Below, one piece after another: positions 1 through 39,141 of a stretch of 39,141 bases of DNA. How positions within the stretch are numbered: the first letter of the stretch is position 1; each line of letters opens with the position of its first letter. Origin of the DNA: Gammaproteobacteria bacterium (GTDB lineage Bacteria > Pseudomonadota > Gammaproteobacteria > SZUA-152); NCBI GenBank assembly GCA_024276955.1, contig JAJRWE010000039.1:1-39141 (forward strand). Reading direction: 5' to 3'. A program made the position numbers and the translations under genes. Under the pieces are notes generated by a model. That model searched no databases, had not been told where the DNA came from, and saw only the letters and a list, made by a program, of their open reading frames with translations.

Positions 1-2
1 CC

Positions 3-224
3 ACTTCCAGCCTGCGCCTGCCCGGACGCAGCGTGAACCTCGCCGGCGAGCCGGTGGAGGTGATCACCAAGGGCCGCCACGACCCCTGCGTCGGCATCCG
101 CGCCACGCCCATCGCCGAGGCCATGCTGGCCATCACCCTGATGGACCACTGGCTGCGCCATCGCGCGCAGAATGCCGACGTGACTAGCATTACGCCGGTC
201 ATCCCCGCCAGCCCGGGTGCCTGA
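3..224 (+). CDS. aroC: Chorismate synthase, C-terminal end (partial)
   Basis: This is the last 73 codons of chorismate synthase; the gene enters from the left edge, with codons in phase from base 3. The enzyme converts 5-enolpyruvylshikimate-3-phosphate to chorismate at the end of the shikimate pathway, using reduced FMN. The visible tail carries the conserved C-terminal block [17 protein letters not shown] followed by [12 protein letters not shown], which is diagnostic for AroC. The stop codon overlaps the GTG start of the MFS gene by 8 bases, so the two are probably cotranscribed. A short non-conserved tail follows the family core. The N-terminal FMN-binding part is outside the window. Confidence 0.93.
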
Positions 225-1398
225 GCCGGCCAGCGACAGCCGGACGGTCCCTTACTGGCGGCTGTCCGGCTTCTATTTCTTTTATTTCGCCTCCCTCGGC
301 GCACTGATTCCTTACTGGTCCCTGTACCTCAAGGGACAGGGCTTTGATGCGCGCGAGATCGGCACCCTTATGGCCCTGATCATGGCCACCAAGATCGTCT
401 CGCCCAACATCTGGGGCTGGATCGCCGACCACACCGGCCATCGCATGCGCATCGTGCGCATCGGTTGTCTGCTGGGAATGCTGGCCTTTGCCGGGGTGTT
501 CCTGGGCGAGGGGTACTGGTGGCTGGTGCTGGTCATGATGGTGTTCAGTTTTTTCTGGAACGCCACACTGCCGCAGTTCGAGGCCACCACCTTCAACTAT
601 CTGGGCCACGACAGCCACCGCTACAGCGGTATCCGCCTGTGGGGCTCCATCGGTTTCATCGTCGCTGTGGCGGCCCTGGGCCCGGTGCTGGATGCGCAGG
701 GGGCGGGCATTCTGCCGTTGGTGCTGATCGTCCTGTTCGCGGGTATCTGGCTGGCCAGTCTCGCCGTGCCCGAACGCGCCTCCGCCCACCTGCCGCTGGA
801 TCACGAACCCCTGCGTCGGGTACTGATGCGGCCCGAGGTAGTGGCCCTGCTGGTGGTCTGTTTTCTGCTGCAGGCCAGCCACGGCCCGTACTACACCTTC
901 TACACCATCTATATGGAGGAGCAGGGTTATTCACGCTCGCTGATCGGCCAGCTGTGGGCGCTGGGGGTGATTGCGGAGGTGGGCGTCTTCCTCGTCATGC
1001 ACCGCCTGGTGCCGCGCTTCGGCCTGCGCCGGCTGCTGCTGGCGAGCCTGCTGCTCACCGCCCTGCGCTGGGTGTTGATCGGCGAATTTCCCGACGCGAT
1101 GGCGGTGGTGCTGTTCGCCCAGCTGCTGCACGCGGCCAGTTTTGGCATCTACCATGCGGTGGCGATCCAGCTGATTCACCGCTGTTTCACCGGCCGTCAC
1201 CAGGGCAAGGGACAGGCCCTTTACAGCAGCCTGAGCTTCGGCGCCGGCGGCGCAGCGGGCAGTTTTCTCGCCGGCCTGGCCTGGGCCAGCCTGGGCCCGC
1301 AAACCACGTACCTGCTGGCCGCGCTGACGGCGCTGCTGGCCTTCGTCATCGCCTGGCGCTGGATCCATCCGGTGGACGATGTCTCTCTGGGGCCATGA
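217..1398 (+). CDS. MFS transporter, MFS_1-like / nucleoside-H+ symporter-like family
   Basis: A 393-residue integral membrane protein with alternating hydrophobic segments consistent with about 12 transmembrane helices. The start [20 protein letters not shown] and the loop [12 protein letters not shown] (an MFS signature-like motif between helices 2 and 3) resemble the MFS_1-like subgroup that includes 3-phenylpropionate permease HcaT and nucleoside-H+ symporters. Substrate cannot be read from sequence; in many gammaproteobacteria such a gene follows aroC without a known link. The start is a GTG that overlaps the aroC end by 8 bases; no in-frame ATG lies near the N-terminus. Its TGA overlaps the ATG of a short downstream ORF. 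Confidence 0.85.
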
Positions 1399-1556
1399 CC
1401 CCATTGCAGTGGAAAATCTGTGACGGCGTTCACAGCCTGGATGATGTGATGGCTGCCGTGAAAATGGCCCCTAAAGGGCATCCGAGGCAGGACGATGAAA
1501 GGGGTGGCCCATTGATAAACCGCAGGCCATTTCACAACAGGCTCAAGAGGAAATAA
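1395..1556 (+). CDS. Possible small ORF (53 aa), uncertain
   Basis: An ATG at 1395 overlaps the MFS stop codon (ATGA), the usual arrangement for translational coupling, and opens 53 codons ([19 protein letters not shown]...) ending two bases before the next small gene's GTG. The C-terminal half is basic (NRRPFHNRLKRK). The ORF is not listed separately in the track because it is the tail of a longer out-of-frame ORF. I recognise no family. Either it is a real small protein in the aroC-MFS transcript, or it is chance reading of a leader for the next gene. Confidence 0.3.
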   Translation: MTPLQWKICDGVHSLDDVMAAVKMAPKGHPRQDDERGGPLINRRPFHNRLKRK

Positions 1557-1558
1557 AC

Positions 1559-1753
1559 GTGAATGAACGACGCTATGGACCTTCCATTGGTTCGCATCTG
1601 GGCAAGCCCATTTATGAATTTATCCAGGAACAGGATACCCGCTATATCTTCGACCGGCTGGCGCAGTGTGACACCGAGGGTTGTCCGCTGGATCAGGTGA
1701 AAAAGAACGAGTTGTTGTTGAATCCGGGGCTGATCTACAAAAAGGCCTCCTGA
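1559..1753 (+). CDS. Small hypothetical protein (64 aa)
   Basis: A 64-residue soluble protein of unknown function. A good ribosome-binding site (AGAGGAAATAAAC) sits just before the GTG start, and a strong hairpin terminator follows the stop, so the unit looks like a genuine gene. The sequence has mixed charged and hydrophobic residues (KPIYEFIQEQDTRYIFDRL) with two cysteines in CDTEGC, and no membrane segment. It is probably the last gene of the aroC-MFS transcript. I do not recognise a family; the CDTEGC motif could bind a metal or be incidental. Confidence 0.55.
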   Translation: MNERRYGPSIGSHLGKPIYEFIQEQDTRYIFDRLAQCDTEGCPLDQVKKNELLLNPGLIYKKAS

Positions 1754-1763
1754 GTATTTTCTA

Positions 1764-1800
1764 CCGGCCGTGGAGGAATTCACGGCCGGCCCTTTCTCCC
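1764..1800 (+). terminator. Rho-independent terminator candidate
   Basis: A perfect 9-bp stem (CCGGCCGTG / CACGGCCGG) with an 8-base loop starts 10 bases after the stop of the 64-aa ORF and is followed by CCCTTTCTCCC, a poor U-tract. It probably ends the aroC-MFS-small ORF transcript. Confidence 0.55.
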
Positions 1801-1857
1801 CCATTTACGCCTCAGCTTAAGGCATGTACCACCACAAAATACAGAATCCTCTGACTA

Positions 1858-1926
1858 TGTAGGGTGGGCACCGCCCACCATCGCTGCTTGGGTAGAATGT
1901 CGTCGGTGGGCGGTGCCCACCCTACA
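1858..1926. repeat. Dispersed palindrome, GTAGGGTGGGCAC family, paired copies
   Basis: Two inverted copies of GTAGGGTGGGCACCGCCCACC are separated by about 25 bases; each arm is itself a palindrome and the pair forms one large hairpin. Single copies of the same family occur at 35068-35094 (nearly perfect) and 38331-38360 (degenerate). Family behaviour is like REP/BIME elements. The rest of the 1754-2277 spacer holds a terminator, a possible ORF remnant and a second short palindrome. Confidence 0.8.
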
Positions 1927-1961
1927 GCAGAGAGCTGAAGGTTTTTCAGCGGCCTACTTCG

Positions 1962-2087
1962 TTATGCCTGCTTGATTTTTTTCTCCATGGCCTGTCGTAC
2001 CAGTTCATTCGCCTCACCGGGCCTCAGCCAACGCCAGGGCAGGGGAATCAGGGTATTGTTTCCGTGTCGAGCATAGGCGTTTCATTA
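1962..2087 (-). pseudogene. Possible C-terminal remnant of a protein-coding gene
   Basis: On the minus strand an open frame after an in-frame TGA reads NAYARHGNNTLIPLPW..., about 39 codons ending in TAA, with protein-like composition (LRPGEANELVRQAMEKK). The only ATG is near the end, so it cannot be a normal gene. It may be the tail of a gene lost by deletion, next to a palindromic repeat pair. I cannot assign the parent family, and the frame could be chance. Confidence 0.25.
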
Positions 2088-2178
2088 GCAGATCGTGGCC
2101 GCATGGTCTGTCGTCTACACTAAAAGAAGTCAGGCCTGAATGGCGGTTATTCAGAGGCGCCCTTAACGCCAAAAATAC

Positions 2179-2206
2179 CGTCATTCCCGCCTTTGCTGGA
2201 ATGACG
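2179..2206. repeat. Short palindrome CGTCATTCCCGC...GGAATGACG
   Basis: CGTCATTCC pairs with GGAATGACG around a 10-base centre. This matches a very common dispersed palindrome type of proteobacterial intergenic regions. It lies about 70 bases before the nifJ start. Confidence 0.6.
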
Positions 2207-2277
2207 ATGCCTTTGGCTCAAGTGAGCGCCATTCGGGTCAGTCTCAGTGATGACCGCCACCCTCCCGGAGATGAACG

Positions 2278-5844
<3,567 letters not shown>

Positions 5845-5867
5845 GTTTTTCCCCTTGCTCACCTTCC

Positions 5868-5955
5868 ATCTTGTGGCACCGCTCTGCGCCACGTCATTGC
5901 ATCTTGTGACACCGCTCTGCGGTGTTACACATCTTGTGGCGCTCAGCGCCACGCC
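5868..5955. repeat. Tandem hairpins, CATCTTGTGRCACCGCTCTGCG family
   Basis: Three variant units starting CATCTTGTG(G/A)C follow one another; each folds into a hairpin such as GTGGC...GCCAC or GTGACACCGC...GCGGTGTTAC. The stems differ but compensate, so the fold is kept. A related hairpin (GTCACACCGC TCT GCGGTGTGAC) is at 15375-15397. The cluster fills the gap between nifJ and the converging hydrogenase operon; a half copy of the GCTCCTACGG repeat follows at about 6036-6058. Confidence 0.7.
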
Positions 5956-6076
5956 ACTATCGGTAGAGTTGTTAAACTATTTTTCATTACACTGCAGGGC
6001 GGTGCGACGAGTGACAAACATTGGCGCAAAACTTTTGCGGGCATGGCCCGCTCCTACGGACAGGTTTAAACCTGGG

Positions 6077-6514
6077 TTAATCGTGCTGGATCTTACAACG
6101 GGTAATTACCGGTTTTCTTTCCGGATACAGCAGTTCATTCACTTTCTGTTGCAATACCGTTGCCTGCACCGGCTTGTCGACAAAGGCATCGATGGGCAGG
6201 AAGTCTTCGCTGATGTCGTTTTCCGAAATACTGAAGGGCAGGTCTGTGTTGCGGTTGATGGCGGAGAGCATGAGGATGGGGATGTGGCACAGGCGGGGAT
6301 CTTGCGTCAGCCGGCGCGCTGCCTTGATCCCGGCCTGAGGATCGTCGGGGAAGTGAATATCGAGGATGATGAGGTCGGGGGCGATGTCGCGAATGGCGTC
6401 GCCGAGTCCCGCCGTCTGCCGCCGGGACTCGACCTGATGGCCCACGGCCTGCAGGATATTCGTGACCTGCTCGATGATGGCAGGGTTGTCGTCGACGATC
6501 AGTATCTTGGCCAT
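6077..6514 (-). CDS. Stand-alone response regulator receiver (CheY-like) protein
   Basis: A single receiver domain of 145 residues with no output domain. The acidic pair in ILIVDDN (D8, D9), the phospho-acceptor in LIILDIHFPDD (D52), S84 in MLSAIN and K114 in FVDKPV are all present, so it should be phosphorylatable. It starts three bases after the stop of the hydrogenase protease and is the last gene of the hyd operon. No histidine kinase is in the window. It might relay a redox or energy signal, act by protein-protein contact, or simply share the transcript. Stand-alone receivers are not a standard part of group 3b hydrogenase operons as I know them. Confidence 0.88.
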   Translation of the reverse strand: MAKILIVDDNPAIIEQVTNILQAVGHQVESRRQTAGLGDAIRDIAPDLIILDIHFPDDPQAGIKAARRLTQDPRLCHIPILMLSAINRNTDLPFSISENDISEDFLPIDAFVDKPVQATVLQQKVNELLYPERKPVITRCKIQHD

Positions 6515-6517
6515 GGC

Positions 6518-7024
6518 TCACACCTCCTCTGGCATGCACTTTCGCAGTGTGTCGATGTTTTGTTGCAGAGCGTTCAGCAATTGCGGCAGGCGGGCCTGCA
6601 TGGCCTCGCTCAAGGTGGTTTCCGCTGGCGGGCGGAGTGCCAATTCATAGGGTTGCACGGCGAAGATGTTTACCACTGTCGTCGATCCCAGTTCGCGGGC
6701 GATGGCTAATGCCTCGGCCAGGCCCAGGCCGTGGGTGGAGATGCTGCGGCTGTGTGGCGTCAATTTCATGTTAGCGTCGGCGGTGGCCGTAAAGCAGCGC
6801 CATGCGCCACCGGCCAGCCCCATCTCGGCGCAGTCGACGATCAGTAGTGGGCCTGTGTTTTCCAGCAGCCGGTGGGCGAGGTTGAGGGCGTCGGCATCTT
6901 CCCACTGCTCACGCCGTACGTCCTCCGGCAGCCCGGTAAGATTGTCCACCAGCCACAGGCCGATGGCATCATCGCTGGAGTGGCGGCTGCCGAGGCCGGC
7001 CACGGTGAAGGCCGGGGCGTTCAA
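6518..7024 (-). CDS. [NiFe] hydrogenase maturation endopeptidase (HyaD/HycI-type)
   Basis: A 168-residue member of the hydrogenase maturation protease family. These nickel-dependent checks cleave a short C-terminal peptide from the large subunit after the NiFe centre is inserted. Visible motifs are AGLGSRHSSDDAIG, with the acidic residues of the nickel site, IVDCAEMG, and STHGLGL with its histidine. The start proposed is a TTG overlapping the hydA stop (TTGA), supported by GGAG eight bases upstream; a GTG seven codons later is the alternative. The substrate is almost certainly the adjacent HydA, which ends in eight residues beyond its last cysteine motif. Confidence 0.88.
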   Translation of the reverse strand: MNAPAFTVAGLGSRHSSDDAIGLWLVDNLTGLPEDVRREQWEDADALNLAHRLLENTGPLLIVDCAEMGLAGGAWRCFTATADANMKLTPHSRSISTHGLGLAEALAIARELGSTTVVNIFAVQPYELALRPPAETTLSEAMQARLPQLLNALQQNIDTLRKCMPEEV

Positions 7025-8331
7025 TCGACGAACTCCACGTCCAGCATGTGCACGGAGCAGGAGATGCAGGGGTCGTAGGCGCGCAGCAGCATCTCCAGGT
7101 GCAGGGTGACTTCCTCGCGCGACATCTCCGCCACCATGCGCGGCGCGAAGGCCTTCATGTCGCGCTCGATGTTGTTGATGTTCTGGCTGGTGGGGATCAC
7201 CGCGTCGGCGCCACAGCAGCGGCCTTCGTCATCGAAACGGAATTCGTGGAACAGGGTGCCGCGCGGCACCTCGATGGCGCCGACGCCGTGGCCCGGTCCC
7301 GGCGTGTGGCTAATGTCTTCCTTCACCAGCCCGTCGTCCAGCACCTGCTCCAGCATCGCCAGCGAGTTGTGCGCGCAGTGCACGATTTCCACCACCTGCG
7401 CCACGTTGTTCATATAGGGGTTGTAACAGGGCGTGTGCAGGCCGAGCGTCTCGGCGGCCTCCTGCGCCGCCGGGTGTAGCTGATTGTAGTTATTGTTGAC
7501 CCGCGCCAGGGCGCCGACCATGTAGGATTCGCGGTGCCAGCGCGCCCACTTGGCGGTGGAGTGGGGCACGGTGAATTCGTTGGTGATATTCCGGTAATCA
7601 CTGGCCGGGGCCGTTTCGCCGCTGTCGGAGCTGTAGACCTCACCGTCGTAGAGGGCGTATTCATCCGGGTGCTTGAGGGAGACGTATTCGGTTTCGCGCT
7701 CGAAGTCGGGGATTTTCAGCGACTTGACGATGCCAACGGTGGCGTCGAGATCGGGCAGGGCGGCGAGCAGGCGTTCACGAATCTGTTCCAGCTTGTCGAG
7801 GTTCGGCAGCTTGCGCCAGCCGCGCAGGGTGTTGGACATGGGGTGCAGGGCGCGACCGCCGATGACGCTGGTGAATTCGTTGGCCAGGTGTTTGAGCTTC
7901 AGGGCGCGCCTGACCACCTCCGGGTGGGTCTTGATCAGCGGCAGCACGCTAGGTGCGCCGACGTAGTCCGGTATGGCGAGAAAATACACGTGCAGCAGAT
8001 GGCTTTGCAGGATCTGCGATTCATTGAGCAGTTTGCGCAGGCGTTGGCTCTGCGGGCTGACCGCCAGACCGAGGGCCGACTCCACCGCCTTGCTGGCCGC
8101 CAGTTGATGGCCGACACAGCAGATGCCGCAGATGCGCCCGACGATCCACGGGATCTCGTGTGGCAGCATGCCATCGGTGAAGCTCTCGAAGAAGCGATGT
8201 GCCTCGATGATAGATAGTTTTAATTCTTCCACCTTGCCATCGCGCGTGGAGATCTTGATGGAACCGTGGCCCTCCACTCGGGTGACGTGATCCACCTGGA
8301 TGGTGTAGGTCTTGTTGCCGTCCTTGCTCAT
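7021..8331 (-). CDS. hydA: [NiFe] hydrogenase large (alpha) subunit, group 3b type
   Basis: The 436-residue catalytic subunit holding the NiFe(CN)2CO centre. The N-terminal ligand motif RICGICCVGH (Cys68 and Cys71) and the C-terminal motif DPCISCSVH (Cys422 and Cys425) are both intact. The last eight residues, MLDVEFVD after His428, look like the peptide removed by the maturation protease encoded next. The ATG at 8331 is chosen over the longer ORF because it overlaps the hydD stop as ATGA and gives the normal N-terminus YTIQVDHVTRVEGHG. With HydD, HydG and HydB it should form a cytoplasmic NAD(P)-dependent hydrogenase of the sulfhydrogenase (hydBGDA) type, able to evolve or take up H2; some relatives also reduce sulfur in vitro. 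The hyp maturation genes are not in the window. Confidence 0.95.
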   Translation of the reverse strand: MSKDGNKTYTIQVDHVTRVEGHGSIKISTRDGKVEELKLSIIEAHRFFESFTDGMLPHEIPWIVGRICGICCVGHQLAASKAVESALGLAVSPQSQRLRKLLNESQILQSHLLHVYFLAIPDYVGAPSVLPLIKTHPEVVRRALKLKHLANEFTSVIGGRALHPMSNTLRGWRKLPNLDKLEQIRERLLAALPDLDATVGIVKSLKIPDFERETEYVSLKHPDEYALYDGEVYSSDSGETAPASDYRNITNEFTVPHSTAKWARWHRESYMVGALARVNNNYNQLHPAAQEAAETLGLHTPCYNPYMNNVAQVVEIVHCAHNSLAMLEQVLDDGLVKEDISHTPGPGHGVGAIEVPRGTLFHEFRFDDEGRCCGADAVIPTSQNINNIERDMKAFAPRMVAEMSREEVTLHLEMLLRAYDPCISCSVHMLDVEFVD

Positions 8332-9110
8332 GGACGTGTACCCCGTGGTTGGACGTCTGCGCTGCAGAACAGGCGGTAACGGCTGTCGATGTCGGTATCG
8401 CTGAGGCCCCGTTCGCGCAGCAGTGCGCGATGCGAATCGAGATTGACCCCGGGCAGCAGGCCGCGACAACCATCGCAGCGGTAGCCGCCATTGATGCAGA
8501 TGGCGTCGCAGCCGCCCCAGGTGATCTGCCCCATGCAGGTGTCACCGTGCTCGAAGACGCATTCGTTGCCATTGTGCTTGCATTCGACACACACCGGCTG
8601 TCGCGCGAAGCGGGGCAGGGAGCCGGCCACCAAACGCTTCACCAGATGCAGAAATTCATCGCGATCCACCGGGCAGCCGCGCAGGTGGTAATCCACCTTG
8701 ACCACTTCGTGCACCGCGCGCACGCGGGTGTGCGCCCACAATGGCCAGTACTGGGAATCGGTTTGGGCGACGTGGCAGGCCTCGGGGCCATAGACCCGCT
8801 GCAGGTTTTCCGCCGGCGACAGGGCATTGGAACGTGCCTGTACATTGCCGTGACAGGCGCAGGCGCCCAGCGAGACCAGCCAGGTGCAGCGGGCGCGGAT
8901 GTCACGCAGGCGCTCGGCGTCTATCTCGCGGTTGATACTGCCCTCGATGAAGGCGACATCGAAACGCGGTGCTTTTTCCGACAGGGCCTCGCGGAATTCG
9001 ACGATATCCACCAGATCGAGAATGTGCAGAAACACATCCTCGCAATCGAGAATGGCCAGCTGGCAGCCTTCACAGCTGGCCATGTCGAAGAAGGCGATCC
9101 TGGGTTTCAT
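8328..9110 (-). CDS. hydD: [NiFe] hydrogenase small (delta) subunit, group 3b type
   Basis: A 260-residue electron-transfer subunit of the hydrogenase. The N-terminal MASCEGCQLAILDCE (Cys13, Cys16) and the downstream LGACACHGN and LRGCPVD motifs give the proximal [4Fe-4S] site. A cysteine-rich C-terminal part (CVECKHNGNEC, CMGQITWGGCDAIC, CDGC) supplies the further clusters. There is no twin-arginine signal peptide, unlike periplasmic uptake hydrogenases, so the enzyme is cytoplasmic. The ATG at 9110 overlaps the hydG stop (ATGA) and gives MKPRIAFFDMASCEGC; the longer ORF start reads back into hydG and is rejected. Confidence 0.94.
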   Translation of the reverse strand: MKPRIAFFDMASCEGCQLAILDCEDVFLHILDLVDIVEFREALSEKAPRFDVAFIEGSINREIDAERLRDIRARCTWLVSLGACACHGNVQARSNALSPAENLQRVYGPEACHVAQTDSQYWPLWAHTRVRAVHEVVKVDYHLRGCPVDRDEFLHLVKRLVAGSLPRFARQPVCVECKHNGNECVFEHGDTCMGQITWGGCDAICINGGYRCDGCRGLLPGVNLDSHRALLRERGLSDTDIDSRYRLFCSADVQPRGTRP

Positions 9111-9943
9111 GTCAGCGCCTCGGGCAGGGATTCGAGGTCGGAGAAGCGGAACACCGGGCCCTCCTGGCAGCAGGTGACGTGATTGATCTGACAGTGGCCA
9201 CACTTGCCGATACCACAGCGCATGCGGCGTTCCAGGTCAATGAATATCTGCGCGTTGGGCAGACCGCGCGCGGCCAGTTCCATGATCACGAACTTGTACA
9301 TCACCGGTGGTCCGCACAGCACAGCGAGGGTATTGGCAACATCCATTTCCAGTTTGGCGATGGGGGCGGTGACCAGTCCCACCTCGCCACCCCAGGGCAG
9401 GTGGTCAGTGTCGGTGACCAGACGGATGACGTGGACGTTTGGCCGTTTGGCCCAGGCCTGCATCTGCTCACGGTAGAGTTCGTCCGCTGGCGTGCGGCAG
9501 CCGCTGATGAGGGTGACGCGGCCAAAGCGTTGCGGCTCGCCGACGACAGGCTCGATGAGTGAACGCAGCGGCGCCAGTCCCAGGCCGCCGGCGACGAAGA
9601 GGATGTCGCGGCCCTCGAACTCCGACAGCTGGAAGCCGGAGCCGAAGGGGCCGCGAATGCCCATGTAGTCACCGGCCTGTAACTGGTGCATGGCGTGGGT
9701 CAGGCTGCCGGTATTTCGAACCAACAATTCCAGTTGACCATCGTGGCGCGGCCCACAGGAAATGGAGATGGGTGCCTCGCCGATACCAAGGATGGAGGCC
9801 ATCACGAACTGTCCGGGGCGGTGCGTGAGCGGCTGTGGCAGCTGGAGGCGGAAGAAGCGTTCCTGCGCGGTCATGTCGCGGGCCTCGATGATGCGCGCCA
9901 TGCGTGGCGTGAGCACATGGGCATCGAAGTCCACCGGCTTCAT
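9107..9943 (-). CDS. hydG: Hydrogenase gamma subunit, FAD/NAD(P)-binding oxidoreductase
   Basis: A 278-residue flavoprotein of the ferredoxin-NADP reductase / PyrK type. An FAD-binding barrel (PGQFVMASILGIGEAPISIS) is followed by an NAD(P)-binding fold (ILFVAGGLGLAPLRSL) and a C-terminal [2Fe-2S] motif (RRMRCGIGKCGHC, then CCQEGPVF). It exchanges electrons between NAD(P)H and the iron-sulfur chain of HydB and HydD. The order hydB-hydG-hydD-hydA matches archaeal and bacterial group 3b hydrogenases. ATG at 9943 overlaps the hydB stop. The choice between NADH and NADPH cannot be made by eye. Confidence 0.92.
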   Translation of the reverse strand: MKPVDFDAHVLTPRMARIIEARDMTAQERFFRLQLPQPLTHRPGQFVMASILGIGEAPISISCGPRHDGQLELLVRNTGSLTHAMHQLQAGDYMGIRGPFGSGFQLSEFEGRDILFVAGGLGLAPLRSLIEPVVGEPQRFGRVTLISGCRTPADELYREQMQAWAKRPNVHVIRLVTDTDHLPWGGEVGLVTAPIAKLEMDVANTLAVLCGPPVMYKFVIMELAARGLPNAQIFIDLERRMRCGIGKCGHCQINHVTCCQEGPVFRFSDLESLPEALT

Positions 9944-11028
9944 GGCTTGGTCTCCGCAGTGGCCAGCAGGTCATTGGCGATGTCGAAGATGTCGATATCG
10001 ACGGTGCACTGATGGCCGCAGCGACCGCAGCCGACGCAGAAGCTGCCGTCGCCGAAGCGGGCGGGCAGCCAGGCCAGCTTGCGCTTGATGCGATGCCGTT
10101 GGCGCGCGGCCAGTTGCGGGCGGAAGTTGTGGCCGCCGGCGACGACGGCGAACGCCTCCAGCATGCAGCCATCCCAGCTGCGGGTGCGCTGACCGCTGTC
10201 CGGGTCGTCGACATTAAAATCGTCCTGCACATCGAAGCAATAGCAGGTGGGGCAGACCAGATTGCAAGTGCCACAGGAGAAGCAGCGTTCGACGTGCTTG
10301 TCCCAGACGGGCGATTCCCCACTGTTGCTGACTGTGTCGATGACCTGTTGCAGCGGGGCATTGAACTGGCGGCCGAAGGGCTTGGTGCGTTGTGCCTCGG
10401 CCAGTGTCTTGCGCCCTTCGATATTTTTACAGGGAGTGAAGCCGGCATCTGCGAGCAGCTGCTCGCCACGCTCCGTAAGGGCCTCTATTAACAGTTTGGC
10501 CTCGGGCTGCGGGGTGAGGAAGATATCCGCGCCCTCGCGCCAGCGCAGGGAGCCGGTGGCGTCGCAGAAACAGTGTTGGTCGCAGGGTTGCAGGCAGTCA
10601 TGGGCGATAATCGTGGTGTTCTGGCGCCGGCTCAGATAATGCGCGTCGGGGATGCCGTCGCTATTGATCCGGTCCATCAGGTGGATGGCCTTGAGGTCGC
10701 AGGGGCGCACGCCGGCGAGGATGCGTTGGCGGTCATCCAGGGTTGGTGTCAGCTGGTATTCGCCATTTTCGTTCTTGCTGAAGTGGAAGATCTGTTCGTT
10801 GTTGGGTGAGAGTTTTTTGCCCGGCGGTTGCACGCAGGTGCTGGCACGGAAGGGTTTTTCGGTGGATGTGGCGTCGAAGTCCTCGAAGGCGAGGAGGCTG
10901 TGCTTGCGCACCTTGTCGAAGCGGAAGCTGCTTTCGCCCATGGGCTGGGGGAAGAAGACATCCCCCAGCTGGTCGAGTGTGTGGAGCCAGTCCAGCACTG
11001 TTGCGCGTGTGGTGAGAAATCCTCTCAT
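9940..11028 (-). CDS. hydB: Hydrogenase beta subunit, [4Fe-4S] protein (HydB / sulfite reductase A-like)
   Basis: A 362-residue iron-sulfur protein and the first gene of the operon. Two ferredoxin-type motifs lie in the C-terminal third: CFSCGTCNLVCPTCYC and CVGCGRCGHQC. Upstream is the family block VRPCDLKAIHLMD and a cysteine-rich stretch (CLQPCDQHCFC). The family is shared with anaerobic sulfite reductase subunit A. In the hydrogenase it joins the flavin subunit to the catalytic heterodimer. The ATG at 11028 (MRGFLTTRATVLDWL) fits family length; the ORF reaches 87 bases further upstream through non-conserved sequence. The promoter must lie in the 313-base gap towards 11342, which is mostly repeat sequence. 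Confidence 0.9.
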   Translation of the reverse strand: MRGFLTTRATVLDWLHTLDQLGDVFFPQPMGESSFRFDKVRKHSLLAFEDFDATSTEKPFRASTCVQPPGKKLSPNNEQIFHFSKNENGEYQLTPTLDDRQRILAGVRPCDLKAIHLMDRINSDGIPDAHYLSRRQNTTIIAHDCLQPCDQHCFCDATGSLRWREGADIFLTPQPEAKLLIEALTERGEQLLADAGFTPCKNIEGRKTLAEAQRTKPFGRQFNAPLQQVIDTVSNSGESPVWDKHVERCFSCGTCNLVCPTCYCFDVQDDFNVDDPDSGQRTRSWDGCMLEAFAVVAGGHNFRPQLAARQRHRIKRKLAWLPARFGDGSFCVGCGRCGHQCTVDIDIFDIANDLLATAETKP

Positions 11029-11109
11029 GTTTCCGGCTCTTGAAGATGTCTGTTGGACATAGTGGACCCATGGGGCGTGGATTGGAAGATTATCGCAGGG
11101 GCGGGTTTT

Positions 11110-11142
11110 TGCCACAGAGACACAGAGTACACGGAGAAACCT
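11110..11142. repeat. Dispersed element GCCACAGAGACACAGAG
   Basis: The string TGCCACAGAGACACAGAG followed by TACACGGAGAAAC is a frequently seen dispersed intergenic element in proteobacterial genomes. It lies upstream of hydB. Only one copy is present in this window, so the family assignment rests on memory of such elements. Confidence 0.4.
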
Positions 11143-11254
11143 ATATTCAATCTTTCCGGGTTGGATTCCCCGCTGCTCGCCTCAAGCGCCTACTTTCGCC
11201 TCAGGGCGCCTACTTTTGGTGGTGCAGCGAGATGATTTTATTGTCCTGAGTAAT

Positions 11255-11326
11255 TGTAGGAGCGGACCCGTGGGCCGCGATGTAAAGGGTGGGAAAACCA
11301 TCGCGGCCCAAGGGTCCGCTCCTACA
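11255..11326. repeat. Dispersed palindrome, TGTAGGAGCGGACCC family
   Basis: TGTAGGAGCGGACCCGTGGG... and its inverted partner ...AAGGGTCCGCTCCTACA form a hairpin about 72 bases long between the hydB and cupredoxin-like genes. The right end is 15 bases after the stop (minus-strand sense) of the cupredoxin gene and may terminate its transcript. Related copies: 38242-38309, more distantly 22401-22471, and a half copy near 6036-6058. Confidence 0.8.
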
Positions 11327-11341
11327 GCGAATGTCAGTGAT

Positions 11342-12076
11342 TTATTTTGGCTTGAAGACGAAGTCGATATGGGTCGTACCGCCGGCCTCGATCGTCACCG
11401 TGGCCTTTTTCTCGCCCAGGGTTCCGTGCCAGGCGCGGATCTTGTAGCTGCCGGGGGGGACGTCGTCGATGTTGAAGCTGCCGTCTTCGCCGACCACGGC
11501 GAAGTAGGGGTTCTTGGCGACGAAGGTGAAGCTGTGCATGAAGTCGTGGGCGTCGCACTCGACCTTCATGGCGGTGCCGCGCTTCAGCGTGACCCGCTTA
11601 CGGAGGGTTTTCAGGTCTCCCGGCTGGCTGATGTTGAATACGGTCTTTTTGGCCCGACCAATGATTTCATAGGTATGAATGTTGTGCAGCACCGGATCGG
11701 AATTCCTTATCGTGAGCTGGTCGCCGTCTTTCATTACGCCGAGGAAGGGCTTGAAGGCGCATTGCTCCTGATTGAGTTCGGCGTTGGTGATGTCGGCGGG
11801 AAAGTCCTTGCCGGACTTGATCTTGTACAGATAGACCACGGCGTCGGTGAGGGCGCCGTTGTTGACGCGCACGAAGTCGATGCTGCGCGTGCCGCTGCCG
11901 CAGGTGTCGGCGTCCTTGGCGACGATAAACTGCCTGGGGGCTGGGTCTGCGCCCTGGAAGGTGATCTTTCCGCTGATGCGCCCGCCGTTGTCGACGGGTA
12001 CTACCTGGTAGGCAAGGGCGGTGACTGGCTGGAGGCTGGCAACACACAGTGAGAGGATGGGCAGTATGCTTTTCAT
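11342..12076 (-). CDS. Secreted cupredoxin-like / carboxypeptidase-regulatory-like domain protein
   Basis: A 244-residue exported protein with an N-terminal signal peptide (cleavage expected near ALAYQ, residues 21-24). Homologues are often labelled methylamine utilisation protein or carboxypeptidase regulatory-like domain protein; neither name gives a function. Residues 110-185 look cupredoxin-like: DQLTIRNSDPVLHNIHTY with His131 and His134, then VECDAHDFMH with Cys174, His177 and Met180, an arrangement that could form a type-1-like copper site. A C-terminal beta-sandwich (EDGSFNIDDVPPGSYKIRAW) follows. The ATG has AAGGA seven bases upstream. It is divergent from the triheme cytochrome gene and may share control with it; a periplasmic electron-carrier or copper-binding role is inference. 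Confidence 0.75.
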   Translation of the reverse strand: MKSILPILSLCVASLQPVTALAYQVVPVDNGGRISGKITFQGADPAPRQFIVAKDADTCGSGTRSIDFVRVNNGALTDAVVYLYKIKSGKDFPADITNAELNQEQCAFKPFLGVMKDGDQLTIRNSDPVLHNIHTYEIIGRAKKTVFNISQPGDLKTLRKRVTLKRGTAMKVECDAHDFMHSFTFVAKNPYFAVVGEDGSFNIDDVPPGSYKIRAWHGTLGEKKATVTIEAGGTTHIDFVFKPK

Positions 12077-12309
12077 GAGGGTTCCTTGTGGTCTCTGCTT
12101 TGCCGTTTGATGAGGCGGTTATTGAACAGCGTGCTCATGGTTTGCGCAAGTCCTTGAATTCTTCGCTTCGGCTGGGCCGGGGGTGCTGGTAAAATGCCTG
12201 GTTAAGCCGCAGTTTAGCCGGGGCGAGTATAGTCGGCGGCCATGTGATGGAATATCCCGGCAGAAAACTGGAACAACTCTATGAAGCAACAAGTGGAGCA
12301 AGCAAGCGT

Positions 12310-14484
12310 ATGACAGGGCTGAAGATCCCGGCCGCCCCGCGTTGGGCCATTCTGATTGTTATCTCCGTGCTGGCAGGTTACGCCAGTTATGAAATGGCCG
12401 GACCTTCCGTGACGGTGCCGGAGGTGGCGATGAGCCAGGTGTATCCCGCCTCGTCCGGCGCCCTGAACATCCTCGGCCGCTCCTTCAGTCTTTCGCCGGA
12501 GGACAATCCCCTGCGCAACGAGGCGCTGGCCTCGATGGCCACGGACCGGGCGAAGGGCTGGACCCTTTACAACGAGATCGTCGAGGCCGGACGCGCCCGC
12601 TATTACCACGGCTGCTTCACCTGCCACGGTGACTGGCTGGATGGCACGCTGCCGGCACAGGCCGACGGCACCCCTGAATCCGCCGCGCCGAACCCCCTGC
12701 AGGCGGCCTTCGCCCTGTGGCGTATCAATATCAACGCCTCGCCACAGGATAAGGTCGCTGGGGCGCAAGCCCCGGCCACACCCATCGCGCACAAACGCCT
12801 GGACGAAACAAAAGTCTGGCAGATCATTACCTTTCTCACCGACTCGGCAGGCCAGACACCACCGGACATGCCCGGAATGGCCGACACGAAGCCGACCCTG
12901 ATGGGCATGGCCCTCTATCAGCACCGCTGTGCCGTCTGCCATGGAAAAACGGGAACCAACGACGGCCCTGCATCGACACGCATGTACCCTCAGCCGCGTG
13001 ATTTCAGCCTGGCCTTGTTCAAATACAAAACCTCGCCGGGAACCGATCTGCCGCGCGACAGCGACCTGTTCCACACCATCAAACGCGGCCTGACCAAATC
13101 CGGCATGCCTGCCTGGGGTGGTCTTCTCAGTGATGCACAGATCAACAGCCTGATCCCGGTCATCAAGGGTTTCGACATTACTGCCGCCTGGGCACCGGAG
13201 GAGGCCGACGATGCCGATTTTGATGAGCAGGGTCATTATCTGAAAACGAACTTCCGGCGGATCACCGAGGTTGAGCCCGTCGTCGGGCAGATACCCTACA
13301 GTGACAGCTCCATCGCCCGCGGCAAGGTCGTCTACGAGAAGATCTGCATCAAGTGCCATGGCGCCGAGGGGCGCGGCCACATCACCTCCGGCAAGAGCCG
13401 GCTGGAAGATGACTGGGACAACCGCATCTGGCCGCGAGACCTCACCAAGCCCTGGACCTGGCGCGTGACCCAGGCCGACGGCCCCGAGCCGCAGAGCCGC
13501 GAGCAGACCATTCGCAACATCTACACGCGCCTTTCCATCGGCCTGCCGGGCACCCCCATGCCGGCCCATCGTGCCGCCGAGCCGTTCAATCGCGACCCCT
13601 TAAGCCTCGAAGAGCGCTGGCACGCGGCCAACTTCGTCTACAGCCTGCGAGAGAAGAGTGTGCCGCCCGCCGGCAGGCCGTTGGTGCAGGCCCTGCGCGT
13701 CACCGGCCCGTTGCCCGAAGGCCTCGACGACGACGCCTGGGAGGACGCCCCGGCCGTGACCCTGCGGCTGTCGCCCAGCATCGTCAAGCAGGAACACCTG
13801 ACCACGCCGCTCAACGACGCCGTGACGGTGCGAGTGCTGTACGACGACAAGGACATTGCCTTCCTGCTGGAGGTCAACGACCGCACCGACAGCCGCCCCG
13901 GTGAAAAGGTGTCGATGCGGATGCAGGATCGACGCTACCGCCTAAACCCGGACGCCCTGGCTATCCGCTTCCCGCGCGTAGATGTGGTCGAGCCGGGGCC
14001 GCAAGTGCGCACGCCTCGCTACCTGCATGGCAATGAAACCAAGCCGACCACCTTGTGGTACTGGAACGCCGGCAGCCTCGAGCCGCCGCAGCCCGCCAGC
14101 CAGCTGCTGCTGGATGCCATTGGACCGGCTCAGAAACTCACCCTGCGCAAGAATGATCAATCCCTCAGCGCCCACGGCCAGTGGCAACGGGGCCGCTGGC
14201 GCGTGCTGATGAAGCACCCGCGCGCGGCAAACAACGGCCGCGATGTTAGTTTCAATGAAGGTTTGCTGATCCCCGTCTCCTTCGCCAACTGGGACGGCAG
14301 CAACGGCGAGGCCCTCTACCGCAACACCCGCACACCCTGGTACTGGCTGGTGCTGTCAACGCCGTCCGAGGGCGAACAGGGGCTGGCGCTGCCCATTGGC
14401 GTCAGCATCGGTGTGTTGCTGCTGGGCTTTTTGCTGATCAGAGGGCAACGGACGGACAGAGGCGCGGCCACCGATGATGCGTGA
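12310..14484 (+). CDS. Membrane-anchored triheme cytochrome c with ethylbenzene-dehydrogenase-like domain
   Basis: A protein of about 724 residues. An N-terminal hydrophobic segment (WAILIVISVLAGYASY) anchors it with the bulk in the periplasm. Three CxxCH haem c motifs follow: CFTCH (about 102), CAVCH (about 207) and CIKCH (about 346), each within a class I cytochrome-like domain. Residues roughly 450-680 resemble the haem-b-binding gamma subunit of ethylbenzene dehydrogenase and its relatives (DAVTVRVLYDDKDIAFLLEVND, then RMQDRRYRLNPDALAIRFP). A second hydrophobic segment (PIGVSIGVLLLGFLLI) and a short cytoplasmic tail end the protein. No molybdenum catalytic subunit is nearby. The ATG at 12310 is preferred because it starts at the anchor and has GGAG upstream; GTG/ATG at 12244/12247 would add about 21 residues. 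It overlaps the SCO1-like gene by 11 bases. Confidence 0.82.
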   Translation: MTGLKIPAAPRWAILIVISVLAGYASYEMAGPSVTVPEVAMSQVYPASSGALNILGRSFSLSPEDNPLRNEALASMATDRAKGWTLYNEIVEAGRARYYHGCFTCHGDWLDGTLPAQADGTPESAAPNPLQAAFALWRININASPQDKVAGAQAPATPIAHKRLDETKVWQIITFLTDSAGQTPPDMPGMADTKPTLMGMALYQHRCAVCHGKTGTNDGPASTRMYPQPRDFSLALFKYKTSPGTDLPRDSDLFHTIKRGLTKSGMPAWGGLLSDAQINSLIPVIKGFDITAAWAPEEADDADFDEQGHYLKTNFRRITEVEPVVGQIPYSDSSIARGKVVYEKICIKCHGAEGRGHITSGKSRLEDDWDNRIWPRDLTKPWTWRVTQADGPEPQSREQTIRNIYTRLSIGLPGTPMPAHRAAEPFNRDPLSLEERWHAANFVYSLREKSVPPAGRPLVQALRVTGPLPEGLDDDAWEDAPAVTLRLSPSIVKQEHLTTPLNDAVTVRVLYDDKDIAFLLEVNDRTDSRPGEKVSMRMQDRRYRLNPDALAIRFPRVDVVEPGPQVRTPRYLHGNETKPTTLWYWNAGSLEPPQPASQLLLDAIGPAQKLTLRKNDQSLSAHGQWQRGRWRVLMKHPRAANNGRDVSFNEGLLIPVSFANWDGSNGEALYRNTRTPWYWLVLSTPSEGEQGLALPIGVSIGVLLLGFLLIRGQRTDRGAATDDA

Positions 14485-15142
14485 TGCCCTGCGTATCGCC
14501 TGGTTTCTTCTGCCGCTGGCATTTTTTCTCTCCACCCTCGCCCTGGCGGGAGAAAGCGGGGAAGCGGCCACGCAGCCATCGCCGGCCCCGCAAGGAAACG
14601 CCGCCGAAAGCCTGGCGCAGGAATCCGGGGAGGAGCCACCTCCCGGCGGCGACTTCACCCTGCAGTCCAGCACCGGCCCCGTTTCTCTCCATAACCTGCG
14701 CGGCAAGGCCGTCTTGTTGTACTTCGGCTATGCCTCCTGCCCGGACGTCTGCCCGCTGGATCTGCGCACCATGGCCGATGCGCTGGAAGACATGAGCGAG
14801 GAAACCCGCGCCCGTGTGCAGGGCATTTTCGTTAGCGTCGACCCGCAGCGGGATACGCCGGAAAGCCTGGCGGAATACGCCGACTTCCTGCACCCCAGCA
14901 TCCTCGGCCTCACCGCAGACGAAAAGACCCTCCGCGAGATGGCGACGCGCTACGGCGTGCAGTATTACCGCGTCGAACCCAAGGGCTCCGATCTGCCCTA
15001 TGCCGTCAACCATTCCGCCGCCACCTACCTCATTGATCCCGAGGGCACGCTGCGCTTCATCTTCCCCCACAATACGCCAGCCAGTGTGCTGCTGGAGGCG
15101 AGCGAATACATCCTGGCCCAGTTTCCGAAGGTCGTAGAGTAG
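14474..15142 (+). CDS. SCO1/SenC family copper-binding thioredoxin-fold protein
   Basis: A 222-residue exported protein (signal segment WFLLPLAFFLSTLALAG) with a thioredoxin fold. The copper ligands of the SCO family are present: CPDVCP (Cys89 and Cys93 in YFGYASCPDVCPLDL) and the distal histidine in VNHSA (about 180). SCO proteins deliver copper to, or reduce the thiols of, the CuA site of haem-copper oxidases and some other copper enzymes. No oxidase is in view, so its client may be the nearby cupredoxin-like protein or an enzyme encoded elsewhere. The 11-base overlap with the triheme cytochrome gene indicates coupled translation. Start is either of two adjacent ATGs. A low-complexity linker of about 35 residues separates signal and domain. 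Confidence 0.92.
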   Translation: MMRDALRIAWFLLPLAFFLSTLALAGESGEAATQPSPAPQGNAAESLAQESGEEPPPGGDFTLQSSTGPVSLHNLRGKAVLLYFGYASCPDVCPLDLRTMADALEDMSEETRARVQGIFVSVDPQRDTPESLAEYADFLHPSILGLTADEKTLREMATRYGVQYYRVEPKGSDLPYAVNHSAATYLIDPEGTLRFIFPHNTPASVLLEASEYILAQFPKVVE

Positions 15143-15187
15143 TAGAAAAGGATTTGCCACAGGGGCGCGGAGGAGGGCGTAGATAAG

Positions 15188-15270
15188 GTAGGTTGGGCAA
15201 AGCGTAGCGTGCCCAACATCTCCATGCATCCCGTTGGGCACGTCGCTTCGCTCCTTTGCCAAACCTACGC
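15188..15270. repeat. Dispersed palindrome, GTAGGTTGGGCA family (copy 1)
   Basis: Starts GTAGGTTGGGCAAAGCGTAG and ends CCTTTGCCAAACCTACGC, with internal TTGGGCA/TGCCCAA palindromes. The first 73 or so bases match copy 2 at 26096-26168 with only about four differences by eye. It lies in the 833-base gene-free stretch 15143-15975, which also holds the REP pair and transposase remnant listed next; 15731-15975 shows nothing I can name. Confidence 0.85.
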
Positions 15271-15327
15271 ACTGTGGGGCACGAGCCGCATCATGGCGAA
15301 GCGTCCCACACGAGCGACGTGTTAGCA

Positions 15328-15358
15328 CGTAGGATGCGGTGAGCTTGCGAACCGCATC
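15328..15358 (+). repeat. REP-like element, left inverted copy
   Basis: A 31-base element beginning CGTAGGATGCGGTGAGCTTG. The reverse complement of 15700-15730 matches it at 29 of 31 positions. The two copies face each other across the tyrosine transposase remnant, the layout expected of REP elements around their RAYT gene. Confidence 0.8.
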
Positions 15359-15374
15359 AATCGCGTCATCGCTT

Positions 15375-15397
15375 GTCACACCGCTCTGCGGTGTGAC
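15375..15397. repeat. Perfect short hairpin GTCACACCGC-TCT-GCGGTGTGAC
   Basis: A perfect 10-bp stem with a 3-base loop. It belongs to the same family as the hairpins behind nifJ (5868-5955). Confidence 0.6.
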
Positions 15398-15539
15398 ACA
15401 TCCCCAGGCGCTCTGCGCCGGGAAAAGCCAGGACCCGGGGTTATCACTGCCGGTGCATGAATTCATGCAATGACCGGGTTTTCTCGCGCCCGGCAGACAA
15501 CAGAGAGTTTGTGGTGCGAAGCGCCATGAGAGGATCTTG

Positions 15540-15661
15540 TGAATTGCCTGGCGCAGTGATTCGATGTTCTCCACCAGCAACCGATTGCCACGACGTTCGG
15601 TGCAATTGACCGTGAAAAAATAGGTCGCCCCTTCGGTTCTTGCGCGGCGGTATTCGGTCAT
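15540..15661 (-). pseudogene. REP-associated tyrosine transposase (RAYT) remnant, N-terminal part
   Basis: From the ATG at 15661 the minus strand reads MTEYRRARTEGATYFFTV, then TERRGNRLLVENIESLRQAI. This closely resembles the N-terminus of Y1/RAYT transposases, the single-strand HUH-type enzymes thought to move REP elements. After about 40 codons family similarity stops and the frame runs on through unrelated sequence into the antisense of the SCO1 gene. The HUH and tyrosine catalytic motifs are absent, so this is a dead fragment. It is bracketed by inverted REP-like copies. The long 407-residue ORF in the track is not a real protein beyond this part. Confidence 0.75.
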
Positions 15662-15699
15662 GTTTTTCGGATGGCGGGGGGGCGGTGTGATTCTCGATC

Positions 15700-15730
15700 G
15701 ATGTGGTTCGCAGGCTCACCGCATCCTACG
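15700..15730 (-). repeat. REP-like element, right inverted copy
   Basis: The plus strand reads GATGTGGTTCGCAGGCTCAC and continues CGCATCCTACG, the reverse complement of 15328-15358 with two mismatches. It lies about 40 bases upstream of the RAYT remnant start. Confidence 0.8.
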
Positions 15731-15975
15731 GGCTGCTCGTGTTTCACGTCCGTCTGACACACTTTTATCTCCTTGCCGCCCAACACAATCCCACCCCAAA
15801 AGTGTCCTGTTATAACAGGATACTTCCGTATGCGTTCCCTGTTTCCGTGATACCGCCTCTGTCCGGCCTTTCTTGCCCACGGCTACATGGCGCGCAGGTT
15901 AGGCTGTGCGATAGCGCTGCCCAATCCCCATGGCTGAAAATGGTGGGGTTTGTTTCCCTCCCCCCAACTTGCGAA

Positions 15976-16890
15976 TTATTGCGCAGCTGTGTCTTCGACT
16001 TCTTCCGCCTGGGGCAGCTTGACCGGGGTGATCAGCACCACCAGGCCTAACAGCGGATGGTCAAGGTAGTGCATGACCTTTGATCGCATGCGCCGGGATT
16101 CCTGCATGCGAAAACCGCGGATGGCCTGCCACTCTTCCAGACGGTAGGCCGGACCCTGGGGTTCGTAGAGGGTGGGGTAGGGGCGGTCGTACCAGAGGTC
16201 GAAGTCCGGCACGGGTATCGCGGCCTGTTGGGTGACGGGGAGGCGGTAGATCAGGTCCGTGGCCAGGTGCAGATAGCGGGCAACGCTCAGTTTGACGGTG
16301 CCGATGAGTTTCGGGTTGGGCGGGCCGGCATGCGTGTCCGCCTCGGACAGGGGGCGTCCGTCGATGATCAGTGGCTTTGTCATGTCGTCATACAGCAACA
16401 CCGGACGCGCTTGCGCGCGCCCATAGGTCGGCTGACGCCAGGCCACATGCAGCAGGGGCTCGAAGCGTGAGGAGCGGCGCAGGCGCCGGGCGGTTTTCTG
16501 CAATTGCCACTCGGATTCATCCAGCATCCGGAACGCGACCGGGGTCTGCCGGGCATCGCCGGCGGGGGCGTCCGTGGCGGAAGAGTCCATGACCATTTCA
16601 CCGATCACATCATCTGTTGTTTCAGGGGGGGGCTCTTGCGGCAACTGCAATTCCACCAGCTCTTCCAGCGGTAGATCGACGCCGATGATCTCCGGCCATT
16701 GCTCGGCATCCAGCGCCTGCCGGTTGTTGTGGGCAAACAGGATCAGCTCCACCTCGTACCAGCGGCCGCCGTCCTCGTCTTCATTGTCGGCGGCCGTGGC
16801 CATGGTGCAGAAAATGGCCATCAGCAGCCCCGCGAGCCAGCGGTTCTTGATAGACTGTGCGTTTGTCTGTGATGAAGTTGTCTTCGGCAT
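15976..16890 (-). CDS. csiV: CsiV family periplasmic peptidoglycan-associated protein
   Basis: A 304-residue exported protein with a basic N-terminus and signal segment (WLAGLLMAIFCTMATAA). The start of the mature part, RWYEVELILFAHN, and the later block VARYLHLATDLIYR with FRMQESRRMRSKVMHYLDHPLLGLVVLITP are hallmarks of the CsiV family. CsiV was described in Vibrio cholerae as a periplasmic partner of LpoA needed for PBP1a activity, so a role in cell-wall synthesis is expected. The middle (residues 75-130) is acidic and variable. It is divergent from def with a 29-base gap, so the two promoters must overlap each other's 5' ends. Stop and start are clear. Confidence 0.85.
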   Translation of the reverse strand: MPKTTSSQTNAQSIKNRWLAGLLMAIFCTMATAADNEDEDGGRWYEVELILFAHNNRQALDAEQWPEIIGVDLPLEELVELQLPQEPPPETTDDVIGEMVMDSSATDAPAGDARQTPVAFRMLDESEWQLQKTARRLRRSSRFEPLLHVAWRQPTYGRAQARPVLLYDDMTKPLIIDGRPLSEADTHAGPPNPKLIGTVKLSVARYLHLATDLIYRLPVTQQAAIPVPDFDLWYDRPYPTLYEPQGPAYRLEEWQAIRGFRMQESRRMRSKVMHYLDHPLLGLVVLITPVKLPQAEEVEDTAAQ

Positions 16891-16919
16891 TTATCCGTAG
16901 TTATCCAAGGAAGCTGTTT

Positions 16920-19504
<2,585 letters not shown>

Positions 19505-19613
19505 CAGGGATGAGCGCGATGATGCGATGCTATGAGAATAATCGGTGTGAGGGATATCTGCCTGTACAGCTCGCAGTGTGGCGGTTTCTGCTGCTGAAAA
19601 CAAAGGAATACCC

Positions 19614-22391
19614 GTGAGTAAATCCGGTGCACAGAAATCCGGCGCCCGGCTTTCAGCGAGGTATCTGCTGCGCCTGGCATTGATCGGTATCGTGGTGACC
19701 ACGCTGCTGATGAGTGTCGTGATGTGGTGGGAAGTCAACGACGCGGCGTACCGCTTCGAGCGAGAATCACTGGCAACCCACGATTTGGTGTCGCGCCGCC
19801 TGAGTGAAAGCGAGGCAGTGCTCAGTGGTCTGGCAGCCCTGCATCACGCACTTGATGAGGTCGGTCGAGACCAACTCTCCCTCTATGCCAGTGAAATGCT
19901 GGGCCGGTATCCACACATCGGCTATATCGAATATCAGGAAAGAGTGCTTCGTCAGGAAGTGGCGGAGTTTGAAAAATCGCTTCAGGCGGAAGGTTATCCG
20001 TCGTACCGCGTCTGGGAGCGGCAAGCGGGACAGCACCAGCCAGTGGCCGAACGGCCATTTTATTACCCCATCGTTTTTATCGAACCCCTGGAACCTGAAC
20101 GGGCACAGATGCTGGGCTATGATGTTTACTCCGATACGGATCTTCACCGTGCTATCGACAAGGCCATCAGCAGTGGTGATGTCAGTGCCTCAGCACCTTT
20201 TAAATTGATGAATGGCCAACAGGTCTATACCCTGTTCAAGGTGGTATATTCCGGTCTCGAATTCCCCAATAACGATGTGCAGAAATTTATCCGGGCAAGG
20301 CGTCTTGTGTCCCTGTTAGTGAAGGCTGAATATCTGTTGGCGAGTAGTGATTTTCTGACGCCCGACGCCAACATCACGCTGAGCTATCCGGTCGAAGTTT
20401 TGCGTGAAGAGATTTCACATAAAGAGATTTCGCGTGAATTGTTTCGCATTGAATCCACTCGTCAGGTTAATCGTGCCTTGCGCTGGGTTCTGCCAGAGCT
20501 GAAATTCAGCCGGATGCTGGATGGCGATGGACAACCCTTTCTTCTCGTCATCAAAAAACAGTTAGGTGCAGAAATTTTCCGCCTCGATATTCTGGCGGGT
20601 ATCAGTCTCTTTTCGCTGTTGTTGATCATGCTGCTCTACATGCGAAGGCGTTTCGTTCTCGAACGTGAGCACAGCAGGGATATTCTGTTTCAGCACCGGG
20701 AGCAGGCAGAAATCACCCTGCATTCCATTGCCGATGCGGTGATTACCACCGATGCCCAAGGCAGGGTGGAGCATATGAATGCCACGGCGGAGCAGATAGC
20801 GGGCTGGTCTCTTGCGCAGGCGCGTGGCAAGGAACTGTCCCAGGTGCTTCCGCTCAGGGATGAACATACCGAGGGTGTGGTGCTCAATCCCGTCGCCGAA
20901 TGTATCAGGGAAGGCCGCACGGCACGTCTTTCCGAGGCGGTCATTCTGCGCGGCAGGCAGGGCGGGGAATCCCTCATTATGGCCAATGCTTCGCCAATCC
21001 GTGATCGGGATGGACAGATCATTGGTGCGGTGCTGGTATTTCACGATGTCAGCAAGGAACGCCAGATGGAGCAACAGCTGGCCTATCAGGCCAGTCATGA
21101 TGCCCTTACCGGTCTGCTCGATCGTGGCGAATTCGAGCGCCGACTCAATGCCGCCCTGCACAGTGCAAAGACATCGGGGCGTCAGCATGCCCTGTGTTAT
21201 ATGGATTTGGATCAGTTCAAGGTGGTCAATGATGCCTGTGGTCATGCCGCGGGTGATGAATTACTGGTGCAACTCTCGGCACTGCTGATGGCCACGGTAC
21301 GTGATACGGACATTCTCGCACGTCTCGGTGGTGACGAATTTGCCGTGCTGCTGATGGATTGTCCACTCGAGCTGGCAGCTAACAAGGCCGAATCCCTGCG
21401 TGATGTGGTCAAGGCCTTCCGTTTCATCTGGCAGGGCAAGCGTTTTGATGTCGGTTTCGGTATCGGCGTGGTCCCGGTAACGGAAAATAGTGGTACCACG
21501 ACCGATGTCCTGCGCGCAGCGGATATCGCCTGCTATGCGGCCAAATCCAAGGGGCGGAACCAGGTCTTTGTCTATGAATCGGGCAATCCTGAACTGGAAA
21601 AGCGCCGTGGTGAAATGCGCTGGGCGACGCGCATCGGTGAGGCGCTGGAGAAAAAGCAATTCTGGCTTTACTACCAAGCCATTAAACCCATATCCGCCGA
21701 AGAGCCGGGGCTATTTCATTGTGAACTGCTGATGCGTCGTGAAGATGAAAAGGGTGAGTTGGCCTCGCCAGAGGCATTCATTCCCGCCGCCGAGCGTTTT
21801 AATCTGATGCCGGATATCGACCGCTGGGTGGTCAGCACGGCACTGCCGAAGATTACCGAGCTGGCCCGTCAAGCGGCACAAAACGGCGGGCGCGTTTTGT
21901 GTGGCATTAACCTTTCCGGGCAGTCGCTGGGTGATGAGACCTTTTATGATTATGTCAGCGGTCTGATGGACACGCACGGGGTGCCGGCCGAGGCCGTTTG
22001 TTTTGAAATCACGGAAACGTCCGCCATTTCCAATCTTGACGTGGCGCTGACGTTTATCCAGAAAATGCGTGCGCGGGGCTGCCGCTTTGCACTGGATGAT
22101 TTCGGCACCGGTGTCAGCTCGTTTTCCTATCTCAAAAAGCTGCCGCTCGACTATGTGAAGATCGATGGCAGTTTCATTCGTGAGTTATTGCATGAGCCGG
22201 TTGATGAAGTCATGGTGGAATCCATCAATCGTATCGCGCACACGCTGGGCATCAAGACCATTGCCGAGTATGTGGAAAACGATGCGTTACTGAAGAGGCT
22301 GCGTGAACTGGGGACGGATTATGCCCAGGGCTATGCCATTGCCCGGCCGGCACCGCTCGATGAGCGGCTGCGTGGTACCGCCGCAGACTGA
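19614..22391 (+). CDS. Membrane sensor with CHASE, PAS, GGDEF and EAL domains (c-di-GMP turnover)
   Basis: A 925-residue bifunctional cyclic-di-GMP protein. A first transmembrane helix (YLLRLALIGIVVTTLLMSVVM) leads into a periplasmic CHASE-type sensor of about 210 residues (YASEMLGRYPHIGYIEYQERV), a second helix (ILAGISLFSLLLIMLLYM), a PAS domain near 370-480, a GGDEF domain with intact LGGDEFAVLL (about 572), and an EAL domain from about 675. The EAL signature reads ELLMR; its glutamate and the other catalytic residues (INLSGQ, FEITE, DDFGTG about 828, VKID, AEYVEN, YAQGY) are kept, so both cyclase and phosphodiesterase activities are possible. The GTG at 19614 is chosen because AAAGGAA precedes it; the GTG 12 codons upstream has no such site. 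It appears to be a single-gene unit. Confidence 0.92.
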   Translation: MSKSGAQKSGARLSARYLLRLALIGIVVTTLLMSVVMWWEVNDAAYRFERESLATHDLVSRRLSESEAVLSGLAALHHALDEVGRDQLSLYASEMLGRYPHIGYIEYQERVLRQEVAEFEKSLQAEGYPSYRVWERQAGQHQPVAERPFYYPIVFIEPLEPERAQMLGYDVYSDTDLHRAIDKAISSGDVSASAPFKLMNGQQVYTLFKVVYSGLEFPNNDVQKFIRARRLVSLLVKAEYLLASSDFLTPDANITLSYPVEVLREEISHKEISRELFRIESTRQVNRALRWVLPELKFSRMLDGDGQPFLLVIKKQLGAEIFRLDILAGISLFSLLLIMLLYMRRRFVLEREHSRDILFQHREQAEITLHSIADAVITTDAQGRVEHMNATAEQIAGWSLAQARGKELSQVLPLRDEHTEGVVLNPVAECIREGRTARLSEAVILRGRQGGESLIMANASPIRDRDGQIIGAVLVFHDVSKERQMEQQLAYQASHDALTGLLDRGEFERRLNAALHSAKTSGRQHALCYMDLDQFKVVNDACGHAAGDELLVQLSALLMATVRDTDILARLGGDEFAVLLMDCPLELAANKAESLRDVVKAFRFIWQGKRFDVGFGIGVVPVTENSGTTTDVLRAADIACYAAKSKGRNQVFVYESGNPELEKRRGEMRWATRIGEALEKKQFWLYYQAIKPISAEEPGLFHCELLMRREDEKGELASPEAFIPAAERFNLMPDIDRWVVSTALPKITELARQAAQNGGRVLCGINLSGQSLGDETFYDYVSGLMDTHGVPAEAVCFEITETSAISNLDVALTFIQKMRARGCRFALDDFGTGVSSFSYLKKLPLDYVKIDGSFIRELLHEPVDEVMVESINRIAHTLGIKTIAEYVENDALLKRLRELGTDYAQGYAIARPAPLDERLRGTAAD

Positions 22392-22400
22392 AAACACCGC

Positions 22401-22471
22401 CTGTAGGAGAGAGGCTTCAGCCGCGACAGATTGTCGGCATGCCTGTCGCGGCTGAAGCCGCTCCTGCAGGC
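22401..22471. terminator. Large hairpin between converging genes, probable bidirectional terminator
   Basis: CTGTAGGAGAGAGGCTTCAG pairs with CTGAAGCCGCTCCTGCAG, extended by CCGCGACAG/CTGTCGCGG, giving a stem of about 30 bp with one bulge. It begins 10 bases after the GGDEF-EAL stop and ends 8 bases before the parvulin stop. Sequence links it to the dispersed TAGGAGCGG palindromes, so a mobile repeat appears to serve as a shared terminator. No long U-tract was seen. Confidence 0.6.
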
Positions 22472-22478
22472 GGCAGAA

Positions 22479-23297
22479 TCACGGCTTTTCGATCTTCGCC
22501 TCTTTGCGCAAATCCGCGATGTAATTTTCCATTAATTGATTCTGCAGGCCGACACGGATCTGCTCCTTGATGGAATCGAAGGGGGGCGGGGCGACGGCGC
22601 GTTCGTCGTCCAACAGGATGATGTGCCAGCCGAAGTCAGTCTTTACCGGGGTCTTGGTGTAGCTTCCCTTTTCCATTTTTTCCACGGTCTCGCCAAACGG
22701 TACCATCATCTGCTCGGCACGGAACCAGCCCAGATCACCGCCGGTAGTGGCGCTGGGGCCGGTGGAGTGTTCACTGGCCAGTTGCGTGAAATCGCCGCCC
22801 TGGTTCAATTCCTCGATGATGGCCTTGGCTTCGTGTTCCGAGGCAACAAGGATGTGGCGCGCCTTGTATTCCGTACCGCTCAGTTCATCCTGACGACTTT
22901 CGTATTCCTTTTTCATTTCGGCTTCATCGACGGCAAAGCGATCCGACGAACGGTTCAGCATGGCGCCGGCAACGATGTTGATGCGTACTTGCTCGATCTC
23001 GGCCTGAACGGCAGGGGTCTTGTCGACGCCGATGCTGACGGCATTCTGATAGATCAGTTCACGATTGATGAGTTCCTCGATCAGTGCGTCCCGCTGCGGG
23101 CCGGTGACTGCCTCGGGCGGCAGGCCACGTAGCTGGGCGTAGCGCTGCAGGGTCCATTCGCTGATGTCCTTGTCGTTGACGGTGGCGACAATGCGCGCCT
23201 TAGCCGGGTCGCCGATGGGCGCGGCAAGGCTGGCAGCGGGCAGGGCCAGCAGACCGGTCAGCAGGGCGATAGAGAGAGTTTTGGTCGACAGGTACAT
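22479..23297 (-). CDS. Periplasmic peptidyl-prolyl isomerase, parvulin/PpiC type
   Basis: A 272-residue exported foldase. Signal peptide (LSIALLTGLLALPAASLAAP), then an N-terminal SurA/PrsA-like chaperone helix region (residues 25-125), a parvulin domain (KARHILVASEHEAKAIIEEL through GGDLGWFRAEQMMVPF and TDFGWHIILLDD, about 143-235), and a helical tail. It probably assists folding of exported or outer-membrane proteins. It lies downstream of yciB-yciI-bolA on the same strand with a 48-base gap and may be the last gene of that operon. It has a single parvulin domain, unlike SurA, which has two. Confidence 0.9.
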   Translation of the reverse strand: MYLSTKTLSIALLTGLLALPAASLAAPIGDPAKARIVATVNDKDISEWTLQRYAQLRGLPPEAVTGPQRDALIEELINRELIYQNAVSIGVDKTPAVQAEIEQVRINIVAGAMLNRSSDRFAVDEAEMKKEYESRQDELSGTEYKARHILVASEHEAKAIIEELNQGGDFTQLASEHSTGPSATTGGDLGWFRAEQMMVPFGETVEKMEKGSYTKTPVKTDFGWHIILLDDERAVAPPPFDSIKEQIRVGLQNQLMENYIADLRKEAKIEKP

Positions 23298-23345
23298 AAG
23301 CGTGGATTCCGTGTGTGGCTATAGTGGGATTGTGTTATTGCCGGT

Positions 23346-23606
23346 TCAGGGCGTGGAGGCCTTGATGCTGAGGGCGTGAATTTCCTTTTGCATCATGTCG
23401 CCGAGGGCGTCAAAGACCTGGCGATGACGCGCCAGCGGCGCCTTGCCTTCGAAGGCCGTGGAAACAATGTGCACGGTATAGTGACCGCCGCCGCGGCGCG
23501 CGCCGGCATGTCCGGCATGCAGATGGCTATCGTCCTCTATTTCCAGTGATACGGGTGACAGCGCCGCGGTCAGTCTTGCGCGGATCTGTTCGATGCGTTC
23601 GTTCAT
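23346..23606 (-). CDS. bolA: BolA family protein
   Basis: An 86-residue BolA/IbaG-type protein. The family block [20 protein letters not shown] is followed by [17 protein letters not shown] and a C-terminal helix ending HALSIKAS. BolA proteins pair with monothiol glutaredoxins around a [2Fe-2S] cluster and influence iron handling and cell morphology. Its ATG overlaps the stop of the YciI-like gene by 4 bases, so they are translated together. The sequence cannot separate the BolA from the IbaG subtype with certainty. Confidence 0.92.
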
Positions 23607-23905
23607 TTCGGGAAAACCTGTATGAAGGGTTTGACGGTGAGCTGTGCATAGATGCCGGCCTCGGCATAGGGATCGGCATCGGCCCAGGCTTGTGCGCTCT
23701 GCAGCGAATCGAATTCGGCGACGATCAGGCTGCCGCTGAAACCCGCCGGGCCGGGGTCTTCGCTGTCGATGGCCGGGTGCGGGCCGGCCAGCACCAGCCG
23801 ACCTTGATCCTGCAGGGCGGTCAGGCGTTCGAGATGTGCCGGGCGCGCTTGTTGGCGTTTTTCCTGACAGTCGTCTACAAATTGGCTGATAATGGCGTAT
23901 AGCAT
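23603..23905 (-). CDS. yciI: YciI family protein
   Basis: A 100-residue protein with the YciI fold (dimeric alpha-beta barrel). Recognisable parts are [33 protein letters not shown] with the conserved His, and [23 protein letters not shown]. YciI proteins are small soluble proteins with a putative His/Asp active site and mostly unknown substrates. The ATG at 23905 is chosen from alignment with family length; the long ORF start lies inside yciB. It sits 8 bases after yciB and overlaps bolA by 4 bases. Confidence 0.9.
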
Positions 23906-23913
23906 CGAGTCGG

Positions 23914-24468
23914 TTAGTCTCTCTCGGTTTCGGCCGCCGGCTGATTCTTCATGTAACGGACAAGGTACAGCCCCTGGCCCAGCACAAAGGCCAGCGTGAG
24001 GCCGGTCATGCCGAACAGTTTGAAGTTCACCCAGGTGTCGGTGTCGAAATTGTACATGACGTACATGTTGACGAAACCGAGAAAAATAAAGAATGCCGCC
24101 CAGGCCAGATTGATGCGCGGCCAGAGGGTAGCGGGCAGCTCGACGGTGGCGCCCATCATGCGTTCGACGATGGTCTTTTTGCCGATGAACTGGCTGCCGA
24201 GAAACACCAGCCCGAACAACCAGTTGATCACCGTGGGTTTCCACTTGATGAAGGCTTCATCCTGCAGGAACAGGGTCAGGCCACCGAATACCACCAGCAG
24301 GACGAGGGTGATCAGGTGCATGTTTTCAAAGCGCCGGTGCTGCAACCAGAACCAACCCACCTGCACGAAACTGGCGGCGATGGCGACCACGGTGGCGGCA
24401 TAAATGCCGTACAGTTTGTAGGCAATAAAGAACAGCAGGATGGGGAAGAAATCGTAGAGAAATTTCAT
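23914..24468 (-). CDS. yciB: Inner membrane-spanning protein YciB (septation protein A / IspZ family)
   Basis: A 184-residue membrane protein with five or six transmembrane segments. The N-terminus [20 protein letters not shown], the block [21 protein letters not shown] and the motif [22 protein letters not shown] are typical of YciB. The family is tied to cell-envelope integrity and septation; the exact activity is unsettled. It is the first gene of the yciB-yciI-bolA run and is divergent from the PHP phosphatase, with a 93-base shared promoter region. Confidence 0.94.
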
Positions 24469-24561
24469 GGTTGTCTTGGGTACCGCTTCTAATCAGTTAA
24501 CAGTCGGCTAATTTACCACATTGTCGGCATTTGGCGCAGGCAGGTCTGATAAACTGTCCTG

Positions 24562-25416
24562 ATGTCTCTTCTCTATGATTTACACAGTCACTCCACCGCA
24601 TCCGACGGCACGCTAACCCCCATGGCGTTGGTCCGGCGCGCGCGCGAACAGGGCGTGGATGTGCTGGCGCTCACGGACCACGACGTCACCGATGGCCTCG
24701 ACGAGGCGCGCACGGCGGCCAATGAAGCCGGCCTGCGGCTGATCAACGGCGTGGAAATCTCCGTGACCTGGCATGGTGTCACCGTTCATATCGTCGGTCT
24801 GAACTTCGACCCGGTAAATGCCGACCTGCAGGCCGGGCTGGCCAAGCTGCGTGAATTCCGTGCCTGGCGCGCTGAGGAGATCGCCCACCGGCTGGAAAAG
24901 AAAGGCATTCCCGGCGCCCTGGAAGGGGCGCAGGCCTTTAGTAATGGGCAGATTCTCAGCCGTACCCACTTCGCCCGTTTTCTGGTGACGCAGGGTTACG
25001 CCAAGGATATGCGCAAGGTGTTCGGCAAGTTTCTCACCCACAATCGTCCCGGCTATGTGCCCGGCGAGTGGGCGGCGCTGGCGGATGCGGTGGGCTGGAT
25101 TCGCGACGCCGGTGGCCAGGCGGTGATCGCCCATCCGGCACGCTACCGCCTCAGCGCCACCCGCCTGCGTGCCCTCATCGAGGCCTTCATGGACTGTGGC
25201 GGCGAGGTGCTGGAAGTGGTCTCCGGCAGTCACTCGGCGGGCGACGTGCAGGGCATGGCCCAGTATGCACGGCGCTATGAACTGCTTGCCTCGCAGGGCT
25301 CGGACTATCACGGCCCGGAACAGTCCTGGCTGGAACTGGGCCGAATGCCGCCCATGCCGGCGGTCTGCACCCCGGTGTGGACGATGTGGGACAGAGAACA
25401 GAGGGCAAGCGCATGA
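24562..25416 (+). CDS. PHP domain phosphoesterase (3',5'-nucleoside bisphosphate phosphatase / RNase AM type)
   Basis: A 284-residue PHP-family enzyme. Metal-binding motifs are complete: LHSHSTASDG near the N-terminus, LTDHDVTDGL, NGVEIS, IAHPARY and GSDYHGPE. In characterised relatives (E. coli YciV, now RNase AM) the enzyme hydrolyses 3',5'-bisphosphates and trims 5' ends of RNA with manganese. It overlaps yciO by 4 bases (ATGA), the usual partner in gammaproteobacteria, and is divergent from yciB. Confidence 0.92.
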   Translation: MSLLYDLHSHSTASDGTLTPMALVRRAREQGVDVLALTDHDVTDGLDEARTAANEAGLRLINGVEISVTWHGVTVHIVGLNFDPVNADLQAGLAKLREFRAWRAEEIAHRLEKKGIPGALEGAQAFSNGQILSRTHFARFLVTQGYAKDMRKVFGKFLTHNRPGYVPGEWAALADAVGWIRDAGGQAVIAHPARYRLSATRLRALIEAFMDCGGEVLEVVSGSHSAGDVQGMAQYARRYELLASQGSDYHGPEQSWLELGRMPPMPAVCTPVWTMWDREQRASA

Positions 25417-26039
25417 GCCAGTTTTTCCAGATTCATCCCGACAATCCGCAGCCGCGCCTGATCGACAAGGCGGTGGATATCATTCGCCAGGGCAGCGTTA
25501 TCGTCTATCCCACCGATTCCGGTTATGCCCTCGGCTGCCACCTCGGCGACAAAAATGCCCAGGAGCGCATCCGCCGCATCCGCCAGGTGGACGACAAGCA
25601 CAATTTCACCCTGGTGTGCCGCGATCTTTCCGAGCTGGCAACTTATGCCAAGGTGGACAACAGCGCCTATCGGTTGATCAAGAGCCTCACCCCCGGCCCC
25701 TATACCTTTATTCTGGTGGCCACCCGCGAGGTACCGCGCCGCCTGCAAAACCCCAAGCGTAAGACCATCGGCCTGCGTGTGCCGGACAACCGCATCGCCC
25801 AGGCTCTGTTGGAAACACTGGGTGAGCCGTTGATGAGTTCCACCCTGATGCTGCCCGGCGATGACATGCCGCTCACCGATCCCTATGATATCCGTGACAC
25901 CCTGGAGCACAGCCTCGACCTGATCATCGACGGCGGCTATTGCGGTTTTGAACCCACCACGGTGGTGGACCTCACCGGAGACGCGCCGGTGGTGCTGCGT
26001 GAAGGCTTGGGGGATGTGAGCGTGTTCAGCGATATTTAA
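25413..26039 (+). CDS. yciO: YciO, Sua5/YrdC family protein
   Basis: A 208-residue member of the YrdC/Sua5 fold, which in TsaC makes threonylcarbamoyl-AMP for tRNA t6A. The nucleotide and bicarbonate pocket is recognisable: SVIVYPTDSGYALGC, HNFTLVCRDLSEL, LTPGPYTFILVATREVPRR and KTIGLRVPDNRIAQALLE. The extended length, the match to the YciO branch, and its place behind the PHP phosphatase point to YciO rather than TsaC; YciO's own role is less certain. The start overlaps the previous stop (ATGA). Confidence 0.92.
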   Translation: MSQFFQIHPDNPQPRLIDKAVDIIRQGSVIVYPTDSGYALGCHLGDKNAQERIRRIRQVDDKHNFTLVCRDLSELATYAKVDNSAYRLIKSLTPGPYTFILVATREVPRRLQNPKRKTIGLRVPDNRIAQALLETLGEPLMSSTLMLPGDDMPLTDPYDIRDTLEHSLDLIIDGGYCGFEPTTVVDLTGDAPVVLREGLGDVSVFSDI

Positions 26040-26095
26040 CCGGCCAACTATTTTGGCTTTGATCAGATAGTGCTTAACCTAAATCCTGCAAGTTG

Positions 26096-26222
26096 GTAGG
26101 TTGGGCAGAGCGCAGCGTGCCCAACACCTCCATGCATTCCGTTGGGCACGTCGCTTCGCTCCTTTGCCTACATGGATGTAGGTACTTAGCGTGAGCAGGA
26201 GCGGTAGCTGTGCCCAACCTAC
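26096..26222. repeat. Dispersed palindrome, GTAGGTTGGGCA family (copy 2, extended)
   Basis: Begins GTAGGTTGGGCAGAGCGCAG and closes with GCTGTGCCCAACCTAC, so the outer ends are inverted repeats of about 14 bases. The first 73 bases match copy 1 at 15188-15260 with about four differences; the remainder (CTACATGGATGTAGGTACTT...) is specific to this copy. It occupies most of the 289-base gap between yciO and the efflux operon; the operon's promoter probably lies within about 100 bases after it. Confidence 0.85.
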
Positions 26223-26328
26223 CTGCATATACGGGATAATAAAAATAAAAGCGTCCTTAAGCCTTGTTTCAGATTCGGCATCTATCCTTCTTGCCGTGAA
26301 AACCGCCTATAACCATCAGACGAGAGCC

Positions 26329-27540
26329 ATGCGCAAATTCCCCGTGAAATCCCTCCTGCTGGCGGCCCTGCTGGGCACGGCCCTGCCAGTGTTTGCCGTG
26401 CCCAACCTGGGTGAAGCCATTCAGGCCGCCGTGCAACGGCATCCCCAGTTGCAGCAGGCCGCCGCCGAGCGTGCCTTGAGCAAGGGCTACCGGCAACAGG
26501 CCGACAGCTGGCTGGGTGGCGATCCCTCCGCCAGCCTGAGCTACTACTCTGATCAGATCGGCAGTGATAATGGCTATCGGGAAATGGAGGCCGGGGTGTC
26601 CCTGCCACTGTGGATGCCCGGCCAGCGCGATGCGAAACAGAATCTGGCGCGCGCCATCGGTGAACAGGCCGATGCCAGCACAGCCCTGCTGCGCTGGCAG
26701 GTCACCGGTGAAGTGCTGGAGTTGATCTGGTCCCTGCGCCTGGTGGAGAGCGACGAGGAGCTGGCCGATGCCCAGTGGGCCTCGGCGCGCCAACTGGAAA
26801 AGGCGGTCGAGCGCCGCGTCGAAGCGGGTGAGCTGGCACGCGCCGATCTGCTGATGGTGCAGCAGGACACCCTGAGCCGCGAGGTGGAACACGAGAACGC
26901 GCGCATGGCGCTGGATTCGGCCCAGGCCACCTGGCAAGCCTATACCGGCCTGAACGGGGTACCGGCGCTGCCGGCCGATCAGCCCCTGCTGGAGCAGAGC
27001 CTGGATACCTCTCATCCCTTGCTGCAGCGCGAACAACTGCGTGTCGCGCAGATGACGGCGCGCCGTGATGACCGCCGCCGGCAGCGCCAGTCGGCGCCCG
27101 AGGTGACTCTTTATGCCAGGCGCGACCGCGGCAATGCACTGGACTCCTTCGGCAATTCCCTCGGGGCGGAGATCAGCCTGCCCTTCGGCACCCGATACAG
27201 CACGGCGCCGCAGGTGGCGGAGAGCGAAGCGGCACTGGCCGGGGCCCGTATGGGGCTGGCGTCGGCAAAGCGGAGTCTCGAGCTGAAGCAGGTGCAGATC
27301 AATCAGGATCTACAGCGCAGCAAGAAGGCCCTGGCCCTGGCTAAGCGGCAGAGCCAGTTGGCCGATACCCGTATGAGCATGAACCAGCGTGCCTTCGACC
27401 TCGGTGAGAGTGATCTGTTTCTGTTATTGCAGGCGCGTAGTCAGGCCGCTTCTGCGGCGCGTAACCTGACCCGTACCCGTATCGAATATCAGCGTGCCGT
27501 GAGCCGCCACAATCACTTTTTGGGAGACATTCCTGAATGA
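26329..27540 (+). CDS. TolC family outer membrane factor of heavy-metal efflux (CusC/CzcC-like)
   Basis: A 403-residue outer-membrane channel with a signal peptide (SLLLAALLGTALPVFA) and no lipobox cysteine. Two OEP repeats with long coiled-coil helices are visible, for example LEKAVERRVEAGELARADLLMVQQD and its second copy near TRMSMNQRAFDLGESDLFLLLQAR. It forms the exit duct of a tripartite pump. The ATG at 26329 starts directly at the signal peptide; the longer ORF reads through repeat DNA. It overlaps the adaptor gene by 4 bases, making it first of a four-gene operon. Confidence 0.9.
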   Translation: MRKFPVKSLLLAALLGTALPVFAVPNLGEAIQAAVQRHPQLQQAAAERALSKGYRQQADSWLGGDPSASLSYYSDQIGSDNGYREMEAGVSLPLWMPGQRDAKQNLARAIGEQADASTALLRWQVTGEVLELIWSLRLVESDEELADAQWASARQLEKAVERRVEAGELARADLLMVQQDTLSREVEHENARMALDSAQATWQAYTGLNGVPALPADQPLLEQSLDTSHPLLQREQLRVAQMTARRDDRRRQRQSAPEVTLYARRDRGNALDSFGNSLGAEISLPFGTRYSTAPQVAESEAALAGARMGLASAKRSLELKQVQINQDLQRSKKALALAKRQSQLADTRMSMNQRAFDLGESDLFLLLQARSQAASAARNLTRTRIEYQRAVSRHNHFLGDIPE

Positions 27541-28634
27541 AGAGCCACTTGCGCAGCACCTTTCTGACCCTTGCCATGTTGTTGGCCAGCGGCTCCTTGC
27601 TGGCCGCAGATCTGATTTCCATGACCCAGAAACAACGCCAGGCCATGGGCGTGCGCACCGCGCCAGTGGCGGTGGCGACCGAGTCGTGGAGCGTGGCCTA
27701 TCCGGCCCAGGTGCAAGTGCCCACCGCCCAGCTGCGCGTGGTCAGCACCCCCCTCAGCGGCCTGCTGGAGAGCCTGCTGGTGGCCGAGGGCGATGCGGTG
27801 AAGCAGGGCCAGAAGCTCGCCTCTATCCTCAGCCCGGAATTGCTCAGCCTGCAGCGCAGTTATCTGCAGGCCCTGAGCCAGCTGGATCTGGCCCGTTCTG
27901 ACTGGGAACGTGATCGTCAGTTGCTGGAGGAGGGCATCATCGCCGAACGCCGCTATCAGACCACTCATGCCCACTACGTGCAGGTACGCACCGAGGTGGA
28001 GCAGGGCCGGCAGACCTTGAAATTGGCGGGGATGGATCGCGGCGCCCTGAAGCGCCTCGCCGAGGAACGCCAGCTCTCCGGCACCCTGACGGTGCGCTCA
28101 CCCATCAATGGTGTGGTGCTGGAGCGGATGGCGACACCGGGACAGCGCCTCAATGCCCTTGACCCTCTGTATCGTATTGGCCGATTGAAGCCGCTCTGGC
28201 TGGAAATCCATGTGCCACTGGAACGCCTGCCGCAGATTGCCACAGGCAGCACGGTGCGCGTGGTGAAGCCCACAGTAGAGGGTAAGGTGATCACCATCGG
28301 CCGCATGGTTCACGGTGCCGATCAGGGTGTGCTGGTGCGTGCCGAGGTCAACGGCGGTGCCGAACGTCTGCACCCGGGGCAGTTCATCGAGGTGGAACTG
28401 GCGAGTGGTCGTGCCGAGAACAATTACCGCATTCCCCTCGGTGCCTTGGTGCGCCAGGGCGGCAAGACCTGGGTATTCATTGCCCATGAAAAGGGCTTCC
28501 TCGTCGTGCCGGTGGTCATTCGCGCAGAGGAGAGCGACGCGGTGGTGGTCAGCGCCAATCTGCAGCCGGATGATCAGGTGGTCATGGCCGGTACCGCTGC
28601 ACTCAAAGCGGCTTGGCTGGAAGGAGCGGAATAA
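27537..28634 (+). CDS. RND efflux periplasmic adaptor (CusB/CzcB family)
   Basis: A 365-residue membrane-fusion protein with an N-terminal signal peptide (LAMLLASGSLLAAD). The lipoyl/barrel-sandwich halves (STPLSGLLESLLVAEGDAVKQG and TVRSPINGVVLERMATPGQRL) flank a helical hairpin, followed by a beta-barrel domain (PLWLEIHVPLERLPQI) and a membrane-proximal end. It bridges the inner-membrane pump and the outer-membrane channel. No histidine- or methionine-rich metal-binding extension is obvious, so the metal cannot be read from it. It overlaps its upstream neighbour by 4 bases and the pump gene by one base (TAATG). Confidence 0.9.
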   Translation: MKSHLRSTFLTLAMLLASGSLLAADLISMTQKQRQAMGVRTAPVAVATESWSVAYPAQVQVPTAQLRVVSTPLSGLLESLLVAEGDAVKQGQKLASILSPELLSLQRSYLQALSQLDLARSDWERDRQLLEEGIIAERRYQTTHAHYVQVRTEVEQGRQTLKLAGMDRGALKRLAEERQLSGTLTVRSPINGVVLERMATPGQRLNALDPLYRIGRLKPLWLEIHVPLERLPQIATGSTVRVVKPTVEGKVITIGRMVHGADQGVLVRAEVNGGAERLHPGQFIEVELASGRAENNYRIPLGALVRQGGKTWVFIAHEKGFLVVPVVIRAEESDAVVVSANLQPDDQVVMAGTAALKAAWLEGAE

Positions 28635-31600
28635 TGCTTGCGCGCCTGATCCAGTTCGCCCTCACCCAGCGTCTGCTGATGCTGCTGTTCGCCCTGTTGC
28701 TGGTGGGCGGTGGCTGGATGGCCTTTCAAAAGACGCCTATCGACGCCTTTCCCGACGTGTCCAGCACCCAGGTAAAGGTCATCATCAAGGCTGCCGGCAT
28801 GACACCGGAAGAGGTGGAGGCCCGCATCACCGCACCGGTAGAGGTGGAAATGCTGGGTATTCCACACATGGCCATGTTGCGCTCGGTGGCCAAGTATGCC
28901 CTCACCGATATTACTGTGGACTTCGAGGAAGGTACCGACATCTACTGGGCACGCCAGCAGGTGACGGAGCGCCTCAGCGCTATCTGGGCCGATCTACCCG
29001 AGGGCGTCAGCGGCGGCATGGCGCCTATGACCACGCCGTTGGGCGAAATGTTTATGTTTACCATCGAGGGTGGCGGTCTGTCGCTGATCGAACACCGCGA
29101 CCTGCTCGACTGGGTGCTCCGTCCCGCCCTGCGCACGGTGCCCGGTGTGGCCGATGTCAACGCCCTCGGCGGCAAGGCGCGTACCTATGAAGTGGTGCCG
29201 GATCAGGCCCGCCTGCTGGCGCGCGGTATCAGTACGCTGGAATTGCAGAAAGCCCTGCGTGACAACAACCGCAACGACGGCGCCGGCCGTCTCAACGATG
29301 GCGAAGAGGTGTTGCTGGTGCGTACCGAGGGCGCGATTCAGACCCTGGACGATGTGCGTGCCATTGTCGTGCGCGCCGACATGCAGCAGCCGGTACGGGT
29401 GGCCGATGTGGCCGAGGTACGTATCGGTTCGCTGACCCGCTACGGCGCCGTCACCCATGACGGCAAGGGTGAGGTCGTGCAGGGGCTGGTGCTGGGCCTG
29501 CGCGGCGCCAACGCCCGCGAGCTGGTCGCCGGCATCCATGCCAAACTGGACGAGTTGCGCCCCGGCCTGCCGCCGGGTGTGGAGGTCAACGTGTTCTACG
29601 ATCGCGGCCGGCTGGTGGATCGCGCCGTGGGTACCGTCACCGGCGCCCTGGGCGAGGCCATCGTGTTCGTACTGATTTTGCTGGTGTTGTTCCTCGGCGA
29701 CCTGCGCGCGGCGTTGACCGTGGCGTTGGTGTTGCCACTGGCGGCACTGGTGACCTTTATCTTCATGTACATGTTTGGCATGTCGGCCAATCTCATGTCT
29801 CTCGGTGGTCTGGCCATCGCCATCGGCATGCTGGTGGATGCCGCGGTGGTGGTGGTGGAGAACGTGGTCAGTCATCTGTCGCGCGAGAAGAACAGCCGTC
29901 TGCCGCGCCTGCACCTGATCTTCCGCGCGGTGCGTGAAGTCTCCGTACCCATGGTTTCGGGCATCACCATTATTATCATCGTTTTTCTGCCCCTGCTGAC
30001 CCTGCAGGGCCTGGAGGGCAAGCTGTTCTCGCCGGTGGCGTTGACCATCGTCTTCGCCCTGTCGGCATCGCTACTGTTGTCGCTGACGGTGATTCCGGTG
30101 CTGGCTTCCTTCCTGCTGGGCAAGGCCGCGCACGGCGATCCGTGGTTGGTGCGGCAGCTGCTGAGGCTCTACATGCCGGCGCTGGACTGGTCCTTCCGCC
30201 ACAGCCGTATTGTATTCAGTATCGCCCTGCTGGGCATGCTGGCGGCCGCCGCACTGTACACCCAGGTGGGCAAGACCTTCATGCCCACTATGGACGAGGG
30301 CAACATGATCGTGCAGCTGGAAAAGCTGCCGTCCATCAGTCTGGAGGAATCCATCGCCATCGACACCCGCTTTCAGCAGGCGCTGATGAAACAGGTGCCT
30401 GAGGTGGTGGGCGTGGTCTCGCGCACCGGTTCCGACGAGCTGGGTCTCGATCCCATGAACCTCAACGATACCGACAGTTTTCTTATCCTCAAACCGCGTG
30501 AGGAATGGAGCGTGCCCGACAAGCCGGCGTTGATGGAAAACATCCGCGCCGTGATGGCCGATTTTCCCGGTGTCACCTTCGCCTTCACCCAGCCCATCGA
30601 GATGCGCGTCGACGAGATGCTCACCGGTGTGCGCGGCGATCTGGCCATCAAGGTCTTTGGCGAGGACCAGGACGACCTTAACCGCACCGCCGACGCCATC
30701 GTCAAGGTGGTGCAGGGCATCGACGGCACCGAAGAGGTCTACACGCCGCGCAACGAGGGTGCGCAGTACTACCGTCTGGTGGTGGACCGCCTCGCCACCG
30801 GCCGTCTCGGCCTCAGCGTGGAGGCGCTGGAAGACCTGCTGCGCACCCAGATCGAGGGCATGCAGGTAGGCACGGTGTATCAGGGCATCCGCCGTATTCC
30901 GCTGGTGATCCGCGGTGCGCAGAGCCTGCGCGATTCACCCACCGCTTTCGCCGGTCAGCACATCGTATTGACCGACGGCCGCCGCGTGCGGCTGGCCGAT
31001 ATCGTCCACATCGAGCGCACCGAGGGCCCGGTGATGGTCAAGCGCGAGCGCGCCAAGCGCATGGCGGTGGTGGTGGCCAGCGTCTCCGGGCGCGATCTGG
31101 TGGGCTTCGTCGAGGAGGCCAAGGCGCGCGTCGGCAGCGAGGTCAAACTGCCGAGTGGCTACTACCTGGAATGGGGTGGACAATTCGAGAACCAGCAGCG
31201 TGCGGCCACTCGCCTGGCCATTGTGGTGCCGGTGGCGCTGGGGTTGATCTTCCTCATTCTGTTCACCACCTTTCGCTCCCTGCGCCAGGCGGTGCTGGTG
31301 TTGTCCAACATCCCCTTCGCCATGATCGGCGGCGTGGTGGCCCTGTGGCTCACCGGTGAGTACCTGTCTGTGCCGGCCTCTGTGGGTTTCATCGCCCTGT
31401 TGGGCATCGCGGTGCTCAACGGTGTGGTGATGGTGACCTATTTCAATCAGCTGTTGGCCCTGGGACAAGACATCGGCACGGTGGTCATCGAAGGCGCCCG
31501 GCGACGTCTGCGGCCGGTGATGATGACCGCCACCATCGCCGCCTTCGGCCTGGTGCCGCTACTGTTCGCCAGCGGCCCCGGCTCTGAGATCCAGCGCCCG

Positions 31601-31729
31601 CTGGCCATTGTGGTCATCGGCGGGCTGGTCAGCTCCACCCTGCTGACCCTGATTCTGCTGCCCATTCTCTATCGTCGCTTCGGCGCCGAGCCGGTTGCCG
31701 AGATCACTACCAAGCCCCAGGAGACTTGA
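28634..31729 (+). CDS. Heavy-metal efflux RND pump, inner membrane (CusA/CzcA family)
   Basis: A 1031-residue proton-driven RND pump of normal length, with 12 transmembrane helices and two large periplasmic loops. The heavy-metal subgroup is recognised from KTPIDAFPDVSSTQVKVI and the following GMTPEEVEARITAPVEVEML. The proton-relay helix reads GLAIAIGMLVDAAVVVVEN, with the conserved acidic residue in LVD. C-terminal landmarks include GVVALWLTGEYLSVPASVGF and GARRRLRPVMMTATIAAFG. The helix-4 motif differs from the DFG-x3-DGA-x3-VEN pattern of zinc/cobalt/cadmium CzcA and is nearer to CusA-like pumps, but I do not assign the metal. The ATG overlaps the adaptor stop by one base, and DUF3240 follows. 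Confidence 0.92.
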   Translation: MLARLIQFALTQRLLMLLFALLLVGGGWMAFQKTPIDAFPDVSSTQVKVIIKAAGMTPEEVEARITAPVEVEMLGIPHMAMLRSVAKYALTDITVDFEEGTDIYWARQQVTERLSAIWADLPEGVSGGMAPMTTPLGEMFMFTIEGGGLSLIEHRDLLDWVLRPALRTVPGVADVNALGGKARTYEVVPDQARLLARGISTLELQKALRDNNRNDGAGRLNDGEEVLLVRTEGAIQTLDDVRAIVVRADMQQPVRVADVAEVRIGSLTRYGAVTHDGKGEVVQGLVLGLRGANARELVAGIHAKLDELRPGLPPGVEVNVFYDRGRLVDRAVGTVTGALGEAIVFVLILLVLFLGDLRAALTVALVLPLAALVTFIFMYMFGMSANLMSLGGLAIAIGMLVDAAVVVVENVVSHLSREKNSRLPRLHLIFRAVREVSVPMVSGITIIIIVFLPLLTLQGLEGKLFSPVALTIVFALSASLLLSLTVIPVLASFLLGKAAHGDPWLVRQLLRLYMPALDWSFRHSRIVFSIALLGMLAAAALYTQVGKTFMPTMDEGNMIVQLEKLPSISLEESIAIDTRFQQALMKQVPEVVGVVSRTGSDELGLDPMNLNDTDSFLILKPREEWSVPDKPALMENIRAVMADFPGVTFAFTQPIEMRVDEMLTGVRGDLAIKVFGEDQDDLNRTADAIVKVVQGIDGTEEVYTPRNEGAQYYRLVVDRLATGRLGLSVEALEDLLRTQIEGMQVGTVYQGIRRIPLVIRGAQSLRDSPTAFAGQHIVLTDGRRVRLADIVHIERTEGPVMVKRERAKRMAVVVASVSGRDLVGFVEEAKARVGSEVKLPSGYYLEWGGQFENQQRAATRLAIVVPVALGLIFLILFTTFRSLRQAVLVLSNIPFAMIGGVVALWLTGEYLSVPASVGFIALLGIAVLNGVVMVTYFNQLLALGQDIGTVVIEGARRRLRPVMMTATIAAFGLVPLLFASGPGSEIQRPLAIVVIGGLVSSTLLTLILLPILYRRFGAEPVAEITTKPQET

Positions 31730-31730
31730 G

Positions 31731-32033
31731 ATGACCGACCAGACCCTGCTTTCCCTCATCGTTTCACCCCTGGTGGAAGACACCCTGGTGGACTGGTTAC
31801 TGGCGCGCGATGAAGTACTCGGCTTCACCAGCGCCGCCGTCAACGGCCACGGCAGCTCCGTGCACGCCATGAGCCTCGCCGAGCAGGTGTCCGGGCGACG
31901 TCGGCAGGTGTTGTTTCAACTGCACCTGCCGGTGGCGCAGGCGGAGTCATTGGTAGCGGAGCTGAAGCAGGACTTCGGTAACAGCGGCATCCACTACTGG
32001 CTGGCACCGGTGCTGGCCTGCGGGCATTTATAA
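31731..32033 (+). CDS. DUF3240 family protein
   Basis: A 100-residue protein (TLLSLIVSPLVEDTLVDWLL at the start, GIHYWLAPVLACGHL at the end) that looks like the DUF3240 family, small PII-like ferredoxin-fold proteins often encoded directly after CusA/CzcA pumps. It starts one base after the pump stop, so it belongs to the operon. A regulatory or metal-sensing role for the pump is inference. The start follows from the ATG right after TGA; the longer ORF overlaps the pump gene. Confidence 0.82.
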   Translation: MTDQTLLSLIVSPLVEDTLVDWLLARDEVLGFTSAAVNGHGSSVHAMSLAEQVSGRRRQVLFQLHLPVAQAESLVAELKQDFGNSGIHYWLAPVLACGHL

Positions 32034-32063
32034 GCCTCAAGCGATTTACAGAAGCGCCCTTTA

Positions 32064-32591
32064 CTAAGCGGTCGCCGCTGGCGGCATGTAGAGTGGATAA
32101 AGCCGGGACTCCTCCCGCTTGATGCGATCGGTCAAGGCCTTCCCCAAATCCTCCAGCTCATCATTCATTTCCCTGAGTTCGTCCGGCGACAGTGCGGACG
32201 CCTTGTACTTTCTGAGAAACTTCATGACCTCGCGCTGGATGCCATCCATCTCCCGGGAAAAATGATTCACCAGCTCGAGCGTTTCCTCATCCTGGGAAAA
32301 AATGCCGCAAAGATAGATGTAAAAGCTGGTCTTTTCCTTCAGCAAGTGGTCGTAGAGCAGGCCTTCAAATTCATCCAGAGCGGCCTTGGTTTCCTTCGCC
32401 TTTCCGGCACTGGCGGCAGCGACCAATTCACCAAAAATGACCCCAAGCTGCTGGTGGTCACGCTTCAAATCGTCGATCAGATCAGCGTGATAGGGAATGC
32501 TGGTGTTTGGGGCAAAAACGGGCTTGGCGTCTGCTGTGGATTCATCGCCGGCGACGGTTTTCTTCCCAAACCATTTGGAAAAAACAGACAT
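32064..32591 (-). CDS. Hemerythrin-like (HHE) domain protein
   Basis: A 175-residue helical protein. Residues 33-168 form a four-helix bundle with RDHQQL (His46), LLYDHLLKEKTSF (His82, Glu86), NHFSREMD (His110) and a closing REESRLYPLY, which suggests a diiron site of the hemerythrin HHE type. The usual HEE motif at the last helix lacks its histidine, so the iron site may be altered. Such proteins bind oxygen, nitric oxide or iron, or act in repair of iron-sulfur clusters. It converges on the metal-efflux operon with a 30-base gap, and its promoter lies in 32592-32700. The N-terminal 30 residues are variable. Confidence 0.8.
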   Translation of the reverse strand: MSVFSKWFGKKTVAGDESTADAKPVFAPNTSIPYHADLIDDLKRDHQQLGVIFGELVAAASAGKAKETKAALDEFEGLLYDHLLKEKTSFYIYLCGIFSQDEETLELVNHFSREMDGIQREVMKFLRKYKASALSPDELREMNDELEDLGKALTDRIKREESRLYPLYMPPAATA

Positions 32592-32932
32592 GTCTTTTCT
32601 CCTTTATGTCATTCCCAGGGTCAGCGGCCGGGGCGGGCGCGTATTGTGTGGCCATGTGATGGATAAAATCAATGCCGATATAAATCACAGGGATAAACTG
32701 TACATGCCCTATATTTAACATCGTCTGACGCCAGGGAAGCTGTAGACCAAAAGAGTTGGTATTTGTCTGTTCGCAAGCGTGGCAATCCACGGGTTACTGA
32801 TGCGACGGTGGCGGAGGTTGCATAAGTGTTATGGGAACAAGCGTCCAGGAATTCGGGGACTTTACAGTCTCTACCTTTGCAGTTGTGGTTTCGCAGTACA
32901 TTTAAAAGCCATTACTTAATAGAGGTTATTCG
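32592..32932. other. Intergenic region, divergent promoters expected
   Basis: A 341-base gap between the divergent hemerythrin and ribbon-helix-helix genes. It is more AT-rich in parts (GATATAAATCACAGGG, CCCTATATTTAAC) than the neighbouring coding DNA. Promoters for both genes must lie here, but I see no operator or repeat I can name. The short ORFs in the track have no coding character. Confidence 0.5.
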
Positions 32933-33145
32933 ATGGGAGAGACTAAATCGATGACCCTGACCGTTCGCATTCAACCGGCGGTTAAAGAAGGGCTGCGAGC
33001 CGTAGCTGAGCAGGAACGGCGCAGCCTGGCCAACATGATTGAGGTGATGATCCGGGCGCGCAGATATCAGCGTGGAAGAGAAAACGGCACCCCGCTAAAC
33101 CAGATTAATCAAGGAATAACCGCCCATGGCCAAGACCGCCAATAA
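32933..33145 (+). CDS. Ribbon-helix-helix domain protein (Arc/CopG-like)
   Basis: A 70-residue protein with SMTLTVRIQPAVKEGLRAVAEQERRSLANMIEVMIR, the strand-helix-helix pattern of Arc/CopG DNA-binding proteins. The C-terminal tail is polar. It could be an orphan antitoxin, an autorepressor, or a regulator of a lost neighbour; the next ORF looks truncated. GAGGTTATTCG precedes the ATG; an internal ATG six codons later is possible. It lies in a small accessory patch with higBA and is the only plus-strand intact gene there. Confidence 0.7.
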   Translation: MGETKSMTLTVRIQPAVKEGLRAVAEQERRSLANMIEVMIRARRYQRGRENGTPLNQINQGITAHGQDRQ

Positions 33146-33251
33146 AACAGAAGAACCCCTGGAAAAGAGGAACCTCCCCCAAGCCGCTGCCGGCCTTTGT
33201 CGGTCAGTTGGTACTAGAGCCGGCATGGGCCCGAGGTGGTTAGATCAGTGA
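33126..33251 (+). pseudogene. Truncated ORF after the RHH gene (41 aa)
   Basis: The ATG at 33126 overlaps the end of the RHH gene in another frame and gives MAKTANKTEEPLEKRNLPQA before changing to unconvincing sequence and stopping. The first residues resemble the start of some restriction-modification or helicase proteins, but this is too short to assign. Its stop runs 12 bases into the converging higA gene. The likeliest reading is the stub of a deleted gene. Confidence 0.3.
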
Positions 33252-33587
33252 CTCTGCCGGTATGCCCAATCCTTCGTGGAGTTTCCAGATCATTTTGAGC
33301 GTCAATGAACGTTTGCGGTTGAGAATCTCATAGACACGATTGCTTTTGCCAATCATTGGCTCAAGATCTTTGACAGTCAGCCCTTTTTGCTCCATTTCAA
33401 ATTTAATGGCTTCCACTGGGTCAGGTAAGTCGAGCGGGAAATGCTTGTTCTCATAGGCCTCTACCAGGGTGACCCATATATCCAGTTTTTCACCCTCTGG
33501 AGTATCGGGTGCGGCCATCATGAGCGTTTCAATGTCTTTTAGTGCTGCACGGTAGTCAGCATCAGTTTTAATGGGTTTGATGTTCAT
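33240..33587 (-). CDS. higA: HigA-type antitoxin (XRE family)
   Basis: A 115-residue antitoxin. The C-terminal helix-turn-helix reads LTVKDLEPMIGKSNRVYEILNRKRSLTLKMIWKLHEGLGIP, the HigA2-like XRE fold; the N-terminal half (ADYRAALKDIETLMMAAPDTPEGEKLDIWVTLVEAYE) is the toxin-binding region. It should neutralise HigB and repress the operon. It follows higB by 17 bases; toxin-first order is typical of higBA. Confidence 0.92.
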   Translation of the reverse strand: MNIKPIKTDADYRAALKDIETLMMAAPDTPEGEKLDIWVTLVEAYENKHFPLDLPDPVEAIKFEMEQKGLTVKDLEPMIGKSNRVYEILNRKRSLTLKMIWKLHEGLGIPAESLI

Positions 33588-33603
33588 GGTTTTATCTCAG
33601 GCA

Positions 33604-33906
33604 TTAAATCGTCTGTACATCAATCTTGTCATACTGGCTGTGGGTGCCGATAAAGCGGATATACACAACACGATAGGCATAGTTAATCCATACCACTAAC
33701 CGGTATTTGTTTCCGGCAATATTAAATACCACCCTGCCATTCTTGAGGATGCTGACATTTCTGAAGTCCTGTTTAACCTCTGCTGGTGAAGCCCAGTCCG
33801 CTTTCAACGTGTGCCGATACCATGCCAGGGTAGGTTCGATGGCATCCGAGTTGGCTGGGTTGTTTTCCCAACAGGCCTTTAACGTTGAAAGGGCAATGAT
33901 TCTCAC
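33604..33906 (-). CDS. higB: HigB-type toxin, mRNA interferase
   Basis: A 100-residue toxin of the HigB family, which cleaves mRNA at the ribosome. Family motifs are RIIALSTLKACWENNP, WYRHTLKADWASPAEVKQDF, ILKNGRVVFNIAGNKYRLVVWINYAYRVVYIRFIGTHSQYDKID. The GTG at 33906 gives the normal N-terminus (MRIIALS...); the TTG at 33942 in the track adds 12 non-conserved residues. It sits about 200 bases beyond the 3' end of ssrA, on the same strand. Confidence 0.92.
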   Translation of the reverse strand: MRIIALSTLKACWENNPANSDAIEPTLAWYRHTLKADWASPAEVKQDFRNVSILKNGRVVFNIAGNKYRLVVWINYAYRVVYIRFIGTHSQYDKIDVQTI

Positions 33907-34054
33907 AACACCAAGGGTAGTCCCAGTACGGGACTTTGGCAACCTGCTAGCATCAAGCTGGTGATCAGGTTGGGGGGGGAGGCGATCCGAAGATTTTCTG
34001 GGGTATGGGGTTGGGGATGGGCGAAGGGTGCATCAGAGGCGGTTTCGTCTATAT

Positions 34055-34093
34055 AAAGTAAAGCCCTAACAGCCGGTAAGGGCCATTAGGGCT
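34055..34093 (-). terminator. Rho-independent terminator of ssrA
   Basis: Read on the minus strand, AGCCCTAA and TTAGGGCT form an 8-bp stem (34086-34093 with 34062-34069) around a GC-rich loop that can pair further. TTTACTTTATATAG follows. It starts 9 bases after the encoded CCA of tmRNA. Confidence 0.8.
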
Positions 34094-34101
34094 ATATAAG
34101 T

Positions 34102-34463
34102 TGGTGGAGGCGGCGGGAATCGAACCCGCGTCCGTAAATCCTCCGCCTTTGGATCTACATGCTTAGTCTGTCTTTGGATTTAACGGCACGCTACCCGACA
34201 GACAGGGAAGACGTACCGCGAGTCCGGTAAGTTTTAGCGAATCCACCCCGAACAAGCTTCATCGCGATTCTGTGAGAGTCGACCCCTGGGAATCGGACGC
34301 ACAGACACGGCTCCGGCCAGAGGGCACCCTACCGGTGTTTAGGCGGCGAGTGCGTAGTTGTCGTCGTTGGCAACTATAGGTTTTGCAGATGGATTTACGA
34401 GGTAATCTGCACCTCGGCATGCACCTCAGGTTTTGTGACCCACGTCGAAGCCAGGTCGCCCCC
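34102..34463 (-). ncRNA. ssrA: Transfer-messenger RNA (tmRNA)
   Basis: A 362-base one-piece tmRNA, close to the E. coli length. The 5' end GGGGGCGACCTGGCTTCGAC and the 3' end GATTCCCGCCGCCTCCACCA pair as a 7-bp acceptor stem with one G-U; the T-arm GGGTTCGATTCCCGCC and encoded CCA are plain. The reading frame for the tag is GCC AAC GAC GAC AAC TAC GCA CTC GCC GCC TAA, giving ANDDNYALAA. It rescues stalled ribosomes with SmpB, whose gene lies 43 bases upstream on the same strand. A possible -10 (TACTGT) sits about 8 bases before the 5' end. A terminator follows the 3' end. Confidence 0.97.
34339..34371 (-). other. tmRNA proteolysis-tag reading frame
   Basis: Ten codons plus TAA inside ssrA encode ANDDNYALAA. 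The terminal ALAA is the degradation signal for ClpXP and ClpAP; E. coli has ANDENYALAA, so only one residue differs. Confidence 0.95.
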
Positions 34464-34506
34464 AAAGTAAAACAGTAGACAGTGTACTGGATCGCAAAGT
34501 TCCCGA

Positions 34507-34986
34507 CTAGCCGCGTTTCAGCAGGCGCTGTTTGTCGCGGTTCCATTCGCGGTCACGCTCGGTGGCGCGTTTGTCCTGCTTCTGCTTACCCTTGGCCAGG
34601 CCGATCTCCAGCTTGGCCAGGCCGTGCTTCCAGTACATGGCCAGCGGCACCAGGGTGTAGCCCTTGCGCTCCACGGCGCCGATGAGCTTGCTTAGCTCGG
34701 CGCGGTGCAGCAGCAGCTTGCGCGTGCGGGTGGGGTCCGGGTGGATGTGGGTGGAGGCGGAGAGCAGGGGGGTGATCAATGCGCCGAGCAGGAAGGCCTC
34801 GCCGGTCTTGACGATGACGTGGCTGTCGGCGATCTGCACACGCCCTTCACGCAGACTCTTGACCTCCCAGCCTTCCAGCATCAGCCCGGCCTCGAAACGG
34901 TCTTCGACGAAGTAGTCGTGACGCGCTTTTTTGTTCAGGGCGATGGTGCTGCCGGTGTTGGTTTTCTTTTTTGCTTTCTTGGCCAT
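34507..34986 (-). CDS. smpB: SsrA-binding protein SmpB
   Basis: A 159-residue SmpB that binds the tRNA-like part of tmRNA and places it in the empty ribosomal A site. Conserved blocks are [66 protein letters not shown] and [29 protein letters not shown], with the basic C-terminal tail that enters the mRNA channel. The ATG at 34986 starts the usual lysine-rich leader (MAKKAKKK); the ORF start 33 bases upstream is unneeded. ssrA follows 43 bases downstream. Confidence 0.97.
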
Positions 34987-35067
34987 CCGGGCATTATAAC
35001 CAATTATGCCTCTAAACAATTCTCAGTTTGAGGCGTGTGTTGCCACAAAACACACAATTTTCTTCGT

Positions 35068-35094
35068 TGTAGGGTGGGCACTGCCCACCCTACA
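35068..35094. repeat. Dispersed palindrome, GTAGGGTGGGCAC family, single copy
   Basis: TGTAGGGTGGGCA-C-TGCCCACCCTACA is a perfect 13-bp inverted repeat around one base, matching each arm of the 1858-1926 element. Confidence 0.85.
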
Positions 35095-35285
35095 CCAGGA
35101 AGCTGGGAAGTGTTTACAGGCATATAAGCAATTGTCTTTCGCCGGCGGGGATCTGCCGGCAGATAAATATGGTCTGATTTCTGTAGAGGCAATCCAGGCG
35201 ACTTTTGTTTATTCGTCAGCGGCCGATTTAAAAACCTGGAATATACGGAAGACCCCCTTGAATTTAGCCGGGATAGATTATATAT

Positions 35286-35304
35286 TCTTAATGAGAATCA
35301 TTCC
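35286..35304 (+). promoter_or_regulatory. Fur box upstream of feoA
   Basis: TCTTAATGAGAATCATTCC matches the Fur consensus GATAATGATAATCATTATC at most positions, with the core AATGAGAATCATT nearly palindromic. It ends 25 bases before the feoA ATG, where it could block RNA polymerase when iron is plentiful. Confidence 0.8.
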
Positions 35305-35329
35305 TATCTGTCATTTGCGGTAGTTATCC

Positions 35330-35608
35330 ATGTCTCAATCCTATTTATCACGCCCTGATGCTTCGCTGCAGATCGCCGCCGGTCAGCACCTGCTCTGTGA
35401 CTGCAGACCAGGCCAGACCTGCCGTCTGGTAGGGATCGACGGCAACCGTGCGCTGATCAATCGCCTGATGGGCCAGGGTGTGCGCATTGGCTCGGAGATC
35501 CGTGTGCTGCAGCAGCGCGGGCAGGATGTGGTCATCACCAGCACTGGCAATCGCATCGCCCTGGGCGGGGCCATCGCCCGGCACTTGCAGGTCGAGAGCC
35601 TGACATAA
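35330..35608 (+). CDS. feoA: Ferrous iron transport protein A
   Basis: A 92-residue FeoA with an SH3-like fold: LLCDCRPGQTCRLVGIDG, the conserved turn INRLMGQGVRIGSEIRVLQ, and the end TGNRIALGGAIARHLQVESL. FeoA is a small cytoplasmic partner of FeoB. The N-terminal 25 residues extend beyond the usual start; an internal start is possible but no better ribosome-binding site was seen. feoB begins one base after its stop, and the Fur box lies just upstream. Confidence 0.9.
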   Translation: MSQSYLSRPDASLQIAAGQHLLCDCRPGQTCRLVGIDGNRALINRLMGQGVRIGSEIRVLQQRGQDVVITSTGNRIALGGAIARHLQVESLT

Positions 35609-35609
35609 A

Positions 35610-37994
35610 ATGGGCTGTTGTGAATCTTCGCAGGAGTCGCCGCCCGTTAGCGTTGAAGACTCCGCCGCCGCGTTGACCCTGGCCCTGGCGGGTAATCCCA
35701 ACTGCGGCAAGTCGGCGCTGTTCAACACCCTGACCGGCATCCGCCAGAAGACCGGCAACTGGCCCGGAGTGACGGTGGATCGCAAGGAAGGTCGTTTTGA
35801 ACTGGGTGGCCAGACCGCCACCCTCATCGACCTGCCCGGCACCTATTCCCTCGACAGTTCCTCACCCGATGAGGAAGTGACGCGCCAGTATCTGCTTTCC
35901 GGCGATGCCGGTCTCATCATCAATGTCGTCGACGCCTCCAACCTGGAGCGCAATCTCTATTTCACCGTGCAGCTGCTGGAGATGGGCGTGCCCATGGTGC
36001 TGGCGCTGAACATGATGGACGTGGCGCGCAAGCAGGGCATGGACATCGACATCGCGCGCCTCAGCGAGGAGCTGGGCTGCCCGGTGGTGGCGGTGGTGGC
36101 ACCGCGTGGCGAGGGGCTGGAGGCGCTGAAGGCGGCCATCCTGTCGGTGCGCGCGGGGGAGGCCACCGGCGGCTTCCGTCTGGCCCACGATGAGGTGGTG
36201 GAAGACGCCGTCAGCAAGTTATTGCCCGCCGTCGAGACCCTGCCCGCCGGGCGGGGCGACAGCCGCCATCCGCACAACGCCCACTGGCTGGCGCTGAAGA
36301 TGCTGGAGGGTGATCCGCAGGCCCTGGCGCTGGTCGATGACGCACTGCGAGCGCGCATCGACGCACTGCGCCACGATATCGAGCAGCGGGTCGACGAAGA
36401 CATCGACATCTATCTGCCGGACAGCCGCTTCGGCCACGCCCATGCGCTGGCCCGGACCGTGCTGCACCAGCGTGGCAAGCTGGGTAAGACCGTCTCCGAC
36501 CGCATCGACGCCGTGGTGCTGCATCGCTGGTTCGGCATACCGGTGTTCCTGCTGGTGATGTACCTGATGTTCATGTTCACCATCAACCTCGGTGGCGCCT
36601 TTGTCGATTTCTTCGATGGCCTGGGCAACGCCCTCTTCGTCGATGGCTTCAAGTCGCTGATTGAGGGCTGGATGCCGCCGTTTCTCACCGTGCTGCTGGC
36701 CGACGGTATCGGTGGCGGGCTGACCATCGTCGCCACCTTTATTCCCATCATCGCTGCCCTGTATCTGTTCATGTCGGCGCTGGAAGACAGCGGCTACATG
36801 GCCCGTGCCGCCTTTGTCATGGACCGCTTCATGCGCGCCATCGGCCTGCCGGGCAAGGCCTTCGTGCCGCTCATCGTCGGTTTCGGCTGCAACGTGCCGG
36901 CGGTGATGGCCACGCGCACCCTGGAGAGCGAGCGCGAGCGCAAGCTGACCATCCTCATGAACCCGTTTATGTCCTGCGGCGCGCGCCTGCCGGTGTACGC
37001 CCTGTTCGTCGCCGCCTTCTTTCCGACCAACGGACAGAACATCGTCTTCCTGCTGTACCTGATCGGCATCGCCGCCGCCGTGCTCACCGGGCTGGTGATG
37101 AAGCGCACCCTGCTGCATGGCGAGTCCGACGGCTTCATGATGGAGCTGCCGACCTATCACCGGCCGACCCTGAAGGGCGTGCTGCTGCGCACCTGGGACC
37201 GGGTGCGGCTGTTTTTGAAAGAGGCGGGGCAGGTGATTATCGTCATGGTGGCGATTATCAACGTGCTCAATTCCATCGGCACCGACGGCTCCTTTGGTAA
37301 CGAGGACACCGAGCACTCGGTGCTCAGTGTCATCAGTCAGCAACTGACCCCGGCCTTCGCGCCCATGGGCCTGCACGAAGACAACTGGCCCGCCACGGTC
37401 GGCATCTTCAGCGGTGTGCTGGCCAAGGAGGTGGTGGTGGGCACCCTCGATACCCTCTATTCGCGGCTGGCCAGCGAGGATGCCGGGGTCATGCAGACTG
37501 AGCAGGCCTTCGACTTCTGGGCCGCCATCCGTGCTGCCGTGGCCACGGTGCCAGAGAATATCGCCGCGCTGGGCGACGCCTTCACCGACCCCATCGGCCT
37601 CGATGTGGGTGAAATCGGTGACACGAGTGCGGCCGCCGAGGCGCAGGCGGTGGACGTGGGCACCTTCGGCGCCATGGCCTCGCGCTTCGATGGCCAGGCC
37701 GGGGCCTTCGCCTATATGCTGTTCATCCTGCTCTATTCGCCCTGTGTGGCCACTATCGGCGCCATCGCCCGTGAAGTCGGCAAGCCCTGGGCGGCCTTCG
37801 TGGTGGCCTGGACCACGGTACTGGCCTATGTGGTGGCCAGCGTGTTCTATCAGGTGGCAACCTTCCTGCAGCATCCGGGCTCGTCGGCGCTGCTCATCGG
37901 CCTGTTGCTGGCCCTGGTGGCGGCTGTGTTGCTTGGACTAATGCGCTGGAGCCGCGCCGGGCGGATGGCTGTAGCCGCCGGGGCGGACGCATGA
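35610..37994 (+). CDS. feoB: Ferrous iron transporter FeoB
   Basis: A 794-residue Fe(II) transporter. The cytoplasmic N-terminal G domain carries GNPNCGKS (residues 28-35), the switch GNWPGVTVDRKEG, DLPGTYSL and the guanine-recognition NMMD. The C-terminal membrane part has two Gate regions (GFGCNVPAVMATRTLESERERKLTILMNPFMSCGARLPVY is the conserved first one) and a long hydrophobic end. The protein starts MGCCESSQES; the paired cysteines ahead of the G domain are unusual enough to note but may be unimportant. It overlaps feoC by 4 bases (ATGA). Confidence 0.96.
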   Translation: MGCCESSQESPPVSVEDSAAALTLALAGNPNCGKSALFNTLTGIRQKTGNWPGVTVDRKEGRFELGGQTATLIDLPGTYSLDSSSPDEEVTRQYLLSGDAGLIINVVDASNLERNLYFTVQLLEMGVPMVLALNMMDVARKQGMDIDIARLSEELGCPVVAVVAPRGEGLEALKAAILSVRAGEATGGFRLAHDEVVEDAVSKLLPAVETLPAGRGDSRHPHNAHWLALKMLEGDPQALALVDDALRARIDALRHDIEQRVDEDIDIYLPDSRFGHAHALARTVLHQRGKLGKTVSDRIDAVVLHRWFGIPVFLLVMYLMFMFTINLGGAFVDFFDGLGNALFVDGFKSLIEGWMPPFLTVLLADGIGGGLTIVATFIPIIAALYLFMSALEDSGYMARAAFVMDRFMRAIGLPGKAFVPLIVGFGCNVPAVMATRTLESERERKLTILMNPFMSCGARLPVYALFVAAFFPTNGQNIVFLLYLIGIAAAVLTGLVMKRTLLHGESDGFMMELPTYHRPTLKGVLLRTWDRVRLFLKEAGQVIIVMVAIINVLNSIGTDGSFGNEDTEHSVLSVISQQLTPAFAPMGLHEDNWPATVGIFSGVLAKEVVVGTLDTLYSRLASEDAGVMQTEQAFDFWAAIRAAVATVPENIAALGDAFTDPIGLDVGEIGDTSAAAEAQAVDVGTFGAMASRFDGQAGAFAYMLFILLYSPCVATIGAIAREVGKPWAAFVVAWTTVLAYVVASVFYQVATFLQHPGSSALLIGLLLALVAAVLLGLMRWSRAGRMAVAAGADA

Positions 37995-38209
37995 TTCTGT
38001 CCGAGGTGCGGGACTACCTGCGTGAGCGCGGCCAGGCCACGCTGGGCGACATTGCGCTGCACTTCGACAGTGATCCCGAGGCTGTGCGCGGCATGCTGGA
38101 GGTGTGGGTGCGCAAGGGCAAGGCCGAACGTTCGACCCTGATGCCCGCCTGCGGCAGCGGCTGCAACAAGTGCGACGTGGCGAGCACGGAGATCTATCGC
38201 TGGCGATAG
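37991..38209 (+). CDS. feoC: FeoC-like protein
   Basis: A 72-residue winged-helix protein: MILSEVRDYLRERGQATLGDIALHFDSDPEAVRGMLEVWVRKGKAER, then a cysteine motif CGSGCNKC that may hold an iron-sulfur cluster, ending STEIYRWR. FeoC is thought to regulate or protect FeoB; the cluster may sense iron or oxygen. The start overlaps the feoB stop. Confidence 0.9.
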   Translation: MILSEVRDYLRERGQATLGDIALHFDSDPEAVRGMLEVWVRKGKAERSTLMPACGSGCNKCDVASTEIYRWR

Positions 38210-38241
38210 GATAGAGCGTGACCGCCATGGTGGTCGATCCT

Positions 38242-38360
38242 TCGCGGCCTGGGGAGCCGCTCCTACCCAAAATCCCACCATCTGTAGGAGCGGACCCCTT
38301 GGGCCGCGAATGCCCGTGGTGGTCAGATAGCTGTGGTGGTGGGCAGTGCCCACCTTACAG
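38242..38360. repeat. Composite of two dispersed palindromes
   Basis: Bases 38242-38309 hold inverted arms TCGCGGCCTGGGGAGCCGCT and TAGGAGCGGACCCCTTGGGC of the family seen at 11255-11326. Bases 38331-38360 (CTGTGGTGGTGGGCAGTGCC...) are a degenerate member of the family at 1858-1926 and 35068-35094. They follow feoC by about 30 bases and fill half of the 294-base gap to the next gene; the first hairpin may help end the feo transcript. Confidence 0.75.
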
Positions 38361-38503
38361 GTAAGACAATCATGTATTTTGTGACGGTAAAAAGTCCCGG
38401 GCTGACTTTGGTTTTAGGCGGATTTCTTTAACGTTTCCTTGGCCCCCACGCCGGAATGGCCAATAATAGCCCGCTGAATCGCCATTTCCGCCACGGAGCA
38501 TTG

Positions 38504-39141
38504 ATGCCACGATCTAAAACGGCCGTCCTCACGGTCCTGCTTTTCATCTGCCTGAGCCTGTTTAGCGCCGCCGTCTTCGCCGATGGCGAGACCACGCGCA
38601 CTCTCAATGACTGGTTCGGCGTGCTCAACGGCTACCTCGCGGCGGTGTTCTTCTTCAATATCCTGTTCTTCATGGATGACGTGGACTTCCCCTTCATCGT
38701 CGCCTGGCTGATTGTCGGCGCGGTCTACCTGACCCTGCGCATGGGCTTCATCAATGTGCGCGTGTTCCACCATTCCATCGCCATCCTGCGGGGCCGCTAT
38801 AGCCGTCCGGATGACGAGGGCGAAGTGAGCCCGTTTCAGGCACTGACCACCGCGCTGTCGGCTACCGTCGGCCTGGGCAACATCGCCGGCGTGGCCATCG
38901 CCGTCAGCATCGGCGGGGCGGGGGCGACCCTGTGGATGATCATCGCCGGGCTGCTGGGTATGACGGTGAAGTTCACCGAGGCCACCCTGGCGCAGATGTA
39001 TCGCGAGGTGCGTCCCGACGGCCACATCATGGGCGGGGCGATGGAATACCTGTCGCGCGGGCTGGCGGAGAAGGGCTGGGCGAAGACCGGCAAGGTGCTG
39101 GCGATGCTGTTCTGTGTGCTGGCCATCGGCGCCTCGCTGGG
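38504..39141 (+). CDS. Sodium:alanine (AGCS family) symporter, N-terminal part
   Basis: The first 212 codons of an AGCS sodium/proton-coupled amino-acid symporter; the gene runs off the right edge, which is why the ORF track omits it. After a hydrophobic leader (VLLFICLSLFSAAVFADGE) it shows FPFIVAWLIVGAVYLTLRMGFINVR, then the family signature SPFQALTTALSATVGLGNIAGVAIA, and GPGA-like TLWMIIAGLLGMTVKFTEATLAQMYRE. The family takes up alanine or glycine with sodium. ACGGAGCATTG in front of the ATG is a good ribosome-binding site. The N-terminal leader is longer than in typical AlsT/DagA, and could be a signal peptide. Confidence 0.9.
   Translation, partial: MPRSKTAVLTVLLFICLSLFSAAVFADGETTRTLNDWFGVLNGYLAAVFFFNILFFMDDVDFPFIVAWLIVGAVYLTLRMGFINVRVFHHSIAILRGRYSRPDDEGEVSPFQALTTALSATVGLGNIAGVAIAVSIGGAGATLWMIIAGLLGMTVKFTEATLAQMYREVRPDGHIMGGAMEYLSRGLAEKGWAKTGKVLAMLFCVLAIGASL

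Follow-up and report, generated by a model that had tools for sequence, protein, structure and literature searches.

A cupredoxin, a three-haem cytochrome and a SCO1 protein probably form a shortened paralogue of a bd-like oxidase accessory cluster in a gammaproteobacterium

Results

Three genes, encoding a cupredoxin (CUP), a membrane-anchored cytochrome (CYT) and a SCO1 protein, were analyzed in the window, a 39,141-nucleotide stretch of a Gammaproteobacteria bacterium of the SZUA-152 lineage (contig JAJRWE010000039.1, assembly GCA_024276955.1). They are most likely a pared-down form of the alt_NxrC/bd-like accessory module already known, acting as a periplasmic copper-haem relay. In the reading we favour, with moderate confidence, a conserved respiratory accessory cluster has given rise to the trio as a shortened paralogue specific to one genus, in which CUP and CYT form a relay with a partner encoded elsewhere.

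Organization of the locus

The three open reading frames are real and lie at the positions first assigned to them: CUP at 11342-12076 on the minus strand, CYT at 12310-14484 on the plus strand and SCO1 at 14474-15142 on the plus strand, the last two overlapping by 11 bases (14474-14484). In the window and in loci L028, L043 and L044, CUP and CYT are neighbours that point away from each other. A scan of positions 11000-15700 for consensus promoters gave no match; the terminator-like matches from the same scan were mostly inside genes, and the operon limits are therefore not fixed by it. As originally stated, no molybdenum enzyme was found among the profiled open reading frames of the window; six PF00384 proteins are encoded elsewhere in the genome.

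A hydrogenase adjoins CUP in the window and also in L028, L043 and L044. A functional link between this hydrogenase and the trio was considered and rejected in view of its best family matches, which are NAD(P)-linked sulfhydrogenases. Such enzymes are cytoplasmic. The shared neighbourhood may be mere synteny within one genus.

CUP is a predicted type-1 cupredoxin

CUP is a putative secreted protein of 244 amino acids with a hydrophobic N-terminal segment (residues 4-22). The residues originally pointed out, H131, H134 and the loop C174-x2-H177-x2-M180, are all present. H131 (motif NSDPVLHN, 11684-11686, minus strand) and the C174, H177 and M180 of the loop C174-DA-H177-DF-M180 (11537-11557, minus strand) are invariant both in 15 diverse homologues and in 20 homologues from another collection. 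H134 was rejected as a copper ligand, being only near-invariant in the more diverse set of 15, and the copper ligands are best read, from conservation, as H131, C174, H177 and M180.

A phmmer search of solved structures with CUP returned no cupredoxin, the C-terminal domain alone being matched, and the CUP family profile gave only weak matches to a blue copper protein and to a CuA domain; for this reason a model of the fold was needed. The model (pLDDT 87.3) matched pseudoazurin (E 7.8e-5) and amicyanin (E 4.3e-4), and the strand and loop positions of the ligand residues would be compatible with a shared copper site. The ligand set and the predicted fold thus uphold the assignment of CUP as a cupredoxin. 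CUP shares the cupredoxin fold with amicyanin and pseudoazurin, and its C-x2-H-x2-M loop is that of amicyanin; it differs from both by an extra N-terminal beta region and by a C-terminal carboxypeptidase-regulatory-like beta domain (residues ~190-240), which had gone unnoticed before. Unlike amicyanin, CUP was seen in no methylamine dehydrogenase context.

CYT combines three c-haem motifs with an EB_dh domain

The open reading frame of CYT can be extended to a GTG codon (12244-14484), but the start is more likely ATG 12310, because homology with near relatives becomes convincing at about residue 17 and the sequence MTGLK is common to all. CYT is predicted to be anchored in the membrane by one helix at each end (N-terminal hydrophobic helix, 12319-12375; C-terminal helix, 14383-14439; both plus strand), and the two extra N-terminal helices of its canonical relatives, the CYT proteins of the fuller clusters described below, are absent from it. 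As first described, it carries three CxxCH motifs, all on the plus strand: CFTCH at residue 124 (haem 1, 12613-12627), CAVCH at residue 229 (haem 2, 12928-12942, with Met288 kept) and CIKCH at residue 368 (haem 3, 13345-13359, with Met439 kept). Among solved structures, the core formed by haems 2 and 3 is best matched by the Kustc0457/0458 dihaem cytochrome partner (6H5L chain B; phmmer E 1.5e-28), which, unlike CYT, has no EB_dh domain and partners an HAO-like protein.

The EB_dh domain (residues 496-693; 13729-14322, plus strand) was recognized both by profile (PF09459, 54.6 bits; cut-off 33.3) and in the structure model, which is poor overall (pLDDT 52) and usable for this domain alone. The modelled domain matches EbdC (2ivf_C, E 4e-11, TM 0.76 by target length), as the original prediction of an EbdC-like fold implied, and also NxrC (7b04, E 1.5e-9). 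The score for subfamily TIGR03477, 63 bits, is below the curated 169.85. CYT differs from EbdC (2IVF) and NxrC (7B04) in that its EB_dh domain is fused to c-haem domains and no molybdenum alpha or Fe-S beta subunits adjoin the trio; such subunits are found beside a distant relative in locus L042.

The further claim that this domain holds haem b is weakened. The axial ligands of haem b in EB_dh gamma subunits are a Met and a Lys (PMC8840923), the Met probably being that of the Met-Gly motif. In the alignment with EbdC and NxrC this pair is not present in CYT: His595, in a His-Gly, aligns with the Met, and Asn694 (14323-14325, plus strand) aligns with the Lys. All 78 canonical relatives have His at position 694, but every window-type sequence that covers it has Asn, and it is the replacement of this conserved His that weakens the haem-b reading.

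A fuller copy of the cluster in the same genome

Contig C42 of the same genome carries a second, fuller copy, the proteins of which are 53% (CYT2) and 64% (CUP2) identical to those of the window. Genes for bd-like, dihaem, HEAT and iodate-reductase (idr)-type proteins lie between and beside CUP2 and CYT2. The bd-like protein matched PF01654 at 67 bits, is the sole PF01654 protein found in the genome and gave no match to the NCBIfam CydA family. The label OR-N, for bd-like proteins with no quinol site, is taken at second hand from PMC10839748 and PMC12342949. The idr-type block of C42 (TIGR02693, 403 bits; TIGR02694, 111 bits; two CCP_MauG) comprises, as annotated from sequence, an AioA-like alpha subunit, a Rieske beta subunit and two dihaem peroxidases in synteny, the composition of an idrABP1P2-type set.

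The same layout was found across many sulfur-oxidising Gammaproteobacteria: CUP and a HEAT-repeat gene on one strand, and on the other genes for a cytochrome bd-like oxidase, a dihaem cytochrome, CYT and, in part, SCO1, often accompanied by an idrP2-P1-B-A block. Among the 48 loci with enough upstream sequence the bd-like gene occurs in 46, the dihaem gene in 45, the HEAT gene in 38 and CUP, upstream of CYT, in 37; an idr-type block follows CYT in 28 of the 44 loci with enough downstream sequence. Within the class, 10 of the 11 genomes with CYT also hold CUP. Sedimenticola hydrogenitrophicus (L056/L057) is one cultured relative that has the canonical layout. The window trio is this canonical cluster minus the HEAT, oxidase and dihaem genes, its order and orientation unchanged. 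Hence the pairing of CUP with CYT stands, but the original view of the trio as a unit had missed that it is a shortened paralogue of a bd-like-oxidase cluster.

The window-type trio is limited to one genus-level lineage of four genomes, all fragmentary, so that gene losses among them could partly be assembly effects. Its CUP and CYT branches are congruent, and both trees put the window-type sequences next to G203/L069 and to the C42 lineage, an agreement expected if both genes came from one donor cluster.

SCO1 is probably dispensable to the module

The SCO1 gene of the window is intact and its product is a SCO1/SenC protein (PF02630, 130.6 bits) whose thioredoxin-like domain has the CxxxC motif, as CPDVC (14738-14752), and the distal His, His180 of the NHS motif (15011-15013; both plus strand). 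It groups with the SCO1 proteins of the clusters and not with the other SCO proteins of the genome (support 87/76).

A strict form of the original proposal would make SCO1 a copper chaperone dedicated to CUP, and the trio a single obligate unit. The kept CPDVC and His agree with this, as does the recurrence of CYT-SCO1 adjacency in 21 of 63 loci of the wider family and, more distantly, in L037; all 16 full-flank loci with SCO1 also have CUP. However, 24 of the 40 full-flank loci with CUP have no SCO1 beside CYT, and SCO1 is not significantly associated with CUP (p = 0.28). It tracks the idr block more closely (17/18 vs 11/26, p = 0.0004), a correlation confounded by descent. In the window-type genomes SCO1 is missing from L044 and L045 (the latter holding the second half of the G064 gene) and reduced to a broken remnant in L043, yet CUP keeps every ligand where SCO1 was lost or broken; the module thus probably does not need SCO1. 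The genome's other SCO proteins could serve CUP. Obligate maturation of CUP by SCO1 is therefore weakened, and we regard it as unlikely.

Selection and loss in the window-type genes

In the window-type CYT the two-haem core is kept and the haem-1 and EB_dh regions are altered: 3 of 75 conserved positions are lost in the haem 2-3 core versus 14 of 39 around haem 1. Where canonical relatives have the Met of the NSAMPVW motif, which is expected to be the sixth ligand of haem 1, the window has Thr179 (12778-12780, plus strand); L043 also has Thr, L044 has Ala and G064 still has Met, so that the Met is gone from three of the four genomes.

These losses, with the loss of the EB_dh His and of SCO1 in three of four genomes, would suit a decaying duplicate on its way to disappearance and devoid of a present role. 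Omega for CUP and CYT is somewhat higher in the window type (0.18-0.30) than in the canonical copies (0.07-0.13). The CYT stem is the longest inner branch of the CYT tree (0.84), a length that also fits partial decay. Against this explanation, which we consider improbable, CUP and CYT, wherever they occur in these genomes, have open frames and evolve under purifying selection (omega about 0.2), all CUP ligands and, in the covered parts, all CxxCH motifs are kept, and the core is nearly untouched. That an open haem site, left by the loss of the haem-1 Met and of one EB_dh ligand, has made CYT a peroxidase or an NO/peroxide-responsive protein with CUP as its electron donor would match the concentration of losses in haem 1 and EB_dh beside a conserved core, but the Met persisting in G064 means that the open site is no fixed trait, the profile search gave CYT no above-threshold match to a peroxidase family, and we give this idea very little credence.

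Discussion

A gene cluster of alt_NxrC_2, a cytochrome c and bd-like_3 is known from Nitrospira moscoviensis and also from Nitrospina and anammox bacteria, and cupredoxin-like genes have been reported in the clusters of nitrite oxidisers and anammox bacteria (PMC6606698, PMC3578206). CYT resembles the Nitrospira alt_NxrC in joining a membrane anchor, c-haem motifs and a DMSO-reductase-type haem-b domain in one protein, a likeness drawn from published descriptions of the clusters. The gammaproteobacterial cluster differs in its three CxxCH motifs, its HEAT protein, the partial presence of SCO1 and the frequent idr-type block; the window copy differs further in having no adjacent bd-like or dihaem gene. 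The idr-type block downstream of the canonical CYT recalls the iodate reductase cluster idrABP1P2 (PMC8692401); none lies beside the window trio. Term searches of the main text of that paper found no mention of a bd-type oxidase or of SCO1.

In the CUP-CYT relay that we favour, CYT would be held at the outer face of the inner membrane, and its haems 2 and 3 would carry the electrons that CUP, as a mobile blue-copper carrier, delivers or takes up. SCO1 may help to load copper. The far partner would be an enzyme whose gene lies away from the trio, with the bd-like and idr-type enzymes of C42 and a haem-copper oxidase as possible candidates; since no terminal enzyme lies beside the trio, its identity is a guess.

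We offer tentatively, and with considerable doubt, a broader proposal: that sulfur-oxidising Gammaproteobacteria possess an undescribed copper-haem respiratory module. Within it, an enzyme of the iodate-reductase type would exchange electrons with a blue-copper protein, a three-haem cytochrome resembling alt_NxrC and a bd-like oxidase, and the window would hold a rewired second copy that has another partner and no oxidase. The published alt_NxrC/bd-like examples that were examined belong to nitrite oxidisers and anammox bacteria, in which their role is unsettled. That a similar set, including a cupredoxin and in many cases an idr-type block, occurs in sulfur oxidisers and animal symbionts suggests a role not bound up with nitrite oxidation. 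Having no oxidase, yet with selection still acting on CUP and CYT, the window copy offers a natural test of what in the module can work alone.

The CUP, CYT and SCO1 genes

The three open reading frames were found where the original prediction had placed them: a cupredoxin gene (CUP, 11342-12076, minus strand) encoding a secreted protein of 244 amino acids, a cytochrome gene (CYT, about 12310-14484, plus strand) and a SCO1 gene (14474-15142, plus strand) that overlaps CYT by 11 bases, as had been noted. The SCO1 product matched PF02630 in a profile search (130.6 bits); in CYT, an EB_dh domain (PF09459, 54.6 bits) accompanies three CxxCH motifs. The ATG at 12310 is the more likely start of CYT, since homology with its near relatives becomes firm only at about residue 17 and the residues MTGLK are common to all. 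A chance origin is no concern, because strong homologues of all three genes occur in many genomes.

This short form of the locus, the window type, occurs in four genomes: that of the window, those of loci L043 and L044, and G064. The G064 gene is split over two contigs (76% and 83% identity), and we infer that loci L028 and L045 are its halves.

The minus strand at 6518-11115 encodes the large, small, FAD/NAD and Fe-S subunits of a sulfhydrogenase/3b-type [NiFe] hydrogenase, together with a maturation protease; hydrogenase genes adjoin CUP in L028, L043 and L044 too. The gap between them and CUP holds an inverted repeat (11257-11324) with near-identical 25-base arms (TAGGAGCGGACCC...), and a related copy lies near 22413-22469 (blast to L028).

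A canonical cluster in Gammaproteobacteria

A scan of genome contigs yielded 80 loci, nearly all from Gammaproteobacteria and many from sulfur oxidisers and animal symbionts, e.g. Sedimenticola, Thiodiazotropha and tubeworm endosymbionts. The repeated gene order comprises rSAM, USP, CUP and HEAT on the minus strand, followed by bd-like (cytochrome bd-like oxidase), dihaem, CYT, SCO1, idrP2, P1, B and A on the plus strand. The loci were picked by similarity to CYT and are kin by descent, so that the counts are descriptive only: upstream of CYT, in loci with enough upstream sequence, were bd-like (46/48), dihaem (45/48), HEAT (38/48) and CUP (37/48); SCO1 lay directly 3' of CYT in 21/63 loci, and the iodate-reductase-type (idr) block was present in 28/44. 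In a class sample CUP was also found in 10 of the 11 CYT-bearing genomes (handles of two samples compared, kinship uncorrected), in line with the predicted co-occurrence of CUP and CYT.

Flanks of canonical clusters (L030:3551-7737, L034, L035, L036) carry a radical-SAM protein, a universal stress protein and a protoporphyrinogen-oxidase-like gene; in L030 the first two each have PCP_red domains, which look odd there.

A limited literature term search turned up no account of a cluster that combines bd-like, CUP, SCO1 and idr genes. Going by published descriptions, the canonical cluster resembles that of Nitrospira alt_NxrC_2. This protein has a signal peptide, a single membrane helix and two sites for c-haem, and its gene clusters with those of a bd-like oxidase and two c-type cytochromes; such gene sets also occur in Nitrospina and anammox bacteria (PMC6606698; PMC3578206). 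Locus L042 shows that these parts do travel with molybdenum enzymes: a CUP homologue and an EB_dh cytochrome lie inside a DMSO reductase type II operon (L042:1531-9978) adjoining a canonical, bd-like cluster. The gamma subunit of that operon is a fused c-haem/EB_dh protein. In L040 CUP is near a cbb3-like oxidase, and the layout of L041 is similar.

The window genome also carries paralogues, CYT2 and CUP2, on another contig, C42. Between them lie a dihaem cytochrome, a bd-like protein (PF01654, 67 bits; the sole match in this genome) and a HEAT-repeat protein, and an idrABP1P2-type iodate reductase block (L027:615-6465) adjoins CYT2.

The window order (CUP, then CYT and SCO1 divergently) is the canonical one minus HEAT, bd-like and dihaem. 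The window type adjoins G203/L069 and the C42 lineage in both the CUP and CYT trees, and the window SCO1 groups with cluster SCO1s (support 87/76). This shared order, the agreeing trees and the SCO1 placement fit one duplication or transfer of the whole cluster, followed by gene loss.

SCO1 is unlikely to be strictly required by CUP

SCO1 had been proposed to mature the copper site of CUP; the comparisons weaken this proposal. Among window-type genomes SCO1 is intact only in that of the window: in L043 its 5' part is gone and its 3' end replaced, and in L044 and L045 it is absent. The CUP ligands are kept in L043, L044 and G064. In canonical loci SCO1 was not associated with CUP (p = 0.28); it went with the idr block (p = 0.0004), an association confounded by shared descent. 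Strict dependence of CUP on SCO1 is therefore unlikely.

The region between SCO1 and csiV (15143-15975) is largely non-coding; its G064 counterpart (L045:1568-2224) holds a nitroreductase-like gene, without SCO1.

Structural features of CUP and CYT

H131, C174, H177 and M180 of CUP were unchanged in 15 diverse homologues and in 20 from a second collection, whereas H134, noted along with them, was only nearly invariant among the 15. The ligand loop is spaced C-x2-H-x2-M, as in amicyanin. The confident structure model (pLDDT 87.3) supports the predicted cupredoxin-like fold, with pseudoazurins as top solved-structure matches and auracyanin, amicyanin and plastocyanin matched too. A carboxypeptidase-regulatory-like beta domain follows C-terminally.

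The predicted EB_dh domain of CYT resembles the reference proteins EbdC (2IVF) and NxrC (7B04) by profile and by fold, although the model of the whole protein was poor (pLDDT 52.4). The haem 2-haem 3 core matched 6h5l_B (E 1.5e-28), a dihaem protein that partners an HAO-like protein in Kuenenia. Hydropathy indicated a single helix at either end; the canonical C42 relative has three N-terminal helices.

Omega was 0.18-0.30 for window-type CUP and CYT and 0.07-0.13 for canonical copies. Counting positions kept in >=97% of canonical CYTs (gap columns excluded), window-type CYTs lost 14/39 in the haem-1 region, 7/57 in EB_dh, 2/32 in the haem-2 region and 1/43 in the haem-3 region. The haem-1 Met position is Thr in the window and L043, Ala in L044 and Met in G064. 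At position 694 the canonical His is Asn in 4/4 window-type rows covering the site, which aligns with the Lys of EbdC and NxrC; Met and Lys are the haem b ligands of EbdC (PMC8840923). Both changes may alter haem binding in CYT.

A probable periplasmic relay

No partner enzyme is encoded beside CUP and CYT in the window; as candidates the genome offers the enzymes on C42, several oxidases of the COX1 family and six molybdenum enzymes of PF00384. CYT and CUP most likely constitute a periplasmic relay, in which CYT would be fixed in the inner membrane and CUP would be the mobile member.
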